64,000 nucleotides of DNA from Cellulophaga sp. F20128. GTDB lineage: Bacteria; Bacteroidota; Bacteroidia; Flavobacteriales; Flavobacteriaceae. Position 1 is the stretch's first letter, and the number at the start of each line of letters is the position of its first letter. Shown piece after piece: positions 1 through 64,000 of this stretch. The DNA is taken from contig NZ_JALKBA010000019.1 of NCBI RefSeq assembly GCF_023015805.1, positions 1 through 64,000 on the forward strand, given 5' to 3'. Position numbers and translations under genes: made by a program. Under the pieces are notes generated by a model. The model did not search any database. It saw nothing but the letters and a program-made list of their open reading frames with translations, and was not told the origin of the DNA.

Positions 1-160
1 CCAAAATAATTACCTCTAATCCGTAGCTGCTTTATATTCTTTTTTATCGATCACCATTTTGGCAATAATCTCTTGGTACTATTTTTACCAAAATAAATAC
101 CTCTAATCCGTAGCTGCTTTATATTCTTTTTTATCGATCACCATTTTGGCAATAATCTCT
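1..160. repeat. 87-bp-period direct duplication of the acyl-CoA dehydrogenase 3' end
   Basis: Bases 1-73 repeat at 88-160 with a single mismatch (base 10 T against base 97 A); the copies are separated by 14 unrelated bases (74-87). The right copy is the true 3' end of the acyl-CoA dehydrogenase gene, about the last 18 codons, its stop and 15 bases beyond. The left copy holds the same codons and stop (bases 16-18) with no gene body in front. The left copy may continue beyond the window edge. It is either a small tandem duplication or an assembly or contig-edge artefact; the sequence alone cannot decide. Confidence 0.85.
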
Positions 161-1272
161 CTCAAGATTTCAGAAGTGCCGCCACCAATAGGTCCTAATC
201 TGCTATCTCTTAACAGTCGGGCCATTGGATAATCTTCCATATAGCCGTATCCTCCTAAAAACTGCAAGCAATCATAAACAACCTCATCGGCCATTTTGGT
301 AGATTTTAATTTTGATATGGTTGCCTCTTTAACTACATATTCACCTCGATCTAACCGATATGCCACAGCATAATTATACTCCCTACATATTTCCATATCC
401 GCATACAAATCTGCATACTTATGCCGCAAAGCCTGGTAGCTATCTATTGTTTTACCAAAAGTAGTACGCTCAGACATATATTGACGGGCATACTCTAAAG
501 CATATTCTGCCCTAGCATGTGCATTAACACCCATAATTAATCGTTCTAGCGCAAAGTGTTGCATGATATATGAAAACCCTTTTCCCTCTTCACCCATTAA
601 ATTAGAAGCAGGTATAACTACATTATCAAACGCAATCTCAGCAGTATCTGACGCTCTCCATCCTAACTTATTTAATTTAGAGGCAGACACCCCTACAGTT
701 TCTTTATCTATAACAAAAATACTAATCCCTTTGTTTCCTAACTCTGGACTTGTCTTTGCCGCAACAACCATATAATCACAGTAAACACCGTTGGTGATAA
801 ACGTTTTTGAGCCATTGATAATATAAGATTCTCCCTTCCGTTCTGCTGTGGTACGCATCCCGGCTACATCACTACCTCCAAAAGGCTCGGTTACACAAAG
901 ACAACCTATTTTTTCACCTGCAATACTAGCTGTTAGATATTTATTTTTAATGGCATCATCTCCTTCCTTTGTAATATGAGTCATTGCTAAATAAGCATGT
1001 GCCCACATTGCAGCTGCAAAACCACCTGAATTAATTTTTTGCAACTCCTCTAAAAAAATCACAGTATAAAACAAATCCAAATCCAATCCTCCAAAGGTTT
1101 CCGGAGAAGCCAAACCAAAATAGCCCATATCCCCAAATTTCTTCCAAATAGAACGGTCTATGGTTCCTGTTTCCTCCCATTTTTCAATATTCGGAACTAC
1201 TTCTTTCTTTAAAAAATCTTTTAGACTTTCTCTAAATAATTGATGTTCTTCTGTGAAGTACATACTTTTCAT
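103..1272 (-). CDS. acyl-CoA dehydrogenase family protein (IVD/LCAD-type active site)
   Basis: A 389-residue flavoenzyme that should oxidise an acyl-CoA to the trans-2-enoyl-CoA, passing electrons to ETF. The family signature CVTEPFGGSD is at 126-135 and the C-terminal signature LGGYGYMEDYP precedes IGGGTSEI near 362-369. In short- and medium-chain enzymes the catalytic Glu sits in the latter motif (YEGT); here that position is Gly 364. Instead Glu243 in the ALERL motif matches the Glu of isovaleryl-CoA and long-chain acyl-CoA dehydrogenases, so a branched or long-chain substrate is inferred. The start is the ATG at 1272; the protein begins MKSMYF, so a start three codons later is possible. 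It follows the helix-hairpin-helix gene by 11 bases, probably in one transcript. Confidence 0.93.
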   Translation of the reverse strand: MKSMYFTEEHQLFRESLKDFLKKEVVPNIEKWEETGTIDRSIWKKFGDMGYFGLASPETFGGLDLDLFYTVIFLEELQKINSGGFAAAMWAHAYLAMTHITKEGDDAIKNKYLTASIAGEKIGCLCVTEPFGGSDVAGMRTTAERKGESYIINGSKTFITNGVYCDYMVVAAKTSPELGNKGISIFVIDKETVGVSASKLNKLGWRASDTAEIAFDNVVIPASNLMGEEGKGFSYIMQHFALERLIMGVNAHARAEYALEYARQYMSERTTFGKTIDSYQALRHKYADLYADMEICREYNYAVAYRLDRGEYVVKEATISKLKSTKMADEVVYDCLQFLGGYGYMEDYPMARLLRDSRLGPIGGGTSEILREIIAKMVIDKKEYKAATD

Positions 1273-1283
1273 AGTATTATTTT

Positions 1284-2177
1284 TTAATCAAGGGTCAAAT
1301 ATAGCTTAATTCTATCAATCTTTTTCGCCGGAAATTCAGGAACATCTAGTAAATCTGAAAACGAAACAAACCCTCCATTTTTATCTCGGTATGCCACTAT
1401 ATTTTTAGCTAAGCCATACTTTATATACACGATCTTTGAAATTTCATATGCGGTTGCCGTATTAATATTAACCAACGTTACACTTGGCTCATGCTGAACT
1501 TCAAAATAGGTAAGCAGCCTATTTGCCACCTCAACATCTAACCCGTACACATCATACAACTGTTCATTGACTAGAAAACCTCCTAGTGAGGCTCTAAATT
1601 TGAGGATACGCGCTGATAATTTCTCTCCAACACCCTTTACTTTTTGTAACTCTAAAGCTGTAGCCGTATTTAAATCTTGCACCACAATAGTACTTTCTGT
1701 ACTTTCCTTTTTAGCTAGGTTAGCGCCTTGAATTGAGGTATCCGATTGAACGGCACTTTTTTTAGTCCAATCTGGAAATTTAAAATATCCAGAAATCAGC
1801 TCCAATAGCGAGTCTGAAACTTGAGTTACTTTTTGAAATTCTACTGCAGAATTAACATATAGATCTTTTTGTCTAAAAGCAATGAGTCGATCTATTTCCG
1901 AAGTAGACATGCCCAACACATACCCTTTATAGTCCGTGATATAATTTGGATTGAACGGATAGATATGAAGCGTGTCTTTTTTTAAAGATTGATTTTTTAA
2001 GGAGTCTATAACTCGCTGCAGCTCTGCATCTGTGGTAAGCTGGGTTGTTGGAGTTTGAAAAACCCCCATAGTAATTACAAGGTAAAGTAGTTGAAGAATT
2101 ACGAGTATCATCAACAAAAAATAAATCCCACTTCGTTCATCTTTATTGAACTTAAAGTGGGATTTAAAACTTTTCAA
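1284..2177 (-). CDS. membrane-anchored helix-hairpin-helix (ComEA-like) protein
   Basis: A 297-residue protein with a hydrophobic anchor at about 19-40 followed by three helix-hairpin-helix units at roughly 75-135, 168-226 and 234-295. The middle one carries the clearest hairpin, KVKGVGEKLSARI at 179-191, like ComEA-type DNA-binding domains. Known relatives bind DNA non-specifically outside or at the membrane; a role in DNA uptake is only inferred. The frame has no ATG before the anchor: the start used is TTG at 2177, 13 bases after the symporter stop, because an internal ATG would cut into the membrane segment. The spacing suggests an operon with the genes on both sides. Confidence 0.8.
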   Translation of the reverse strand: MKSFKSHFKFNKDERSGIYFLLMILVILQLLYLVITMGVFQTPTTQLTTDAELQRVIDSLKNQSLKKDTLHIYPFNPNYITDYKGYVLGMSTSEIDRLIAFRQKDLYVNSAVEFQKVTQVSDSLLELISGYFKFPDWTKKSAVQSDTSIQGANLAKKESTESTIVVQDLNTATALELQKVKGVGEKLSARILKFRASLGGFLVNEQLYDVYGLDVEVANRLLTYFEVQHEPSVTLVNINTATAYEISKIVYIKYGLAKNIVAYRDKNGGFVSFSDLLDVPEFPAKKIDRIKLYLTLD

Positions 2178-2190
2178 TGTTGCGTTTTTA

Positions 2191-3807
2191 TTAGTAAATC
2201 TTTATAGCATCCAAATACCGCTGCAGACTCTTTTTAACTTTAGGGAATAAAATTAAGAGACCTATCATGTTCGGGAACACCAATGCCAATATCATAGCAT
2301 CAGAGAATTTAATCACTGCATCTAAAGTTGCAGCAGCACCAATTACAACAAATAGCAAGAATAAAACTTTATAAATTATATCTGCTACTTTTCCTCTTCC
2401 AAAAAGATACTTCCAAGATTGAAGTCCGTAATAAGACCAAGAAATCATAGTTGAAAAAGCAAATAGTATAATTGCAATTGTTAAAATATATTTAAAGCCT
2501 GGAATAACAGAATCATAGGCCATAGACGTTAAATCTACCCCTCCTACATAAGCTCCAGTTGCATTTATTTGCACTGTACTACCTACTGCATTTCCATAAT
2601 CAAAGGCAGCTGTATCCATATTAAAGAAAATAATTACCAATGCCGTCATTGTACAAATAACAACTGTATCAATAAATGGCTCTAACAATGCTACAATACC
2701 TTCACTAGCCGGATATCTTGTTTTTACTGCAGAGTGTGCAATTGCCGCCGATCCTGCACCAGCTTCATTAGAGAATGCTGCTCTTTGGAAGCCAACAATA
2801 ATAACACCTAATATACCACCTAATCCAGCTTCAGGAGAAAATGCTCCTGCAAAAATCATAGAGAAGGCATCTCCGATATACTTTATGTTAGCAAAAATTA
2901 TCACCAAGGATGCCAAAACATAAATACCAGCCATAAACGGTACAATCTTTTCTGTTACACTAGCAATCTTTTTAATCCCTCCAATAATTACAATACCCAC
3001 CAAAACGGCTAAAACTACACCTATCATTAAGCCAGTGGCACCTCCTTCTAAATTCAACATAGAACTTAATTGAACTGCCGCTTGGTTCGATTGGAACGCG
3101 TTACCTCCTCCAAAAGAAGCGCCAACACATAAAACTGCAAAAACCACAGCTAAAAATTTCCCTAAACGAGTCCAACCTCTTTCTTTTATCCCTTTTGACA
3201 AATAATACATTGGACCGCCATATACCGTTCCATCTGCACCGACATCTCTATATTTAACTCCTAATGTACACTCCACAAATTTTGTAGACATCCCAATGAG
3301 TCCACAAACAACCATCCAAAACGTTGCGCCAGGTCCACCTACGGCAATAGCCACGGCCACACCTGCAATATTACCTAAACCTACAGTACCAGACACTGCT
3401 GTTGCTAATGCTTGGAAATGACTTACTTCTCCCTCTTCACTTTCATCCCTAATTGTATCAGGAATATCACCACTTTCCGTCATGTGAAGCTCTACTTTTT
3501 CAACACCGTATTTTTCTACAGCTTCATACTTACCTCTTACTACTCTAATGGCCAAAGGAAATTTAGTAATTCCAGGAAACTTAAAATACACAGTAAAAAA
3601 TGTTGCCCCAACAACTAAAAGGATAAGCACTACAGGGATATTATGCCCTGCAATATTAATAGGAGTTAATACAAGGCTCTCCCATCCATCGGCAATGGGC
3701 ATAAAAAAGTCATTAATTTTCTCATCTATACTCTTTTCAGCAGCATCTTGAGCCATTGAAATTAAAGGCAAAAAAAGAGCCACTATTGAAAGAAATTTAA
3801 GTTTCAT
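2191..3807 (-). CDS. sodium:alanine/glycine symporter family (AGCS) protein
   Basis: A 538-residue multi-span membrane transporter of the alanine/glycine:cation symporter family. The family signature around GTVGLGNIAGVAVAIAVGGPG lies near residues 138-158, and AAFSNEAGAGSAAIAHS near 341-357 is also typical. The protein opens with a signal-peptide-like stretch (MKLKFLSIVALFLPLISMAQ), so the mature N-terminus would lie in the periplasm. An acidic segment (about 97-128, containing DESEEGE) separates the first membrane span from the signature. Expected role: Na+-driven uptake of alanine, glycine or a similar small amino acid. It starts with ATG at 3807 and probably heads the transcript running into the helix-hairpin-helix gene. 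Confidence 0.92.
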   Translation of the reverse strand: MKLKFLSIVALFLPLISMAQDAAEKSIDEKINDFFMPIADGWESLVLTPINIAGHNIPVVLILLVVGATFFTVYFKFPGITKFPLAIRVVRGKYEAVEKYGVEKVELHMTESGDIPDTIRDESEEGEVSHFQALATAVSGTVGLGNIAGVAVAIAVGGPGATFWMVVCGLIGMSTKFVECTLGVKYRDVGADGTVYGGPMYYLSKGIKERGWTRLGKFLAVVFAVLCVGASFGGGNAFQSNQAAVQLSSMLNLEGGATGLMIGVVLAVLVGIVIIGGIKKIASVTEKIVPFMAGIYVLASLVIIFANIKYIGDAFSMIFAGAFSPEAGLGGILGVIIVGFQRAAFSNEAGAGSAAIAHSAVKTRYPASEGIVALLEPFIDTVVICTMTALVIIFFNMDTAAFDYGNAVGSTVQINATGAYVGGVDLTSMAYDSVIPGFKYILTIAIILFAFSTMISWSYYGLQSWKYLFGRGKVADIIYKVLFLLFVVIGAAATLDAVIKFSDAMILALVFPNMIGLLILFPKVKKSLQRYLDAIKIY

Positions 3808-3891
3808 AAAGTTGGTTTTATATTTTTTTTAGTTAGTTAAGGTTGACAATATCCAAAAAATAATCAACGCAATCAAGGAATATTTACTAAA

Positions 3892-4908
3892 TTATAATGG
3901 TTTTTGAAAGATTTGATTCAATTTTATAATCTGCTCTGGCCTCCCTAAAACAATAACTTTACTTTTAGGCTCTAGCTCTAAATCTGCTTCTGGGTTAATT
4001 ATATATTCCCCGGCTGGAGTGATATACCCTATTATAGTACATCCCGTTTTTTTTCTTAAGTCCAAATCCCTTAATGAATTGTATTTCATTTGACCTCGAA
4101 GATCATCTATTGCTATCTCTTCTAATGTAGTAGTGTGCTCACCTTCCGCAGAGAGTTTATCCATAAAACTAATTAGGTCTGGCATCACAACTAAAGATGC
4201 CATATGATTCCCTCCTATTTTATCTGGCATGATCACTTTATTTGCTCCTGCCAACATTAGTTTTTTCTGAGAATTAGCCAAAGAAGCCCTACTTATTATA
4301 AAAAGTTCTTTATTTAATTGGCGCGCCGACAATACCACAAAAAGGTTAGACGCATCATCTGGCATTGCAGTTATTAAATATTTGGCCCTACCAACACCTG
4401 CCTCCTCCAAAATCTCATCATCAGTAGCATCGCCCTCCATAAAGAGAACCTCATCTTCATACTTTTCTATAACTTCCTTGTCTCTCTCGATAACTACAAA
4501 AGGTCTTTTATAAGTACTTAAACGCTGTGCTGCTTGCTCACCATTTCTACCAAAACCACAAATAATTATATGGCCAGACAATTCGTTTATCTTACTCTTC
4601 ACTCTCTTCTTTTTTAATAATTGCAATGAATTTCTTCCTAAAAGATATTCCGTTATAACAGATATGGCATAGGCCACTATAAATACACTAGATACAATTA
4701 AAAAAATTGTAAATATTTTTGATACATCATCAAGCGGCTTAACTTCTGAGAACCCAACTGTGGTTACCGTAATAACTGTCATATAAACAGCTTCCATCCA
4801 GCTGTAATTTGAAATAAACCGATATCCTAAAACCCCAACCGCCAACACTAAGACAATTAACATCTCAGCCAAGTATATTTTGGATCTAAATAATTTTACC
4901 AATTTCAT
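3892..4908 (-). CDS. potassium channel protein with RCK (TrkA-N/TrkA-C) domains
   Basis: A 338-residue two-span potassium channel. Membrane segments lie at about 11-31 and 65-90, with the pore loop between; the selectivity filter is TVGFSE at 50-55 (VITVTTVGFSEV), a TVGF variant of TVGYG. The cytoplasmic part begins with a Rossmann RCK domain, IIICGFGRNG at 114-123, with VIERD about 20 residues later for nucleotide binding, and ends with a TrkA-C domain (about 255-338, ending EPKSKVIVLGRPEQI). Known relatives gate K+ flow in response to bound nucleotides or ions. It stands between the symporter and the PspC-like gene, all on the minus strand, with an 84-base gap to the symporter. Confidence 0.93.
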   Translation of the reverse strand: MKLVKLFRSKIYLAEMLIVLVLAVGVLGYRFISNYSWMEAVYMTVITVTTVGFSEVKPLDDVSKIFTIFLIVSSVFIVAYAISVITEYLLGRNSLQLLKKKRVKSKINELSGHIIICGFGRNGEQAAQRLSTYKRPFVVIERDKEVIEKYEDEVLFMEGDATDDEILEEAGVGRAKYLITAMPDDASNLFVVLSARQLNKELFIISRASLANSQKKLMLAGANKVIMPDKIGGNHMASLVVMPDLISFMDKLSAEGEHTTTLEEIAIDDLRGQMKYNSLRDLDLRKKTGCTIIGYITPAGEYIINPEADLELEPKSKVIVLGRPEQIIKLNQIFQKPL

Positions 4909-4979
4909 CTATCTGTGGTTTTGCAATACTTATCTCATGAACTCATCACCTACAACCAATTAAACCCGATCAGTTCCTA

Positions 4980-5207
4980 TTACAAATCAAAAACAGACGT
5001 TCTCTTGGTATACATTAAGTCTTTAATTTTTAACCAAAAAGCTAGAAATAAATAAAGAGCAAATCCAAAGCCTAAAGTCACAAAAGTTACATAAATAAAG
5101 GAAGTACGCACTACTCTTGCCCGAATACCTAGTCGTTCTGCAATCCGCCTGCAAACTTCAAAGCCACGCTTTTGAAAATAATACAATATTTTATAGAAAA
5201 AAATCAT
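4980..5207 (-). CDS. PspC domain-containing small membrane protein
   Basis: A 75-residue protein matching the core of the PspC family: a basic N-terminal part (FEVCRRIAERLGIRARVVRTSF) followed by one or two membrane segments (about 36-60, FIYVTFVTLGFGFALYLFLAFWL). PspC proteins take part in phage-shock or envelope-stress responses in other bacteria; here only the family fold is supported. It follows the DUF2851 gene by 9 bases and is probably co-transcribed with it, a pairing I recall as common in flavobacteria. Confidence 0.85.
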   Translation of the reverse strand: MIFFYKILYYFQKRGFEVCRRIAERLGIRARVVRTSFIYVTFVTLGFGFALYLFLAFWLKIKDLMYTKRTSVFDL

Positions 5208-5216
5208 TGTCTAAAT

Positions 5217-6500
5217 TTAATTATTTCTGCTTAATAAACTACTACCAACTGCACATTGCAAACATTTATTTTTTAAACAGTAGTTCGAATAAAGCTCCAA
5301 TATAGCCTGACTTTCCTTTGCAGAATGGATAGACTTGGTAAGTTTTGTAAAATTAGTTACAATACTATTCTTCTCCTTTTGCAAGCTGGAAATGATATTT
5401 AGTACAATCTCATTCTCATCTTTCCCTAGGTGTTTGGCGTAACAAAACCGCAACGGCAGTATTGTATTAATGACAATAAGTTGAACAAAGGACTTGGTTA
5501 TCTTTTTGCTGCTTTTCCTAGAAATCTTTCCAAAAGTGTAGTGATCATCCCAATAGGCACTGGCAGCTACATTAAACACCTCATACATCTCCTTAAGCGA
5601 GGTTGTCCGCATTAGCACAGCAAACAATGTTTGATGCTTCCCATAGAGATTAGCAATTTGAGACAATCTAATTGTTGGAAAATTGGTTGGTCTCAATCTA
5701 TAAAAAGCAGCCTTGACAACAGTTTCATCAGCTACTTTAAATTTCCTTTTCAAAAAAGTATATTCAGTATTGAGGCGACTATAATAAACATCCAAAACAT
5801 CTTTATCACCCAACAAACCCGCTGCACCTAAGAGCAAACTTTCTGTTTTTACTGGGTCGTTACAAATCTTTCTAAAAACCTTATAATCAATAGATTTTGC
5901 AATTGCATAAAATGATTCGCCATTAATTATAGAACCGAAATTTTTCATCAGCATAACAAACAAAACCTGCTCCCAATCATTCTTAGACTCCTTCAATAAA
6001 TTAAAAACAACAGCAGATTTTTTCTCTAAGCGTTCTATAAACAAACGATCCAACCAATTTTGAAACAAAAATTGATCTACACCTCCAATTTCCTTTTCAC
6101 AATTTATAAAATTCTTGTTTCGGGTGTCGAAAAGATTCTGATAGGCTTTTAATAGTGTTGGAGCAATGAATGCTTTTAATTCTAAGGTAGGAATTTCAGA
6201 ATTATCAGCTCTAAATATGGTTGCATCATCTTCCCAAACAACGTGTAGAATTACATTGTTATAATTTTCGTCTACCTCATGGTTATGAGCATACCAATCG
6301 GAAGCTTTGATATGTAGCTCCACATTACCCGCCCACAATTGACTCCCAATAGTAAGTTTTGCATTAAAAAAATCTGGACCAGCATTTGTATTATGAGTAC
6401 CGACGGATTCAACCACTATAGCTTCGCCCTTGGTCGTGTGTAAACCTTTTAACTGCACTTTTTTATATTTCCATATAAAATGTAAAAGGTCTTCTCTCAT
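5217..6500 (-). CDS. DUF2851 family protein
   Basis: A 427-residue protein recognised as DUF2851 by its start (MREDLLHFIWKYKKV), the conserved block GTHNTNAGPDFFNAKLTIG near 35-53, and GNVELHIKASDWYAHNH near 59-75, which resembles an endonuclease-like beta core. Four cysteines are clustered at the C-terminus (YCLKNKCLQCAVG plus an earlier Cys). The biochemical role is unknown; the family is largely restricted to Bacteroidota. It lies 46 bases after the rhodanese gene and directly before the PspC-like gene on the same strand. Confidence 0.88.
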   Translation of the reverse strand: MREDLLHFIWKYKKVQLKGLHTTKGEAIVVESVGTHNTNAGPDFFNAKLTIGSQLWAGNVELHIKASDWYAHNHEVDENYNNVILHVVWEDDATIFRADNSEIPTLELKAFIAPTLLKAYQNLFDTRNKNFINCEKEIGGVDQFLFQNWLDRLFIERLEKKSAVVFNLLKESKNDWEQVLFVMLMKNFGSIINGESFYAIAKSIDYKVFRKICNDPVKTESLLLGAAGLLGDKDVLDVYYSRLNTEYTFLKRKFKVADETVVKAAFYRLRPTNFPTIRLSQIANLYGKHQTLFAVLMRTTSLKEMYEVFNVAASAYWDDHYTFGKISRKSSKKITKSFVQLIVINTILPLRFCYAKHLGKDENEIVLNIISSLQKEKNSIVTNFTKLTKSIHSAKESQAILELYSNYCLKNKCLQCAVGSSLLSRNN

Positions 6501-6546
6501 CCTATATCCTTATTTTTCGTTTTGTTCCACCATGTTCAACGCAAAC

Positions 6547-6858
6547 CTACTCTACAACATCTCCTTCCCAATTCATAAACCCTCCTTCTAAGTTATACGC
6601 ATTCTCAAAACCAAGACTATTCATTATTGCGCAAGCTTGCCCACTACGGTTACCCGACCTGCAATATACATAATATGACTTTGTTCTGTCTAATTTCTCT
6701 AATTCCTCTAGGAAACCCTGTCCTAAATAAATATCTATATTGGTCGCGTTCGGTATATACCCTTCAGCTACCTCATCTTCAGTGCGTACATCCAAAACAA
6801 AAGCATTGTCATCTTCTGCTAATTTAGCACTCCATTCTTCTTGTGTTAAATCTATCAT
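6547..6858 (-). CDS. rhodanese-like domain protein
   Basis: A 103-residue single-domain rhodanese. The active-site loop is YCRSGNRSGQA with the catalytic cysteine near residue 66, and the upstream FVLDVRTEDEVAEGYIPNATNI block is typical. Such proteins carry sulfur as a persulfide; the acceptor here is unknown. There is no signal peptide, so it is cytoplasmic. It is transcribed divergently from marR; its own -7 element (minus strand, 6873-6880) lies in one arm of an inverted repeat whose other arm is the marR -7 element, so the two genes may respond together. Confidence 0.93.
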   Translation of the reverse strand: MIDLTQEEWSAKLAEDDNAFVLDVRTEDEVAEGYIPNATNIDIYLGQGFLEELEKLDRTKSYYVYCRSGNRSGQACAIMNSLGFENAYNLEGGFMNWEGDVVE

Positions 6859-6872
6859 AATTATATTTTTTT

Positions 6873-6880
6873 CAAATGTA
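6873..6880 (-). promoter_or_regulatory. -7 element (TACATTTG) for the rhodanese gene
   Basis: On the minus strand this reads TACATTTG, an exact match to the Bacteroidota -7 consensus TAnnTTTG, 14 bases before the rhodanese ATG. It is part of the arm CAAATGTAATT (6873-6883), which is the exact reverse complement of AATTACATTTG at 6896-6906. Confidence 0.6.
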
Positions 6881-6898
6881 ATTAAAATAAAAAAGAAT

Positions 6899-6906
6899 TA
6901 CATTTG
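6899..6906 (+). promoter_or_regulatory. -7 element (TACATTTG) for marR-yceI
   Basis: An exact match to TAnnTTTG, 22 bases before the marR ATG at 6929. It faces the rhodanese -7 element at 6873-6880 in mirror image. Its last three bases are also the first three of a 12-bp palindrome, so a protein bound there would cover the promoter. Confidence 0.65.
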
Positions 6907-6915
6907 TATATACAA
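6904..6915. promoter_or_regulatory. candidate MarR operator: perfect 12-bp palindrome TTGTATATACAA
   Basis: TTGTATATACAA is its own reverse complement. It overlaps the marR -7 element and the expected transcription start, and lies 13 bases before the marR start codon. MarR-family dimers commonly bind such palindromes in their own promoter, so autorepression is inferred from position and symmetry only. Confidence 0.5.
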
Positions 6916-6928
6916 TAGTTGTAGTGTA

Positions 6929-7405
6929 ATGAATGTAGAAAAAATTATAAAGGTTAAAAAACCACTGCCCGTAGAGACAAAAACTATTCTTCATTTACTA
7001 TTGGTAAATCAAAGAATATCAGAATTTACAGCGGAAGCTTTAAAACCTTTTGATGTTTCAACACAACAATTTAACGTATTGCGAATTTTAAAAGGTCAAA
7101 ACGAGAAGGCAGCAAACCTAAGTACACTTAACGAAAGAATGGTAAGTAAAATGAGTAACACCACTCGATTAGTGGATAAGTTAATTTTAAAAAAATTGGT
7201 AAAACGAACCGTTTGTGAGTCCAATAGGAGAAAAATAGAAATATTTATCACAAAAAAAGGCAAGGAAGAGCTTAAGAAAATGAGTGAGGTAATTTTAAAA
7301 ACCGAAAAAAAATTACTACAAAACATTTCCACTAGTGAAATGAATGAATTAAACGAATTATTAAATAGGTTAAACACAAACAATTCAGAAGAACAAAAAT
7401 TATGA
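6929..7405 (+). CDS. MarR family transcriptional regulator
   Basis: A 158-residue winged-helix regulator. The chosen start is the ATG at 6929 (MNVEKIIKV), just after the promoter; a longer frame opening upstream would run through the promoter and the rhodanese gene. Characteristic parts are QQFNVLRILKGQNEKAANLSTLNERM (helix-turn-helix region), the recognition stretch MVSKMSNTTRLVDKL, and the wing VKRTVCESNRRKIEIFITKKG. A C-terminal dimerisation helix follows. Its stop overlaps the start of yceI by four bases (ATGA), so the two are translationally coupled, and the likely target is this same operon. Confidence 0.92.
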   Translation: MNVEKIIKVKKPLPVETKTILHLLLVNQRISEFTAEALKPFDVSTQQFNVLRILKGQNEKAANLSTLNERMVSKMSNTTRLVDKLILKKLVKRTVCESNRRKIEIFITKKGKEELKKMSEVILKTEKKLLQNISTSEMNELNELLNRLNTNNSEEQKL

Positions 7406-7962
7406 AAAAACTATCAGTAAGCATTTTTGCATTAGTTATGGCATTAGGATCTATAACAGCACAAGAGAAAAAAGTAAATACAGAAGCTAGTTCCATTGAA
7501 TGGAAGGGCTATAAAGTAACAGGTTCGCATACAGGAACCTTAGCCATTAAAGAAGGGGCTTTAGTTTTTAATAACGACAAATTAAGCGGTGGAGAGTTCG
7601 TTGTAGATATGACAACATTGACTGTTACAGACTTGGAAGGTGGAATGAAAGCAAAATTGGAAGGCCACTTAAAGTCCGATGATTTCTTTAGCGTAGAAAA
7701 AAATACTAGTTCCAAATTGGTATTTACCATAGATTCAGCAGAAGGTAAGAATGCATATGCTGCAACTGGAAACCTTACTATAAAAGGGATCACCAAACCT
7801 GTATCTTTTGTAATTTCCGTATATGGCAGTAAAGCTACAGCCAGTTTAAAAATAGACAGAACAGACTATGACATACAGTACAGATCTGGTAGTTTCATTG
7901 AAAACTTAGGAGACAAGGCTATTTACGATGATTTTGATTTAGTAGTGGATTTAGAATTTTAA
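7402..7962 (+). CDS. YceI family periplasmic lipid-binding protein
   Basis: A 186-residue secreted protein with a signal peptide (MKKLSVSIFALVMALGSITAQ, cleavage after about residue 21). The mature part fits the YceI lipocalin-like barrel: SIEWKGYKVTGSHTGTLAIKEG, GGEFVVDMTTLTVTD, then LTIKGITKPVSFVISV. Family members bind isoprenoid-like lipids in the periplasm; the ligand here is unknown. It overlaps marR by four bases and is followed by a strong terminator at 7981-8008, so the operon is marR-yceI only. Confidence 0.93.
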   Translation: MKKLSVSIFALVMALGSITAQEKKVNTEASSIEWKGYKVTGSHTGTLAIKEGALVFNNDKLSGGEFVVDMTTLTVTDLEGGMKAKLEGHLKSDDFFSVEKNTSSKLVFTIDSAEGKNAYAATGNLTIKGITKPVSFVISVYGSKATASLKIDRTDYDIQYRSGSFIENLGDKAIYDDFDLVVDLEF

Positions 7963-7980
7963 AAAACAAAACAATGTTAC

Positions 7981-8008
7981 AAACCTCACTTTTGTGAGGT
8001 TTTTTATT
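7981..8008 (+). terminator. terminator of the marR-yceI operon
   Basis: Stem AAACCTCAC (7981-7989) with GTGAGGTTT (7994-8002), a four-base TTTT loop, followed by a T-rich run. It separates yceI from the trp control region. Confidence 0.85.
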
Positions 8009-8024
8009 TTTTATTGGATCACAG

Positions 8025-8055
8025 TTTGGTATTACAAAATTCATTATTATATTTG
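8025..8055 (+). promoter_or_regulatory. trp operon promoter (-33 TTTG, -7 TATATTTG)
   Basis: TTTG at 8025-8028 and TATATTTG at 8048-8055 are 19 bases apart, matching the Bacteroidota promoter pattern. The -7 element ends only five bases before the ATG of the leader peptide (8061), so the transcript should begin at or within a few bases of that ATG. This implies a leaderless message for the leader peptide. Confidence 0.75.
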
Positions 8056-8060
8056 ACCCA

Positions 8061-8114
8061 ATGAAAACAATAACAAACATATGGTGGTGGAACAACTTAC
8101 GTCAAACGTCGTGA
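8061..8114 (+). CDS. trpL: trp operon leader peptide
   Basis: A 17-residue reading frame, MKTITNIWWWNNLRQTS, with three consecutive Trp codons (8082-8090) and stop TGA at 8112-8114. It sits between the promoter and a Rho-independent terminator, directly upstream of trpE, the classic layout of a transcription attenuator in which ribosome stalling at Trp codons senses charged tRNA-Trp. There is no room for a Shine-Dalgarno sequence, so initiation is probably leaderless. Confidence 0.88.
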   Translation: MKTITNIWWWNNLRQTS

Positions 8115-8163
8115 GCTAAGCACCATTGTAATTAGTATACAAAAAAGGCTTGTCTATCACGAC
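8081..8163 (+). promoter_or_regulatory. trp attenuator: competing pause and antiterminator hairpins
   Basis: Three mutually exclusive pairings can be drawn. Segment 1 with 2: ATGGTG (8081-8086, over the Trp codons) pairs with CACCAT (8121-8126), and inside it CTTACG (8096-8101) pairs with CGTGAG (8110-8115, one G-U). Segment 2 with 3, the antiterminator: GTCGTGA (8108-8114) pairs with TCACGAC (8157-8163), aided by AAGC (8118-8121) with GCTT (8148-8151). Segment 3 with 4 is the terminator. A ribosome stalled on the Trp codons blocks segment 1 and frees segment 2 for the antiterminator; one that reaches the stop codon covers segment 2 and allows termination. Confidence 0.75.
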
Positions 8164-8176
8164 AAGCCTTTTTTTT
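8141..8176 (+). terminator. trp attenuator terminator
   Basis: A 14-bp perfect stem, AAAAAAGGCTTGTC (8141-8154) with GACAAGCCTTTTTT (8161-8174), loop TATCAC, and a run of eight T ending at 8176. It lies 27 bases before the trpE start, so it must be bypassed for operon expression. Confidence 0.92.
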
Positions 8177-8202
8177 ATACCATCTAATTAACCAAGATTA
8201 CA

Positions 8203-9600
8203 ATGAAATACAATTTAACATCACATCATAAAAAAATACTTGCAGATACCATTACCCCCGTAAGTGTCTATTTAAAAATAAGGGATCGGTTTCCGAATAG
8301 CATTTTATTAGAGAGTAGTGATTACCATGCAAATGACAATAGTTTTTCATATATCTGCTGTAATCCTATTGCATCTATAAAAATAGAAAATGAAATTATT
8401 ATTGAGAATTACCCAGATGGCACCTCATCAAAAACAAATATAGTAGCTACTACAGATGTTGCAGGTGTTTTACATGATTTTAGCAAAAAATTTAGCTCGT
8501 CTACCTCTGATTTTAAGTTTATAGACAATGGCCTTTTTGGTTATATGGCTTATGATGCAGTACGTTATTTTGAAGATATACAACTCTCTCGGAAAGACAA
8601 TTCTATTACCATACCAGACATGTATTATGCGGTATATCAAAATATAATTGCTATTAATCATTTTAACAACGAAGCTTATATTTTTGCAAATTGTTACGAA
8701 ACTGAAAGTAATATAGCAGACATAGAACAAATATTACAAGTTAGGAACTTTGCCTCCTATAATTTTTCCAAAACCGACGAAGCTACTTCTAATTTAACAG
8801 ATGCCGACTTTTTAGATCAAGTAGACTTAGCGAAAAAACACTGTCAACGTGGTGATGTTTTTCAACTTGTTCTCTCTAGAAGATTTTCTCAAAAATTTAA
8901 AGGAGATGAATTTAATGTATATCGCGCCCTTCGTTCTGTAAACCCATCCCCATACCTATTCTATTTTGATTATGGCGATTTTAAAATATTTGGAAGCTCT
9001 CCAGAAGCACAAATCATTGTAAAAGAAGGAAAAGCGGAAATTCACCCCATTGCAGGTACTTTTAAACGAACTGGTAATGATGAACAAGATGCAATTTTAG
9101 CAAAACAGCTAACAGAAGATGACAAGGAAAATAGCGAACATGTAATGTTGGTTGACTTAGCACGAAATGATTTAAGCAGAAATGGGAACGTAGTTACCGT
9201 AGAAAACTATAGAGAAGTTCAGTTTTTCTCCCACGTTATCCATTTGGTTTCTAAGGTTACAGGGCAAATGAAAAACAACAGCACTACCATGAAAGTTGTA
9301 GCAGACACCTTCCCAGCTGGCACTTTAAGTGGCGCTCCAAAGCACATGGCCATGCAACTTATAGAGAAATACGAAAAAACAAGCAGGGGTTACTATGGAG
9401 GAGCAATTGGGTTTATGGACTTTAAAGGCAACTTTAACCACGCAATAATGATTCGGACCTTTTTAAGTAAAAATCACGAATTACACTACCAAGCTGGAGC
9501 CGGCTTAGTCGCAGCATCTAACCCAGCAGACGAATTACAAGAAACCTACAATAAATTAGGGGCATTAACGAAAGCTTTAGAAATAGCAGAGAACATTTAA
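8203..9600 (+). CDS. trpE: anthranilate synthase component I
   Basis: A 465-residue chorismate-utilising enzyme that makes anthranilate from chorismate with ammonia supplied by TrpG. The N-terminal LLES at 35-38 matches the tryptophan feedback-binding motif. The catalytic domain shows GDVFQLVLSRRF, FGSSPEAQI, HPIAGTFKRTG, MLVDLARNDLSR and FPAGTLSGAPKHMAM in order, all typical. The start ATG at 8203 lies just after the attenuator terminator. It is the first gene of the trp operon and is followed by trpG after three bases. Confidence 0.98.
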   Translation: MKYNLTSHHKKILADTITPVSVYLKIRDRFPNSILLESSDYHANDNSFSYICCNPIASIKIENEIIIENYPDGTSSKTNIVATTDVAGVLHDFSKKFSSSTSDFKFIDNGLFGYMAYDAVRYFEDIQLSRKDNSITIPDMYYAVYQNIIAINHFNNEAYIFANCYETESNIADIEQILQVRNFASYNFSKTDEATSNLTDADFLDQVDLAKKHCQRGDVFQLVLSRRFSQKFKGDEFNVYRALRSVNPSPYLFYFDYGDFKIFGSSPEAQIIVKEGKAEIHPIAGTFKRTGNDEQDAILAKQLTEDDKENSEHVMLVDLARNDLSRNGNVVTVENYREVQFFSHVIHLVSKVTGQMKNNSTTMKVVADTFPAGTLSGAPKHMAMQLIEKYEKTSRGYYGGAIGFMDFKGNFNHAIMIRTFLSKNHELHYQAGAGLVAASNPADELQETYNKLGALTKALEIAENI

Positions 9601-9603
9601 AAG

Positions 9604-10167
9604 ATGAAAAAAATACTAGTTATAGATAATTACGACAGCTTTACGTACAACCTAGTTCACTATTTAGAAGATTTAGATTGTAGTGTTACTGTAAAACGAA
9701 ATGATCAACTAACCCTAGACGAAGTAGATTCTTTTGACAAAATAGTACTTTCTCCAGGACCAGGAATCCCAGATGAAGCCGGTTTATTAAAAGAAATTAT
9801 TGCAAGGTATGCTCCAACAAAAACCATATTAGGGGTTTGTTTGGGACAACAAGCCATAGGTGAGGTTTTTGGAGGCACACTTATCAATTTAGAACAAGTA
9901 TACCATGGCATTGCAACAAAAATTAAAGTGATTAAGGAGGATATTTTGTTTAAAGGGCTGCCCAAAGAGATTGAAGTAGGAAGATACCACTCCTGGGTTG
10001 TTAATCCCAATTTACCCGAAGTCCTAGAAGCAACCTCCGTTGATGAAAATGGACAAATAATGTCGTTACGCCATAAAATATATGATGTAAATGCCGTGCA
10101 ATTTCATCCCGAATCTGTGTTAACCCCAGACGGAAAACAAATGCTTAAAAATTGGGTGAATAAGTAA
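9604..10167 (+). CDS. trpG: anthranilate synthase component II (glutamine amidotransferase)
   Basis: A 187-residue class I glutamine amidotransferase providing ammonia to TrpE. The nucleophile is Cys79 in GVCLGQQAIGE, and the rest of the triad is His168 and Glu170 in QFHPES. The N-terminal DNYDSFTYNLVHYLEDL and SPGPGIPDEAG blocks are standard. It is a stand-alone subunit, not fused to TrpD, and lies three bases after trpE. In some bacteria the same subunit also serves folate synthesis; no pab genes are near. Confidence 0.97.
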   Translation: MKKILVIDNYDSFTYNLVHYLEDLDCSVTVKRNDQLTLDEVDSFDKIVLSPGPGIPDEAGLLKEIIARYAPTKTILGVCLGQQAIGEVFGGTLINLEQVYHGIATKIKVIKEDILFKGLPKEIEVGRYHSWVVNPNLPEVLEATSVDENGQIMSLRHKIYDVNAVQFHPESVLTPDGKQMLKNWVNK

Positions 10168-10200
10168 ACCTGAATCCTGATATCAAACACTTAAAAGAAA

Positions 10201-11193
10201 ATGAAGACAATACTAAATAGACTAATTAATCACGATATTCTTGAGAAAGAAGACGCCAAACAGGTTTTGGTTAATATTGCCAAAGGCGATTACAATACCA
10301 GCCAGATTGCCGCTTTTTTAACAGTTTATATGATGCGTAGTGTAACCATTGAAGAGTTAGAAGGGTTTAGAGACGCATTACTAGAGCTTTGCCTGGTTGT
10401 AGACTTATCTGCTTACAACCCCATTGATCTATGCGGTACTGGCGGTGATGGCAAGGACACCTTTAATATTTCTACCCTAGCATCTTTTGTAACGGCAGGT
10501 GCTGGCATTAAAGTTACCAAACACGGAAACTATGGAGTTTCAAGTAAATGTGGCAGCAGTAATGTTATGGAGCATTTAGGAATCAAATTTAGTAACGATG
10601 CTGGTTTTTTAGAAAAAACTTTAAACGAAGCTGGTATTTGTGTTTTACATGCACCCTTTTTTCACCCAGCTATGAAAAATGTGGCCCCTATACGCAGAGA
10701 GTTGGGTGTTAAGACCTTTTTTAATATGTTAGGTCCTATGGTGAACCCCGCTTTTCCAAAAAACCAAATGGTGGGCGTCTTCAATTTAGAACTTGCTAGG
10801 ATGTACGGGTATTTATATCAGAATACAGATAAAAATTACACCGTATTGCATGCCTTGGACGGCTATGATGAAATTTCATTAACGGGAAACACAAAAACCA
10901 TATCACGCCTATCAGAAGGAATGCTAACACCCGCAGATTTTGGAGTGAATCAAATTAAACAATCGGATATTGTTGGTGGTGAGAGCATTGAAGATTCTGC
11001 TCAAATATTCTTAAATATTTTAGGTGGGAAGGGAACAGCTCCTCAAAACAACGTTGTTTGTGCCAACGCAGGTATAGCCATTGCAACCGTAGAAAATTGC
11101 AGTCCAAAAGAAGGGTTTGAAAAAGCGAAAGAATCTTTATTGAGTGGTAAAGGACTCGTAGCGCTACAAAAATTACAAAAGCTTAGTGTATAG
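10201..11193 (+). CDS. trpD: anthranilate phosphoribosyltransferase
   Basis: A 330-residue enzyme transferring the phosphoribosyl group of PRPP to anthranilate. The phosphate-binding loop CGTGGDGKDTFNIST begins at about 78, followed by VTKHGNYGVSSKCGSSNVMEHLG; the metal-binding DE pair appears in DGYDEIS. The length fits the family (about 335). It starts 33 bases after trpG and is directly joined to trpC, whose ATG follows its stop without a gap. Confidence 0.97.
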   Translation: MKTILNRLINHDILEKEDAKQVLVNIAKGDYNTSQIAAFLTVYMMRSVTIEELEGFRDALLELCLVVDLSAYNPIDLCGTGGDGKDTFNISTLASFVTAGAGIKVTKHGNYGVSSKCGSSNVMEHLGIKFSNDAGFLEKTLNEAGICVLHAPFFHPAMKNVAPIRRELGVKTFFNMLGPMVNPAFPKNQMVGVFNLELARMYGYLYQNTDKNYTVLHALDGYDEISLTGNTKTISRLSEGMLTPADFGVNQIKQSDIVGGESIEDSAQIFLNILGGKGTAPQNNVVCANAGIAIATVENCSPKEGFEKAKESLLSGKGLVALQKLQKLSV

Positions 11194-11979
11194 ATGGATA
11201 TCTTAGAAAAAATAGTACGTGATAAACGCAAAGAAGTAGATTTAAGAAAATCTATTATCCCCATTTCTCAATTGGAAAATTCTGTTTTATGCAACAGAAA
11301 TAAAGTTTCATTGGCTCAAGCTTTAAAAAATAGTGCAACAGGAATTATTGCGGAACACAAAAGAAGATCCCCTTCTAAATCTATCATTAACAACAACCTA
11401 AACGTACAAGATGTTGCTACCGGCTACGAAAGTGCCGGTGTTTGTGGCATGTCTGTTTTAACGGATGGCAAATATTTTGGGGGATCCTTAGACGATTTGT
11501 TAGTAACCAGAGCTGCAGTACAACTTCCCCTTTTGCGCAAAGAGTTTGTCATTGATGAATACCAAATCCTTGAAGCAAAGGCCTATGGTGCAGATGTGAT
11601 CCTTTTAATTGCCGCAATACTTACACGGAACGAAATCAAAAAGTTGTCAGAGTTTGCAAAAAAATTGGACTTAGATGTTTTGTTAGAAGTACACAATGAA
11701 GAGGAATTGCATAAATCTGTAATGCCTAGTTTAGATATGTTGGGTGTAAACAACAGAAATTTAAAGACTTTTTCTGTTAGCTTAGAAACTAGCAAGTCCT
11801 TGGCTTCTTTAATTCCCAATGATTTTGTAAAAGTGTCTGAAAGTGGAATTAGCAGTATTGAAGCAATAAAAGAATTACAACCCTATGGATACCTTGGGTT
11901 TCTTATAGGTGAAAATTTCATGAAGACAGAAAATCCCGGTAAAAGCGCTACTAATTTTATAAAATCTTTAGTCTCATGA
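11194..11979 (+). CDS. trpC: indole-3-glycerol phosphate synthase
   Basis: A 261-residue TIM barrel closing the indole ring of CdRP. Hallmarks are GIIAEHKRRSPSKS (catalytic Lys), PLLRKEFVIDEYQ, GADVILLIAAIL, VLLEVHNEEEL, LGVNNRNLKTF and KVSESGI. It is separate from TrpF, unlike the fused enterobacterial enzyme. Its end overlaps the trpF start by four bases (ATGA), implying coupled translation. Confidence 0.97.
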   Translation: MDILEKIVRDKRKEVDLRKSIIPISQLENSVLCNRNKVSLAQALKNSATGIIAEHKRRSPSKSIINNNLNVQDVATGYESAGVCGMSVLTDGKYFGGSLDDLLVTRAAVQLPLLRKEFVIDEYQILEAKAYGADVILLIAAILTRNEIKKLSEFAKKLDLDVLLEVHNEEELHKSVMPSLDMLGVNNRNLKTFSVSLETSKSLASLIPNDFVKVSESGISSIEAIKELQPYGYLGFLIGENFMKTENPGKSATNFIKSLVS

Positions 11980-12617
11980 AGCTAAAAGTTTGTGGTATGA
12001 CGTCTACAGATAATATGGAAGCAGTGGCAACATTGCAACCTGATTATTTGGGCTTTATTTTCTGGGAACCATCTACTAGGTACTTTAAAGGAAAAATGGG
12101 AAACATCCCCAATACTATAAAAAAAGTTGGGGTTTTTGTAGATGCCTCCTTGGATCATGTCATTGAAAAAATTAACGAACATAATTTGGCTGCGGTACAA
12201 CTGCATGGAAAAGAATCTCCTGAATTCTGTATGGGAATTCGCAACTCTAGTCTGGGACTGCAAGGGGCACAACCTAAAATCATAAAGGTGTTTTCTATAA
12301 AAGATACTTTTGACTTTAGTGTTTTAAAAGCATATGAAAAGGTGTGTGATTACTTTTTATTTGACACCAAAGGGAAACTACCTGGTGGAAACGGATACAC
12401 TTTTAACTGGTCTGTTTTAGAAAATTACCCCGCTACCAAACCCTATTTTTTAAGTGGCGGCATTGGATTAAAGGATATCGATAAAATTAAAGATTTTTTA
12501 AAAACACCCGCATCAAAATACTGTGCAGTAATAGATGTTAACAGTGGTTTTGAAATTGAACCTGGCTTAAAAGATATTGAAAAACTAAAAGAATTTACAA
12601 CAGCACTGCGTACATAG
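11976..12617 (+). CDS. trpF: phosphoribosylanthranilate isomerase
   Basis: A 213-residue TIM barrel catalysing the Amadori rearrangement of PRA to CdRP. The catalytic Cys6 is in KVCGMTS, the catalytic Asp in FLFDTKGKLPGG, and the phosphate-binding LSGGIGLKDID follows. The start overlaps trpC by four bases, and trpB begins 32 bases after the stop. Confidence 0.97.
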   Translation: MKLKVCGMTSTDNMEAVATLQPDYLGFIFWEPSTRYFKGKMGNIPNTIKKVGVFVDASLDHVIEKINEHNLAAVQLHGKESPEFCMGIRNSSLGLQGAQPKIIKVFSIKDTFDFSVLKAYEKVCDYFLFDTKGKLPGGNGYTFNWSVLENYPATKPYFLSGGIGLKDIDKIKDFLKTPASKYCAVIDVNSGFEIEPGLKDIEKLKEFTTALRT

Positions 12618-12649
12618 TACGTAGTCATTGTTCTAGAAAATAACACAAT

Positions 12650-13831
12650 ATGAATTACAATGTAACAGAAAAAGGATATTACGGAACATATGGCGGTGCC
12701 TACATTCCCGAAATGTTATATCCAAACGTGGAGAATTTACGTCAGAACTATCTGAAAATAATGCAAGAACCATCTTTTAAAGAAGAGTTTGACCAGTTGT
12801 TAAAAGATTATGTTGGCAGACCTTCTCCCTTATATTTTGCTAAGCGATTGTCTGAAAAATACAACACAAAAGTGTATTTAAAAAGAGAAGATTTAAATCA
12901 TACTGGCGCCCATAAGGTAAACAATACCATTGGTCAGATTTTAATGGCAAAAAAACTCGGTAAAAACCGAATCATTGCCGAAACTGGCGCTGGCCAGCAC
13001 GGGGTAGCAACGGCTACTGTTTGTGCGCTTATGGGAATGGATTGCATTGTATATATGGGTGAAATAGATATTGCTCGTCAGGCACCAAACGTTGCCCGTA
13101 TGAAAATGTTAGGTGCAGAGGTTAGACCAGCTACATCCGGAAGTAAAACATTAAAAGATGCTACCAACGAGGCAATTCGCGATTGGATTAACAACCCAGT
13201 AGACACCCATTATATTATTGGTTCTGCTATTGGTCCACATCCCTACCCCGATATGGTAACTCGTTTTCAGTCTATCATTTCTGAAGAAATAAAATGGCAA
13301 TTAAAAGAAAAAGAAGGGCGTGAAAACCCAGACTATGTGGTTGCTTGTATTGGAGGTGGCAGTAATGCCGCCGGCACCTACTATCACTTTTTACACGAAG
13401 AAGAAGTTGGTATTATTGCCGTTGAAGCTGCAGGAAAAGGCATACATTCTGGAGAAAGCGCTGCCACATCTGCCTTGGGAAAAGAGGGGATAATTCACGG
13501 ATGTAGAACCTTATTAATGCAAACCGAAGACGGACAAATAACGGAGCCTTATTCTATTTCAGCAGGACTAGATTACCCTGGTGTTGGCCCCTTGCATTCG
13601 CATTTATACACCTCTGGTCGCGGAGAGTTTTATTCTGCCACAGATGATGAAGCCATGACATCTGGCTTGGAATTAACCCAACTAGAAGGTATTATCCCTG
13701 CTATTGAAAGCAGCCATGCCTTAGCTATTTTTAAGCATAAAACTTTTAAACCTGAAGATGTGGTTGTTATTAGTTTGTCTGGTCGGGGCGATAAAGATTT
13801 AGACAATTATATAAAATATTTTAACCTTTAA
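12650..13831 (+). CDS. trpB: tryptophan synthase beta subunit
   Basis: A 393-residue PLP enzyme joining indole and serine. The PLP lysine is Lys89 in HTGAHKVNN; the phosphate-binding loop is CIGGGSNAAG near 224-233; GAEVRPATSGSKTLKDATNEA and the C-terminal LSGRGDKDL are characteristic of the TrpB1 type that pairs with TrpA. It starts 32 bases after trpF. A 155-base gap containing a 32-codon frame separates it from trpA. Confidence 0.98.
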   Translation: MNYNVTEKGYYGTYGGAYIPEMLYPNVENLRQNYLKIMQEPSFKEEFDQLLKDYVGRPSPLYFAKRLSEKYNTKVYLKREDLNHTGAHKVNNTIGQILMAKKLGKNRIIAETGAGQHGVATATVCALMGMDCIVYMGEIDIARQAPNVARMKMLGAEVRPATSGSKTLKDATNEAIRDWINNPVDTHYIIGSAIGPHPYPDMVTRFQSIISEEIKWQLKEKEGRENPDYVVACIGGGSNAAGTYYHFLHEEEVGIIAVEAAGKGIHSGESAATSALGKEGIIHGCRTLLMQTEDGQITEPYSISAGLDYPGVGPLHSHLYTSGRGEFYSATDDEAMTSGLELTQLEGIIPAIESSHALAIFKHKTFKPEDVVVISLSGRGDKDLDNYIKYFNL

Positions 13832-13875
13832 AGTATCGTTATAAATGCTAAGTAGTAAGGATTACCATCAAATCA

Positions 13876-13974
13876 ATGCAGAAAATTAAAGAACGAATTT
13901 GCACATATGTTGATTTTGATAGACTTGCCAGTTTATTACGAGAAGTAAGTCAAGTGTGCAATCCTGTTCAATGA
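13876..13974 (+). CDS. possible 32-residue microprotein between trpB and trpA
   Basis: An ATG-to-TGA frame in the trpB-trpA gap encodes MQKIKERICT...VCNPVQ, 32 residues with two cysteines and no membrane segment. I do not recognise it. It may be a real operon small gene, a decayed remnant, or chance. The last bases contain ATGA at 13971-13974, and the trpA ATG follows 12 bases after its stop, so ribosomes finishing this frame could re-initiate at trpA. Confidence 0.3.
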   Translation: MQKIKERICTYVDFDRLASLLREVSQVCNPVQ

Positions 13975-13986
13975 AAGAAATTAAAT

Positions 13987-14751
13987 ATGAAAAATAGAAT
14001 CCATTCTAAAATGCAAGAAGACAAAAAACTTCTTTCCATATATTTTACAGCCGGTTACCCAGCACTGAACAATACCGTTCAAATACTAGAAGATCTAGAA
14101 AAAAACGGGGTAGATATGGTAGAAATTGGATTGCCCTTTAGCGATCCTTTGGCAGACGGCCCCACCATACAAGCAAGCTCGTCAAAAGCCTTGAAAAACG
14201 GCATGACAACTGCAGTGCTCTTTGATCAATTAAAAGACATCCGCAAGACGGTTTCCATACCCCTTATACTTATGGGCTATTTTAACCCAATGATGCAATA
14301 TGGTGTGGAGGCATTTTGTAAGAAATGTCAAGAAATTGGAATAGACGGGTTAATTATACCCGATTTACCTGTAGCTGTGTACCACGAAGAATACCAGCCT
14401 ATTTTTGAGAAATACGGACTCATTAATGTGTTTTTAATCACCCCTCAAACCGATGACGAGCGAATCAGATACATTGATAGTGTTTCCAATGGCTTCATTT
14501 ATATGGTGAGTTCTGCAAGCGTAACGGGATCACAATCTGGTTTTGGAAACACCCAACAAGATTACTTTAAACGCATTGCAGCAATGCAATTAAAAAACCC
14601 GCAGATTGTAGGGTTTGGAATTAGCAACTCAGAAACTTTTACCCAAGCTACTACAGATGCTAAGGGTGCCATAATTGGTTCTGCTTTTATAAAACACCTC
14701 ACAGCTAATGGCGTAGCTGCTATTGGCGATTTTGTACAACATATTCGCTAA
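13987..14751 (+). CDS. trpA: tryptophan synthase alpha subunit
   Basis: A 254-residue TIM barrel that cleaves indole-3-glycerol phosphate to indole. The catalytic pair Glu46 (VEIGLPFSD) and Asp57 (PLADGPTIQ) is intact, as are LPVAVYHEE and YMVSSASVTGSQSG. It is the last gene of the trp operon and is followed within seven bases by a strong terminator shared with the opposing ABC-F gene. Confidence 0.98.
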   Translation: MKNRIHSKMQEDKKLLSIYFTAGYPALNNTVQILEDLEKNGVDMVEIGLPFSDPLADGPTIQASSSKALKNGMTTAVLFDQLKDIRKTVSIPLILMGYFNPMMQYGVEAFCKKCQEIGIDGLIIPDLPVAVYHEEYQPIFEKYGLINVFLITPQTDDERIRYIDSVSNGFIYMVSSASVTGSQSGFGNTQQDYFKRIAAMQLKNPQIVGFGISNSETFTQATTDAKGAIIGSAFIKHLTANGVAAIGDFVQHIR

Positions 14752-14790
14752 AAAAAAGGCGCTAGTTTATTTCACTAGCGCCTTTTTTTT
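14751..14790. terminator. bidirectional terminator between trpA and the ABC-F gene
   Basis: Stem GGCGCTAGT (14758-14766) with ACTAGCGCC (14774-14782), loop TTATTTC, flanked by an A run on the left and a T run on the right. It can stop transcription from both trpA (plus) and the ABC-F gene (minus). Confidence 0.92.
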
Positions 14791-16426
14791 ATTGCTTTAA
14801 ATCGATATCCTTAATATTCTTAATTCGGTTTCGCTCTAAAAAGGCATCAATAGTCTCAAAGTGTTCAATAACCCGTTGCTCTTTAAACTCGAATACTTTT
14901 TGAGACAAGCCTTGTAGAAAATCGCGATCGTGCGATACCAATATCAAGGTACCGTCAAACGACAACAAGGCTTCTTTTAAGACATCTTTAGATTTTAGAT
15001 CCAAATGATTTGTAGGCTCATCCAATATTAAAAGATTAACCGGCTCTAACAACAACTTAACCATTGCTAACCGCGTTTTTTCTCCCCCAGAAAGCATACT
15101 TACTTTTTTATCTACATCATCACCTTTAAACATAAAACGCCCCAATATATTTTTAATCTGTGTGCGTACATCTCCTTTGGCAACCTCATCTACCGTCTGA
15201 AATATAGTTAAGTCAGGGTCTAATAAGGAGGCTTGATTTTGAGCAAAGTATCCCACTTGTACATTATGTCCTAAACTACATTTGCCATCGTATGTTATTT
15301 CACCTAAAATAGATTTAATCATAGTAGATTTACCTTCACCATTTCTACCAACAAAAGAGACCTTTTCTCCCCTCGCAATAGACATGTTGGCGTTTTTAAA
15401 CACCACATGATCTGCATATGTTTTGGTTAAATCTACAACTGACACTGGGTAATCTCCCGACCGTGGTGCAGGAGGAAATGTTAATTTTAAAGCGGAGTTA
15501 TCAACCTCATCAATCTCAATAATCTCTAATTTTTCTAACATGCGTTCCCTAGAGGTCACCTGATTGGTTTTGGAATAGGTTCCTTTAAATCGCTCTATAA
15601 AACGCATATTGTCCTCTATAAATTTCTGTTGCTCTTCATAGGCCTTTACTTGATGCGCCCTGCGATCTTCCCGCAACTGTAAATAATGAGAATAATTTGC
15701 TTTGTAATCGTATATTTTACCCATAGTAACCTCTATTGTCCTATTGGTAATATTATCTATAAAGGCTCTATCATGCGATATTACCATTACTGCTTTGGCT
15801 TTGTTCACTAAAAAGTCTTCCAACCAAATTACGGACTCAATATCTATATGGTTTGTAGGCTCATCTAGTAGAATTAAATCTGGTTTCTGCAATAATATTT
15901 TTGCTAGTTCAATACGCATACGCCAACCTCCACTAAATTCGCTTGTACGTCTATTAAAGTCTTCTGATTTAAATCCTAATCCTTTTAATGCCTTTTCTAC
16001 TTCTGCATCATAATTGACATCTTCCAACGCATAATATTGCTCTCCTAACTCTGAAACCTCCTCAATGATTGCCATATAGGCATCGCTCTCATAATCTGTT
16101 CTAGTTTCTAATTCCTTGTTTAGATAGTCCATCCGGTCTCTCATCACAAAAACATGAGCAAAGGCCTTAGCAGCCTCTTCCATTACCGTGCAATTATCTT
16201 CGGTTAATAAATGTTGTGGTAAGTAGGCAATGACAGTATCTTTAGGACAACTAACTTTGCCGCGAGTGGCAGATTGTTGGCCTGCAACAATTTTCATCAT
16301 TGTAGATTTACCAGCTCCATTTTTACCCATTAAAGCTATCTTGTCATTCTCATTAATTACAAAATTTACACCACCAAACAATGTAGCTCCATTAAATTCT
16401 ACTGCAATATTATCTACTGTAATCAT
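14789..16426 (-). CDS. ABC-F family ATP-binding cassette protein
   Basis: A 545-residue soluble protein with two ABC ATPase domains and no membrane segment. Walker A motifs are GKNGAGKSTMM near 35-45 and GRNGEGKSTMI near 363-373; signature motifs are FSGGWRMRIELAKILL and LSGGEKTRLAMVKLLL; Walker B motifs are DLILLDEPTNH and NLLILDEPTNH. The charged linker between the domains (RREDRRAHQVKAYEEQQKF region) is the family's P-site tRNA-interaction motif. ABC-F proteins act on the ribosome as translation factors or antibiotic-resistance proteins; without a longer linker, a housekeeping EttA/YbiT-like role is inferred. Confidence 0.93.
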   Translation of the reverse strand: MITVDNIAVEFNGATLFGGVNFVINENDKIALMGKNGAGKSTMMKIVAGQQSATRGKVSCPKDTVIAYLPQHLLTEDNCTVMEEAAKAFAHVFVMRDRMDYLNKELETRTDYESDAYMAIIEEVSELGEQYYALEDVNYDAEVEKALKGLGFKSEDFNRRTSEFSGGWRMRIELAKILLQKPDLILLDEPTNHIDIESVIWLEDFLVNKAKAVMVISHDRAFIDNITNRTIEVTMGKIYDYKANYSHYLQLREDRRAHQVKAYEEQQKFIEDNMRFIERFKGTYSKTNQVTSRERMLEKLEIIEIDEVDNSALKLTFPPAPRSGDYPVSVVDLTKTYADHVVFKNANMSIARGEKVSFVGRNGEGKSTMIKSILGEITYDGKCSLGHNVQVGYFAQNQASLLDPDLTIFQTVDEVAKGDVRTQIKNILGRFMFKGDDVDKKVSMLSGGEKTRLAMVKLLLEPVNLLILDEPTNHLDLKSKDVLKEALLSFDGTLILVSHDRDFLQGLSQKVFEFKEQRVIEHFETIDAFLERNRIKNIKDIDLKQ

Positions 16427-16445
16427 AGGGTTGTTTTAAAGATTG

Positions 16446-16453
16446 CAAAACTA
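16446..16453 (-). promoter_or_regulatory. -7 element (TAGTTTTG) for the ABC-F gene
   Basis: On the minus strand it reads TAGTTTTG, matching TAnnTTTG, 19 bases before the ABC-F ATG at 16426. No clear -33 element was seen. Confidence 0.45.
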
Positions 16454-16607
16454 ACAAAAAGTAAAGAATGTCATCGTCCCTTTTTACACTTTAGCATTAA
16501 ATACTAAAAACTCTAATTAACAAGCCTTAACAAAGGCTTACAACTTCTTTAACGCTCTTTTTAGTAATAAACCCTTATATTATTGCTTAACCTAAAAAAA
16601 CAATTAT

Positions 16608-16748
16608 ATGGGAATTATAGATGATAAGAGATTAAAAAGAAAAGTAAAACAAACAACCCCTACAAACCCAACTGGGAATACAGGTCAAAGAACAAATAAG
16701 TTTGATATTGATGCTGACACCATTAAAAAGCAGCAAAATAAAAAGTAA
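16608..16748 (+). CDS. small charged hypothetical protein (46 residues)
   Basis: An ATG-to-TAA frame (MGIIDDKRLKRK...KKQQNKK) of 46 residues, rich in Lys, Asn, Thr and Gln, with no membrane segment or cysteines. I do not recognise it. It is supported by its own strong terminator 15 bases after the stop, which has no other plus-strand gene to serve: upstream lies the divergent ABC-F gene. Lysine-rich small proteins can bind nucleic acid, but that is speculation. Confidence 0.6.
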   Translation: MGIIDDKRLKRKVKQTTPTNPTGNTGQRTNKFDIDADTIKKQQNKK

Positions 16749-16763
16749 TATTTACTATTATGA

Positions 16764-16805
16764 AAAAGCCCTAAATGCTACAGCAAGCACTTAGGGCTTT
16801 TTTTG
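16764..16805 (+). terminator. terminator after the 46-residue small protein
   Basis: AAAAGCCCTAAATGCT pairs with AGCACTTAGGGCTTTT (one A-C mismatch) around a short loop, followed by a T run to about 16804. Confidence 0.85.
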
Positions 16806-16916
16806 TCTAAAAAAAACACCCAACCTACTATACAGCATTGTATTATACTTAAATAGATGCAATAGCAATAAATATTCGCTGAGATCGTTTACATAATTAA
16901 CCAAAAATAATAATTT

Positions 16917-17711
16917 ATGAAAATGAAAAGACAAACCGTACTAGCTATTGCATTCGCATGTATTTCTACTTTAGGAATTGCGCAGGAAATTGAAACCACC
17001 TCAAAAGACCAAGACCAACAACCTTTAGAGTACCAAAACAAAAAAAATATAGTTAAATTAAGTTTAACAAGTTTGGCTTTTGGAAATTATCAATTTCAAT
17101 ATGAAAGAATTTTAAACAAAACTTTTTCTGTAGGTATATCTTATGCAACTATTCCTAAAGATGGGATCCCTTTTGGGAATACCATTAAAAATTTAGCGGA
17201 TGACGATCCAGATTTAATTAATATAATTGACAATGGTAACATAGGCTACACTAGTTTTACACCAGAAATACGTATTTACACTGGAAAAAAAGGATTTGGA
17301 AAAGGGTTTTATTTGGCTCCATTTTTTAGAGCCTCCAAATATACTTTTGATAATATAAGCTTTGAATACGATATAGACGGTGGCGGCACCGCGTCATTAA
17401 GTACAAACGGTACCCTAAAAGCAAATTCATTTGGGTTATTAATTGGATCTCAATTTAATTTAGGCAAAAGTATTGTTTTGGATTGGTGGATAATGGGTCC
17501 GCATTACGGAACAAGTGATGGAGATTTAACAGGTGTTTCATCAGAAACTTTATCTCAAACAGAACAAGATGCTTTACGAGATACTCTTAACGATATTGAC
17601 ATTCCACTTGTAGATATCGAAAATAATGTTAACGCAAATGGTGCTGAAATTCTAATTTCAGGACCTTGGGCAGGAGTACGTGCAGGTTTAAGCATCGGTT
17701 ACCGTTTCTAA
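16917..17711 (+). CDS. outer membrane beta-barrel protein (DUF3575-like)
   Basis: A 264-residue protein with a signal peptide (MKMKRQTVLAIAFACISTLGIAQ). The mature part begins with an acidic, Gln-rich stretch and then alternating beta strands: IVKLSLTSLAFGNYQFQYERILN, TFSVGISYATIP, FTPEIRIYTG, GFYLAPFFRASKY and a last strand AGLSIGYRF ending in Phe, the usual sorting signal of outer membrane barrels. It resembles Bacteroidota DUF3575-type barrels; its function is unknown. It stands alone on the plus strand, with a 14-bp palindrome AGGATAATTATCCT at 17732-17745 after its stop. Confidence 0.8.
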   Translation: MKMKRQTVLAIAFACISTLGIAQEIETTSKDQDQQPLEYQNKKNIVKLSLTSLAFGNYQFQYERILNKTFSVGISYATIPKDGIPFGNTIKNLADDDPDLINIIDNGNIGYTSFTPEIRIYTGKKGFGKGFYLAPFFRASKYTFDNISFEYDIDGGGTASLSTNGTLKANSFGLLIGSQFNLGKSIVLDWWIMGPHYGTSDGDLTGVSSETLSQTEQDALRDTLNDIDIPLVDIENNVNANGAEILISGPWAGVRAGLSIGYRF

Positions 17712-17744
17712 GCACATCCATTCTAAAAATTAGGATAATTATCC

Positions 17745-18398
17745 TTAAAAAAACTCAGCATACTGCAGTACCCGAAAATCAATTGTATTGAATTTCGGGT
17801 TTTTCCTTTTTAACAACTTATAAGTATCCATACTACCTATAGCCCTGTTGGCTGCTCCCGAGGGCGCCGTTAATGACACTGTTTTTATAATCCTATCATT
17901 TAGTTTAAAGGAATGGATACGAGGCACGCTATTGGAAACTTTATTGAGTTTCAGCTGATACTCTTTTAAATGATTTCTAAAAAAGTACTCTGGACCGTTT
18001 TTACTATTACCTCCTGTAAATAGGAGTGTATTTACATTTGGATAATTTTTTAAATACCCAATGAGATCCCTGAGGATGATGTTCTGCATTCCCAGATCTG
18101 AGGCATCAATTTTTGTGCGCTCTGCACTTGCGACGATATCACAAATTCCAATTTTTCGTTCCCTTAAAAAATCCTTTCGCTGTTGAATGGCGAAAGCTGT
18201 GGTTTCAAACCTGAGATTAAGGTTGAAAATTCTATCCAAAATTGGCCACAATTGACCGTCGCTACTACCATAACAAAAATCGACATCCCTCTCTTTTAGG
18301 TGACCACTAGTAAAGCGTGGTGGTGGCAAAGTACCTACAATAAGCTTTGTCGCTTCTGGATATAAAAAAGGTTGATAGGGATGGCTGTGATGGAACAA
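17745..18398 (-). CDS. uracil-DNA glycosylase superfamily protein
   Basis: A 217-residue protein fitting the UDG/Mug fold: the N-terminal motif LIVGTLPPPRF near 19-29 occupies the water-activating loop position, LLFTGGNSKNG lies on a central strand, and TAPSGAANRAIG near 180 matches the Mug-type NPSG-x-x-R loop that inserts into the DNA. Excision of uracil or a mismatched base is likely but the substrate is not shown. No ATG exists at the frame's start; TTG at 18398 is the best start, and upstream codons run back to the stop of the TPR gene, 33 bases away. Confidence 0.75.
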   Translation of the reverse strand: MFHHSHPYQPFLYPEATKLIVGTLPPPRFTSGHLKERDVDFCYGSSDGQLWPILDRIFNLNLRFETTAFAIQQRKDFLRERKIGICDIVASAERTKIDASDLGMQNIILRDLIGYLKNYPNVNTLLFTGGNSKNGPEYFFRNHLKEYQLKLNKVSNSVPRIHSFKLNDRIIKTVSLTAPSGAANRAIGSMDTYKLLKRKNPKFNTIDFRVLQYAEFF

Positions 18399-18431
18399 AT
18401 TAATTGTTGGTTGTTGGTTAAAGGTAAAAAA

Positions 18432-19160
18432 TCATTGCAATGCTATTAATTCTTCTTTTACATTTTTTAGTATGGCTCTTGTGGTATTCCGTGTTTGTTT
18501 TGTCATTTGTTCTGCCTCCAGCAGCATGTCATTTAATACACCTTTAGCTGCATCAATCTTAGTATGACGCCTATAAAACTGCGCCAACACCAAGCGTTCT
18601 TGATAATTACTAAAAGGAGCATCAAACTTTTGCAACAAAGTTTCTGCTATGGCAATCTCTCCTATTTTCTCCAAGGAAAGCCCATAAAAAAAGAGCGCTT
18701 TAGATTTTCTAAATTTGGTGTCGTTTTTAATTTTTTCGGCCCAAGCTATGGCTTCGTTAAATTGAGAAGTTTTGTAATACGCCTCCACCAATTTGGTTAT
18801 GGTATAAAAATCATTCTGAAAACCCTTATTCAAGGCTTCTCTGTAGTGTTCAATAGCTTTGTCATAGTGCTGAGATTCTAGGAATGCATCTGCAAGAGCC
18901 GTTTGATTTTCAAAGGTCTCTGCAAAATGAAATTTCTTTTCTAAATCCGTAATTTTCTTCGTCGGGTTTACAACGGTCATTACATTCTCCTGAACCTTAT
19001 GTACATCTGTTTTTTGATAAACCTGGGTAAACAAATACACAATACCTCCAAAAAGTGGGATAAAGAAAATTATAAAATACCAGTAATAATCGTTTCGTTT
19101 TGTATAACAATCGTAAATGCAATACGCCTGAAGAACAATGACAAAATAGTAATATAACAT
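18432..19160 (-). CDS. TPR protein with N-terminal membrane anchor (PLDc_N-like)
   Basis: A 242-residue protein. Residues 1-50 contain two membrane segments with YDCYTKRNDYYWYFIIFFIPLFGGIVYLF, resembling the PLDc_N anchor, followed by tetratricopeptide-like helices from about 85 to 230 (ALADAFLESQHYDKAIEHYREALNKG is a clear unit; AIAWAEKI and ETLLQKF follow). It probably scaffolds a partner on the cytoplasmic face. Homologous layouts occur widely in flavobacteria; no specific function is known. It precedes the UDG-like gene on the same strand. Confidence 0.82.
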   Translation of the reverse strand: MLYYYFVIVLQAYCIYDCYTKRNDYYWYFIIFFIPLFGGIVYLFTQVYQKTDVHKVQENVMTVVNPTKKITDLEKKFHFAETFENQTALADAFLESQHYDKAIEHYREALNKGFQNDFYTITKLVEAYYKTSQFNEAIAWAEKIKNDTKFRKSKALFFYGLSLEKIGEIAIAETLLQKFDAPFSNYQERLVLAQFYRRHTKIDAAKGVLNDMLLEAEQMTKQTRNTTRAILKNVKEELIALQ

Positions 19161-19214
19161 ATAAATAAATTATTAACGTTTTACTATACGAACAACCTTA
19201 CGGAAGACCCTTTT

Positions 19215-21758
19215 CTATGCTGAATTACGACTAGCATTAATATTACCATAAAGGGAACGTGTAACTATTTTCTCGTAAAGTTCTTTATATTCAGAATTCA
19301 TACCTATTTTTTGTAGTGCATATTGTTGAATAACCAAAAGCGGAAGTACTATATTCTCCCTAATTTTAATCGATTCTCTAGAAATATGTTCTTTTTCCAT
19401 CAAAATTTCCATTCCTGAAATCTCTAACAACATTTCTTTAGACAGGTCATATTCTTGCTTTAGAATTGTCCAAAACGCACCGTACTCAGCATCTTCTTTC
19501 ATATAGGAAGTAAGTTCAAAATAACATTTAGATAAGGCCATCATACTATTAGACATTAGTGCTCTAAAAATTGGTACATTTTCATACAACCCTTTTATTT
19601 CATCTATTCTACCTCGATCTTTCATTGTTTTAAGTGCTGTTCCCAATCCAAAATACCCAGGTACATTCTGTTTTAATTGACTCCAAGAGCCAACAAATGA
19701 AATTGCTCTAAGATCTGTTAGTTCTAATTTAGCTTTATTCCCCCGCTTTCCAGGCCTACTGCCAATATTTGCCTTTGTATAATACTTAAGGGTACTCATA
19801 TTTTCTAAATAGGACATAAACTTAGGGTGATGTTTTAAGTTGTCGTATTTTTCAAAACTTAATTCTGATAGTTCTTCTATTAATTTTCTTGACGCATCAG
19901 GAATGACATTCTTTTCTCCAAAAAGGTTATTTGACAAACCAGCTGTTAGCAACTGTTCGCAATTGTAAATAAATTGCTCCTTGGTACCGTACGTACTCGT
20001 AATTGTTTGTCCTTGAATTGTTAACTGAATTTCGTTATTAGCTATATCTTTTGTTTGAGCTGCGTAAAAGCGATGTGTTTTTCCGCCTCCACGTGCTGGT
20101 GGTCCACCTCGACCATCAAAAAATATTGCTTTAATAGTATGGTTAGCACATACTTTTGACAAACTTTCTTTAGTTTCGATAATAGACCAATTTGCTTTTA
20201 AATAGCCACCATCTTTTGTGCCATCAGAAAATCCAAGCATCATAGTTTGCGTTTCTGCCCTTTGCTTTACGTGTGCCCTATAGGCTGGCATACTAAACAA
20301 TTCTTGCATAATCTTCTCGGACCTATCCATTCCAATCATTGTTTCAAAAAGTGGAACAATATCAAAAGTAATGGCATCTGAATTCCAACCACACCATCTA
20401 AATAACCCATAAACAAAGAGCACTGAAAAAATGTCTTCAGAATTACTAATTACATACCTATTACAACCCTCTTCCCCATTCTTTTGCTGGATTTCCTTTA
20501 ATTGTGAAATATTTACAATAGTGTCTTTGATAATATCCTCATAATTATCAGCGTTTAATTTTAATTCTTTATGAAGTAAAATATCCACCAGGGTAGCTGT
20601 ATCAAGTTCAGACAAATCTTCTTTAATAATACCATTTTTTTGCAAAACAGCTGCTATAACCTTAGTGTGAATACTATGGTCTTGTCTAATATCTAAAGTT
20701 GCAAAATGTGTTTTAAAAATTTTAACCTTATCCATAAAGTAATCCAATTCCGTTAAATACAGTTTATGATACTTCGCAATTAAAATTTTTCTGATTTTTT
20801 CTAACGGACCTATAATATCAGTATATCCAACCTGCTTGGCTGGATTAAACATAGCTGCATATAGATTAGACCGTAACTCATTAATGAATATTTGTATATC
20901 TGTAAAAGTTAATTTTTTCTGCAATTTTTTTAAATCATTATAGTAACATTTCATTAACGTAATTCGCAACTCATCTGCTACCTTACTAGTAATATCAGCA
21001 GTTACAAAAGGGTTTCCATCTCGGTCTCCTCCAGGCCAGAAACCCAGTTTCATTATATTGTAATTTTCAAATTCTGAATTATTGATATTTCTTTTTAAAT
21101 ACGCATATAATTCTCCAACAGCTTCATAATAGACGTTACGTAAAATATAAATGATATTTTTTGCTTCATCCAAAGGTGTTGGTTTTTTAGAGTTTATAAG
21201 AGAAGTTAACCCTAATTGCTGCAAAGTCACATCAATATCATCAATTTTATTATCTAATATCAAGGTTCTCAGTTCTGAAATAATATCCAAGACTGCAGGT
21301 GTATAAAATTGTGTTGGATGAGCAGTTAAAACTAAACGAGCACTAAATGAAGACAATTGCTCAGAAATTTTATCCCAACTTTTATTCTTATCAACCAACT
21401 CAAAATAATCTTTAATCGTTAAGTTGTTACTATGTTTATATAATTTTGGAAATGCTGCATCTTCTACGCTATCATACAAAACCACTTGTCTCTCTACATA
21501 TTGAATAATGCGAAACATAAAATTAATACGTTCCTCTTCTGATGCAATATCCACATAATTTTGAAAAAAAGATTCTAATATTTCTTGCGGGCTTTTACCA
21601 GACTTTAGACCTTTTTGGCATTGATCTAGCATCAGTGGTATAACCATACCTACATTTTCAATATTCCGATACGGTAAGTTTAAAAATAGGCTATTGTATA
21701 CATTAAACTTATTATATACTGATTTTTTAAACTCCTCTAATCTTTGTAACTCCTTCAT
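19215..21758 (-). CDS. ppc: phosphoenolpyruvate carboxylase
   Basis: An 847-residue enzyme adding bicarbonate to PEP to form oxaloacetate. The catalytic His147 lies in LTAHPTQ, GGDRDGNPFV follows near 243, and SRPGKRG is in the C-terminal third. Two active-site blocks differ from the textbook enterobacterial enzyme: TAHPTQ in place of TAHPTE, and FDGRGGPPARGGGK in place of the FHGRGG-type loop. The length is near normal, so I regard it as a divergent subfamily rather than a decayed gene. It lies 43 bases after pyc on the same strand, likely one transcript. Confidence 0.93.
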   Translation of the reverse strand: MKELQRLEEFKKSVYNKFNVYNSLFLNLPYRNIENVGMVIPLMLDQCQKGLKSGKSPQEILESFFQNYVDIASEEERINFMFRIIQYVERQVVLYDSVEDAAFPKLYKHSNNLTIKDYFELVDKNKSWDKISEQLSSFSARLVLTAHPTQFYTPAVLDIISELRTLILDNKIDDIDVTLQQLGLTSLINSKKPTPLDEAKNIIYILRNVYYEAVGELYAYLKRNINNSEFENYNIMKLGFWPGGDRDGNPFVTADITSKVADELRITLMKCYYNDLKKLQKKLTFTDIQIFINELRSNLYAAMFNPAKQVGYTDIIGPLEKIRKILIAKYHKLYLTELDYFMDKVKIFKTHFATLDIRQDHSIHTKVIAAVLQKNGIIKEDLSELDTATLVDILLHKELKLNADNYEDIIKDTIVNISQLKEIQQKNGEEGCNRYVISNSEDIFSVLFVYGLFRWCGWNSDAITFDIVPLFETMIGMDRSEKIMQELFSMPAYRAHVKQRAETQTMMLGFSDGTKDGGYLKANWSIIETKESLSKVCANHTIKAIFFDGRGGPPARGGGKTHRFYAAQTKDIANNEIQLTIQGQTITSTYGTKEQFIYNCEQLLTAGLSNNLFGEKNVIPDASRKLIEELSELSFEKYDNLKHHPKFMSYLENMSTLKYYTKANIGSRPGKRGNKAKLELTDLRAISFVGSWSQLKQNVPGYFGLGTALKTMKDRGRIDEIKGLYENVPIFRALMSNSMMALSKCYFELTSYMKEDAEYGAFWTILKQEYDLSKEMLLEISGMEILMEKEHISRESIKIRENIVLPLLVIQQYALQKIGMNSEYKELYEKIVTRSLYGNINASRNSA

Positions 21759-21801
21759 ATACCCAGCTATTCTACTTTTAATTAAAAATCTTTTTTAAAA
21801 T

Positions 21802-24800
21802 TTATTTCAAAGTTAAGACCAAATCATCTGAGTTTACCAAAGACCCTCCTGCCAACTGTATTCTATCTACCACTCCCTCCGCAGTTGCCGTAACTGTTGT
21901 TTCCATCTTCATGGCTTCAATTACAAACAACGGCTGGTTCTTTTTAACTTCTTGTCCTTTCTTAACCAATACACTAGACAACAAGCCTTGTAAAGGAGCA
22001 CCAATTTCTTTAGGATTATCGGCATCCGCTTTAACATTTTCAGCCTTTATTACTTTAACAGAAGTATCTTTTACCATTACGTTACGCAATTGTCCGTTAA
22101 TTTTAAAATAGATACTTACATACCCATTTTCATCGGGTTCCCCTTTTAACATTAAGGAGATTAAAACATTTTTACCCTTATCTAGCTCTACAATAATTTC
22201 TTCCCCTATGTCCATACCATAAAAGAAATTTTTAGTTGGTATGTTCATTACATTACCATACTTAACATGGCTGTTATAGGCATCTGTAAATACCTTAGGA
22301 TACAATTTGTAAGACAAAAAGTCTGTAATTTCTAAATCTCTACCCATACCCTTGTTGAACTTGCGTTTAAAAGCCTTGAGTTCTTTCTCAAAATCAATGG
22401 GCTCTAAATGTGCATTGGGTCTTTCTGTATACGGTACTTGATCTTTTAAAATTAATTTTTGAAGTTCTTTTGGAAATCCTCCAACTGGCTGACCTAGATC
22501 TCCTTTAAAGAAGCTAATGACAGATTGAGGAAAGGAAATAGTATCCCCCTTTTCTAAAACATCCTTAACGGTTAAACTATTGCTAATCATATATTGCGCC
22601 ATATCACCCACAACTTTAGAACTTGGGGTTACTTTAACAATATCTCCAAATAACTGGTTTACCTCACCATACATTTTAGTAACCTCTGGGAATTTATCTT
22701 CCAAACCAAGTGCAATTGCTTGTCCTTTAAGGTTCGAATATTGTCCGCCTGGAATTTCATGACTATACACTTCTCCTGTTCCTGACTTAAGCCCAGATTC
22801 AAATGTATAATAGTAATTCCGTACTGTTTCCCAATAGTTGGAGTATTCTGCTAGCTTCTCCGTGTTTAGTTTATTTTCACGCTCGTGAAAACGCAACATT
22901 TCTACCACAGAGTTAAAATTAGGTTGTGATGTTAAACCTGATAATCCTCCAAGAGCAACATCAACCACATCTACACCTGCTTCTATTGCTTTTAAATACA
23001 TAGCCGCCTGAATGGAAGAGGTATCGTGGGTATGTAAGTGTATTGGGATGTTTATTTCTGATTTTAAGGCAGATATTAGCTCAAATGCTGCATTTGGCTT
23101 TAACAAACCTGCCATATCTTTTACACCTAAAATATGAGCCCCAGCATTTTCTATATCCTTGGCTAATTGAATATAATACTTTAGGTTGTATTTGGTCTTA
23201 TTAGGATCTAAAATATCACCAGTATAACAAATAGAACCTTCGGCCAAACCACCTGTTCTAGTACGAACATGTTCTATACAAGGTGCAATGGATTTCATCC
23301 AGTTGAGGGAATCAAAAATACGGAAAACATCTACTCCCGTTTCCCAAGATTTCTCTACAAATTTTTCGATTAGATTATCTGGATAGGCTGTATACCCCAC
23401 ACCATTAGAGCCACGAATAAGCATCTGCAACATCACATTAGGCATTGATTTGCGCAGCAATGCCAAACGCTCCCAAGGATTTTCTTGCAAAAAACGCAAG
23501 CAAACATCAAAGGTTGCACCTCCCCAAACTTCCATACTAAAAATTTCAGGGAAGTTTTTGGCATAGCCTTCAGACACTTTCAACATATCTATAGTACGCA
23601 TGCGGGTTGCCAACAAACTTTGGTGGCCGTCTCGCATTGTAGTGTCTGTAAAATGTACCTTTTTCTCATTTTTTAACCACGTTGAAAAACCTTCGGGACC
23701 TAATTCAGTTAATAAATCTTTAGTCCCTTTTGGGTACGAACTCATTTTCTCAAACGAAGGTACCTTTGGCTTAGAGAACACATGGTTTGAATCTTTCTTT
23801 TTAACATCTGGGTTACCATTAACAATAGTTTCTCCCAAATACCCAATTAATTTATTAGCACGGTTTCTTGGCTCTACAAACTCAAACAGCGAAGGTTCGT
23901 CCTTTATAAAATTTACCGTAACCTTACCATCTCTAAAAGTTTGATGTTTTAGAATATTATCTAAAAACGCCATATTGCTTTGTACACCTCTTATACGGAA
24001 CTCTGCCAATGCTCTACGCATCTTACGGCAAGCACCATCTAAAGTTCTACTTGTAGCAGAAACCTTAACCAACATAGAATCAAAGAAAGGTGAAATACTA
24101 ACGCCTTGATAAATACTACCTGCATCTAAACGAATACCAAAACCTGAAGCACTTCTATACGTAGTTACAACACCGTAATCTGGCTTAAAATCATTAGCAG
24201 GATCTTCTGTAGTGATTCTGCATTGCAATGCATACCCTGTTATTTTTACAGACTCTTGATCCTGTATTTTTATTTGTTTGTCTGCTAGTTTATAACCGCC
24301 AGCAATAAATAACTGTGCTTTTACCAAATCTATATTGGTAATCATTTCTGTAACGGTATGCTCAACTTGTATTCTAGGATTAACCTCGATAAAATAAATA
24401 CTGCCATCATCATCTACCAAAAACTCAACGGTACCTATATTATTATAATTTACCGCCTTACAAATATCTAATGCATATTTATACAAACTATCTCTTGTTT
24501 CTTGAGGCAACCCAATGGAAGGAGCAAATTCAATTACTTTTTGATAACGTCTTTGAACAGAGCAATCGCGCTCGTACAAATGCACCATATTGCCATGCAT
24601 ATCTGCGACAATCTGTACTTCTATATGTTTTGGATTTTCTACAAATTTTTCAAGAAAAACCGTATCGTCACCAAAGGCATTTAAGGATTCTCTTTTTGCT
24701 TCAGGAAATGCTTTTTCCAATTCCTCTTCTGTACGGATAACTCGCATCCCGCGACCACCACCACCCGATGCAGCTTTTAACATCAAGGGATAGCCTATTC

Positions 24801-25254
24801 TTTTCGCTTCAGTAATAGCAACTTCTAGGCTAGACAGATCTATATCACTACTTTGTATAATTGGAATATGATTGGCAACCGCAACTTCTTTAGCAGTAAT
24901 TTTATCACCCAGGGATTTTAATACTGATACTTTAGGCCCAACAAAAATAATATCATTATCCTCACATTTTTGTGCAAATTCTGCATTTTCTGACAAAAAC
25001 CCATACCCCGGATGTATGGCATCTACACCATTATCTTTTGCTACTTGTATTATAGCATCGATATTTAAATAGGGTTTTAATGGCTCATTGTCTTCCCCAA
25101 TTTGATAACATTCATCCGCCTTATATCTATGCAATGAATACCGATCTTCATAGGTGTATATACCAACAGTTTTAATGCCTATTTCTACACAAGCTCTAAA
25201 AATACGAATTGCAATTTCACCTCTGTTTGCTACTAAAACCTTATTAATTTTCAT
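21802..25254 (-). CDS. pyc: pyruvate carboxylase
   Basis: A 1150-residue single-chain biotin enzyme making oxaloacetate from pyruvate, bicarbonate and ATP. The order is biotin carboxylase (1-460; GYPLMLKAASGGGGRGMR, EVNPRIQVEHTVTE), carboxyltransferase (about 535-810; FTDTTMRDGHQSLLATRM, LHLHTHDTS-type metal site) and a C-terminal biotinyl domain with Lys1116 in EAMKME. The length matches the family. Start ATG is 25254, about 65 bases after a good promoter. It is the neighbour of ppc, and the biotin ligase birA is about 9 kb away. Confidence 0.97.
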   Translation of the reverse strand: MKINKVLVANRGEIAIRIFRACVEIGIKTVGIYTYEDRYSLHRYKADECYQIGEDNEPLKPYLNIDAIIQVAKDNGVDAIHPGYGFLSENAEFAQKCEDNDIIFVGPKVSVLKSLGDKITAKEVAVANHIPIIQSSDIDLSSLEVAITEAKRIGYPLMLKAASGGGGRGMRVIRTEEELEKAFPEAKRESLNAFGDDTVFLEKFVENPKHIEVQIVADMHGNMVHLYERDCSVQRRYQKVIEFAPSIGLPQETRDSLYKYALDICKAVNYNNIGTVEFLVDDDGSIYFIEVNPRIQVEHTVTEMITNIDLVKAQLFIAGGYKLADKQIKIQDQESVKITGYALQCRITTEDPANDFKPDYGVVTTYRSASGFGIRLDAGSIYQGVSISPFFDSMLVKVSATSRTLDGACRKMRRALAEFRIRGVQSNMAFLDNILKHQTFRDGKVTVNFIKDEPSLFEFVEPRNRANKLIGYLGETIVNGNPDVKKKDSNHVFSKPKVPSFEKMSSYPKGTKDLLTELGPEGFSTWLKNEKKVHFTDTTMRDGHQSLLATRMRTIDMLKVSEGYAKNFPEIFSMEVWGGATFDVCLRFLQENPWERLALLRKSMPNVMLQMLIRGSNGVGYTAYPDNLIEKFVEKSWETGVDVFRIFDSLNWMKSIAPCIEHVRTRTGGLAEGSICYTGDILDPNKTKYNLKYYIQLAKDIENAGAHILGVKDMAGLLKPNAAFELISALKSEINIPIHLHTHDTSSIQAAMYLKAIEAGVDVVDVALGGLSGLTSQPNFNSVVEMLRFHERENKLNTEKLAEYSNYWETVRNYYYTFESGLKSGTGEVYSHEIPGGQYSNLKGQAIALGLEDKFPEVTKMYGEVNQLFGDIVKVTPSSKVVGDMAQYMISNSLTVKDVLEKGDTISFPQSVISFFKGDLGQPVGGFPKELQKLILKDQVPYTERPNAHLEPIDFEKELKAFKRKFNKGMGRDLEITDFLSYKLYPKVFTDAYNSHVKYGNVMNIPTKNFFYGMDIGEEIIVELDKGKNVLISLMLKGEPDENGYVSIYFKINGQLRNVMVKDTSVKVIKAENVKADADNPKEIGAPLQGLLSSVLVKKGQEVKKNQPLFVIEAMKMETTVTATAEGVVDRIQLAGGSLVNSDDLVLTLK

Positions 25255-25318
25255 CTGTAGTAATTTGTTAGTTTTTTTTGCTAAAACAATAAAAGCAATA
25301 CTTTATATTCTAGATGCT

Positions 25319-25349
25319 CAAATGTACTCCATATAACTCTTTTTAACAA
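25319..25349 (-). promoter_or_regulatory. promoter of pyc-ppc (-33 TTG, -7 TACATTTG)
   Basis: On the minus strand TTG (25347-25349) is followed after 20 bases by TACATTTG (25319-25326), both matching the Bacteroidota promoter. It would give a 5' leader of about 60 bases. The rest of the 279-base gap between pyc and the THX gene shows no gene or RNA structure I can support. Confidence 0.6.
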
Positions 25350-25533
25350 TATTAAAACTTTACAAAATGCTACTATTTTGTATCAAGAATAACCCTTTAG
25401 CCACAAAAGCGTAACTATTCAATTCAGAAAATAGAATTCCAACAATTAATATTAATTATTTAAAACCAGAAAGAACACTAAAAATTAGATTTTTCTTTTA
25501 AAAAATCGTACTTTATTTAAAAAATTACAAAGC

Positions 25534-25662
25534 ATGGGAAAAGGAGATAAAAAATCTAAAAGAGGAAAAATAATTAATGGAACCTATGGCGCTAGAAGAA
25601 AGCGTAAATTAAAAAGGAAACCAACAATTGAAGAAAAGATTAATGTAGGAAAAAAGAAATAA
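25534..25662 (+). CDS. thx: 30S ribosomal protein THX
   Basis: A 42-residue, very basic protein beginning MGKGDKKSKRGKIINGTYGARRKRK, which matches the ribosomal protein THX (Thx/S31e-like) pattern found in Thermus and Bacteroidota. THX binds the head of the 30S subunit and stabilises 16S rRNA. The whole known core is within residues 1-25; the tail is Lys-rich. It is too short for many gene callers. The start is the ATG directly preceding the conserved GKGDKK. Confidence 0.9.
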   Translation: MGKGDKKSKRGKIINGTYGARRKRKLKRKPTIEEKINVGKKK

Positions 25663-25822
25663 AAACATTCCTTTCCAATTCATTAACAGGAGAAATACCA
25701 CCTTAACATTATAAATTAGCCGATACACCACGTATTCCAATTGGTTCACCACATTGGTTTTTATATGGTGTAAAAAAGTAGCATTTTAGCCACCCAAGTT
25801 TTACAAATCATTAACTTTTATT

Positions 25823-26368
25823 ATGCTAAAAAGCACTGTTTATCTGTCCTTCTTTTTTTTAACCACATTATTTTATACGAATTCCAATTGCGATAGCGCA
25901 TACTCCTCCAGTTCTTATGCTCTTAATTACGCGAAAAAAGCTTTAAAAGCAGATAATTTTGATCATCAGAAATACTATGCCGAAAAAAGTTTAATTGCCT
26001 TAGAAAAAACAAAGAAGCAGATGAAAGAGTGCGACTGCAAGGACGCCGTAAACGCAGTATTAAATGGCATTACGAATTTAGAAAAAGCGGCCACGCCTAA
26101 AGATTGGGATTTAGGCAGGCATTATTCAAAACTCGCCTTAAAAAATGTAGAAAACACAATCACAGCCTTGGACGCATTTACATTGAATTCCTCGGCCTCC
26201 GCTACCAATGAAGACATTTCTACCAATCAACAATTGCTAATATCAGAAGCTTCCGAATTAGAAAAAAAACGAATACGTCTTGATGAAGAGTTAAAAATTC
26301 TCCAAGAAAAAAGACGGCTTTTAGCTATAAAGATTACGGAGAATATTCAAAAACAAAGTCAGAATTAA
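25823..26368 (+). CDS. secreted hypothetical protein, helical
   Basis: A 181-residue protein with a signal-peptide-like start (MLKSTVYLSFFFLTTLFYTNSNCDS). The mature part is helical, with YALNYAKKALKADNFDHQKYYAEKSLIALEKTKKQMKECDCKDA and a second similar unit (DLGRHYSKLALKNVENTITAL), then a coiled coil at about 139-175 (SEASELEKKRIRLDEELKIL...). I recognise no function; the two helical units look like an internal repeat. Its stop overlaps the stop of the opposing lipoprotein gene in a shared TTAA. Confidence 0.75.
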   Translation: MLKSTVYLSFFFLTTLFYTNSNCDSAYSSSSYALNYAKKALKADNFDHQKYYAEKSLIALEKTKKQMKECDCKDAVNAVLNGITNLEKAATPKDWDLGRHYSKLALKNVENTITALDAFTLNSSASATNEDISTNQQLLISEASELEKKRIRLDEELKILQEKRRLLAIKITENIQKQSQN

Positions 26369-26733
26369 TCGGCGACAAAGGTAAGCACTACGCTATTGTC
26401 TTCCCTAAAACTTAACTCATAGGTATAAAAACCAATAGGTAAAGGTGTTTCACCCACAAAATCAATAGGCTGTAACGTATAGGTGTTGCCTTCTGCCAGT
26501 ATATTGATGTAGGCATATTTATAGGTTTCTTCTTCATATTCCAGGTAATCCGAGAAGTCGCCTGCAGCGATATTGGTATGAATTTTATCATCTGCTCCTA
26601 CTTGAACCCTTGTAAAAGTTACATCACTCAAGTTTTTAATTCTAAGGTTTACAGCATTTAAATTATCATCCCGGTCTTCACAACCAAAACACAAGGCAAG
26701 TAACAAAACCGGCAAAAACATTAACTTTCTCAT
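26365..26733 (-). CDS. hypothetical lipoprotein
   Basis: About 122 residues from the ATG at 26733 (MRKLMFLPVLLLALCFGCED); an ATG three codons upstream would begin MCAMRK, but the shorter form gives a normal lipoprotein signal with lipobox LCFGC. The mature part is a small beta-rich domain (VNLRIKNLSDVTFTRVQVGADD...FYTYELSFREDNSVVLTFVAD). Probably an outer-membrane or periplasmic lipoprotein of unknown role. It is convergent with the helical secreted protein, their stops sharing four bases. Confidence 0.75.
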   Translation of the reverse strand: MRKLMFLPVLLLALCFGCEDRDDNLNAVNLRIKNLSDVTFTRVQVGADDKIHTNIAAGDFSDYLEYEEETYKYAYINILAEGNTYTLQPIDFVGETPLPIGFYTYELSFREDNSVVLTFVAD

Positions 26734-26784
26734 AGCACACATACAATTAACTTCTATCTATGAAACGATTTTTTGACACTATTA

Positions 26785-27546
26785 TTATCTTACAAAAACA
26801 GGCATGTTCTCTTTTACCGTATGGGCTTCACTAAACGCGTAGCCATCAACATCAAACTTTTTAAGATCATCCAAGTTTGCTGCATTACTATCTATAATAT
26901 AACGCACCATAGCACCCCTAGCTTTCTTAGCGAAAAAACTTATCACCTTAAGTTTGTCATTTTTCCAATCTTTAAAAACAGGTGTAATCACTGGTACTTT
27001 TAATTTTTTGACATCAACCGCACCAAAATATTCATTACTTGCTAAGTTTACAAAAACCTCTTCATCTTCCAATTCATCATTTAGGTGTTGTGTAAGTGTC
27101 TTTTTCCAGAATTCGTGTAGGTTCTTTTTTTTGACAACCTTAAGTTGCGTACCCATTTCTAACCGATACGGCATCATTAAATCCAAAGGCTTTAAAATTC
27201 CGTAAAGCCCAGATAAAATTCTAAGTTTATCTTGTAAATCATCTAACTTCTGTTCCGGAATGGTGTAGGCATCTAACCCTTGGTATACATCGCCATTAAA
27301 AGCATAAATTGCTGGCCTCGCGATATCCGGTGTAAATGGTGTGGTAAATTCTTGATTCCGTTGCCAATTTAACTGTGCTAGATTATCTGAAATCCCCATT
27401 AAGGCTGACAAGGCTTTTGGAGTTTTCTTTTTTAAAATAGCGTTTAATTTAGCCGCCTCTTCTAAAAATTGAGGTTGCGTATACTTTTGTGTCGGCAATG
27501 TAGTTTCAAAATCCAATGATTTTGCTGGAGAAATTACAATCTTCAT
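26785..27546 (-). CDS. yaaA: peroxide stress protein YaaA
   Basis: A 253-residue protein of the YaaA/DUF328 family, recognised by [13 protein letters not shown] at the start, [32 protein letters not shown] near 65-96, and [24 protein letters not shown] near 118-141. In Escherichia coli YaaA limits free iron during peroxide stress and binds DNA. The length matches. It lies about 115 bases after the pseudouridine synthase gene on the same strand. Confidence 0.95.
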
Positions 27547-27662
27547 TTTTATCTAATTTGAGCTAAAAATAGGAATGATTTTTATGAAAACTCACAATAC
27601 TGCAAAAGAGTTTTCAATAGCGCTATTGTTAAAATTGATATCTAAGGCATACGCCAATTAAA

Positions 27663-28688
27663 CTACTCTATATGCTTCGCATAATGCTTCCATTTTTCAA
27701 TAGCATTAGCCATATCTTCTGGAAGCTCTGAATCAAATCGCATAAACTCCTTAGTAACTGGATGCACAAAACCTAAGGTTTTAGCATGTAGTGCCTGTCT
27801 GGGCAAAATCTTAAACGTATTTTCCACAAATTGCTTGTATTTTGTAAAGGTGGTTCCTTTTAAAATACGCTCCCCTCCGTACCGCTCATCATTAAAAATG
27901 GTGTGACCAATATACTTCATATGCACCCGTATTTGGTGCGTTCTACCGGTTTCCAATTTACAAGAAACAACAGTGACATAGCCCAAACGGTCTACCACCT
28001 TATAATGCGTAATTGCTTCTTTACCTTCGTCGCCTTCTGGATATACATGCATCTGCAATCTGTTCTTCGGGTGCCTTCCTAAATGCCCCTCTATTGTTCC
28101 TTCATCGTCCTCTACATTACCCCAAACAATAGCTATATATTCCCTTTCTGATGTTTTGTCAAAAAACTGTTTTGCCAAAAATGTCATTGCCGCTTCAGTC
28201 TTTGCAATAACTAAAAGCCCAGAAGTGTCTTTATCTATTCGATGTACCAGTCCTGGCCTATCGCTAGTATTGTTTGGCAAATCCTTACAATGATGTAACA
28301 AGGCATTAATTAAGGTACCCGAATAATTACCGTGCCCTGGATGCACAACCATTCCTGGTGGTTTATTTACAACCATAAGAACTTCATCCTCATAAACAAC
28401 ATCTATGGGAATATCTTCTGCCTGTAATAAAAACTCATATGGTGGATGGGTAAACATCACGCGAATATCATCACCTGCTTTTACTTTGTAGTTCTGCTTT
28501 ACAACTACATTATTCACCCAAATATGACCATCTTTAGCTGCCTTTTGTATCTGATTACGTGTTGCATTTTCAATAAAATTCATTAAAAATTTGTCAACAC
28601 GTAAAGGCTCTTGTCCTTTAGATGCAACTACTTTATGATGCTCATAAAGTTCCTCGTCATTAGGCTCTGGACCCAGTTGTTCACTCAT
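27663..28688 (-). CDS. RluA-family pseudouridine synthase
   Basis: A 341-residue protein with an S4 RNA-binding domain (about 28-85, RVDKFLMNFIENATRNQIQKAAKDGHIWVN) and the RluA catalytic domain. The signature is HRIDKDTSG at 149-157 with catalytic Asp152; ETGRTHQIRVHMKYIGHTI follows. The layout is that of RluD, which modifies helix 69 of 23S rRNA, but the exact target is inferred. It begins 22 bases after the PASTA gene, probably co-transcribed. Confidence 0.94.
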   Translation of the reverse strand: MSEQLGPEPNDEELYEHHKVVASKGQEPLRVDKFLMNFIENATRNQIQKAAKDGHIWVNNVVVKQNYKVKAGDDIRVMFTHPPYEFLLQAEDIPIDVVYEDEVLMVVNKPPGMVVHPGHGNYSGTLINALLHHCKDLPNNTSDRPGLVHRIDKDTSGLLVIAKTEAAMTFLAKQFFDKTSEREYIAIVWGNVEDDEGTIEGHLGRHPKNRLQMHVYPEGDEGKEAITHYKVVDRLGYVTVVSCKLETGRTHQIRVHMKYIGHTIFNDERYGGERILKGTTFTKYKQFVENTFKILPRQALHAKTLGFVHPVTKEFMRFDSELPEDMANAIEKWKHYAKHIE

Positions 28689-28709
28689 AAAAATATATGC
28701 CTTTTAGTC

Positions 28710-29264
28710 TTATCGATTACCGTTACCACAAACCAATTCTACCTTAGAAGTCTTTGGTAATTTATCGCCTGGTTTTACATTCTTGCCCATATACTTTATA
28801 CCAAGAACCATATCCTTTCCAATATTATCTACATAGGTAATTTTTGGCTCGTCTAAACCAACTGCCAACAACATGGAGGTAGCATTTCTTTTGGTTTTCT
28901 GAATCACCTGTGGTACGGATACTTTTTTATATCCGGACGGATTTACTGTAAAGTAAATCTTTCTATTCTTTTTTACCTTATTCCCAGCTGGTGGATTCTG
29001 CTCAATAATAGAAAATCGAGGAAAACTAGGGTTGTAATTGGCTGAATCCAATACATGAGACCTCAGTCCCGCCTTATCTACTTCGTGTTTCATTTGAGAA
29101 ACTGTCATTTTGGAAAAATCCGGCACCTCCACAAATTCCCCATGGTTGGTGGTAGATTTTAACCATTGTAAAATTACAAAAACCAATACCAAGACAACCA
29201 TAAGGGCTAGCCCCAATTGTATAATAAATGATTTACTTTTTATGAAGTTGAAAAAATTTCGCAT
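28710..29264 (-). CDS. PASTA domain-containing membrane protein
   Basis: A 184-residue protein from the ATG at 29264 (MRNFFNFIKSKSF); an upstream TTG would add seven residues through the promoter and is rejected. One membrane segment (about 13-35) leads to two PASTA domains in the periplasm: FVEVPDFSKMTVSQMKHEVDKAGL...NPPAGNKVKKNRKIYFTVN and VSVPQVIQKTKRNATSMLLAVGL...KPGDKLPKTSKVELVCG. PASTA domains bind peptidoglycan or muropeptides in other proteins; no kinase domain is attached here. It lies opposite ddl, a cell-wall gene, and leads the transcript into the pseudouridine synthase gene. Confidence 0.88.
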   Translation of the reverse strand: MRNFFNFIKSKSFIIQLGLALMVVLVLVFVILQWLKSTTNHGEFVEVPDFSKMTVSQMKHEVDKAGLRSHVLDSANYNPSFPRFSIIEQNPPAGNKVKKNRKIYFTVNPSGYKKVSVPQVIQKTKRNATSMLLAVGLDEPKITYVDNIGKDMVLGIKYMGKNVKPGDKLPKTSKVELVCGNGNR

Positions 29265-29282
29265 AATTATAGAAATATCGTA

Positions 29283-29290
29283 CAAATATA
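29283..29290 (-). promoter_or_regulatory. -7 element (TATATTTG) for the PASTA gene
   Basis: On the minus strand it reads TATATTTG, 18 bases before the ATG at 29264, and supports that start choice. It also lies inside the longer alternative reading frame, arguing against the upstream TTG. Confidence 0.6.
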
Positions 29291-29364
29291 TAAAACCCTA
29301 TCCTTTTTTCTTTAATTTAAAAAAATGATATTTGTTACCATCATTATATTGAATCAAAATTGCC

Positions 29365-30339
29365 ATGAAAAAAAATATTGCCATAATTATGGGTGGCTAC
29401 TCCAAGGAGTATAATATATCCCTAAAAAGCGGAAACGTTGTCTATAAATTTCTAGATGATGCAACCTATAACAAGTACAAGATTCACATTTTTAAAGACA
29501 AATGGGTATATGTAGATGCCAATGAAAATGAACAAGCTGTGGATAAAAGTGATTTTTCAATTGTAATTGATGGAAAAAAACTAAAGTTCGACTGTATTTT
29601 TAATGCCATTCATGGTACACCAGGTGAGGACGGGTATTTGCAAGCCTATTTTGAATTGGTAGGACTTCCACAAACAGCTTGTAATTTTTACCAGGCAGCT
29701 TTAACCTTCAACAAAAGAGATTTACTCAGTGTTCTAAAGCCTTACGGCATAGCATCTGCAAAATCGTATTACCTTAACAAAGGTGATGCTGTAAACGAAG
29801 ATGCAATTATTAGCAAACTTGGATTACCTTGTTTTGTAAAAGCCAATAAGGCAGGTAGTAGCTTTGGCATTTCTAAAGTACACACCAAAGAAGCCTTACT
29901 ACCAGCTATTGAAAATGCGTATGAAGCCGATGATGAAATCATTATTGAAGCTTTTTTAGATGGCACAGAAGTTTCCGTAGGAGTTATTACCTACCAAGGC
30001 AAAACCAAAGTATTGCCTATCACAGAAATTGTAACTGAGAACGATTTCTTTGATTACGAAGCCAAATACGAAGGCAAATCTCAAGAAATTACACCCGCGA
30101 GAATTTCCAAAGAACAAGAAGAAAAAGTGAGCAATATTGCCAAGCGTGTGTACGAAATCCTAAAAATGAAGGGATACTCTAGAAGTGAATTTATTTTTGT
30201 AGACAATGAACCCTACATGTTAGAAATGAATACGACCCCTGGGTTAACAGAAGAAAGTATTTTACCACAACAAGCAGCCGCGGCAGGAATATCTCTTGCG
30301 CAATTGTTTGACAGTGCTATTAAAGAGGCTTTAAGATAA
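29365..30339 (+). CDS. ddl: D-alanine--D-alanine ligase
   Basis: A 324-residue ATP-grasp enzyme that makes the D-Ala-D-Ala dipeptide of peptidoglycan. Motifs: IIMGGYSKEYNISLKSG at the start, FNAIHGTPGEDG near 81-92, GLPCFVKANKAGSSFGISKV (ATP loop), EAFLDGTEVSVGV, and the metal site ...YMLEMNTTPGLTEESI near the end. The length fits. It is transcribed away from the PASTA gene and leads to coaD after 68 bases. Confidence 0.97.
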   Translation: MKKNIAIIMGGYSKEYNISLKSGNVVYKFLDDATYNKYKIHIFKDKWVYVDANENEQAVDKSDFSIVIDGKKLKFDCIFNAIHGTPGEDGYLQAYFELVGLPQTACNFYQAALTFNKRDLLSVLKPYGIASAKSYYLNKGDAVNEDAIISKLGLPCFVKANKAGSSFGISKVHTKEALLPAIENAYEADDEIIIEAFLDGTEVSVGVITYQGKTKVLPITEIVTENDFFDYEAKYEGKSQEITPARISKEQEEKVSNIAKRVYEILKMKGYSRSEFIFVDNEPYMLEMNTTPGLTEESILPQQAAAAGISLAQLFDSAIKEALR

Positions 30340-30407
30340 TTTAGTTAACTTTAAACAGTAAGAATTGCATTACCCTTTATAAACTCAAGTCAAAACAAAC
30401 ACAACAC

Positions 30408-30863
30408 ATGAAACGTGCTATTTTTCCTGGTTCTTTTGATCCGCTAACCTTAGGTCACACCGATATTATAAATAGAGGAATTACTCTTTTTGATGAAGTG
30501 ATTATCGCCATAGGTATTAATGCCGATAAAAAATATATGTTTTCATTAGAAAAAAGAATGAAATTTATAAAAGCAGCATACAAAGATGAACCTAAAATTA
30601 AAGTGATGACCTACGAAGGCCTTACTATTGATTTTTGCAAAAAAATGAAGGCTAATTTCATACTCAGAGGCTTGCGCAATCCGGCTGATTTTGAATTTGA
30701 AAAAGCAATTGCACATACCAATAGAAAATTATCAGAAATAGAAACCGTATTCTTACTAACATCATCTGGAAAATCATATATCAGTTCTTCCATTGTTCGC
30801 GATGTTATCCGGAACAATGGCGATTATACCGTATTAGTACCAGACACAGTTAGGGTTAAATAA
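30408..30863 (+). CDS. coaD: phosphopantetheine adenylyltransferase
   Basis: A 151-residue enzyme of coenzyme A synthesis joining AMP to 4'-phosphopantetheine. The nucleotidyltransferase motif is GSFDPLTLGHTDII near 8-21 (T/HxGH), with LRGLRNPADFEFE and ISSSIVRDV near the end. The length is standard. It lies between ddl and the M14 peptidase with short spacings, likely one transcript. Confidence 0.98.
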   Translation: MKRAIFPGSFDPLTLGHTDIINRGITLFDEVIIAIGINADKKYMFSLEKRMKFIKAAYKDEPKIKVMTYEGLTIDFCKKMKANFILRGLRNPADFEFEKAIAHTNRKLSEIETVFLLTSSGKSYISSSIVRDVIRNNGDYTVLVPDTVRVK

Positions 30864-30876
30864 AGAAAGACAATAG

Positions 30877-32622
30877 ATGAAAAATAGTATTTACCTTTTC
30901 TGCCTCCTTCTGCTTACGGCTTGTACCCAGGAAACCCAGAAAAAGCAAAAAGATTTTCAAACTTTTTTTGAAATTTCTCAGGGATTAGAAACGCCAACCT
31001 ACCCAGAGGTCATAGCGTACTACACCAAACTAGCAAATGAATTGCCTGAAATAAACATACAAACCATAGGAGAGTCAGACAGTGGCTTTCCACTACACTT
31101 GGTCACCTACAACCCAACAAGAGAATTCAATTTCAAAAAAATCAGCAAAGAAAAAACGGTTATTTTAATAAACAATGGCATTCACCCGGGTGAAAGTGAT
31201 GGTATTGACGCCACTATGTTGTTGTTTAGAGATTTAGGGATACATCATATAAAAGCACCAAAGAATACTATTATAACAACGATTCCTATATATAATGTTG
31301 GTGGCGCATTAAATAGGAATGCCACTTCTAGAACCAATCAAAATGGCCCAAAAAATTATGGTTTTAGAGGCAATGCCCAGAACTACGACCTAAACAGAGA
31401 TTTTATAAAAAGTGACACCAAAAATGCCCAAACATTTGCCAAAATCTTTCACTTAACCAATCCCGATGTTTTTATAGATAATCACGTAAGCAATGGTGCT
31501 GACTACCAATACACCCTAACCCATTTATTTACACAGCACAACAAACTAGGAGGCAAATTAGGAGCCTACCTTCATACCCAAATGATGCCTACTCTAGAGA
31601 CATCCCTAGAAGAGATAGACTGGAGCATAACGCCTTATGTGAATGTTTTTAACAGTGTTCCTGAAGAAGGCTTTTCTCAATTTATGGACTACCCAAGATA
31701 TTCAACTGGCTATACTACCTTGTGGAACACCTTAGGCATGATGGTAGAAACGCACATGCTAAAACCCTACAAACAACGCGTTTTAGGCACTTACTTTTTA
31801 ATGCAGAAAATGATAGATATCACCGAAAAGGATGGTAAGAAAATAAAAGAATTACGTCAAGCTGCTTTTGCTGAATACAAAACTAAAGAAAGCTACCCGC
31901 TTCACTATACGATCGACACAACAAAGACATCAACCCTAAACTTTAAAGGATATGAAGCAGATCAAATTACTAGTGAAGTTACAGGTTTAAAACGTTTAAA
32001 ATACGACAAAACAAGACCGTTTACCAAGGAAGTCGTTTATAAAAACTACATGAAAGCCACAGATAGCATTCGCATACCAAGCGCCTATATAATTCCTAGG
32101 GGATGGCAAAAAATAATCCCCTTCCTAGACAGGAACAACATAAGCTATAAAACACTAGACAAGGATACCATTATTAATGTAGAGTCTTATAAGATTGAAG
32201 ACTATCAGACGCGCAAAACCGCTTATGAAGGACATTATCCACACAGCAACACTAGCGTAACTACTACGACTAAAAGCGTACATTTTTACAAGGGTGATTA
32301 TCTTGTACCAACAAACCAAGATGGCATTCGCTATTTGCTAGAAACATTAGAACCATCGGCAATAGACTCTTTTTTTAATTGGAATTTTTTTGACACTATT
32401 CTACAACAAAAAGAAGGTTTTTCTCCCTATGTTTTTGAAGATATCGCCATGCAGTTACTCCAAGACAACCCAGGGCTAAAATTAGAATTTGAACATAAAA
32501 AACAATTAGACAAAAGCTTTACAAACAATTGGTATGCGCAATTGGACTGGATTCATAAAAAATCGGAGTATTATGAAAAAGCACATTTACAATACCCTAT
32601 ATTTAGAATTCTGAAAAACTAG
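30877..32622 (+). CDS. M14 family zinc carboxypeptidase lipoprotein
   Basis: A 581-residue lipoprotein: signal MKNSIYLFCLLLLTACTQ with lipobox LLTAC. The catalytic domain shows the M14 zinc ligands in NNGIHPGESDG (His and Glu) and FIDNHVSNGADYQYT (His), then a putative catalytic Glu in GMMVETHML. The C-terminal third (residues about 330-580) is a separate domain ending in a Trp/Tyr-rich tail. It probably trims peptides or murein stems in the periplasm. The stop lies three bases from the opposing NUDIX stop. Confidence 0.88.
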   Translation: MKNSIYLFCLLLLTACTQETQKKQKDFQTFFEISQGLETPTYPEVIAYYTKLANELPEINIQTIGESDSGFPLHLVTYNPTREFNFKKISKEKTVILINNGIHPGESDGIDATMLLFRDLGIHHIKAPKNTIITTIPIYNVGGALNRNATSRTNQNGPKNYGFRGNAQNYDLNRDFIKSDTKNAQTFAKIFHLTNPDVFIDNHVSNGADYQYTLTHLFTQHNKLGGKLGAYLHTQMMPTLETSLEEIDWSITPYVNVFNSVPEEGFSQFMDYPRYSTGYTTLWNTLGMMVETHMLKPYKQRVLGTYFLMQKMIDITEKDGKKIKELRQAAFAEYKTKESYPLHYTIDTTKTSTLNFKGYEADQITSEVTGLKRLKYDKTRPFTKEVVYKNYMKATDSIRIPSAYIIPRGWQKIIPFLDRNNISYKTLDKDTIINVESYKIEDYQTRKTAYEGHYPHSNTSVTTTTKSVHFYKGDYLVPTNQDGIRYLLETLEPSAIDSFFNWNFFDTILQQKEGFSPYVFEDIAMQLLQDNPGLKLEFEHKKQLDKSFTNNWYAQLDWIHKKSEYYEKAHLQYPIFRILKN

Positions 32623-32625
32623 AAA

Positions 32626-33213
32626 CTACTCGTCAAACAAAACTTTAATATTGGCATAGGAATTTTCCAATGCCTTTGCTATTTTACTCGGGCCTTTCCA
32701 TTTCACTTTTTGAATACCTTCATCCAATTGACCCGTGAGTTCTCCTTTGTACGAAGTTTTCATAGCAAACCAATGTACTTCCTTAAGTTTTTGTTTGCCG
32801 TTCCGTTTAAAAATATGATAGGTAGTTTTTAAATAGTTTTCAATCTTTAAGCCTTTCACACCAGTCTCCTCTTCTACTTCCCGAAGCGCACACTCCTCTA
32901 TTGTTTCCCCCTGATCTATTTTCCCTTTTGGTAAATCCCATTTATTATTTCTATAAATAAAAAGCACCTTCCCATCTTTATTGGTAACCACTCCTCCTGC
33001 AGCTACAACGATGGGTATCTTTTTTGAGAACTTCTTTAAAATCTCCTCTTTATTAGGGTGATAGATATATGCCTTGGACAGTTTATTCTTAGTCAAAGCC
33101 TTAATAGCATCGTTAATTGCCTGCTCGTTCAACAAAAAATATTTATTATCTGCAATGTCCGAGAGTTTATTTGTTAAAATCAAGGGCAATTCATTCACAA
33201 AAACTTTATACAT
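32626..33213 (-). CDS. NUDIX hydrolase
   Basis: A 195-residue protein from the ATG at 33213 (MYKVFVNELPLIL); an upstream GTG would extend it across the pyrE start and is rejected. The Nudix box (GX5EX7REVXEEXG) is complete at 97-119. An N-terminal domain of about 65 residues precedes it. It hydrolyses a nucleoside diphosphate linked to another group; the substrate is unknown. It is divergent from pyrE with only seven bases between the two start codons, so the pyrE -7 element lies within this gene's first codons. Confidence 0.9.
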   Translation of the reverse strand: MYKVFVNELPLILTNKLSDIADNKYFLLNEQAINDAIKALTKNKLSKAYIYHPNKEEILKKFSKKIPIVVAAGGVVTNKDGKVLFIYRNNKWDLPKGKIDQGETIEECALREVEEETGVKGLKIENYLKTTYHIFKRNGKQKLKEVHWFAMKTSYKGELTGQLDEGIQKVKWKGPSKIAKALENSYANIKVLFDE

Positions 33214-33216
33214 TTG
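33209..33216 (+). promoter_or_regulatory. -7 element (TACATTTG) for pyrE, overlapping the NUDIX start
   Basis: TACATTTG matches TAnnTTTG exactly and ends four bases before the pyrE ATG at 33221. Bases 33211-33213 are also the NUDIX start codon on the other strand. The geometry predicts a pyrE transcript starting at or next to its ATG. Confidence 0.6.
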
Positions 33217-33220
33217 TGTT

Positions 33221-33862
33221 ATGGTTTTAAATAAAGACACTGCAAAAAAAACAGCCGAACTTTTATTGCAAATTAATGCAATTAAGTTGAAACCAGAAAA
33301 TCCTTTTACATGGGCTTCTGGATGGAAATCTCCAATCTATTGTGATAATAGAATTATTCTATCGTATCCTACAATTAGAAATTACGTTAGAGAACAGTTA
33401 GCCAAGCAAGTAGAGCTGCTCTATGGCAAACCAGATGTAATTGCTGGGGTAGCCACTGGCGCAATTGGCATTGGTATGCTTGTTGCGGAATATTTAGGAC
33501 TACCTTTTATCTATGTTAGACCTGAACCAAAATCGCACGGCAGACAAAACCAAATAGAAGGGCAACTAACTCCCAACCAAAACGTTGTGGTTATTGAAGA
33601 TTTAATTAGCACGGGAAAAAGCAGCTTAAATGCAGTAAAGGCGCTGAAAGAAGCAGGAGCCAATGTAAAAGGAATGGTTGCAATATTCACCTATGGTTTT
33701 AATGTTGCAGATGAAAATTTTAAAAGCGAAAGTCTACAATTACACACCCTTAGTGATTATAGCAATTTAATACAACAAGCATCAGATACCCATTATATAA
33801 AAGAAGAACAATTAAACACTTTGCTGCAATGGAAAACCAACCCAGCAGCATGGAAACCATAA
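33221..33862 (+). CDS. pyrE: orotate phosphoribosyltransferase
   Basis: A 213-residue enzyme converting orotate and PRPP to OMP in UMP synthesis. The start is the ATG at 33221 (MVLNKDTAKKTAELLLQINAIKL), four bases after the -7 element; a longer frame would run antisense through NUDIX. Motifs: NPFTWASGWKSPIYCDNR, GVATGAIGIGMLVAEYL and the PRPP loop VVVIEDLISTGKSSL. It is followed after four bases by the SRPBCC gene. Confidence 0.97.
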   Translation: MVLNKDTAKKTAELLLQINAIKLKPENPFTWASGWKSPIYCDNRIILSYPTIRNYVREQLAKQVELLYGKPDVIAGVATGAIGIGMLVAEYLGLPFIYVRPEPKSHGRQNQIEGQLTPNQNVVVIEDLISTGKSSLNAVKALKEAGANVKGMVAIFTYGFNVADENFKSESLQLHTLSDYSNLIQQASDTHYIKEEQLNTLLQWKTNPAAWKP

Positions 33863-33866
33863 TATT

Positions 33867-34259
33867 ATGCACATAGAATCACCAAAAAAAACAATTAACA
33901 AGAGCGAAAAAGAAGTTTTTGACTTTCTAATTGATATAAAAAACTTTGAAAAATTAATGCCGGAAAACATTAGTAAGTTTGAAGTACTAGGTGCGGATAA
34001 ATTCCTCTTTGCCTTAAAAGGGATGCCCGAGATTGTATTAAAATTAAAAGAACAACACCCTAACAATAAAATAGTTTTAGGCGCTGCAAGTGACAAACTA
34101 CCTTTTACCTTAACGGCAGACATTCTTGCCGTATCAGACACAGAAAGCGAAGTGACTCTAAGTTTTGAAGGCAAATTCAATGCAATGATGGCTATGATGG
34201 TAAAGTCGCCCATTACAAACTTCATAGAGACACTATCTAAAAACTTAGGGAAGATTTAA
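33867..34259 (+). CDS. SRPBCC-like small protein
   Basis: A 130-residue protein starting MHIESPKKTINKSEKEVFDFLIDIKNFEKLMPENISKFEV, which resembles the SRPBCC (START-like) ligand-binding fold: the first strand, the 'FDFLxDIxNFxxLMP' helix pair and a long C-terminal helix (MMAMMVKSPITNFIETLSKNL). The ligand is unknown. It follows pyrE closely and its stop TAA shares the palindrome TTAA (34256-34259) with the opposing birA stop. Confidence 0.8.
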   Translation: MHIESPKKTINKSEKEVFDFLIDIKNFEKLMPENISKFEVLGADKFLFALKGMPEIVLKLKEQHPNNKIVLGAASDKLPFTLTADILAVSDTESEVTLSFEGKFNAMMAMMVKSPITNFIETLSKNLGKI

Positions 34260-34987
34260 TACATTAATTGGATTTCTTTTAAATCGTATTCCTGTAAAAG
34301 TTGATCCTCTAGCATAACTATTAGTTTTCCGCTAGGGGAAACTCCTTTAATAAACCCCATAAAATAATTTCCTTCTTTATCTTTAAAAGTAGACGGCTTG
34401 TCTATTCTAAACATTATTTTTTCATACTTACTGGTTAATTCGGCCGTATGTGATAAAAATTCCTTCGTAAGATATTTTCTTAGTTTTGCAATTATTAGCT
34501 TTAAAACTTCATCCAGATCAAAAGTCACACCCATTTCTAGCCGCAAAGAAGACACATCGGGTAAATTATAAAATGAAGTTTGATTCACATTTAACCCAAT
34601 TCCTATGATGGAGGTTTTTATTTTGCTACCCAATAAAATGTTTTCGATAAGAATGCCACATATTTTAGAGTTAGCTGACAGAATGTCGTTAGGCCATTTT
34701 ACGGACAAATTGGGAACCCCAAGAGCAGATAAGGCTTCATAAATAGCTAGAGATGTACACATGTTTAATGCAAACTGATTGGCAACCCTCAGTGACTCTC
34801 CTTTTTTTAATACGCTAAATGTCAAGTTTTTACCACTATCAGAAATCCATTTTGTGCCCATTTGCCCACGTCCTTTCAATTGCTCCTCCGCAACTACAAC
34901 TGCAAAATCCTCCAGCGCGTTATCTGGCAATAATTGCTTTAAATAGGCATTGGTTGAGTCGGTGGCATTAAGTTTGATTATCTGCAT
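34256..34987 (-). CDS. birA: biotin--[acetyl-CoA-carboxylase] ligase
   Basis: A 243-residue biotin protein ligase without the N-terminal DNA-binding domain, so it is a group I enzyme that attaches biotin but should not repress. Motifs: DSTNAYLKQL, the biotin/AMP loop GRGQMGTKWIS near 40-50, and SVKWPNDILSANSKICGILIEN near 98-120. A likely client in this window is pyruvate carboxylase. It is convergent with the SRPBCC gene, the two stop codons overlapping in TTAA. Confidence 0.95.
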   Translation of the reverse strand: MQIIKLNATDSTNAYLKQLLPDNALEDFAVVVAEEQLKGRGQMGTKWISDSGKNLTFSVLKKGESLRVANQFALNMCTSLAIYEALSALGVPNLSVKWPNDILSANSKICGILIENILLGSKIKTSIIGIGLNVNQTSFYNLPDVSSLRLEMGVTFDLDEVLKLIIAKLRKYLTKEFLSHTAELTSKYEKIMFRIDKPSTFKDKEGNYFMGFIKGVSPSGKLIVMLEDQLLQEYDLKEIQLMY

Positions 34988-35054
34988 ATGTAGTTTATTA
35001 CAAAAATCTACAATCTTAATATTAAAAACAATAGTTAAGAAAACAAAAAAACAA

Positions 35055-35062
35055 TAACTTTG
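35055..35062 (+). promoter_or_regulatory. -7 element (TAACTTTG) for the rsfS-ftsH operon
   Basis: TAACTTTG matches TAnnTTTG and lies 19 bases before the rsfS ATG at 35082. No clear -33 element was seen. Confidence 0.55.
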
Positions 35063-35081
35063 TATAATCTAAAATTTTTGA

Positions 35082-35459
35082 ATGCAAAAAAAGAAAGCTA
35101 GTGCAGATGAGCTAATTGCTTTAATTTTACAAGGAGTAGAAGACGTTAAAGGACACGATATAAATTTACTAGACCTTAGGGACATAGAAAATACCGTTTG
35201 TGATTACTTTATTGTATGTAACGGTACTTCAAACACGCATGTCAATGCGATTGTAAATTCAATACAAAAAACAGTTAGTAAGGCAATACATGATAAACCT
35301 TGGCATATAGAGGGATCTGAAAATGCAGAATGGGTTTTATTAGACTACATCAATGTTGTTGTGCATGTCTTCCAAAAACAGATTAGAGATTTCTATGATA
35401 TAGAAGGACTTTGGGGAGATGCAAAAATTACAGCAATTGAAAGTAGTTATAATCAGTAA
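35082..35459 (+). CDS. rsfS: ribosome silencing factor RsfS
   Basis: A 125-residue RsfS/Iojap protein, which binds uL14 on the 50S subunit and blocks subunit joining when nutrients fall. Motifs: GHDINLLDLRDIENTVCDYFIVCNGTSNTHVNAI and WHIEGSENAEWVLLDYINVVVHVF near 91-114, followed by RDFYDIEGLWGDA. It heads the operon with ftsH nine bases behind. Confidence 0.97.
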   Translation: MQKKKASADELIALILQGVEDVKGHDINLLDLRDIENTVCDYFIVCNGTSNTHVNAIVNSIQKTVSKAIHDKPWHIEGSENAEWVLLDYINVVVHVFQKQIRDFYDIEGLWGDAKITAIESSYNQ

Positions 35460-35468
35460 AAAAGAAAA

Positions 35469-37445
35469 ATGGCAAAAGAAAATAATACAAAACCTACGAA
35501 ACCAAAGTTTAATTCTTGGTGGATTTATGGAATTTTAATAGTAGTAATCATTGGATTTCAATTTTTAAGTAGTGATAGTATTTCATCTACAAACAAAAAG
35601 ACAACTTCAGATTTATTAGAATACATCAAAAAGGGTGATGTAAAAAAGGTAATGATGATAACCAATGCCGGCTATGCAAAAGTTTATTTAACGGGTGAAG
35701 CTTTAGCTAAGGAAGAACACAAACCGGTTTCTTCACCGAGTTTCTCATTAAACCCAGCTGAGTCTCCTAGTTATATCGTTAATTATGCATCTTTAGAGGT
35801 TTTTGAAAAAGAGATTAAAGAGGCAAGAGACGAAAACAATATAGACATAATCATTGATAGCGATACTGAAGACAATACTTTCCAAAGCCTTTTATTTTCG
35901 TTACTACCCTTTGTTTTAATTATAGGCATATGGATCTTTATGATGCGTAGGATGTCTGGCGGCGGCGGTGGCGGTGCTGGAGGACAGATTTTCAATATTG
36001 GAAAATCGAAAGCAAAGCTTTTTGATGAGAAAACTGATACTCGCACTTCTTTTAAAGATGTTGCAGGTTTAGAAGGAGCCAAAGAGGAGGTAGAAGAAAT
36101 CGTAGAATTCCTAAGAAATCCTGAAAAATATACATCTTTGGGTGGTAAAATTCCAAAAGGAGCTCTATTAGTAGGCCCTCCAGGGACCGGGAAGACTTTG
36201 CTAGCAAAAGCTGTTGCAGGTGAAGCCAAAGTACCTTTCTTTTCATTATCTGGATCAGATTTTGTGGAGATGTTTGTAGGTGTAGGTGCATCAAGGGTAC
36301 GTGATTTGTTTAAACAAGCAAAAGACAAATCTCCTGCGATCATCTTTATTGATGAAATTGATGCCATTGGTAGAGCACGTGGAAAGAATAATTTTACAGG
36401 CTCTAATGATGAACGAGAAAACACACTAAACCAATTGTTAACAGAAATGGATGGTTTTGGCACCAATACCAATGTAATTGTATTGGCAGCAACAAACCGT
36501 GCAGACATCTTGGATAAAGCCTTAATGAGAGCCGGTCGATTTGACAGACAAATTTATGTGGATCTGCCAGACATTAGAGAACGAAGAGAAATATTTGAAG
36601 TACATGTTAAGCCTTTAAAGACAGCCGAGACATTAGATTTGGAATTCTTAGCGAGACAAACCCCTGGTTTTTCAGGTGCAGATATTGCCAACGTATGTAA
36701 TGAAGCTGCCCTTATTGCTGCTCGTAAAGAGAAAAAAGCAATTACAAAGCAAGATTTCTTAGATGCGGTTGACAGAATTGTAGGTGGTCTTGAAAAGAAA
36801 AACAAAATAATAACACCAGGCGAAAAGAAAACAATTGCTTTCCATGAAGCTGGACATGCCACTGTAAGTTGGATGTTAGAACATGCAGCTCCACTTGTAA
36901 AAGTAACAATAGTGCCTAGAGGGCAATCTTTAGGAGCGGCTTGGTATCTGCCAGAAGAACGCCTAATTGTACGCCCAGAGCAAATGAAAGATGAAATGTG
37001 TGCGACCCTAGGTGGCCGTGCTGCTGAAAAAGTTATTTTTGATCAAATCTCTACAGGTGCCTTAAGCGATTTAGAAAAAGTAACCAAGCAGGCAAGAGCT
37101 ATGGTAACTATTTATGGATTAAATGACAAAATAGGAAACCTTACTTATTACGATTCCTCTGGACAGAACGAGTATGGCTTCTCTAAGCCGTATAGCGAAC
37201 AAACTGCTCACACAATTGATGAAGAAATTTCTACCTTAATTGAAGTACAGTACAAAAGAGCAGTAGATCTTTTAGAAAAAAATAAAGACAAACTTACAGA
37301 GTTAGCAGAACGCTTATTAGAAAAAGAAGTTATCTTTAAAGACGATTTAGAAAAAATATTCGGAAAAAGGCCTTTTGCAAAGGATATTCTAGCAGATGAA
37401 GAAGAAGCAAAGCGCACCTCTTCAATTTCTGAGGAAGAAGAATAA
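35469..37445 (+). CDS. ftsH: ATP-dependent zinc metalloprotease FtsH
   Basis: A 658-residue membrane-bound AAA+ protease. Membrane segments are at about 17-33 and 140-158, with a periplasmic region between them; a Gly-rich linker (GGGGGG, 164-169) follows. The AAA domain has Walker A GPPGTGKT at 236-243, Walker [12 protein letters not shown] and the second region of homology. The zinc site is HEAGH at 459-463. It degrades misfolded membrane proteins and regulatory proteins. It is the second gene of the rsfS-ftsH-LUD-cdsA-psd-ACBP cluster. Confidence 0.98.
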
Positions 37446-37469
37446 TAACATAACGTGTTAAAATAATAA

Positions 37470-38078
37470 ATGAGCATTTTTGGTAAACTTTTTGGTGGCG
37501 GTAAAAAAAAGAGTTCTGACTATTCCGAAAAAAATCGGGGAGTTCATATGCCAGAACTTGATCTACCAATAGACGAAAAGTTTACCATTTATTTTAAAAA
37601 AAATGGCGGTAAATTTTTATACTGCGACTCTTCTGCTGAAGTATCCTCTGCGATACAAAACATAGTAATGGAGAACGATTGGGGCAATAGTTTCTTTTTC
37701 TCCATAGACCCTAGGTTGGAAGAGAAATTTTCGAATGAGCATATTAAATTTTCAAACTCTCCAAAAAACAGCACTGTATTCTTCACAACCTGTGAGCACC
37801 TAATTGCTCAAAATGGCTCCATTTTGATTTCATCAAATCAATTGAAAGAAAAAAAGATGAATGAGTTGCCCGAAAACTTTATTGTTTATGCTACAACAAG
37901 TCAACTAACACCTTCATTAGGTGATGGCTTAAAAAGTATAAAAAATAAATACCAGGGCAGTATACCTGCGAATATTACAACAATAAAACATTTTCAATCT
38001 AATATAAAGGAAGAAGATTTTTTATCCTATGGTAGCTCTTCTAAAAACTTATATCTTATCTTGATGGAGGATTTATAA
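37470..38078 (+). CDS. LUD domain-containing protein
   Basis: A 202-residue protein with the LutC/YkgG-like fold. The first 30 residues (MSIFGKLFGGGKKKSSDYS...) are a basic, Gly/Lys-rich extension. Identifiable parts are FLYCDSSAEVSSAIQNI, then VFFTTCEHLIAQNGSILISSNQL near 101-123 and YATTSQLTPSLGDGLKSIKNKY near 139-160. In some bacteria LUD proteins act in lactate oxidation; none of its partners (LutA/LutB) is here, so a lactate role is doubtful. It is embedded between ftsH and cdsA, a position I recall as conserved in flavobacteria. Confidence 0.8.
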   Translation: MSIFGKLFGGGKKKSSDYSEKNRGVHMPELDLPIDEKFTIYFKKNGGKFLYCDSSAEVSSAIQNIVMENDWGNSFFFSIDPRLEEKFSNEHIKFSNSPKNSTVFFTTCEHLIAQNGSILISSNQLKEKKMNELPENFIVYATTSQLTPSLGDGLKSIKNKYQGSIPANITTIKHFQSNIKEEDFLSYGSSSKNLYLILMEDL

Positions 38079-38079
38079 G

Positions 38080-38883
38080 ATGAAAGAAATTTTTAAAAGA
38101 TCAATTACCGGTGTTATTTATGTGGTCCTATTATTGTCTGCAGTATTTCTAAATTCAGACGCCTTCGATTTTTTATTTATGGCATTTGGCTTGGCCTGCT
38201 TATTTGAATACAAACGTATCATAAAACTTAAAGGGTATTATATTTTTGTCGCTTATTTAGCGCTTTGGTGGAGCTATATTTACCTTATTCAGGACGCTTG
38301 GCTTGCCTACATTCTTTTATTACCCACTTTACTAACAAGCATATTCTTGCTGTTTTTCCTATTTTCTAAAAAGAAACGTAGTTTTAAACCTGTAGAAAAA
38401 TTTTTAATAGGGCTCCTCTATATCGGTGGCGGTTGTATTTTTCTAACGATGATCCCATATATCGCTGGCGGTTTTGAAAAAATTTTAATAATGGGTATCT
38501 TTATCTTAATTTGGGTGAATGACAGTTTTGCTTATTTTGTAGGGAAGAGCTTTGGACGCACAAAATTGTTTCCATCGGTTTCCCCTAAAAAAACAATTGA
38601 AGGTGCTTTAGGAGGCTTTGTTTTTGCCTTAATAGCTGCCTATATTATATCGAGGTACGAAACGAACTTAACTTTAATCCAATGGCTTATATTAGCCGGG
38701 GTAATTGTTCTAACCGGAAACTTAGGCGACCTTATAGAATCGAAATTTAAAAGAAACGCCAACGTAAAAGACAGCGGGGCAATATTACCAGGCCATGGTG
38801 GCATTTGGGATCGTTTAGACAGTCTAGTATTTGCTGCTCCATTTGCATTTTTAACATTAATTATATTTTCATATGTTTCATAA
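38080..38883 (+). CDS. cdsA: phosphatidate cytidylyltransferase
   Basis: A 267-residue integral membrane enzyme making CDP-diacylglycerol from phosphatidate and CTP. Several membrane spans are followed by the signature region WVNDSFAYFVGKSFGRTKLFPSVSPKKTIEG and, near the end, GDLIESKFKRNANVKDSGAILPGHGGIWDRLDS. It starts one base after the LUD gene and overlaps psd by 11 bases, consistent with tight coupling in phospholipid synthesis. Confidence 0.97.
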   Translation: MKEIFKRSITGVIYVVLLLSAVFLNSDAFDFLFMAFGLACLFEYKRIIKLKGYYIFVAYLALWWSYIYLIQDAWLAYILLLPTLLTSIFLLFFLFSKKKRSFKPVEKFLIGLLYIGGGCIFLTMIPYIAGGFEKILIMGIFILIWVNDSFAYFVGKSFGRTKLFPSVSPKKTIEGALGGFVFALIAAYIISRYETNLTLIQWLILAGVIVLTGNLGDLIESKFKRNANVKDSGAILPGHGGIWDRLDSLVFAAPFAFLTLIIFSYVS

Positions 38884-39541
38884 AGAGGGACAAAAAATCA
38901 TTACCATTACCTTTATAATCGTTGTGGCTATAATAGTTTTAGCGAATCAGTTTATTGATATCAACTGGTTAAAATACCTAGTGCAAATTGGCGCTCTAGT
39001 TTTTTTAATTCTGATTTTACAGTTTTTCAGAAACCCTACAAGAAAAGTAATTAAAAGTTTTGACGATGTCCTAGCACCAGTAGATGGTAAGGTTGTTGTA
39101 ATAGAAGAAGTGGAAGAGACCGAATACTTTAAAGGGAAACGCAAGCAGGTGTCCATTTTTATGTCGCCCATAAACGTACATGTCACAAGATATCCTGTCA
39201 GTGGATCTATAAAATACTCTAAATATCACCCTGGAAAATATTTAGTAGCTTGGCATCCTAAAGCAAGTACTGAAAATGAACGAACTACAGTTGTGATCAA
39301 CACGCCTAAATTTGGGGATATTTTATACCGTCAAATAGCAGGAGCATTAGCCAAACGCATTGTAAATTATGCAGAAGTAGGCGATAATGTTCAGCAAGGT
39401 GATGATGGAGGATTTATAAAATTTGGATCAAGAGTAGATTTATACTTACCCTTAGACAGTGTTATAACGGTACAACTTAACCAGAAAGTAGTTGGAGCAA
39501 AGACTTGCATTGCAATAATACCCAACAAAAATGAAGGATGA
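38873..39541 (+). CDS. psd: phosphatidylserine decarboxylase
   Basis: A 222-residue short-type Psd proenzyme. Two membrane segments lie at about 8-45; the catalytic part has APVDGKVVVIEEV, MSPINVHVTRYPVSGSI and GGFIKFGSRVDLYLP. Self-cleavage between Gly and Ser of the FGSR motif should create the pyruvoyl group. It makes phosphatidylethanolamine. The start overlaps cdsA by 11 bases and the stop overlaps the ACBP start by 11 bases. Confidence 0.96.
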   Translation: MFHKEGQKIITITFIIVVAIIVLANQFIDINWLKYLVQIGALVFLILILQFFRNPTRKVIKSFDDVLAPVDGKVVVIEEVEETEYFKGKRKQVSIFMSPINVHVTRYPVSGSIKYSKYHPGKYLVAWHPKASTENERTTVVINTPKFGDILYRQIAGALAKRIVNYAEVGDNVQQGDDGGFIKFGSRVDLYLPLDSVITVQLNQKVVGAKTCIAIIPNKNEG

Positions 39542-39794
39542 TAAAGCACATAAAAAGTTTATAGAATCTGTAGACTTTGTAAACAATTACACGGAAGCGC
39601 TACCTGCAGACTTGCTGTTAAAACTATATGCTTACTACAGAATAGCACACAAAAATTTTGACAATCCAAGCAGTAAGACACCTCTAATCAATGCTTTTAA
39701 AGCAAATGCATTGATACAGGCAAAAAACTTGAGTCCTGCAGAAGCTATGCAATGTTATACAGATCTGGTAAACAAAGAGATTCGAAAGAATTAA
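39531..39794 (+). CDS. acyl-CoA-binding protein
   Basis: An 87-residue protein of the ACBP family: four helices with FIESVDFVNNYTEALPADLLLKLYAYYRIAHKNF and the later AKNLSPAEAMQCYTDLVNKE. The usual YxLYKQ motif is represented by LLKLYAYYRIA. It should bind medium or long-chain acyl-CoA in the cytoplasm and may buffer substrate for the phospholipid genes just upstream, with which it overlaps. It is the last gene of the cluster; the interrupted AGMO-like gene ends five bases away on the other strand. Confidence 0.9.
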   Translation: MKDDKAHKKFIESVDFVNNYTEALPADLLLKLYAYYRIAHKNFDNPSSKTPLINAFKANALIQAKNLSPAEAMQCYTDLVNKEIRKN

Positions 39795-39799
39795 TAAAT

Positions 39800-41068
39800 T
39801 TACAATGGCAGTTGTCGCTTTGCCTTTTTATTTTCCAAAACCCCAAAATAGAAGGCTCCAAAAAAAGTGATTGCAAAGTAAAAAGCTACAACAACACTCC
39901 CACTCGCGATACTGCTATTTAATCCAAACCAATCGCCTTAGGCAAGGATATAACCTATTCCCAAAACACTCCGTAAAGCTTCAATCCAAACTGCATATTT
40001 TTTACCATCCATTAAAGTGGTATACCCATAAATACCGACAAAAAGAAAAGCACCAAAAAGAAGCAGATCATTAAAACCGAGCTTCTGAAAATTATAAAAC
40101 ATATACAGCATTAGCATTAAAGTTACCAACATTTGAAATACTGAATACCCTTTAAATAGACTTGATGCCTCAGTATCATATCTTTTAAAATCATATACAT
40201 TTTCTATAATTTTGATAGGATATTTATCCTTTACATCAGCTGGCCTCCAACCGGTAGGCATAAACCAAATTCTAATTTTATCCCAGTAGTTTTTTGTTCG
40301 CCAAGCGTCCTTGGTCAAATTCCATAAATGCTAAAAATTAATAAGAAAAGGATTCCATGTAGCCGCTGGTTTTAAAATTCCGAATTGTGGAGGAACAGTT
40401 TCTAATTCCACCTGAAATGTGCCAAACATCCGATCCCAAAAACTAAAAATCTGTCCTAAATTCTTATCAATATACTCGGGATTTATAGCGTGATGTACGC
40501 GGTGCTGCGAAGGCGTAACTAGAATATACTCTAGCCAACCAAGCCTACCAATATGGCGTGTATGATACCAAAACTGAGCAAACAAATGCAAGGGAATCAA
40601 TACCGAAATAATCACTTCAGACACCCCTAAAATAGCTGCCGGCACTAATAACAATGGAAAATAACCAATAAGATTTGAAACGGATTGCCGTAGGGCACAA
40701 GCTAAATTAAATTGTTCACTACTGTGATGGATTACATGTTGGTTCCAGAAAAAATTAATTTTATGACTGAGCCTGTGATTCCAATATCCTGCCAAGTCAA
40801 TTACAAGAAAAGCAAGACCCCAAACTAGCCAAGTAGTTTTAATTTGTATTACCGCCAAGTGTTCTAGCAAAAAGGGATAGGATATTATTAACACCCCAAT
40901 CCCTAAAGAGTCCTTCACTATATTGGTAAAACCAGAGCTAATACTGGATACGGTATCTAAAACCCCATACATTTGTTTTTTTACAAAGTATCCGTAGGTA
41001 ATTTCAACAACCATCAACACAATAAAGAAAGGGATAGCATACAATAATGCCGTTGTATAGCTGACCAT
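39800..41068 (-). pseudogene. alkylglycerol monooxygenase-like (sterol desaturase family) gene broken by two in-frame stops
   Basis: One reading frame runs from the ATG at 41068 to TAA at 39800-39802, 422 codons, but contains TAG at codon 246 (40331-40333) and TAA at codon 377 (39938-39940). There is no frameshift, and the sequence on both sides of each stop reads as good protein (ATWNPFLINF-stop-HLWNLTKDAW; GIGYILA-stop-GDWFGLNSS). Both stops are one C-to-T change from a Gln codon. The first part (residues 1-245) keeps the complete histidine cluster of the fatty acid hydroxylase superfamily: NHRLSH, HVIHHSSEQ, HTRHIG and HRVHH. The rest resembles the C-terminal membrane part of AGMO-like proteins. 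Either a young pseudogene or a truncated, still active hydroxylase. Confidence 0.75.
40331..41068 (-). CDS. truncated sterol desaturase/fatty acid hydroxylase family protein
   Basis: The first intact piece of the interrupted gene, 245 residues from ATG 41068 (MVSYTTALLYAIPFF); an upstream TTG lies within the -7 element and is rejected. It has about five membrane segments and all conserved histidines of the di-iron hydroxylase site: HRLSH, HVIHHSS, WYHTRHIG and QHRVHHA. If stable it could still hydroxylate a lipid. The C-terminal third of the usual protein is lost after the TAG. Confidence 0.7.
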   Translation of the reverse strand: MVSYTTALLYAIPFFIVLMVVEITYGYFVKKQMYGVLDTVSSISSGFTNIVKDSLGIGVLIISYPFLLEHLAVIQIKTTWLVWGLAFLVIDLAGYWNHRLSHKINFFWNQHVIHHSSEQFNLACALRQSVSNLIGYFPLLLVPAAILGVSEVIISVLIPLHLFAQFWYHTRHIGRLGWLEYILVTPSQHRVHHAINPEYIDKNLGQIFSFWDRMFGTFQVELETVPPQFGILKPAATWNPFLINF

Positions 41069-41086
41069 AACAACTTCGGTTTTTCT

Positions 41087-41094
41087 CAAATATA
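41087..41094 (-). promoter_or_regulatory. -7 element (TATATTTG) for the AGMO-like gene
   Basis: TATATTTG on the minus strand, 18 bases before the ATG at 41068. An intact promoter means the interrupted gene may still be transcribed. Confidence 0.5.
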
Positions 41095-41123
41095 AAAAAA
41101 AGCCTCATAGAAAATTAGCAAAC

Positions 41124-41151
41124 AAAAAAAGCTACTCTTCAAAAGAGTAGC
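41124..41151 (-). terminator. terminator of valS
   Basis: Stem GCTACTCTT (41131-41139) with AAGAGTAGC (41143-41151), three-base loop. The A run at 41124-41130 is a T run on the minus strand, just after the stem, 27 bases after the valS stop. Confidence 0.85.
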
Positions 41152-41177
41152 TTTTAATTAGCTTCTGAAAAAAAAAC

Positions 41178-43811
41178 CTACTGCAGCCCTTTCAAACTTT
41201 TTTCTAAAGTTTCTATTTTAGCTTCAGCGTCTGCCTGTTTTTTTCGCTCTATTGCTATTACTTGATCTGGAGCATTATTTACAAACCGTTCGTTACTTAA
41301 CTTCTTTTGTACAGAAATTAAAAAGCCCTTGGTGTATTTTAACTCTTCTTCAAGTTTCTGAATTTCTGCTTCTATATCTATTGCCCCAACCATAGGAATA
41401 AAATACTCGTTGGATTTTACTCGAAAAGAAAGTGCTCCTTCTACGGCGGCATCAGCGTACGAAATAGAAGACACATTGGTAAGCTTAGAAATAACCACAT
41501 CCCAATCTTTAGATACATTCTCCGTATTTAAGACAGACAATTCTAAAGTTTCTTTCATTGGAATGTTTTTCTCTTTTCTAATTGTGCGAATCCCAGAAAC
41601 AACCTCAGCCGCAAATTCAAAATCAGAAATAATAGCTTCATCCACTTTTTGGTTTTCTGGCCATTTTGCAATAACCAAGGCCTGTGCCGGTGTACGCTTT
41701 GCGATATGCTGCCAAACCTCTTCCGTTAAAAATGGCATAAACGGATGTAACAACTTTAAGTTTTGCTCAAAAATTGCCACCAAAGCCGTGTGAGTTTTCT
41801 TGTCTATTGGCTGTTGGTACGCTGGTTTTACAATTTCTAACAACCAAGAACTATAATCGTCCCAAACTAACTTATATATTGCCATTAAGGCATCAGAAAT
41901 ACGGTATTTACTAAAATGGTCCTCAATCTCTAGTAATGTTTTATGAAACTTGGCGGTGTACCACTCTAAACCAATTTTAGAGGCTTCAGGCTGTGGTAAA
42001 TCTGTAATCTCCCAACCACTTATCAATCGGAAACCATTCCATATTTTATTGGAAAAATTCTTCCCTTGCTGACATAGGGCTTCATCAAACATTAAATCGT
42101 TTCCTGCCGCAGAACTCAACAAAAGTCCAACTCTTACACTATCTGCACCATACTCCTCGATTAACTTTAAAGCATCTGGAGAATTCCCTAAAGATTTAGA
42201 CATTTTACGTCTTTGTTTATCCCTAACCAAACCAGTTAGATACACATTTTCAAACGGACGTTGCTTTTGATACTCATATCCAGCAACGATCATTCTAGCC
42301 ACCCAAAAGAATAAAATATCTGGTCCTGTAACCAAATCGTTTGTTGGATAATAATATTTAATTTCTTCGTTTTCTGGCTCAAGAATACCATTAAAAACAC
42401 TCATTGGCCACAACCAAGAAGAAAACCAAGTATCTAATGCATCTTCATCTTGACGCAAAAGGGACATTGTTAACGCACCATTTTTTGTTTTTTCTTGTGC
42501 CAATTGCAGTGCTGCCTCCTTTGTTTCTGCCACTACAAAATCGTCGGGTCCATCACCATAATAAAAGGCAGGTATTTGCTGTCCCCACCATAATTGGCGA
42601 GAAATATTCCAATCGCGCACATTCTCCATCCAATGACGGTAGGTATTTTCAAATTTTTTAGGAAATAACTTCACCTCTGGATTATCTCCAAGAACTGCTT
42701 CTATCGCCGGTTTTGCCAAGTCCTCCATTTTCAAGAACCATTGGTCTGACAATCTTGGTTCTATCACTGCCTTGGTACGTTCTGAAGTTCCTACCTTATT
42801 TAAATGCTGCTCCGTCTTTACTAAAAACCCCTTTTCCTCTAATTCTTTTGTAATTTCTTTACGAACCACAAATCTATCTTTTCCTTGGTAGTGCAAACCA
42901 AAACTATTTAAAGTCGCATCTGCATTAAAAATATCTACCACCTCTAAACTGTGTTTGTCTCCAAGGTTTTTATCGTTTACATCATGCGCTGGTGTAACTT
43001 TTAAACAGCCTGTACCAAATTCTACATCTACATAGTCATCCTCAATAATAGGAATCACTCTATTAGCAATAGGTACAATTGCTTTTTTGCCTTTTAAATG
43101 CGTAAAACGCTCATCATTTGGATTGATACAAATTGCAGTATCTCCAAAAATGGTTTCTGGACGTGTGGTAGCTATCGTTAAAGTATCCTCACTGCCTTCT
43201 ATCTGATATTTAATATAATAGAGGTTGCCTTGTTTTTCTTCGTGTATAACTTCTTCATCAGACAAGGTGGTTTGCGCCTCTGGATCCCAATTCACCATGC
43301 GGAAACCTCTGTATATTTTTCCTTTATTAAAAAGGTCTACAAATACCTTTATAACGGATTTAGACATTGTGTCATCCATTGTAAATGCAGTACGTTCCCA
43401 ATCACATGAACAGCCTAATTTTTTTAATTGTTCTAAAATTACGCCTCCATATTCTTCCTTCCATTCCCAAGCGTGTTTTAAGAATTCTTCTCTGGATAAA
43501 TCTGCCTTATTAATCCCTTGCTCCTTAAGCTTAGCTACTACTTTAGCCTCAGTTGCAATAGAGGCGTGGTCCGTACCCGGCACCCAGCATGCATTTTTTC
43601 CCATTAATCTGGCCCTGCGTATTAACACATCTTGCAAGGTATTATTCATCATATGCCCCATGTGTAATACCCCAGTAACATTGGGAGGAGGAATAACAAT
43701 GGTATAAGGCTCTCGCTCATCTGGCGTAGAATGAAAATAATTATGCTGTAACCAATAGTTGTACCAGTGGTTTTCAGATTTTTGAGAATCGTATTTTGAT
43801 GCAATTTCCAT
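41178..43811 (-). CDS. valS: valyl-tRNA synthetase
   Basis: An 877-residue class I synthetase. The HIGH motif appears as HMGH in PPPNVTGVLHMGH near 40-52; the KMSKS motif is intact in RRKMSKSLGNSPD. The editing domain (about 200-340), an anticodon-binding domain and a C-terminal tRNA-binding coiled coil (about 815-877, AEIQKLEEELKYTKGFLISVQKKL...) follow in order. The length is standard. It stands as a single-gene unit with its own terminator. Confidence 0.98.
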   Translation of the reverse strand: MEIASKYDSQKSENHWYNYWLQHNYFHSTPDEREPYTIVIPPPNVTGVLHMGHMMNNTLQDVLIRRARLMGKNACWVPGTDHASIATEAKVVAKLKEQGINKADLSREEFLKHAWEWKEEYGGVILEQLKKLGCSCDWERTAFTMDDTMSKSVIKVFVDLFNKGKIYRGFRMVNWDPEAQTTLSDEEVIHEEKQGNLYYIKYQIEGSEDTLTIATTRPETIFGDTAICINPNDERFTHLKGKKAIVPIANRVIPIIEDDYVDVEFGTGCLKVTPAHDVNDKNLGDKHSLEVVDIFNADATLNSFGLHYQGKDRFVVRKEITKELEEKGFLVKTEQHLNKVGTSERTKAVIEPRLSDQWFLKMEDLAKPAIEAVLGDNPEVKLFPKKFENTYRHWMENVRDWNISRQLWWGQQIPAFYYGDGPDDFVVAETKEAALQLAQEKTKNGALTMSLLRQDEDALDTWFSSWLWPMSVFNGILEPENEEIKYYYPTNDLVTGPDILFFWVARMIVAGYEYQKQRPFENVYLTGLVRDKQRRKMSKSLGNSPDALKLIEEYGADSVRVGLLLSSAAGNDLMFDEALCQQGKNFSNKIWNGFRLISGWEITDLPQPEASKIGLEWYTAKFHKTLLEIEDHFSKYRISDALMAIYKLVWDDYSSWLLEIVKPAYQQPIDKKTHTALVAIFEQNLKLLHPFMPFLTEEVWQHIAKRTPAQALVIAKWPENQKVDEAIISDFEFAAEVVSGIRTIRKEKNIPMKETLELSVLNTENVSKDWDVVISKLTNVSSISYADAAVEGALSFRVKSNEYFIPMVGAIDIEAEIQKLEEELKYTKGFLISVQKKLSNERFVNNAPDQVIAIERKKQADAEAKIETLEKSLKGLQ

Positions 43812-43871
43812 TCTTTGGTATAGTTTTTGTAAAATTCTATATTGAGTATTGATTTTATGCTATAAAGGCCA

Positions 43872-43879
43872 CAAAATTA
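43872..43879 (-). promoter_or_regulatory. possible -7 element (TAATTTTG) for valS
   Basis: TAATTTTG on the minus strand matches TAnnTTTG and would give a leader of about 55 bases. A T-box or other tRNA-sensing element was not seen in that leader. Confidence 0.35.
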
Positions 43880-43978
43880 AAGAAAATAAAGGGATATTTT
43901 ATAGGATAATAAATACGAAACAAAAATAAGTAACGTTATCACATAACGAAAGAATTTTATCGATTGAATTGAAATGAG

Positions 43979-43986
43979 TATATTTG
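43979..43986 (+). promoter_or_regulatory. -7 element (TATATTTG) for the DUF1573 gene
   Basis: Exact match to TAnnTTTG, 20 bases before the ATG at 44007. Confidence 0.6.
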
Positions 43987-44006
43987 ATCTTTAACAAAAA
44001 CCCAAA

Positions 44007-44405
44007 ATGATGAAAAAAATAGTACTATTATTATTTGTAGGCCTTTTTGCACTGAACCTGAGTGCCCAAGAAAAGAAAGCCAAAATAGAATTTAAAACGG
44101 AAACCGTAGATTATGGTAAAGTTGAAAGAGGTGGCGATGGCGTACGCGTTTTTGAATTTACAAATACAGGAAATGCTCCATTAATTATAAGTAAAGTAAG
44201 CTCTAGTTGTGGCTGTACAATTCCAAAAAAACCAAAAGGTCCAATTATGCCTGGTAAAACTGGTGTTATTGAAGTGAAGTACGATACTAAAAGACCTGCG
44301 GGACCAATTAGAAAAGCAATTACTGTTATTTCTAATGCAGAAACGCCAACGAAAGTCATAAAAATAAAAGGTGAACTTATTGAGCCTAAAGTGGCAATAC
44401 AATAA
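44007..44405 (+). CDS. DUF1573 domain-containing secreted protein
   Basis: A 132-residue secreted protein: signal peptide MMKKIVLLLFVGLFALNLSAQ, then the DUF1573 immunoglobulin-like fold with TVDYGKVERGGDGVRVFEFTNTGNAPLIISKVSSSCGCTIPKKPKGPIMPGKTG. The pair of cysteines in SSCGCT is the family hallmark. The function is unknown, probably periplasmic or cell-surface. It begins ATG ATG, so the start may shift by one codon. It stands alone between its promoter and a shared terminator. Confidence 0.92.
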   Translation: MMKKIVLLLFVGLFALNLSAQEKKAKIEFKTETVDYGKVERGGDGVRVFEFTNTGNAPLIISKVSSSCGCTIPKKPKGPIMPGKTGVIEVKYDTKRPAGPIRKAITVISNAETPTKVIKIKGELIEPKVAIQ

Positions 44406-44429
44406 CACCAATTTATGTAGAATAATTTA

Positions 44430-44458
44430 AATAGGCGCTCTTCAGGAGCGCCTATTTT
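44430..44458. terminator. bidirectional terminator between DUF1573 and the aspartic protease
   Basis: Stem AATAGGCGCTC (44430-44440) with GAGCGCCTATT (44446-44456), five-base loop, with T on the right and an A-rich left flank. It ends two bases before the opposing gene's stop codon. Confidence 0.85.
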
Positions 44459-44460
44459 GT

Positions 44461-45780
44461 TTAAAACAATTTCTTAATTCTGAGGTTAAACAACAACTTC
44501 TCTCCTCTTCTTTCAATTAAAATACTAACCTTCTTCCCGGGCACATCATCTACCATATGCGTAAGTTCTTGCAATTTAAACTTGTGCGCCTCTCTTTTAT
44601 TTACAGACAACACGATATCACCCACTTCTAAGCCAGCTAATTTTGCCGGACTATCTTCTCTAATATCCGAAATTATGATCTCTGGAACCATACTTATTAC
44701 GATTTCATTGTCAAAACGGATCTCTACCTTATTGGAAGTGGCCTCCCCTATATTTTTCATAATCCTTTTAGAACTTGTAGATTGCTCTTTTACATAACGC
44801 ACTCCACCGTGCTGCAACCCCATACCACTAGTATTAAACCAAAAAGGCTTTTTATAGTTGATGTTACTTTTAAAACTAATTTGTTTATTGGGATAATCTA
44901 TAACCCAATTAAATTTCTTTAACACTTCGCCCCCAATACTCCCATTTCGTTCGCTTTGTTTGCTCAAACCTTTAATTGAAGCGTGGTCTGGAAATGCCGT
45001 TTTTGTATTTTTTATTGCATATTTACCAAGTATAAGCTCCTCTATTTTGGTTCGTTTCCCGTAAATACTACCACTGAGACCTCTACCTAAATAATCTCCA
45101 AAATTACTTACTGGTATTCGTATTCCCTTCCCTTCATTTTTAAAAAGCCAAACAGCGTCGCTACTACCCGTATCTAGCAATAACTTAATTGGAACCCTAC
45201 TGTTTCCTAAAATGGCAGCAGCGTTTATATATGCTTTTTTGTTTTCTACTTGTAAGGATAATGTCTCTGAATACTTTCTTTCGTTTAAATGGTATTGATC
45301 AGCATGGTATACTTTTAAAAACTTTGAGCCATAATTAACTTCTACCACAAAATTTTCAAAAAAATCATACCCAATAATACCATGTATAGGAATTCCTAAT
45401 TTAGGAGAGAAATTTAATTCCTTATCTAAAACAATATAAATTTGTTGATTGGTATTCGTTATAGATTCAATTTCAAACCTATTTCCAACAGAGCTCAATG
45501 CCTTAATAGATTCTCCTTCCCCCAAACCCTTTAAGCTTATTTCAGAAACATTTTTAACATCTATGGAATCCTTGTCCGATAAATTAAAAAGAATGGGTTT
45601 ACTCACGCCCGTATCCAATATAAAAGAAAGCGGTGTGCCATTAATTTTTGCCGGAATGATAATAAGATTATTAATGAATTTAAATTTAATCTTTTCAAAC
45701 CGCTTCCCTTCTGGCATTTCAAACGATTGAGCGCCAACCAAAAAAGGAAAAAACAATAAGATACCTATGATTTTCCACAT
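44461..45780 (-). CDS. retropepsin-like aspartic protease with C-terminal PDZ domain
   Basis: A 439-residue protein from the ATG at 45780 (MWKIIGILLFFPFLVGAQS, signal peptide); an upstream frame extension gives no sensible signal. Two retropepsin-like halves each carry the catalytic triplet: FILDTGVSKPILF near residue 56 and LLLDTGSSDAVWLF near 200. A PDZ domain follows near 370-430 (SDIREDSPAKLAGLEVGDIVLSVNKREA). The two DTG motifs in one chain suggest a pepsin-like internal dimer rather than the single DTG of retroviral proteases. Periplasmic function unknown. Confidence 0.88.
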   Translation of the reverse strand: MWKIIGILLFFPFLVGAQSFEMPEGKRFEKIKFKFINNLIIIPAKINGTPLSFILDTGVSKPILFNLSDKDSIDVKNVSEISLKGLGEGESIKALSSVGNRFEIESITNTNQQIYIVLDKELNFSPKLGIPIHGIIGYDFFENFVVEVNYGSKFLKVYHADQYHLNERKYSETLSLQVENKKAYINAAAILGNSRVPIKLLLDTGSSDAVWLFKNEGKGIRIPVSNFGDYLGRGLSGSIYGKRTKIEELILGKYAIKNTKTAFPDHASIKGLSKQSERNGSIGGEVLKKFNWVIDYPNKQISFKSNINYKKPFWFNTSGMGLQHGGVRYVKEQSTSSKRIMKNIGEATSNKVEIRFDNEIVISMVPEIIISDIREDSPAKLAGLEVGDIVLSVNKREAHKFKLQELTHMVDDVPGKKVSILIERRGEKLLFNLRIKKLF

Positions 45781-45929
45781 TGCGAACTCTAATTTACAAG
45801 GATTGCTGTAATAATTTACAAAATTTACCAATCAACCACTTCATTTAATGTGTTAAATTGATAAAAAAATAAACCATCCTATGTTGTTTTCTACGCTTGT
45901 ATTTCTCATTTTTGCCTAAATATATTTTT

Positions 45930-47120
45930 ATGCCATCAATTTCAACAAAAGGGCTTTCAATGCCAGAATCACCAATTCGTAAATTGGTACCATTTGCAGA
46001 AGATGCAAAGAAAAGAGGAATACATGTTATTCATCTAAACATTGGCCAGCCCGACATAAAAACACCAAAAATAGCCTTAGACGCTGTTAAAAACAACACC
46101 CTAGAAGTTCTTGCATACAGTAGAACTGAAGGGTCGGAAACCTATAGAGAAAAAATTGCCGCCTATTATAAAAAAAACAGCATTATAGTTACTGCTCAAG
46201 ACATTATAGTAACTACTGGCGGTTCAGAAGCACTCTCTTTTGCCATGGGGAGTATTGCAGATCCTCAGGATGAGATTATCATTCCTGAACCTTTTTATGC
46301 CAACTACAATGGTTTTGCCACTGCCGCTGGCGTAACCGTGGTTCCGGTTGTCTCTAAAATAGAAAACAACTTTGCCTTACCTCCTATTGAAGAATTTGAA
46401 AAACTAATTACCCCTAGAACAAAGGCTATCTTAATTTGCAATCCTGGAAACCCAACAGGCTACCTTTACAGCAAAGAGGAAATTAAAAAATTAGCAGCTA
46501 TTGTTAAAAAACACGATTTATTCTTAGTGGCCGATGAGGTGTATAGAGAATTTACCTATGATGGCAAAGAACATTATTCCATTTTACAAGAAGAAGGTTT
46601 AGAAGACAATGCCATTGTTATCGATTCAGTTTCCAAGCGATATAGCATGTGTGGTGCCCGTATTGGCTGTTTGGTATCTAAAAATAAAGCTGTTGTTAAA
46701 ACAGCAATGAAGTTTGCGCAAGCGAGATTATCACCTCCTACCTATGCTCAAATTGCAAGTGAAGCTGCCCTAGAAACTCCTGCTAGTTATTTTACAGATG
46801 TAATTGATGAGTATGTAGAAAGAAGAAACATCTTAATAGCAGAATTAGAACAAGTAGAAGGTGTAGTTGTTGCCAAACCACAAGGTGCATTTTACTGTAT
46901 TGCAGCATTGCCTATTAAGGATGCAGATCATTTTGCAAAATGGCTACTAGAGGATTTTAATGTAGACGGAAAAACAGTTATGGTTGCCCCTGCAGCAGGA
47001 TTCTATGCTACGGAAGGTTTGGGGAAAAATCAAATTCGTATCGCGTATGTATTAGATAAAGAAGAACTAATTAGAGCGGTAAAAATCTTAAAAGAAGCAT
47101 TGGCAGTATACAAGGGCTAA
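45930..47120 (+). CDS. pyridoxal phosphate-dependent aminotransferase (class I/II)
   Basis: A 396-residue enzyme from the ATG at 45930 (MPSISTKGLSMPESP); an upstream TTG is rejected. Fold-type I PLP signatures: YSRTEGSETYREKIAAYY, VTTGGSEALSFAMGSI, ICNPGNPTGYLYSKEE, VADEVYREFTYDG and the PLP lysine in IDSVSKRYSMCGARIG. Family members use aspartate, tyrosine or phenylalanine; the specific substrate cannot be told. Its stop TAA shares an A with the murB start (TAATG), so the two are co-translated. Confidence 0.9.
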   Translation: MPSISTKGLSMPESPIRKLVPFAEDAKKRGIHVIHLNIGQPDIKTPKIALDAVKNNTLEVLAYSRTEGSETYREKIAAYYKKNSIIVTAQDIIVTTGGSEALSFAMGSIADPQDEIIIPEPFYANYNGFATAAGVTVVPVVSKIENNFALPPIEEFEKLITPRTKAILICNPGNPTGYLYSKEEIKKLAAIVKKHDLFLVADEVYREFTYDGKEHYSILQEEGLEDNAIVIDSVSKRYSMCGARIGCLVSKNKAVVKTAMKFAQARLSPPTYAQIASEAALETPASYFTDVIDEYVERRNILIAELEQVEGVVVAKPQGAFYCIAALPIKDADHFAKWLLEDFNVDGKTVMVAPAAGFYATEGLGKNQIRIAYVLDKEELIRAVKILKEALAVYKG

Positions 47121-48136
47121 TGGAAATTACACCCAACATATCATTACAGAAGTACAATACCTTTGGCATTAAAGCCAAGGCCAAATTCTTTTGTGAGGTA
47201 ACAACTATTGCCCAATTGAAACAAGTATTAAGCTTAGATCAATACCCTAGGAAGTTTATTTTAAGTGGCGGCAGTAATATGTTGCTTATTGACGATATTG
47301 ATGCCCTAGTAATTCGCATAAACATCAAGGGAAAAGAAATCGTAAAAGAAGACAACAACACTATTTGGCTACAAGTAATGGCTGGTGAAAATTGGCACAA
47401 TTTCGTTTTATGGTGTGTTAATAATGATTATGGCGGAATAGAAAACATGTCCTTAATTCCGGGCAATGTAGGTACCGCACCCATTCAAAACATAGGTGCG
47501 TATGGCGTTGAATTGAAAGATAGTTTTGTTAGCTGCAATGCGCTACATAAAAAAACCAAAGAAATTCACACCTTCAATAAGGAGGAATGCAAATTTGGGT
47601 ATCGAGATTCATTTTTTAAGAATGAAGGCAAAGACGAATACATAATTACATCTGTCATCTTAAAACTATCGAAAAAAGATCACAATCTTCATATTTCGTA
47701 TGGCGCAATCGCATCTGAATTGGCATCGTATAAAATTAGCAAGCCTACGATTAAAGATATCTCTAACGCTGTAATTTCCATTCGAAAAAGCAAATTACCT
47801 GATCCGGCCGAATTGGGCAATAGTGGAAGTTTCTTTAAAAATCCTGTTGTAAACAAATTAATTTTTGATAAATTTATTAAAAATAACCCTGAGGCACCTT
47901 TTTATAAGCTTACTGAAACTGAGTATAAAATCCCTGCAGGCTGGCTTATAGAACAATGTGGTTACAAAGGAAAACGATATGGGGACGCTGGAGTGCACAA
48001 AAACCAGGCATTAGTACTTGTAAATTACGGCAATGCAACAGGCCAAGAGATATTGCATTTATCACAACAGATACAGACATCAGTTTTTGACACTTTTGGC
48101 ATAGAAATACAAGCAGAAGTTAACATCATAAAATAA
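47120..48136 (+). CDS. murB: UDP-N-acetylenolpyruvoylglucosamine reductase
   Basis: A 338-residue FAD enzyme reducing UDP-GlcNAc-enolpyruvate to UDP-MurNAc for peptidoglycan. It has the long type I architecture: NTFGIKAKAKFFCEV at the start, FILSGGSNMLLIDD, SLIPGNVGTAPIQNIGAYGVELKDS, LGNSGSFFKNPVV with the catalytic Ser, and GWLIEQCGYKGKRYGDAGVHKNQALVLVN. It overlaps the aminotransferase stop by one base. A weak CCCCTG/CAGGGG hairpin at 48137-48160 follows. Confidence 0.97.
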   Translation: MEITPNISLQKYNTFGIKAKAKFFCEVTTIAQLKQVLSLDQYPRKFILSGGSNMLLIDDIDALVIRINIKGKEIVKEDNNTIWLQVMAGENWHNFVLWCVNNDYGGIENMSLIPGNVGTAPIQNIGAYGVELKDSFVSCNALHKKTKEIHTFNKEECKFGYRDSFFKNEGKDEYIITSVILKLSKKDHNLHISYGAIASELASYKISKPTIKDISNAVISIRKSKLPDPAELGNSGSFFKNPVVNKLIFDKFIKNNPEAPFYKLTETEYKIPAGWLIEQCGYKGKRYGDAGVHKNQALVLVNYGNATGQEILHLSQQIQTSVFDTFGIEIQAEVNIIK

Positions 48137-48335
48137 CCCCTGCAATAAAAATCACAGGGGCTATACCAAACCAAACTAACCAAAAATAAGTGGCAATAAC
48201 CAGTTGCACACTTAACTTATAAATATTTTTATTAACGCAATCATTTTTGTAAACTTGCGTTTCAATTATATACGTTACAAAAAGTATATTGGATGCCAAG
48301 AGGCGAAAAAATATCAATTAAAGTAACATGACCCT

Positions 48336-48899
48336 ATGAGCACATTTTTGGAAAAACACATTGTAGAGTTATTACAAGACCGTAATGAAAAAGCAATTTC
48401 TTTGCTATATGATCATTATGGAGACACCCTATTTGGTGTAGCTAATAAAGTAGTTAGAAATGAAGAATTAGCGCAAGATGTTCTCCAAGAAAGTTTTGTG
48501 AAAATATGGAAAAAAGCAGATTCCTATGACTCTTCAAAAGCAAAACTATTCACCTGGTTATTTCGTATCACCCGTAATACAGCCATAGATAAATTAAGAA
48601 GCGTTAACACAAAGTCTGACAAAGAGATCCAAATGGATGTTTCAGACGTATATAATTTAGGTGTAGAAAGCATAAAACCAGAATTAATGGACGTAAAGGA
48701 CAACTTGGATAAGTTAGAGCCTAAATACCAAATAGTACTGGAAGCCTTATTTTTTGAAGGGATGACCCAACAAGAGGCTAGTGAAGAATTAAATATACCC
48801 TTAGGAACTATAAAGTCCCGATTAAAAATAGGACTTAGAGAACTAAAGAAAATTTATGGAGCCACAGCAATGCTTTTGTTTTTAATATTTTTGATATGA
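48336..48899 (+). CDS. ECF RNA polymerase sigma factor (SigK-like)
   Basis: A 187-residue sigma-70 family protein with regions 2 (ALxLYDHYGDTLFGVANKVVRNEELAQDVLQESFVKIWKKADSYD, FTWLFRITRNTAIDKLR) and 4 (PKYQIVLEALFFEGMTQQEASEELNIPLGTIKSRLKIGLRELKK). Its stop overlaps the next gene (ATGA), which encodes an RskA-like anti-sigma factor, so it is probably held inactive at the membrane. The regulon is unknown; its own promoter has no clear -7 match, as expected if it reads its own distinct promoter. Confidence 0.93.
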   Translation: MSTFLEKHIVELLQDRNEKAISLLYDHYGDTLFGVANKVVRNEELAQDVLQESFVKIWKKADSYDSSKAKLFTWLFRITRNTAIDKLRSVNTKSDKEIQMDVSDVYNLGVESIKPELMDVKDNLDKLEPKYQIVLEALFFEGMTQQEASEELNIPLGTIKSRLKIGLRELKKIYGATAMLLFLIFLI

Positions 48900-49660
48900 C
48901 TGATAAAATAAAACAATTTTTAGAGACAGATCTTTTAGAAAAGTATCTATTAGACAGTACAACTAAGGAAGAGACCTTACAAGTTGAGCGTTATATTGCG
49001 ATGTACCCTGAAGTAAGTGCAACCTATGACGAGCTTCAAGACAACTTGGAAGTGTTTGCTAAATTACACGCCTTAGAAACTCCAGATGGTTTAAAAACTA
49101 AAATCATCAATAAAGTTAAGGCAGAAAAGAAGGTACAAGGCAAATTTCACAAGTATATCGCCATTGCATGTAGTATTGCGTTTCTTTTTGCTGCAGCCTC
49201 TTTTTTCTTTTGGGATCAGAACAATTCACTAAAGGAAGAGAATTCCATTGTCAACAATAAAATCAAAAGTATTGAGGACAATATGAGACAGCAATTGGAA
49301 GACGTAAGAAACCAATTTATTGTTCTAAACAACCCTAAAACTAAGAAGTTTACGGTTCAAGGAAATACAAAAGCAAAAGAACTAAAGGCTGTTGCCTATA
49401 TAAATCCGATCAAGAAGCTTTCGTATATCAATGTTAGAAATATCCCTAACTTACCTGAAAACCAATGTTTGCAAATGTGGGCAGAAGTAGATGGTAAAAT
49501 GATTAACATAGGTATTATTAATGAAATAAGCGACAAAGACAAATTAATGGCCCTTCCATTTGGCGAAAATGCTGTTGGATACATTACCATTGAACCTAAG
49601 GGAGGAAATGAAAGTCCGACTGTAAAAAACATTGTCGCTAACATTAATTACGGTTTATAA
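48896..49660 (+). CDS. RskA-like anti-sigma factor
   Basis: A 254-residue membrane protein: a cytoplasmic N-terminal part (LETDLLEKYLLDSTTKEETLQVERYIAMYPEVSATYDEL) resembling the zinc-less anti-sigma domain, one membrane segment near 88-105 (YIAIACSIAFLFAAASFFFW), a short coiled coil, then the C-terminal RskA domain (KAVAYINPIKKLSYINVRNIPNLPENQCLQMWAEVDG). It sequesters the ECF sigma factor encoded by the overlapping upstream gene; how it is released is not shown. Confidence 0.88.
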   Translation: MTDKIKQFLETDLLEKYLLDSTTKEETLQVERYIAMYPEVSATYDELQDNLEVFAKLHALETPDGLKTKIINKVKAEKKVQGKFHKYIAIACSIAFLFAAASFFFWDQNNSLKEENSIVNNKIKSIEDNMRQQLEDVRNQFIVLNNPKTKKFTVQGNTKAKELKAVAYINPIKKLSYINVRNIPNLPENQCLQMWAEVDGKMINIGIINEISDKDKLMALPFGENAVGYITIEPKGGNESPTVKNIVANINYGL

Positions 49661-49675
49661 TAAAGCTTAATTTTG

Positions 49676-49683
49676 TATCTTTG
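49676..49683 (+). promoter_or_regulatory. -7 element (TATCTTTG) for the small cysteine-rich membrane protein
   Basis: Exact match to TAnnTTTG, 14 bases before the ATG at 49698. It suggests that this gene is not simply part of the sigma/anti-sigma transcript. Confidence 0.5.
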
Positions 49684-49697
49684 CGTAAAATTACACT

Positions 49698-49907
49698 ATG
49701 CAATTATTATTTATAACTATAGGCCTATTAGCTCTTGCCTTTGCTGGTATTGCAATAAAAATATGGGCAAAAAAAGATGGTAAATTTGCAGGTACTTGTG
49801 CGAGCCAAAGTCCCTTTCTAAATAAAGACGGAGAAGCTTGTGGTATGTGCGGGAAACTCCCAGAAGAACAAGACTGTAAAATAGAAGTATCATCTGAAAT
49901 ACAATAG
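49698..49907 (+). CDS. small membrane-anchored cysteine-rich protein
   Basis: A 69-residue protein: an N-terminal membrane segment (about 3-25) and a tail with four cysteines, CASQSPF...ACGMCGKLPEEQDC. The C-x-x-C spacing suggests metal binding or redox pairing outside the membrane. The family appears in many flavobacteria as 'membrane or secreted protein'; function unknown. Its TAG stop lies in the terminator that abuts the second sigma-factor gene. Confidence 0.75.
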   Translation: MQLLFITIGLLALAFAGIAIKIWAKKDGKFAGTCASQSPFLNKDGEACGMCGKLPEEQDCKIEVSSEIQ

Positions 49908-49930
49908 GCAAATTTTATTTGCCTTTTTTT
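49906..49930 (+). terminator. intrinsic terminator abutting the second sigma-factor start codon
   Basis: Stem AGGCAAAT (49906-49913) with ATTTGCCT (49917-49924), three-base loop, followed by T to 49930; the A of the next ATG is base 49931. The left arm takes in two bases of the upstream TAG stop. The sigma gene must therefore be read from transcripts that pass this site or begin inside it. Confidence 0.8.
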
Positions 49931-50500
49931 ATGAAAATACCTGAGGAAGAACTTAGCATTATTTTAGAAAAAGCCAAGGCTGGAAATCAAATTGCTTTTA
50001 GCAACTTATTAGATGCTTTTTGGAATGATGTTTACGGGTTTCTTCTAATTAGAACAGAAAATGAGAATGATGCGGAAGATATTACCATTCAAACCTTTTC
50101 AAAGGCTTTTGACAAAATTGAGACGTACGATGCTAATTTTAAATTTAGAACGTGGCTCATTACAATTGCCAAAAACCTGCATACCGACTTATTTAGAAAG
50201 CGAAAAAAGAATATTTTAGAGAGCACTAAATACGGTAACGATGCCATAAAAAAAGTGCTGGATGATGCTCCTACAATAGAAGACAGACTCATTATAGAAC
50301 AAAATTTAGCCACGCTCTTACAAGACATTAAGAAGCTAAAACCACACTATCAAAAAGTCATTAATCTCAGGTATTTTAATGAGCTTAGTTATGCTGAAAT
50401 TGCAAAGGAATTAAACGAGCCCATCAACAATGTAAAAGTGAAATTATTACGGGCAAAAAAACTGTTGGCCAGCATCATTAAAACAAAAGATAAATCTTAA
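49931..50500 (+). CDS. ECF RNA polymerase sigma factor (orphan)
   Basis: A 189-residue sigma-70 family protein from the ATG at 49931 (MKIPEEELSIILEKAK); an upstream TTG start lies inside the terminator. Region 2 is DVYGFLLIRTENENDAEDITIQTFSKAFDKIETYD and FRTWLITIAKNLHTDLFRK; region 4 is PHYQKVINLRYFNELSYAEIAKELNEPINNVKVKLLRAKKLL. It has no anti-sigma gene next to it. The first sigma gene is only about 1 kb upstream but quite different in sequence. lipA follows on the same strand with its own promoter. Confidence 0.9.
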   Translation: MKIPEEELSIILEKAKAGNQIAFSNLLDAFWNDVYGFLLIRTENENDAEDITIQTFSKAFDKIETYDANFKFRTWLITIAKNLHTDLFRKRKKNILESTKYGNDAIKKVLDDAPTIEDRLIIEQNLATLLQDIKKLKPHYQKVINLRYFNELSYAEIAKELNEPINNVKVKLLRAKKLLASIIKTKDKS

Positions 50501-50533
50501 GCTTTCTCTACAAGTTAAAAAGCAATTTGTTCG

Positions 50534-50541
50534 TATATTTG
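50534..50541 (+). promoter_or_regulatory. -7 element (TATATTTG) for lipA
   Basis: Exact match to TAnnTTTG, 14 bases before the lipA ATG at 50556. Confidence 0.6.
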
Positions 50542-50555
50542 TTTAAAATATTTTA

Positions 50556-51431
50556 ATGAGCAGTAAGACTTTAGAAAACGTACATCCTCCCAAAGGAAAA
50601 CCAAAATGGTTGCGTGTAAAACTTCCAACTGGCAAGAAATATACCCAGTTAAGAGGTTTAGTAGACAAGTACAAACTGAATACCATTTGTGCCTCTGGCA
50701 GTTGCCCAAATATGGGCGAATGTTGGGGAGAAGGCACAGCTACTTTTATGATTCTTGGTAATGTATGCACAAGATCATGTGGCTTTTGTGGCGTAAAGAC
50801 AGGAAGACCTGAAGATGTGGATTGGGAAGAACCTGAAAAAGTGGCGCGTTCCATTAAGATTATGAGCATTAAACATGCGGTAATCACTTCTGTAGACAGG
50901 GATGATCTTAAGGATATGGGCTCTATTATTTGGACCGAAACCGTGAAGGCGATTAGAAGAATGAATCCTGAGACAACCTTAGAAACCTTGATCCCCGATT
51001 TTCAAGGAATACACACGCATTTAGATCGCATTATTACTGTTGCTCCAGAAGTAGTTTCTCACAACATGGAAACGGTAAAAAGACTCACCAGAGAAGTACG
51101 GATACAAGCAAAATACGATAGAAGTTTAGATGTTCTTCGTTATCTTAAAGACAATGGTGCCCGCAGAACAAAATCGGGAATTATGCTCGGATTAGGGGAA
51201 CAAGAAGATGAAGTTTTACAAACCATGGAAGACTTAAGAAACGCCAATGTAGACATCGTTACCATCGGGCAATATCTTCAACCCTCTAAAAAACACCTTC
51301 CCGTAAAAGAATTTATACTTCCGGAACAATTTTCAAAATACGAAAAATTAGGCTTAGAAATGGGCTTTAGACATGTAGAAAGTGGCGCCCTAGTAAGGTC
51401 ATCTTACAAAGCACACAAACATATTAATTAG
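50556..51431 (+). CDS. lipA: lipoyl synthase
   Basis: A 291-residue radical SAM enzyme inserting two sulfurs into octanoyl groups. The auxiliary cluster cysteines are Cys45, Cys50 and Cys56 ([12 protein letters not shown]); the radical SAM cluster is Cys71, Cys75 and Cys78 (CTRSCGFC). The C-terminal RSSYKA carries the Ser that ligates the auxiliary cluster. Length and motif order match bacterial LipA. lipB is not in the window. Confidence 0.98.
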
Positions 51432-51494
51432 TATTGGGTTGTTTTAGGCAGCATACAACCTGATTGTTTTTTTTAAGAACAGTATCGCATTTAG

Positions 51495-52505
51495 ATGAAA
51501 AAAATTAACATCGGCATTAATGGTTTCGGTAGAATTGGACGTACGCTTTTTAGATTACTACAACAACACCCAAGCCTAAACGTAGTAGCTATTAATGATT
51601 TAGCAGATGCTAGAACATTGTCACATTTATTAAAATACGACAGTATACACGGAATCTTTACAGAAGACGTTAGTTATAATGAGCAAGGCTTACTGGTAAA
51701 CAACAAAGCAATTGCGCTAACTAATCACAAGACACCAAAAGACATCAAATGGCACCACCATCAGGTAGACTTAGTAATTGAGTCTTCAGGGAAATTTAAA
51801 ACCAGAGAAGATTTAAATCATCACCTTACCAATGGCGCAAAAAAAGTAATTCTCTCCGTTCCTCCTGATGATAATGATATTAAAATGATTGTGTACGGAA
51901 TTAATCATGCTGATATTACGGCTACCGATCATATCATTTCCAATGCGTCATGCACTACAAACAATGCTGCACCTATGGTAAAGGTAATTCACGATCTCTG
52001 CGGCATAGAGCAAGCATACATAACCACCATACATTCGTATACTACAGACCAAAGTCTACATGATCAGCCGCATAGGGATCTGCGTAGAGCCAGAGCTGCA
52101 TCTCAATCCATAATCCCAACCACAACAGGTGCCGCAAGGGCGTTAACTAAAATATTTCCAGAATTGGAAAATGTAATTGGGGGTTGTGGCATACGGGTTC
52201 CTGTAGCTAATGGATCCTTAACAGATATTACTTTTAACGTAAAAAAAGAAACCTCTATACAAGAGATAAACCAAGCGTTTAAAGCATATGCCAATACTAG
52301 TTTAAAAGAAATATTATTCTATACAGAAGACCCTATAGTTTCTGTAGATGTAAACAATAGTTATTATTCTTGTACGTTTGACTCACAGATGACTTCTGTT
52401 ATTGGAAAAATGGTAAAAGTTATTGGATGGTATGACAATGAATCTGGATACAGCAGCAGAATCATTGATCTTATTCACCTTTTAATCAATAAAAAATATA
52501 TTTGA
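51495..52505 (+). CDS. gap: type I glyceraldehyde-3-phosphate dehydrogenase
   Basis: A 336-residue GAPDH. NAD-binding GINGFGRIGR is at 7-16 and Asp35 (INDLAD) favours NAD; the catalytic Cys153 lies in SNASCTTN; His is in YITTIHSYTTDQS and the PHRDLRRARAASQSIIPTTTGAARAL block is present. The substrate loop reads LHDQPHRD in place of the usual LxDGPHxD, typical of a paralogue rather than the main enzyme. Its TGA stop overlaps the TTG start of the next gene. Confidence 0.95.
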   Translation: MKKINIGINGFGRIGRTLFRLLQQHPSLNVVAINDLADARTLSHLLKYDSIHGIFTEDVSYNEQGLLVNNKAIALTNHKTPKDIKWHHHQVDLVIESSGKFKTREDLNHHLTNGAKKVILSVPPDDNDIKMIVYGINHADITATDHIISNASCTTNNAAPMVKVIHDLCGIEQAYITTIHSYTTDQSLHDQPHRDLRRARAASQSIIPTTTGAARALTKIFPELENVIGGCGIRVPVANGSLTDITFNVKKETSIQEINQAFKAYANTSLKEILFYTEDPIVSVDVNNSYYSCTFDSQMTSVIGKMVKVIGWYDNESGYSSRIIDLIHLLINKKYI

Positions 52506-54706
52506 AAACTAATTGTAATCATATAAAACCCAACACCTTCATTGTTGCTATTTTTAGCTTCCTTATGCTATTCGCTATGTACAGCCAAGATACCGCCGAA
52601 TTTCCAAAGGATTTAGATTATTACTTTTCATTAGCTAGAAAATACAAAAATCAAAACAAGATAGATATTGCTCTTGAAACAATTAAAAAAGCTGCGGATA
52701 TCGCAGAAAAAAATGAAGATGAAAAAGGGCAAATAGATTGTTTTCATCAATATGCCTTGCTCTACCTAAAAATAAATAATATTGAACGATCAAAGTTCTA
52801 TTGGGAAAGAACTAAAGTGTTACTAAACAATATTGCCTACCCTTTTGGATCGAGCCAAAATGCCTATTTAGAAGCCATATACCTCTATCTAGAAAACAAC
52901 AATTTTCAAGCAGAAGAAAAATTAGCGTATATAAGACAATTAAGTAATGACCGAAATTTAATCAATCATGTGGTACTGGCTGAGGCAAACATCAATTTTC
53001 AAAAAACCAATTACAAGAAAGCCGCAACAAACTACAATGCCTTAATTATTAACTCTGACATCTACGAGAAAGAATACCTAACTACCTTAGGGCATTTAGG
53101 GCTTGCCAAAGTAAACTATATCATAAACCCAAAAGAAAGCCCTGAAAATGCAACTGAAGCATTAAAACTAGCAAAGAAAAATGGCTTTATCAATGAATTG
53201 CTCGAAGCAAATACTTTACTCAGTAAAGGATACGAAAAAATAGGGGATTTTAATTCTTCGCTGTTGTACAACAGGAATTTATTAAAGATTAAAGATTCCA
53301 TATATAATCTAAATAAATTAAAACTAAACACGAGAACAGCAGATGATATCCATATTGAAACCCTAGAGACTGAAAACAGGCGTATTGAAGACCGGCTAAA
53401 AGAAGCCGTAGATTCTAAAAGTAGATCTGAAAGTACTACCATAGTCGCTTTTGCTATTTTAGCCATAATTTCCCTTCTGGCAATTTCTCTATACCGGAAC
53501 AATCAAATAAAAGTACGAACAAACACGCTTTTACAAAAAACTAATGAAGAGCTAGAAGTAGCAAAAGACGATGCTGTAAAGGCTATGGAGTCAAAAACCA
53601 ATTTCCTCTCTACTGTGAGCCATGAGTTGCGCACCCCGCTCTATGCCGTAACTGGTTTAACCAATTTACTACTAGACGAAAACCCTAATGAAAGTCAAAA
53701 AGATCATTTAAAATCTTTAAAATTTTCAGGAGATTATTTACTAAACTTTATCAATGACATCCTACAGGTAAATAAAATTGATGCGCAAAAATTAGAAACC
53801 TTACAAATTGAATTTAGTCTTAAAAAAACCCTACATGATGTTATTGATTCCCTGCAACAAAGTGCAAAATCGAACAATACAAGTTTACGGTTAAATTTTG
53901 ACGACAAGGTCTCTTACCTACTCATGAGTGACCCAATTAAAATTTCACAAATTCTAATTAATCTAGTAGGGAATGCAATAAAGTTTACAAAAAATGGCGA
54001 GGTAACGCTCACCGTTAAGCAATTAAAAACAATTGATGATATCGCTACCATTTATTTTGAAGTAAAAGATACGGGAATCGGTATTTCTGAAGAGTTACAA
54101 GAAAGCATTTTTGATAGTTTTGAACAAGGATCAATACAAATAAATAGAGAATATGGAGGTACCGGCTTAGGACTTACTATTGTAAAAAGTTTGCTCGGAT
54201 TATTTGGAAGCACCATACGTTTAGAAAGCACAAAAGGCAAAGGCTCTATCTTTAGCTTTGAATTAGACCTCAAACGCAAAGACACTCTTGTAGATGATAT
54301 GGCTTTTGAAATTACACCCGCTGAATTTGTTTTTGAAGGCCTACACCTTCTTATTGTAGAAGACAATAAGATAAACCAAGTCATCACTAAAAAGATGCTG
54401 TCCAAAAAAGAAATGACTAGTGACATTGCCAACAACGGCATGGAAGCGATAGAGCTAGCCAAAACAAACAGGTATGACGCCATACTAATGGACATTCATA
54501 TGCCCGGAATTAGCGGCGTAGAAGCCACTGTTGAAATTCGAAAATTTAATAAAGAAATTCCCATTATTGCCCTGACAGCCATCTCCTTAGACGATAGTGT
54601 TGAAAATTTCTTTGAGGCCGGTTGTAATGATATTGTTACAAAACCTTTTAAGCCAGAATTTTTCTATCAAAAAATAGGAGAAAATATCTTTAGTAAAAAG
54701 AACTAA
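52502..54706 (+). CDS. hybrid sensor histidine kinase / response regulator with TPR sensor
   Basis: A 734-residue protein. Signal-like segment (4-28), then a periplasmic TPR region (about 30-270, ALYLKINNIERSKFYW and similar units), a membrane span near 315-334, a coiled coil, the HisKA box SHELRTP with phospho-acceptor His374, the ATPase domain (N box GNAIKFT, DTGIGIS, GGTGLGL) and a receiver domain whose phospho-acceptor is Asp664 (ILMDIHMPG). The start is TTG at 52502, whose bases overlap the TGA of gap (TTGA). The stop overlaps the lpxK stop on the other strand. Confidence 0.9.
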   Translation: MKTNCNHIKPNTFIVAIFSFLMLFAMYSQDTAEFPKDLDYYFSLARKYKNQNKIDIALETIKKAADIAEKNEDEKGQIDCFHQYALLYLKINNIERSKFYWERTKVLLNNIAYPFGSSQNAYLEAIYLYLENNNFQAEEKLAYIRQLSNDRNLINHVVLAEANINFQKTNYKKAATNYNALIINSDIYEKEYLTTLGHLGLAKVNYIINPKESPENATEALKLAKKNGFINELLEANTLLSKGYEKIGDFNSSLLYNRNLLKIKDSIYNLNKLKLNTRTADDIHIETLETENRRIEDRLKEAVDSKSRSESTTIVAFAILAIISLLAISLYRNNQIKVRTNTLLQKTNEELEVAKDDAVKAMESKTNFLSTVSHELRTPLYAVTGLTNLLLDENPNESQKDHLKSLKFSGDYLLNFINDILQVNKIDAQKLETLQIEFSLKKTLHDVIDSLQQSAKSNNTSLRLNFDDKVSYLLMSDPIKISQILINLVGNAIKFTKNGEVTLTVKQLKTIDDIATIYFEVKDTGIGISEELQESIFDSFEQGSIQINREYGGTGLGLTIVKSLLGLFGSTIRLESTKGKGSIFSFELDLKRKDTLVDDMAFEITPAEFVFEGLHLLIVEDNKINQVITKKMLSKKEMTSDIANNGMEAIELAKTNRYDAILMDIHMPGISGVEATVEIRKFNKEIPIIALTAISLDDSVENFFEAGCNDIVTKPFKPEFFYQKIGENIFSKKN

Positions 54707-55701
54707 CCAATTGCGTGGCGCACCCTTTGAAGCAGAGCTTCATTGTCTTTATTGAGTAATTTATGTCGCACCCCTATATAATACATAGAAGACACCTTAC
54801 CTTTTAACCGCACATAATCCTTCTCCGTAGTTAACACCATCTCTTTGGTATTAAAAATTTCGATTTCTTCGGCAGTAAAAAAATGATGATCCGTAAACTG
54901 AAGGTGTTCAAACACAATGCCCTTTTCTTGTAAATAATTCAACAATGGTATCGGGTTTGCAATGCCTGTGACTAAAGTAACCCTTTTGTCCTTTAATGTA
55001 TCCAGTGCTATTTTATCATGCAATCCTTGCAACATATCCTCATAAACCAAGGTTGCAAAAAACAAGGCTTGTTTTGAATTTAGTCTTAACTGTGTTTTAA
55101 TTTCTATTTGGTTGTTGGCTGTAAGCTCTTTGGGACACTTGGTAACGATGACGACATCTGCTCTTTTAGATTGATTTTTAGCATCTCTTAGACTACCCGT
55201 TGGCAGGTACCAATCATTTATATACAGATTACCGTAAGCAGTGAGTAATATATTAAATGACGGTTTTACTTTTCTATGTTGAAAAGCATCATCCAACAAA
55301 ATAACATCTGGTTGTACTTTCTCTTCCAAAAGAGATATCCCATTTCTTCTATCACCATCAACAGCCAAGGAAATGGATGGAAATTTCTGGTAAATTTGAT
55401 AGGGTTCATCACCTATTTGTTCCACGGAAACCTCTGCCGATGCCAATAAAAAACCTTTAGACTTTCGGCCATATCCCCTACTTAAAACGGCAATATTGAA
55501 TTGGCTTTGCAAACCCTTTATTAAAAACTCAATCATGGGAGTCTTTCCGGTGCCACCAGCACTCAAATTCCCAACACAAATTGTAGTTGTCTTAAACGAT
55601 TGTGACTTAAAAATACCACGATCAAATAAAAAATTTCTAAAATACACTACAAAAGCATAAATTAAGGAGATGGGAGCCGCTATTTTTCGAAGTAGTTGCA
55701 T
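54703..55701 (-). CDS. lpxK: tetraacyldisaccharide 4'-kinase
   Basis: A 332-residue enzyme that phosphorylates the lipid A disaccharide. The start is the ATG at 55701 (MQLLRKIAAPISLIYAFVVYFRN); 13 upstream residues would cross the opposing promoter. The N-terminal membrane helix, the P-loop GNLSAGGTGKTPM near 45-57, AVLSRGYGRKSKG and LLDDAFQHRKV are characteristic. Its presence implies a lipid A-type outer membrane. Its stop overlaps that of the histidine kinase gene by four bases (CTAA). Confidence 0.96.
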   Translation of the reverse strand: MQLLRKIAAPISLIYAFVVYFRNFLFDRGIFKSQSFKTTTICVGNLSAGGTGKTPMIEFLIKGLQSQFNIAVLSRGYGRKSKGFLLASAEVSVEQIGDEPYQIYQKFPSISLAVDGDRRNGISLLEEKVQPDVILLDDAFQHRKVKPSFNILLTAYGNLYINDWYLPTGSLRDAKNQSKRADVVIVTKCPKELTANNQIEIKTQLRLNSKQALFFATLVYEDMLQGLHDKIALDTLKDKRVTLVTGIANPIPLLNYLQEKGIVFEHLQFTDHHFFTAEEIEIFNTKEMVLTTEKDYVRLKGKVSSMYYIGVRHKLLNKDNEALLQRVRHAIG

Positions 55702-55721
55702 GAAACGAAAATATAATATTT

Positions 55722-55729
55722 TATCTTTG
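55722..55729 (+). promoter_or_regulatory. -7 element (TATCTTTG) for the Nif3-like gene
   Basis: Exact match to TAnnTTTG, 22 bases before the ATG at 55752. A possible -33 TTG at 55696-55698 overlaps the first codons of the divergent lpxK. Confidence 0.55.
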
Positions 55730-55751
55730 AAAACCACCAAAGCTACTAAAA

Positions 55752-56846
55752 ATGACTGTAAAAGAAATCACTGCTATTGTAGAAGAATTTGCGCCTTTAG
55801 AATACGCTGAAAGTTTTGACAATATTGGCTTATTGGTAGGCGATGAAAATGCAAAGGTTACTGGGGTCTTAGTTACTTTAGACACACTAGAAAACGTTAT
55901 AGATGAAGCAATTGAAAAAAAATGCAACCTAATACTTAGCTTTCACCCTATCATATTTAGCGGCCTAAAGAAAATAACAGGCGCCAATTATGTAGAACGT
56001 GTTGTGCTAAAAGCCATAAAAAATGACATTTCTATTTACAGTATGCATACTGCACTAGACAATAGCAATGCCGGTGTGAATGCAAAAATATGTGAGGTTT
56101 TAGGGCTTTTCAATACTAAAATATTAATTCCTCAAAAAGGAACTATAAAAAAACTAACCACTTATGTTCCTAAAAATGACGCTAAAAAATTAAAAGAAGC
56201 CTTATTCAAGGCAGGTGCTGGAACCTTAGGAAACTACAGCAATTGTAGTTTCACTACCCTGGGTACCGGTAGTTATAAAGCTGGTAAAAACTCGAACCCA
56301 ACCAAAGGGGAAATTGGCAAGACTCATTATGAGGAAGAAACCCAATTGAATGTAACTTTTGAAAAAGCCAAGGAAAAAGAAGTGGTAAAGGCTCTTATTG
56401 ACAATCACCCCTATGAAGAGGTTGCTTATGAAATAATAACCCTAGAAAACAGTAATCAGAACATAGGCATGGGTATGGTTGGCGATCTTTTAAATGGCAT
56501 GGAGGAGCTCGATTTCTTGAATCACCTAAAAAAAACAATGCATGTCTCTTGTATTAGACACTCTAATCTACTGAATAAAAAAATAAAAAAAGTGGCTGTT
56601 TTGGGAGGAAGTGGTTCCTTTGCAATTAACGCCGCAAAGGCTGTAAACGCTGACATTTTTATCACGGCAGATCTTAAATACCATCAGTTTTATGAGGCCG
56701 AAGACAAGTTAATATTAGCTGATATTGGACACTTTGAAACAGAGCAGTTTACAAAAAATCTTTTAGTTGACCTACTTACAAAAAAAATGCCTAATTTTGC
56801 AATCTCTTTATCGGAGAGCATTACAAATCCTATCAAGTATTTTTAA
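55752..56846 (+). CDS. Nif3-like dinuclear metal center protein
   Basis: A 364-residue protein of the Nif3/YbgI family with two homologous halves around an inserted domain. Metal-binding residues are visible in ILSFHPIIFSGLKKITG (His), SMHTALDNSN (His and Asp) and, in the second half, DLKYHQFYEAEDKLILADIGHFETEQF. The inserted middle part (about 130-230) contains the usual GxxHYEE-type segment. Function: a metal-dependent hydrolase-like protein of uncertain role. It is followed after three bases by the 'zinc ribbon' gene. Confidence 0.93.
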   Translation: MTVKEITAIVEEFAPLEYAESFDNIGLLVGDENAKVTGVLVTLDTLENVIDEAIEKKCNLILSFHPIIFSGLKKITGANYVERVVLKAIKNDISIYSMHTALDNSNAGVNAKICEVLGLFNTKILIPQKGTIKKLTTYVPKNDAKKLKEALFKAGAGTLGNYSNCSFTTLGTGSYKAGKNSNPTKGEIGKTHYEEETQLNVTFEKAKEKEVVKALIDNHPYEEVAYEIITLENSNQNIGMGMVGDLLNGMEELDFLNHLKKTMHVSCIRHSNLLNKKIKKVAVLGGSGSFAINAAKAVNADIFITADLKYHQFYEAEDKLILADIGHFETEQFTKNLLVDLLTKKMPNFAISLSESITNPIKYF

Positions 56847-56849
56847 AAT

Positions 56850-57629
56850 ATGGCAAAAAAGAAAGAAGCAACGGTAGAAGAAAAATTAAGAGCATTGTAT
56901 GACTTGCAATTAATTGATTCTAGAGTAGACGAAATAAGAAACGTTAGGGGAGAACTCCCGTTGGAAGTTGAAGATTTGGAGGATGAAGTCCTTGGACTTA
57001 AAACCAGATTAGACAAACTAAAAACTGATGTAGAAACAGTTAATTTTGAAATAGGCGCAAAAAAGAATTTAATTGATGAAGCCAAAGGTTTAATTAAAAA
57101 ATACGCCGAGCAGCAAAAAAACGTTAGAAATAGTCGTGAATTCAACTCTTTATCTAAAGAAGTAGAGTTCCAAGAACTAGAAATGCAATTGGCTGACAAA
57201 AATATTAAAGAGTTTAAGGCTCAAATAGATCAGAAAAAGCAAGTAATTGCTGACACTAAAGAGCGTTTATCAGCTAGAGAATCTCATTTAAAACACAAGA
57301 AAAGTGAATTAAATGAAATCTTAGCAGAGACTGAAAAAGAAGAGAAAGAATTAATTAAAAAATCTGCTGAATTTGAAAATCAAATTGAGGAACGTTTAGT
57401 TAATGCTTATAAAAGAATCAGAATCAATGTAAAAAATGGTTTGGCAGTTGTACCAATTGAAAGAGGTGCATCTGGAGGTTCTTTCTTTACAATACCACCA
57501 CAGGTACAAGTAGAAATTGCTGCCCGTAAAAAGATTATTACAGATGAACACAGTGGTAGAATTTTAGTTGACCCTGTTTTAGCTGAAGAAGAAAATGAAA
57601 GAATGCAAAAAATGTTTTCTAAATTTTAA
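56850..57629 (+). CDS. CdsZ-like coiled-coil protein with cysteine-free zinc ribbon
   Basis: A 259-residue protein: a long antiparallel coiled coil (about 10-185, EKLRALYDLQLIDSRVDEIRNVRGELPLEVEDLEDEVL...) and a C-terminal domain (about 195-245). The usual family ends in a C4 zinc ribbon; here the four positions read ASGGS and TDEHSGR, and the whole protein has no cysteine, so it cannot bind zinc in the usual way. The family protein promotes proteasome-like or DNA-associated assembly in other bacteria, but the role here is unknown. It lies three bases after the Nif3-like gene, a common pairing. Confidence 0.88.
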   Translation: MAKKKEATVEEKLRALYDLQLIDSRVDEIRNVRGELPLEVEDLEDEVLGLKTRLDKLKTDVETVNFEIGAKKNLIDEAKGLIKKYAEQQKNVRNSREFNSLSKEVEFQELEMQLADKNIKEFKAQIDQKKQVIADTKERLSARESHLKHKKSELNEILAETEKEEKELIKKSAEFENQIEERLVNAYKRIRINVKNGLAVVPIERGASGGSFFTIPPQVQVEIAARKKIITDEHSGRILVDPVLAEEENERMQKMFSKF

Positions 57630-57652
57630 GAGACTATTTTTTGATATCCTAT

Positions 57653-57684
57653 AAAAAAAGACCGCTACTAAGCGGTCTTTTTTA
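57653..57684. terminator. bidirectional terminator between the zinc ribbon gene and kmo
   Basis: Stem GACCGCT (57660-57666) with AGCGGTC (57671-57677), loop ACTA, extended by A on the left and T on the right. It ends at the kmo stop codon (57682), so it can serve both convergent genes. Confidence 0.85.
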
Positions 57685-59025
57685 TGCAATTAATTCAATA
57701 ATCTTATTGGTTACCAATTCACTATCCCAAATTTCTTCAATATTGGGTAATTTCATAATTTGTTTCATTACTTCTTCCTGCACATCTCCTAGTGCTAAGG
57801 CCTCTGCATACGGTTTATTAGAAAATGTAACTCTAGAATAAACAGGCTTCCATTTATCTGGATGCTCTGAAGCAAACTTTTTCTCAATCTTTTTTTGCAG
57901 TAAAAAAGCAGCATTTGCCGTTTTACTACTCATTTCCATAAAATTCCTATAGCTAAGCTCCGCTATTGCATCTGCGTTAGGCTTCCGTTCTTTTTGATAC
58001 TCCTCAAAAGCAGTAGCCCAGTCATCCTTATGTTTTACCAATAAGTTAGTCAATACAAAAATATCTTCAAACCCGGCATTCATTCCTTGTCCGTAAAAAG
58101 GCACAACAGCATGGGCAGAGTCCCCCACCAAAGCAGCCTTATCCCAATAGGTCCAAGGGTAACATTTCATAGTCACCATAGCAGAAGTAGGGTTTTTAAA
58201 GAAATCTTCAATAAGGTTATCCAGATCGAGCATCACATTAGGGAAGTACGTCTCAAAAAATGTTCTGGCTTCTTTTTGTGTAGTGATATTCTCAAAAGAA
58301 ACCGTTCCCTCAAAAGGCATAAACAAAGTACAGGTAAAACTACCGTCAATATTGGGCATAGCAATTAACATAAATTCTCCACGTGGCCAGATATGAAAAG
58401 AATGCTTGTCCAATTTATGGGTACCATCTGCATTGGGAAGTATAGATAATTCTTTGTAACCCACCTTTATAAACTGCTGAGAATAATCAAACCCACTACG
58501 GCGCTGCATTTTATGGCGTACTCTAGAAAAAGCACCATCGCAACCAAAAATACAATCGTACTTATACTCTTCCCAAATTCCTTTTTCTGTTTCTCCTGTA
58601 AAAATTTTAGCTTCTGGCAAATCTACATCCCAAACTTTCTCTGAAAATCGAAATTTAACTCCTTCCTCTTCCGCCAAATCGATCATCTTCCTATTCAACA
58701 GACCTCTGGAGGTTGACCAAATTGCCTCTTCTTCCATACCGTATTTTTGAAAATACACTGGTTTATCGTTAACGTGCATTGCCCGTTGATATAATGGAAT
58801 AGCTATTTTTTTTATTTCATCTTCCAAACCAACTTCACGCAAGGCATTCCACCCCCTATTGCTCATTGCTAGGTTAATGGAACGTCCAGAAAACTCAACC
58901 AAGCGTATATCTGGCCGTCTATCAAAAACAGTGACAGTATGCCCCATTTTTTTTAAATAAATTGCAAGTAGCGACCCTACTAATCCTGAGCCAACTATGG
59001 CGATATTCCTTGAAGATTGTGACAT
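57682..59025 (-). CDS. kmo: kynurenine 3-monooxygenase
   Basis: A 447-residue FAD hydroxylase converting kynurenine to 3-hydroxykynurenine. FAD-binding GSGLVGSLLAIYLKKMG near 12-28, the family signature GRSINLAMSNRGWNALREVGLE near 48-69, DGAFSRVRHKMQRR, and the second FAD motif LVGDSAHAVVPFYGQGMNAGFED near 296-318. A C-terminal hydrophobic stretch near residue 430 may aid membrane contact. kynU, the next step of the pathway, is 2.0 kb away on the same strand. 59026-59157 before it shows nothing I can support. Confidence 0.96.
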   Translation of the reverse strand: MSQSSRNIAIVGSGLVGSLLAIYLKKMGHTVTVFDRRPDIRLVEFSGRSINLAMSNRGWNALREVGLEDEIKKIAIPLYQRAMHVNDKPVYFQKYGMEEEAIWSTSRGLLNRKMIDLAEEEGVKFRFSEKVWDVDLPEAKIFTGETEKGIWEEYKYDCIFGCDGAFSRVRHKMQRRSGFDYSQQFIKVGYKELSILPNADGTHKLDKHSFHIWPRGEFMLIAMPNIDGSFTCTLFMPFEGTVSFENITTQKEARTFFETYFPNVMLDLDNLIEDFFKNPTSAMVTMKCYPWTYWDKAALVGDSAHAVVPFYGQGMNAGFEDIFVLTNLLVKHKDDWATAFEEYQKERKPNADAIAELSYRNFMEMSSKTANAAFLLQKKIEKKFASEHPDKWKPVYSRVTFSNKPYAEALALGDVQEEVMKQIMKLPNIEEIWDSELVTNKIIELIA

Positions 59026-59157
59026 ATTAATTTATATATGGCGATTAGAACATACAAACTCCACAAAAGAGTTCCCTACTACAATTACAAAACAAGACAT
59101 CCAAATGATACGTTTTACACGTATATATTAAACAATCGCTTCGGCGTCTCTATATAT

Positions 59158-59197
59158 AAAAAGTCCTTCACAATTATTCTATTATGAAGGACTTTTT
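59158..59197 (-). terminator. terminator of the ClpP-family gene
   Basis: A perfect 13-bp stem, AAAAAGTCCTTCA (59158-59170) with TGAAGGACTTTTT (59185-59197), around a 14-base loop, 16 bases after the clpP stop. Confidence 0.8.
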
Positions 59198-59212
59198 TCT
59201 TTGACTATCAAT

Positions 59213-59761
59213 TTATTCTAAAATTCCGTCTACTATTCCGTAGGCCATGGATTCTTCTGCATTCATCCAGTAGTCTCTATCAAAATCTTTCATTACCTTT
59301 TCAAAATCCTGACCGCAATTGTCTGCTAATATCCGAGCACTCAACTCTCTTGTTTTTATAATTTCTTTCGCCTGAATCTCTATATTAGAAGCCTGACCCC
59401 GTGCTCCACCACTTGGTTGGTGAATCATTACTTGCGCATGAGGCTGTATAAAACGTCTTCCTTTTGCTCCAACGGAAAGCAAGATAGACCCCATAGAAGC
59501 TGCCAAACCAGAACAGACTGTAGAAACTGGACTTTTTAAAGATTTAATGGTATCATAAATTGCGAAACCAGAAGTTACATACCCGCCAGGGCTATTAATC
59601 ACAAACTGGATTTCATCATTATTTTGCAAGTCTAAATATAACAAGCGATCTATAACGTGCTTTGCAGAATCATCATCTACCATTCCCCACAAAAACACTT
59701 TTCTTTCATTCAACAACTTTTCATCAATTGCTTCTTGAACTTTCCCTTTTTTTGAACTCAT
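59213..59761 (-). CDS. clpP: ATP-dependent Clp protease proteolytic subunit
   Basis: A 182-residue ClpP-family serine peptidase with intact triad: Ser89 (GLAASMGS), His114 (MIHQPSGG) and Asp163 (DRDYWMNAEE). The rest of the fold (FVINSPGGYVTSGFAIYDTIK) is normal but the sequence is shorter and more divergent than a main ClpP, so it may be a second paralogue (ClpP2-like). No clpX or tig is beside it. Start ATG at 59761. Confidence 0.92.
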   Translation of the reverse strand: MSSKKGKVQEAIDEKLLNERKVFLWGMVDDDSAKHVIDRLLYLDLQNNDEIQFVINSPGGYVTSGFAIYDTIKSLKSPVSTVCSGLAASMGSILLSVGAKGRRFIQPHAQVMIHQPSGGARGQASNIEIQAKEIIKTRELSARILADNCGQDFEKVMKDFDRDYWMNAEESMAYGIVDGILE

Positions 59762-59783
59762 TGCCTATTTTCTTATTTAATAT

Positions 59784-59791
59784 CAAAAATA
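59784..59791 (-). promoter_or_regulatory. -7 element (TATTTTTG) for the ClpP-family gene
   Basis: TATTTTTG on the minus strand, 22 bases before the ATG at 59761. Confidence 0.5.
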
Positions 59792-59939
59792 ATCAATTTA
59801 TTTAGAAAGTACATACCAACATTTCATCAATCTAACAAAACATGGAAGAAAACACACTATTTCCGCTTTCTACCCTAGAGTTCACAAATATTGTACATTC
59901 CAACAACACCTTTTGATCAGCACAAATTAATAGCAAATC

Positions 59940-60167
59940 CTAGGCTTCACTTTCCTCTTGACTTACCTCCTTGGAATACAGTTTTCTTTTCATAGAGAGT
60001 AAAATCCCCACTAAAACTCCAATAGCGAAACTACCAAGTATAATTAAAACTCGGGACAATGATATTTTCCACAAAAAAAATTTAACGTCTATTACCTCTG
60101 CATTTTGAAGCGAAAAAATAACGATGAGTCCTATAAACAAAAGGACAATAATGGTTTTAAATTTCAT
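59940..60167 (-). CDS. LapA-domain small membrane protein
   Basis: A 75-residue protein with two membrane segments (about 4-21 and 37-59) separated by NAEVIDVKFFLWKISLSRVLIILGSFAIG, the LapA/DUF1049 pattern. In enterobacteria LapA helps control lipopolysaccharide synthesis with LapB; here the pairing is unproven. It stands alone. Confidence 0.88.
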   Translation of the reverse strand: MKFKTIIVLLFIGLIVIFSLQNAEVIDVKFFLWKISLSRVLIILGSFAIGVLVGILLSMKRKLYSKEVSQEESEA

Positions 60168-60306
60168 AACTAGTATTCTTTTTCGTTAAATTAAGTATTA
60201 AAAATTCCTATACAATCGTAGTTGTTTGAAAAAAGTTAAAACAGCAAACCTTACCACAAAATAATTCTACCGACAAACAGCACCACAAAATTAAACTAAA
60301 ACAATG

Positions 60307-60314
60307 TACCTTTG
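60307..60314 (+). promoter_or_regulatory. -7 element (TACCTTTG) for the DUF6503 lipoprotein gene
   Basis: Exact match to TAnnTTTG, 17 bases before the ATG at 60332. Confidence 0.55.
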
Positions 60315-60331
60315 ACCTAAAATAGTATACC

Positions 60332-61018
60332 ATGCGCAGCCTACTTTCATTTTTAATTGCCCTTACCCTAATTACTTCTTGTAAGGAAGACAAAAAACAA
60401 GAAGCGCCCCAAGCTGAAAAACAACAACAAACTATCCTAGAAAAAGTTGCCTATGCCCATGGATTGGAACATTGGAACGGGGTACAACAATTACAATTTA
60501 CTTTTAATGTAGACCGGGGAGATACTCATTTTGAACGCACTTGGAATTGGCGCACCAAAAGCAATGATGTATTAATGATGGCAGAACAAGATACGCTGGC
60601 ATACAACAGAAAAAAAATAGACAGCAGTTCTCAAAAAGCAAATGGTGCCTTTGTGAACGATAAGTTTTGGCTGTTAGCCCCTTTCAATCTAGTTTGGGAT
60701 AAAGCGAACATTACGTACGAGCACTTAGAAAAAAGCGAAGCACCTATCAGCAAAAAACCAATGCAAAAACTAACCATTGTTTATGGCAATGAAGGTGGCT
60801 ACACCCCTGGTGATGCTTATGATTTTTATTTTGAAGACGATTACCTGATAAAAGAATGGATCTTTAGAAAGGGGAATGCAGCGGAACCCTCCATGACCAC
60901 CACTTGGGAAAACTACACCACCCAAAATGGATTAAAGATTGCCTTGGATCACAAAAATGACAAAGGCGACTTTAAACTGTACTTTACAAATGTGAAGTCC
61001 ATAGTAGTTAACAACTAA
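60332..61018 (+). CDS. DUF6503-like lipoprotein
   Basis: A 228-residue lipoprotein: MRSLLSFLIALTLITSC with lipobox LITSC, then an acidic/Gln-rich linker (EDKKQEAPQAEKQQQ). The mature domain (VAYAHGLEHWNGVQQLQFTFNV...FERTWNWRTKSNDVLMM...) resembles DUF6503 proteins of Bacteroidota and is mostly beta. The function is unknown, probably outer-membrane-bound. It is convergent with kynU; four bases separate the stops. Confidence 0.85.
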   Translation: MRSLLSFLIALTLITSCKEDKKQEAPQAEKQQQTILEKVAYAHGLEHWNGVQQLQFTFNVDRGDTHFERTWNWRTKSNDVLMMAEQDTLAYNRKKIDSSSQKANGAFVNDKFWLLAPFNLVWDKANITYEHLEKSEAPISKKPMQKLTIVYGNEGGYTPGDAYDFYFEDDYLIKEWIFRKGNAAEPSMTTTWENYTTQNGLKIALDHKNDKGDFKLYFTNVKSIVVNN

Positions 61019-61022
61019 CGAC

Positions 61023-62297
61023 TTACGACTGCCGCAAAATCCCTGCTTTCAGTATTTGTCCAAACCGATACATATCTTCATAAGAACAATAAAAAGGTGC
61101 CGGAGCTAGACGAATAACGTTTGGCTCACGCCAATCTGTTATGACTCCATTTTTCATAAGGTAATTAAACAATTCTTTTCCTTGTCCGTGCAACAGCACA
61201 GACAACTGACAACCTCTATCTTTAGGGGTAATTATTTCAAAAGAAGCTTCTTCCACTTCCTTGTCTATTTCTTGCAGCACAAACTCTAAATAGCTTACAA
61301 TAAGGTCTCGCTTTTCAATCAACCTAGGCATACCTACCTCATCAAACAACTCTAAGGAGGCTAAGTAAGGCGCCATTGCCAATATAGGAGGGTTACTTAT
61401 TTGCCATGAATCTGCCGTATGTGTAGATTGAAAAGTGGGTTTCATTAAAAATCGTGATTCTTTTTTGGTACCCCACCAACCTTCAAACCTTGGAATACTG
61501 TCATCTTTTAGATGTTTTTCATTCACATAAACACCCGATGCATTTCCCGGGCCACTATTAATGTACTTATAGCTGCACCAGGATGCAAAATCTACCTGCC
61601 AATCGTGAAGGTTTAATGCAATATTCCCTGCAGCATGTGCTAGATCCCATCCCACAAAGGCGCCTACCTTATGCCCTGCTTTGGTAATTGTTTCCATATC
61701 AAACACCTGTCCGTTATAGTAATTAACACCACCAATAAGCACCAAGGCCAATTCATCTCCCACCTCATCAATTTTAGCCAGCACGTCTTCTGTACGCCAA
61801 AAATGTTCACCCGCTCTCTTTGCTACGGTAACAATGGCAGCATTGGGATCATAACCATGAAACTTAACTTGGCTATCTAACATGTATTGATCGGACGGAA
61901 AAGCCTTTTCTTCACATATAATTTTATATCTTTTTTTGGTAGGTCTATAAAAGGAAACTAATAAAAAATGCAGGTTTACGGTTAGGGTATTCATAACACA
62001 CACCTCTTCCGTTTTTGCACCTAGTAATTTTGCCATAGGAGCTGCTAATCTTTCATGGTAATCCCACCATGGTTTTTCTGCATAAAAATGCCCCTCTACG
62101 CCTAAATTGGCCCAATCTTCCATAACCGCTGTCACAAATTTTTGTGCGCGTTTAGGTTGTAAGCCTAAGGAGTTTCCTGTAAAATAAATAGCATCCTCAC
62201 CATTTATTTTTGGAAAGTGAAATTCATTTCTATAGTTCCGCAAAGAATCTTTTTCATCGAGCTCTTTTGCAAATGCCAAGGTATTTTTAAACTGCAT
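61023..62297 (-). CDS. kynU: kynureninase
   Basis: A 424-residue PLP enzyme from the ATG at 62297 (MQFKNTLAFAKELDEKD); 25 upstream residues would cross the promoter. It cleaves (3-hydroxy)kynurenine to (3-hydroxy)anthranilate plus alanine. Landmarks: YFTGNSLGLQPKRAQKF, VCVMNTLTVNLHFLLVSFYRPT, GWDLAHAAGNIALNLHDW and the PLP lysine in WCSYKYINSGPG. With kmo it forms the central part of tryptophan breakdown; the dioxygenases before and after are not in this window. Confidence 0.97.
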   Translation of the reverse strand: MQFKNTLAFAKELDEKDSLRNYRNEFHFPKINGEDAIYFTGNSLGLQPKRAQKFVTAVMEDWANLGVEGHFYAEKPWWDYHERLAAPMAKLLGAKTEEVCVMNTLTVNLHFLLVSFYRPTKKRYKIICEEKAFPSDQYMLDSQVKFHGYDPNAAIVTVAKRAGEHFWRTEDVLAKIDEVGDELALVLIGGVNYYNGQVFDMETITKAGHKVGAFVGWDLAHAAGNIALNLHDWQVDFASWCSYKYINSGPGNASGVYVNEKHLKDDSIPRFEGWWGTKKESRFLMKPTFQSTHTADSWQISNPPILAMAPYLASLELFDEVGMPRLIEKRDLIVSYLEFVLQEIDKEVEEASFEIITPKDRGCQLSVLLHGQGKELFNYLMKNGVITDWREPNVIRLAPAPFYCSYEDMYRFGQILKAGILRQS

Positions 62298-62312
62298 CCC
62301 TTTATTTTTATT

Positions 62313-62320
62313 CAAAAATA
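62313..62320 (-). promoter_or_regulatory. -7 element (TATTTTTG) for kynU
   Basis: TATTTTTG on the minus strand, 15 bases before the kynU ATG at 62297; the start choice rests partly on it. It faces the same element for the O-methyltransferase at 62336-62343. Confidence 0.55.
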
Positions 62321-62335
62321 AGCATTCAAAATAAC

Positions 62336-62343
62336 TATTTTTG
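62336..62343 (+). promoter_or_regulatory. -7 element (TATTTTTG) for the O-methyltransferase gene
   Basis: TATTTTTG, 13 bases before the ATG at 62357. Together with the kynU element it makes an exact inverted repeat (CAAAAATA at 62313-62320), so the two divergent core promoters are mirror images 15 bases apart. Confidence 0.55.
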
Positions 62344-62356
62344 CAAAAACATTTAT

Positions 62357-62998
62357 ATGCATTTTTTATCACCCTTATTAGAAAGCTATATTACCAATAG
62401 TTCTGAAGACGAACCCAAAGTATTGCAAGAGCTTACCCGAGAAACCCATTTAAAAGTGATTCAACCGCGAATGCTTACAGGCCATTTTCAAGGGCGTGTA
62501 CTTAGTATGCTCTCTAAAATTATGCATCCTAAAAACATCTTAGAAATAGGCACCTATACAGGCTATTCTGCCCTATGCCTTGCAGAAGGCTTGCAAAAAA
62601 ATGGAGCATTACATACCATTGATGTTAATGAGGAACTCAGTAGCATTCAACAAAAATATTTTCAAAAAAGCGAGTATGGTCATGCTATTACCGCCCATAC
62701 AGGGGATGCCTTAACAATTATTCCAACCCTTGACCTTATCTTTGATTTAGTTTTTATCGACGCAGAAAAAAGAAGTTATCCTGAATATTTTGAAGCAGTT
62801 TTACAAAAGACAAAACCGGGTAGTATTATTCTCTCAGACAATGTATTGTGGTCCGGAAAGGTAATAGAGCCAGTAAACCCTAAAGATATTGCCACCAAAG
62901 TGTTGTTAGATTACAATAAAAAATTAAAAGAAGATCCAAGAGTAGAAACGGTATTACTCCCAATTAGAGACGGACTTACAGTAAGTAGGGTTTTATAA
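62357..62998 (+). CDS. O-methyltransferase (SAM-dependent, class I)
   Basis: A 213-residue methyltransferase of the catechol/caffeoyl-CoA OMT type. SAM-binding LEIGTYTGYSALCLAEGL near 75-92, HTIDVNEEL, FDLVFIDAEKRSYPEYFEAVLQKTKPGSIILSDNVLWSGKV, with metal-ligand Asp and Asn in DAE and SDN. The substrate is unknown; the product 3-hydroxyanthranilate of the divergent kynU is a catechol-like candidate, but nothing proves it. Its last 23 bases overlap the opposing PAP2 gene. Confidence 0.93.
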   Translation: MHFLSPLLESYITNSSEDEPKVLQELTRETHLKVIQPRMLTGHFQGRVLSMLSKIMHPKNILEIGTYTGYSALCLAEGLQKNGALHTIDVNEELSSIQQKYFQKSEYGHAITAHTGDALTIIPTLDLIFDLVFIDAEKRSYPEYFEAVLQKTKPGSIILSDNVLWSGKVIEPVNPKDIATKVLLDYNKKLKEDPRVETVLLPIRDGLTVSRVL

Positions 62999-63536
62999 GC
63001 TTATTGTACAGATAGTAAAACAGAAGTGCGCACAGCACACCTACCAGGGCGCCTACCAATAGATCTATTGGAAAATGTACACCAACATAAATTCTACTTA
63101 AGCAAAACAATAAAGGCCAGATATAAAATACCCAAACCCACTTCATTTTATTTTTTAAGAGAAGAACAACTATTGTAGTTATTGCAAAAGAACTAGATGC
63201 GTGCCCAGAAAAGAAACTAAAATCTGTAGGCGTTTTTAATATTCGTATTAAATCATTAATGGCTTCATCGTTACTAGGCCGTAACCGCTCTACTATATTT
63301 TTTGTCAAGTCTGTAAACAACAAAACAAATAAAAACATAAGCAGTACTGTAGCAGACATTACAATTGCTTCCTTTTTTGGACGCTTTATAAAAAAAAGGA
63401 TAAAAAATAATAGGTATAAGGGAATCCACGTGCTAATGTTAGTTACAATAGACCAGAAATAATCATACTCCTCAAGACCTAGATTGTTTAGATAAACAAA
63501 AGTATCTCTGTCCCATTGCAAGAGTTTTTCTAGCAT
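62976..63536 (-). CDS. PAP2 family phosphatase
   Basis: A 186-residue integral membrane phosphatase. The three PAP2 motifs are KNIVERLRP near 74-82, FFSGHASSSFA near 103-113 and CLSRIYVGVHFPIDLLVGA near 145-163. Such enzymes dephosphorylate undecaprenyl pyrophosphate, phosphatidate or similar lipids. It lies four bases after tatA in the same direction; the pairing with a Tat gene is probably positional only. Confidence 0.95.
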   Translation of the reverse strand: MLEKLLQWDRDTFVYLNNLGLEEYDYFWSIVTNISTWIPLYLLFFILFFIKRPKKEAIVMSATVLLMFLFVLLFTDLTKNIVERLRPSNDEAINDLIRILKTPTDFSFFSGHASSSFAITTIVVLLLKNKMKWVWVFYIWPLLFCLSRIYVGVHFPIDLLVGALVGVLCALLFYYLYNKLIKPYLL

Positions 63537-63540
63537 AAAA

Positions 63541-63822
63541 TTATTTCCTCTTAATTACGCCCGTAACATCTTTAACATTCTCTTTTACTTTGTCTATACC
63601 AGCCTTAATATCTTTGGTAAAACTCGTATCTATACCCTGTTTATCTGCACTTTTGGTAATTTCTTGTTTTATATCTTCTGTAGCATCTTTCAATTGCCGC
63701 ATACCTTTTCCTAGGCCTTTAGCTATGCCTGGAATTTTATCAGCACCAAAGACCATCACTACAATAAACATAATGAAGAAAATCTCACCTCCGCTAATAA
63801 ATAAGAAAATTGTTGAATACAT
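63541..63822 (-). CDS. tatA: twin-arginine translocase subunit TatA/TatE
   Basis: A 93-residue protein from the ATG at 63822 (MYSTIFLFISGGEIFFIMFIVVMVFGADKIPGI); a longer frame would run through the promoter. An N-terminal membrane helix is followed by the conserved FGADKIPGIAKGLGKGMRQLKDATEDIK amphipathic helix and a charged tail. It forms the pore-lining part of the Tat system for folded proteins. The Phe-Gly hinge (FGADK) is normal. tatC is not in the window. Confidence 0.93.
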   Translation of the reverse strand: MYSTIFLFISGGEIFFIMFIVVMVFGADKIPGIAKGLGKGMRQLKDATEDIKQEITKSADKQGIDTSFTKDIKAGIDKVKENVKDVTGVIKRK

Positions 63823-63826
63823 ATCA

Positions 63827-63834
63827 CAAATATA
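63827..63834 (-). promoter_or_regulatory. -7 element (TATATTTG) for tatA, four bases before its ATG
   Basis: TATATTTG on the minus strand, ending four bases before the start codon at 63822. The same geometry is seen at trpL and pyrE, and predicts a leaderless or nearly leaderless message. Confidence 0.55.
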
Positions 63835-63856
63835 ATCAGAAGTTTTATTTGCACCA

Positions 63857-63900
63857 TAAAAAAAGCCCCACATCTTGAATATTTATTCAGAGTGGGGCTT
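63857..63900 (-). terminator. terminator of the gene entering from the right
   Basis: AAGCCCCAC (63863-63871) pairs with GTGGGGCTT (63892-63900) around a 20-base loop that itself contains TGAAT/ATTCA. The A run at 63857-63864 is a T run on the minus strand, so it serves the partial gene at 63920-64000. Confidence 0.75.
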
Positions 63901-63919
63901 ACTTTTTATTTTAGGCAAT

Positions 63920-64000
63920 TTATTTTTTAATATTCCCTTTAAATTTATCGAAGCCAGATTCTTGTTCTTTCATTGGCCAGCTATTGTTTGTTGTATCTAT
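63920..64000 (-). CDS. 3' end of an unidentified gene (partial)
   Basis: The last 26 codons and TAA stop of a minus-strand frame whose start lies beyond the window: it ends ...SWPMKEQESGFDKFKGNIKK. It is in frame to the window edge and is followed by a terminator oriented for it. The fragment is too short to name. Its position upstream of tatA does not identify it. Confidence 0.5.
   Translation of the reverse strand: MDTTNNSWPMKEQESGFDKFKGNIKK

Follow-up and report, generated by a model that had tools for sequence, protein, structure and literature searches.

The trp attenuator of Escherichia coli (trpL) combines a short leader in which Trp codons stand in tandem, RNA structures that exclude one another and an intrinsic terminator ahead of trpE, and a comparative survey of attenuation was reportedly made by Lopatovskaya in 2010. 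For the Bacteroidetes, the Bacteroid-trp motif (Rfam RF01692) was published in 2010 (PMC2864571, in the available part of that report), and the transcriptome of Flavobacterium psychrophilum gave, in the available part of its description, strong clues of leader-peptide attenuation before amino-acid operons (PMC9723704). Leaders that begin with the start codon have been described in other phyla, according to the available parts of two reports: the trpL RNA of Sinorhizobium meliloti begins with the ATG of trpL (PMC7298713), and the LeuL1, LeuL2, metL and thrL leader peptides of Streptomyces lividans are transcribed leaderless (PMC8079986).

We analysed a 64-kb window (the whole stretch of DNA, 64,000 nucleotides) and consider it highly probable that the element in front of its trp operon is a near-leaderless member of the Bacteroid-trp family that attenuates transcription through ribosome stalling. 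It resembles trpL of E. coli in the tandem-Trp leader, the exclusive structures and the terminator before trpE, whereas it differs in having another promoter type, no Shine-Dalgarno sequence, a predicted near-leaderless start and no TrpR match in the genome, and in the location of the covarying core of the putative antiterminator, which is the loop and upper 3' arm of the terminator. With RF01692 it shares a covariance-model score above gathering, the Trp codons, the place before trp genes and the phylum; the RF01692 consensus structure includes the 1:2 hairpin and extends as far as the terminator's 5' arm, which is unpaired. The present analysis adds the antiterminator and the box-to-ATG spacing. 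The S. meliloti system is likewise a trp attenuator with an ATG-start RNA, although it belongs to the Alphaproteobacteria and, in the part of the report available, attenuation there concerns trpE(G) alone among three trp operons. The S. lividans leaders are likewise leaderless but belong to the Actinobacteria and to other amino acids, and the available part of that report gives no clear intrinsic terminator for LeuL1, metL and thrL. The novelty suggested by the first-pass annotation must therefore be narrowed, since the motif has been on record since 2010 and attenuators with leaderless leaders have been described outside the phylum; what stands is the predicted lineage-wide near-leaderless form. 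The attenuator itself is of an already-known kind, and our additions are this predicted form and the proposed antiterminator. In the literature searched (listings and openly accessible passages), neither a leaderless trp attenuator of Bacteroidetes nor the antiterminator proposed here was described.

The predicted attenuator and its operon

All parts of the attenuator lie on the + strand, between positions 8025 and 8176 of the window. A Bacteroidetes promoter can be read from the sequence, its -33 element TTTG (8025-8028) located 19 bases 5' of its -7 element TATATTTG (8048-8055), and the leader ORF (MKTITNIWWWNNLRQTS; 8061-8114) has its ATG at 8061, comprises 17 codons followed by TGA (8112-8114) and contains three tandem TGG codons for Trp (8082-8090). 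The intrinsic terminator (8141-8176) consists of a 14-bp stem (8141-8154/8161-8174), a TATCAC loop (8155-8160) and a T-run to 8176. It is followed by trpE (8203-9600), for which the top model was TIGR00564 with 438.5 bits, under its curated cut-off of 517.7, and by trpG, trpD, trpC, trpF, trpB and trpA (9604-14751), of which G, D, C, B and A exceeded their curated cut-offs and F was assigned by its best models, which scored below theirs; the gene order downstream of the attenuator is trpEGDCFBA. The trpB-trpA gap (13832-13986, 155 bases) is the longest within the operon. The upstream gene is YceI-like, weakly (NF002994, 39.9 bits vs a cut-off of 232), and 3' of it lies an intrinsic-terminator-like hairpin (7981-8002, -12.7 kcal/mol) with a 9-bp stem and a T-run behind it, an arrangement suggestive of a separate promoter for the leader.

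The RF01692 covariance model matched 8041-8154 with 75.5 bits (gathering threshold, 49), and no other Rfam family reached gathering level anywhere in the 64-kb window. The features of the family were found as well, namely WWW in the 17-codon ORF before trpE and a hairpin tying the Trp codons to a downstream segment; the attenuator thus belongs to a known kind, RF01692. Within the window's own taxonomic family, RF01692 was present in 119 of the 149 genomes sampled (103 over the cut-off), and across the phylum in 30 of 296 genomes, 28 of which, the window's own genome included, came from that same family. It was also present in 18 of 80 genomes in the family of genome G419, a neighbouring family of the same order (10 over the cut-off), and in 15 of 119 genomes in the order of genome G376 (8 over the cut-off), with matches in these two groups taken at E up to 0.01; larger searches filter more strictly and lose weak matches. 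The nearest named relatives by TrpE, among the best 80 of 565 matches, were three Cellulophaga with 87-89% identity.

Across 246 leaders (window included), the region 9-36 bases 5' of the Trp codons held 256 in-frame and 27 out-of-frame ATGs, and an in-frame ATG was located 21-30 nt ahead of the first Trp codon in 240 of them, the remaining six having TTG or GTG nearby. The start codons counted in 208 leaders were 108 ATG and 1 GTG in the short form, 82 ATG and 3 TTG in the leadered form, and 14 ATG in the intermediate one; loci L236 and L247, both leadered and starting with GTG, fall outside this count.

Competing folds and covariation of the pairings

The segment 8061-8180 folded with -40.8 kcal/mol compared with -17.8 ± 3.0 kcal/mol for shuffled sequences (z -7.6; 0 of 200 shuffles as good). 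In the predicted fold without a ribosome, the anti-antiterminator (1:2 hairpin, 8080-8130) pairs the Trp-codon stretch 8080-8089 with 8121-8130 and carries a tip hairpin (8096-8101:8110-8115), with the terminator left free to form. When a ribosome was placed on the Trp codons and the RNA was extended to 8163, the fold was an antiterminator of -15.7 kcal/mol in all, in which the 5' strand GTCGTGA (8108-8114), overlapping the leader stop codon, pairs with 8157-8163 and is accompanied by extra helices at 8117-8121:8148-8152 and 8126-8130:8138-8142. With the ribosome at the stop codon and the RNA again ending at 8163, just -0.8 kcal/mol remained. In silico, the antiterminator and the terminator are mutually exclusive, 8108-8114 pairing either inside the 1:2 hairpin or with 8157-8163. 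Once the whole terminator was transcribed, it became the minimum-energy fold even with a stalled ribosome (-24.6 kcal/mol). Because the completed terminator is more stable even in the stalled state, antitermination would have to be kinetic, taking place during transcription.

The leaders of the relatives were folded as well. At least 4 loop-to-leader pairs were present in the stalled folds of 240 of the 246 leaders (window included), compared with 309 of 1230 shuffled-leader folds. Against the model, the loop was already paired with the leader in 130 of 246 truncated transcripts folded without a ribosome. These sets hold 246 of 247 loci, L101 having been excluded from the fold and covariation sets since the script found no terminator in it, and one further loop was too short for the analysis of a 7-base core, leaving 245. 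The antiterminator strand, as set by best pairing, begins 17 or 18 bases past the last Trp codon in 211 of the 245 scored leaders, and a strand at this distance falls outside a ribosome stalled on Trp. On these predictions, the antiterminator likely forms when the stop-codon segment 8108-8114 pairs with the terminator at its loop and upper 3' arm (8157-8163).

Evidence for this pairing was also sought in covariation. For 54 distinct terminator loop types, the pairing of each loop and 3' arm with its own leader averaged -9.09 kcal/mol vs -7.43 ± 0.21 kcal/mol for exchanged ones, and 0 of 10,000 permutations were as good; for the 7-base core (29 types), 1 of 20,000 was as good, and taken singly the own core ranked first among the 29, alone or in a tie, for just 5 of 28 non-consensus types. 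In the control with loop and arm reversed, 424 of 10,000 permutations reached the observed value, indicating a weak composition effect that is smaller than the true signal (0 of 10,000). The own fit also beat the exchanged fit, with 0 of 10,000 permutations as good in either case, for the post-Trp segment against the stop segment (82 types) and for the Trp stretch against its downstream partner (80 types). The permutations ignore relatedness, so these figures are not probabilities, and the weight rests on separate lineages with paired changes between the leader and the loop or upper 3' arm. Such changes were clear in L109 (GTCGCAA with TTGCGAC), in L225 (CCGTGAG with CTTACGG), in L232, L235 and L238, in which a single base pair takes the forms G-C, A-U and G-U, respectively, and in L236 and L247. 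Two mismatches inside the core, hence poor pairing, were found in L035, L055, L056, L094, L107, L136, L234 and L244.

Taken together, the promoter, the 17-codon WWW leader and the terminator before trpE named in the first-pass annotation were all confirmed in 8025-8176, and its reading of the element as attenuation logic gains support from the RF01692 membership, the presence in 119 of 149 genomes, the covarying pairings and the leaders in which the ATG is in frame with the Trp codons. The three alternative hairpins that it described are present and can now be specified as an anti-antiterminator involving the Trp codons, an antiterminator and a terminator, and these competing pairings do covary among the leaders of the relatives.

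Promoter, predicted start and box-to-ATG spacing

The -7 element is the sole TANNTTTG on the + strand in 7901-8203, no other TAHHTTTG box was present on that strand in 7401-8300, and the relatives have similar boxes. The end of the box is separated by 5 bases from the ATG at 8061. The sigma-A box of F. psychrophilum covers -12 to -5, according to the available part of the report (PMC9723704), and in F. johnsoniae there are 4 or 5 bases between the box and the start (PMC6847099). When these flavobacterial distances are applied to the 5-base spacing, transcription is predicted to start at A8060 or A8061, with a single leader base or no leader at all. Among the leaders with a spacing of 5 (n = 81), A directly preceded the ATG in 69 and C stood one base earlier in 67. 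By the CA initiator rule, such a CA fits a start that gives a 1-base leader. The trp leader mRNA is thus probably leaderless or nearly so, with the start predicted from spacing.

In the window, mechanical ORF calling gave 66 ORFs with 90 or more codons; 19 of them had a -7 box within 120 bases, and just 1 of these had it no more than 8 bases from the ATG. Genome-wide there were 9 TATATTTG-N5-ATG sites, the trp leader included, and 5 matches to a backward control pattern; of the other eight sites, seven begin short ORFs (18 codons or fewer) and the eighth an ORF of 70 codons, and no attenuator was seen by eye at any of them, in a check that stopped short of the sequence 3' of the 70-codon ORF. 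Leaderless mRNAs make up 5.5% of the mapped mRNAs in F. psychrophilum, in the part of the report available (PMC9723704), about 3.7% of 5' UTRs in published data for Bacteroides thetaiotaomicron are shorter than 10 nt, and 87% of the predicted leaders in F. johnsoniae are longer than 10 nt (PMC6847099). Because leaderless messages or short leaders are a minority in all three, the prior for a leaderless message is low.

We then compared the spacing across lineages. Of the 119 matches in the window's own family, 116 genomes were analysed (own included; G008, G009 and G145 were left out), and the spacing was 4-8 bases in 36 (exactly 5 in 22), 9-12 in 14 and at least 14, mostly 14-22, in 66. The 80 named loci with the closest TrpE are the best 80 of 565 matches and hence close relatives, not an independent sample; the WWW leader was present in 80 of 80, and the spacing was 4-8 in 78 and exactly 5 in 51 (eight read by eye). 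In the neighbouring family, 11 of 18 matches had a spacing of 5-6; in the order of G376, 0 of the 14 with an assigned box were short, the spacing being 18-31 with two boxes imperfect; and all 16 loci of the genus coded g112 had 16-20 bases. The spacing was set by eye for L019 (18), L082 (38) and L099 (41), in which the script had picked the wrong -7 box; L229 was left without a box, and the boxes of L011, L095, L131, L136, L199, L225 and L230 are imperfect.

A single-gene FastTree phylogeny of TrpE was built from 153 rows, 14 of 167 having been left out for want of a TrpE match, and several long branches in it were flagged. On this tree 10 changes account for the short form, no fewer than 6 of them forced by the starred branches, compared with 41.7 when the labels were shuffled; in the clade surrounding the window, 85 of 87 rows have short spacing. 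As judged from the predicted boxes, short spacing is a lineage variant, with mostly 14-22 bases in other lineages. The suggestion of the first-pass annotation that the leader mRNA is probably leaderless is accordingly strengthened as a prediction, by the 5-base spacing, the box-to-start distances published for two flavobacteria and the conservation of the spacing in the clade, and it would apply to a lineage variant. In L156 and L169, the remaining two of the 80 named loci and members of an otherwise short-spacing clade, the box-to-ATG distance is 28 and 30 bases.

Proposed switch and alternative readings

In the mechanism that we propose, RNA polymerase would start at about 8060-8061, so that the message opens with AUG or A-AUG, and a ribosome would load on the 5'-terminal AUG as it emerges. 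With ample Trp-tRNA, the ribosome would reach the stop codon and cover 8108-8114, allowing the terminator (8141-8176) to form and transcription to end. With scarce Trp-tRNA, it would stall on the Trp codons and cover the segment just 3' of them; 8108-8114 could then pair with the terminator loop and upper 3' arm, aided by pairs with the 5' arm, and the terminator would not be formed in time, resulting in the transcription of trpEGDCFBA. If no ribosome loads, the 1:2 hairpin would form and the terminator would win. Computation supplies the components of this scheme, its membership in RF01692, the spacing and the covarying pairings; the start site, ribosome loading, timing and Trp response are what we infer.

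Several other readings were weighed against this mechanism. It is hardly credible that the locus holds a mere terminator and a chance short ORF, with trpE under a protein (TrpR or TRAP) or another RNA sensor, given the RF01692 match, the in-frame leaders with tandem Trp codons in the relatives and the covarying alternative structures. A chance ORF with an unrelated terminator, or another Rfam element, was rejected because RF01692 is the sole gathering-level match, and control by TrpR or TRAP was rejected because the Trp repressor (PF01371) and TRAP (PF02081) had no match in the genome, which is listed as 99.98% complete; the PF01371 search was positive in E. coli and B. subtilis and the PF02081 search in B. 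subtilis. We also regard it as quite unlikely that the same attenuator is carried by an ordinary leadered message from an upstream or unrecognised promoter, which would make the 5-base spacing irrelevant. Leadered forms of RF01692 are indeed common, as in the 66 of 116 family genomes and the g112 loci described above, and leaderless mRNAs are the minority in the three Bacteroidetes studied; however, this reading has to accommodate the single TAHHTTTG box on the + strand of 7401-8300, the terminator-like hairpin at 7981-8002 and a spacing that has stayed within 4-8 bases in nearly all of the 80 named relatives, where a free spacing would be expected to drift.

A classical antiterminator, in which the leader pairs with the 5' arm of the terminator alone and the complementarity to the loop is a by-product of sequence conservation, is unlikely in our estimation, although at least 4 pairs between the leader and the 5' arm occur in 243 of 246 stalled folds. 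In L054, L234, L237 and L239, moreover, the leader TCAAAGTC is exactly complementary to the 5' arm GACTTTGA, and in this subgroup a predicted classical antiterminator replaces the loop-directed one. Against its general application, several lineages show joint changes of the leader with the loop or the upper 3' arm (L109, L225, L232/L235/L238, L236 and L247), and permuting the 5' arm yielded no signal (9440 of 10,000 permutations did as well), though the arm is nearly invariant and the test hence has little power.

The loop-directed attenuator with a near-leaderless message leads to a broader proposal, which we consider reasonably probable: that the message of the trp attenuator begins at the leader AUG in a whole branch of marine Flavobacteriaceae and, separately, in some of the neighbouring family, that initiation at the 5'-terminal AUG sets the timing between ribosome and polymerase, and that antitermination captures the terminator loop and upper 3' arm, not the 5' arm alone. 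An attenuator requires the first ribosome to load and then to track the polymerase closely; if the message is leaderless, loading would take place at a 5'-terminal AUG with neither Shine-Dalgarno pairing nor an upstream leader. Leaderless messages are a minority in the phylum, and the coexistence of leadered and putatively leaderless versions of one conserved switch may offer a natural comparison of two ways of ribosome loading. The proposed antiterminator supplies the exact bases for mutation.

The position of the attenuator relative to the genes was also recorded in the relatives. As judged by eye from the N-termini, it is followed by a TrpB-like ORF, not trpE, in the order of G376 and in some neighbouring-family genomes (L035, L217, L219-L222, L224, L227, L236, L243, L245 and L247). 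In 8 of the 80 named loci (L145, L178, L185, L188, L192, L193, L198 and L202), the leader ATG is located 490-578 bases 5' of trpE, compared with 125-217 bases elsewhere, and the stretch between the terminator and trpE in these loci (positions about 920-1500) reads by eye like a GIY-YIG endonuclease-type ORF, of 94 aa in L178.
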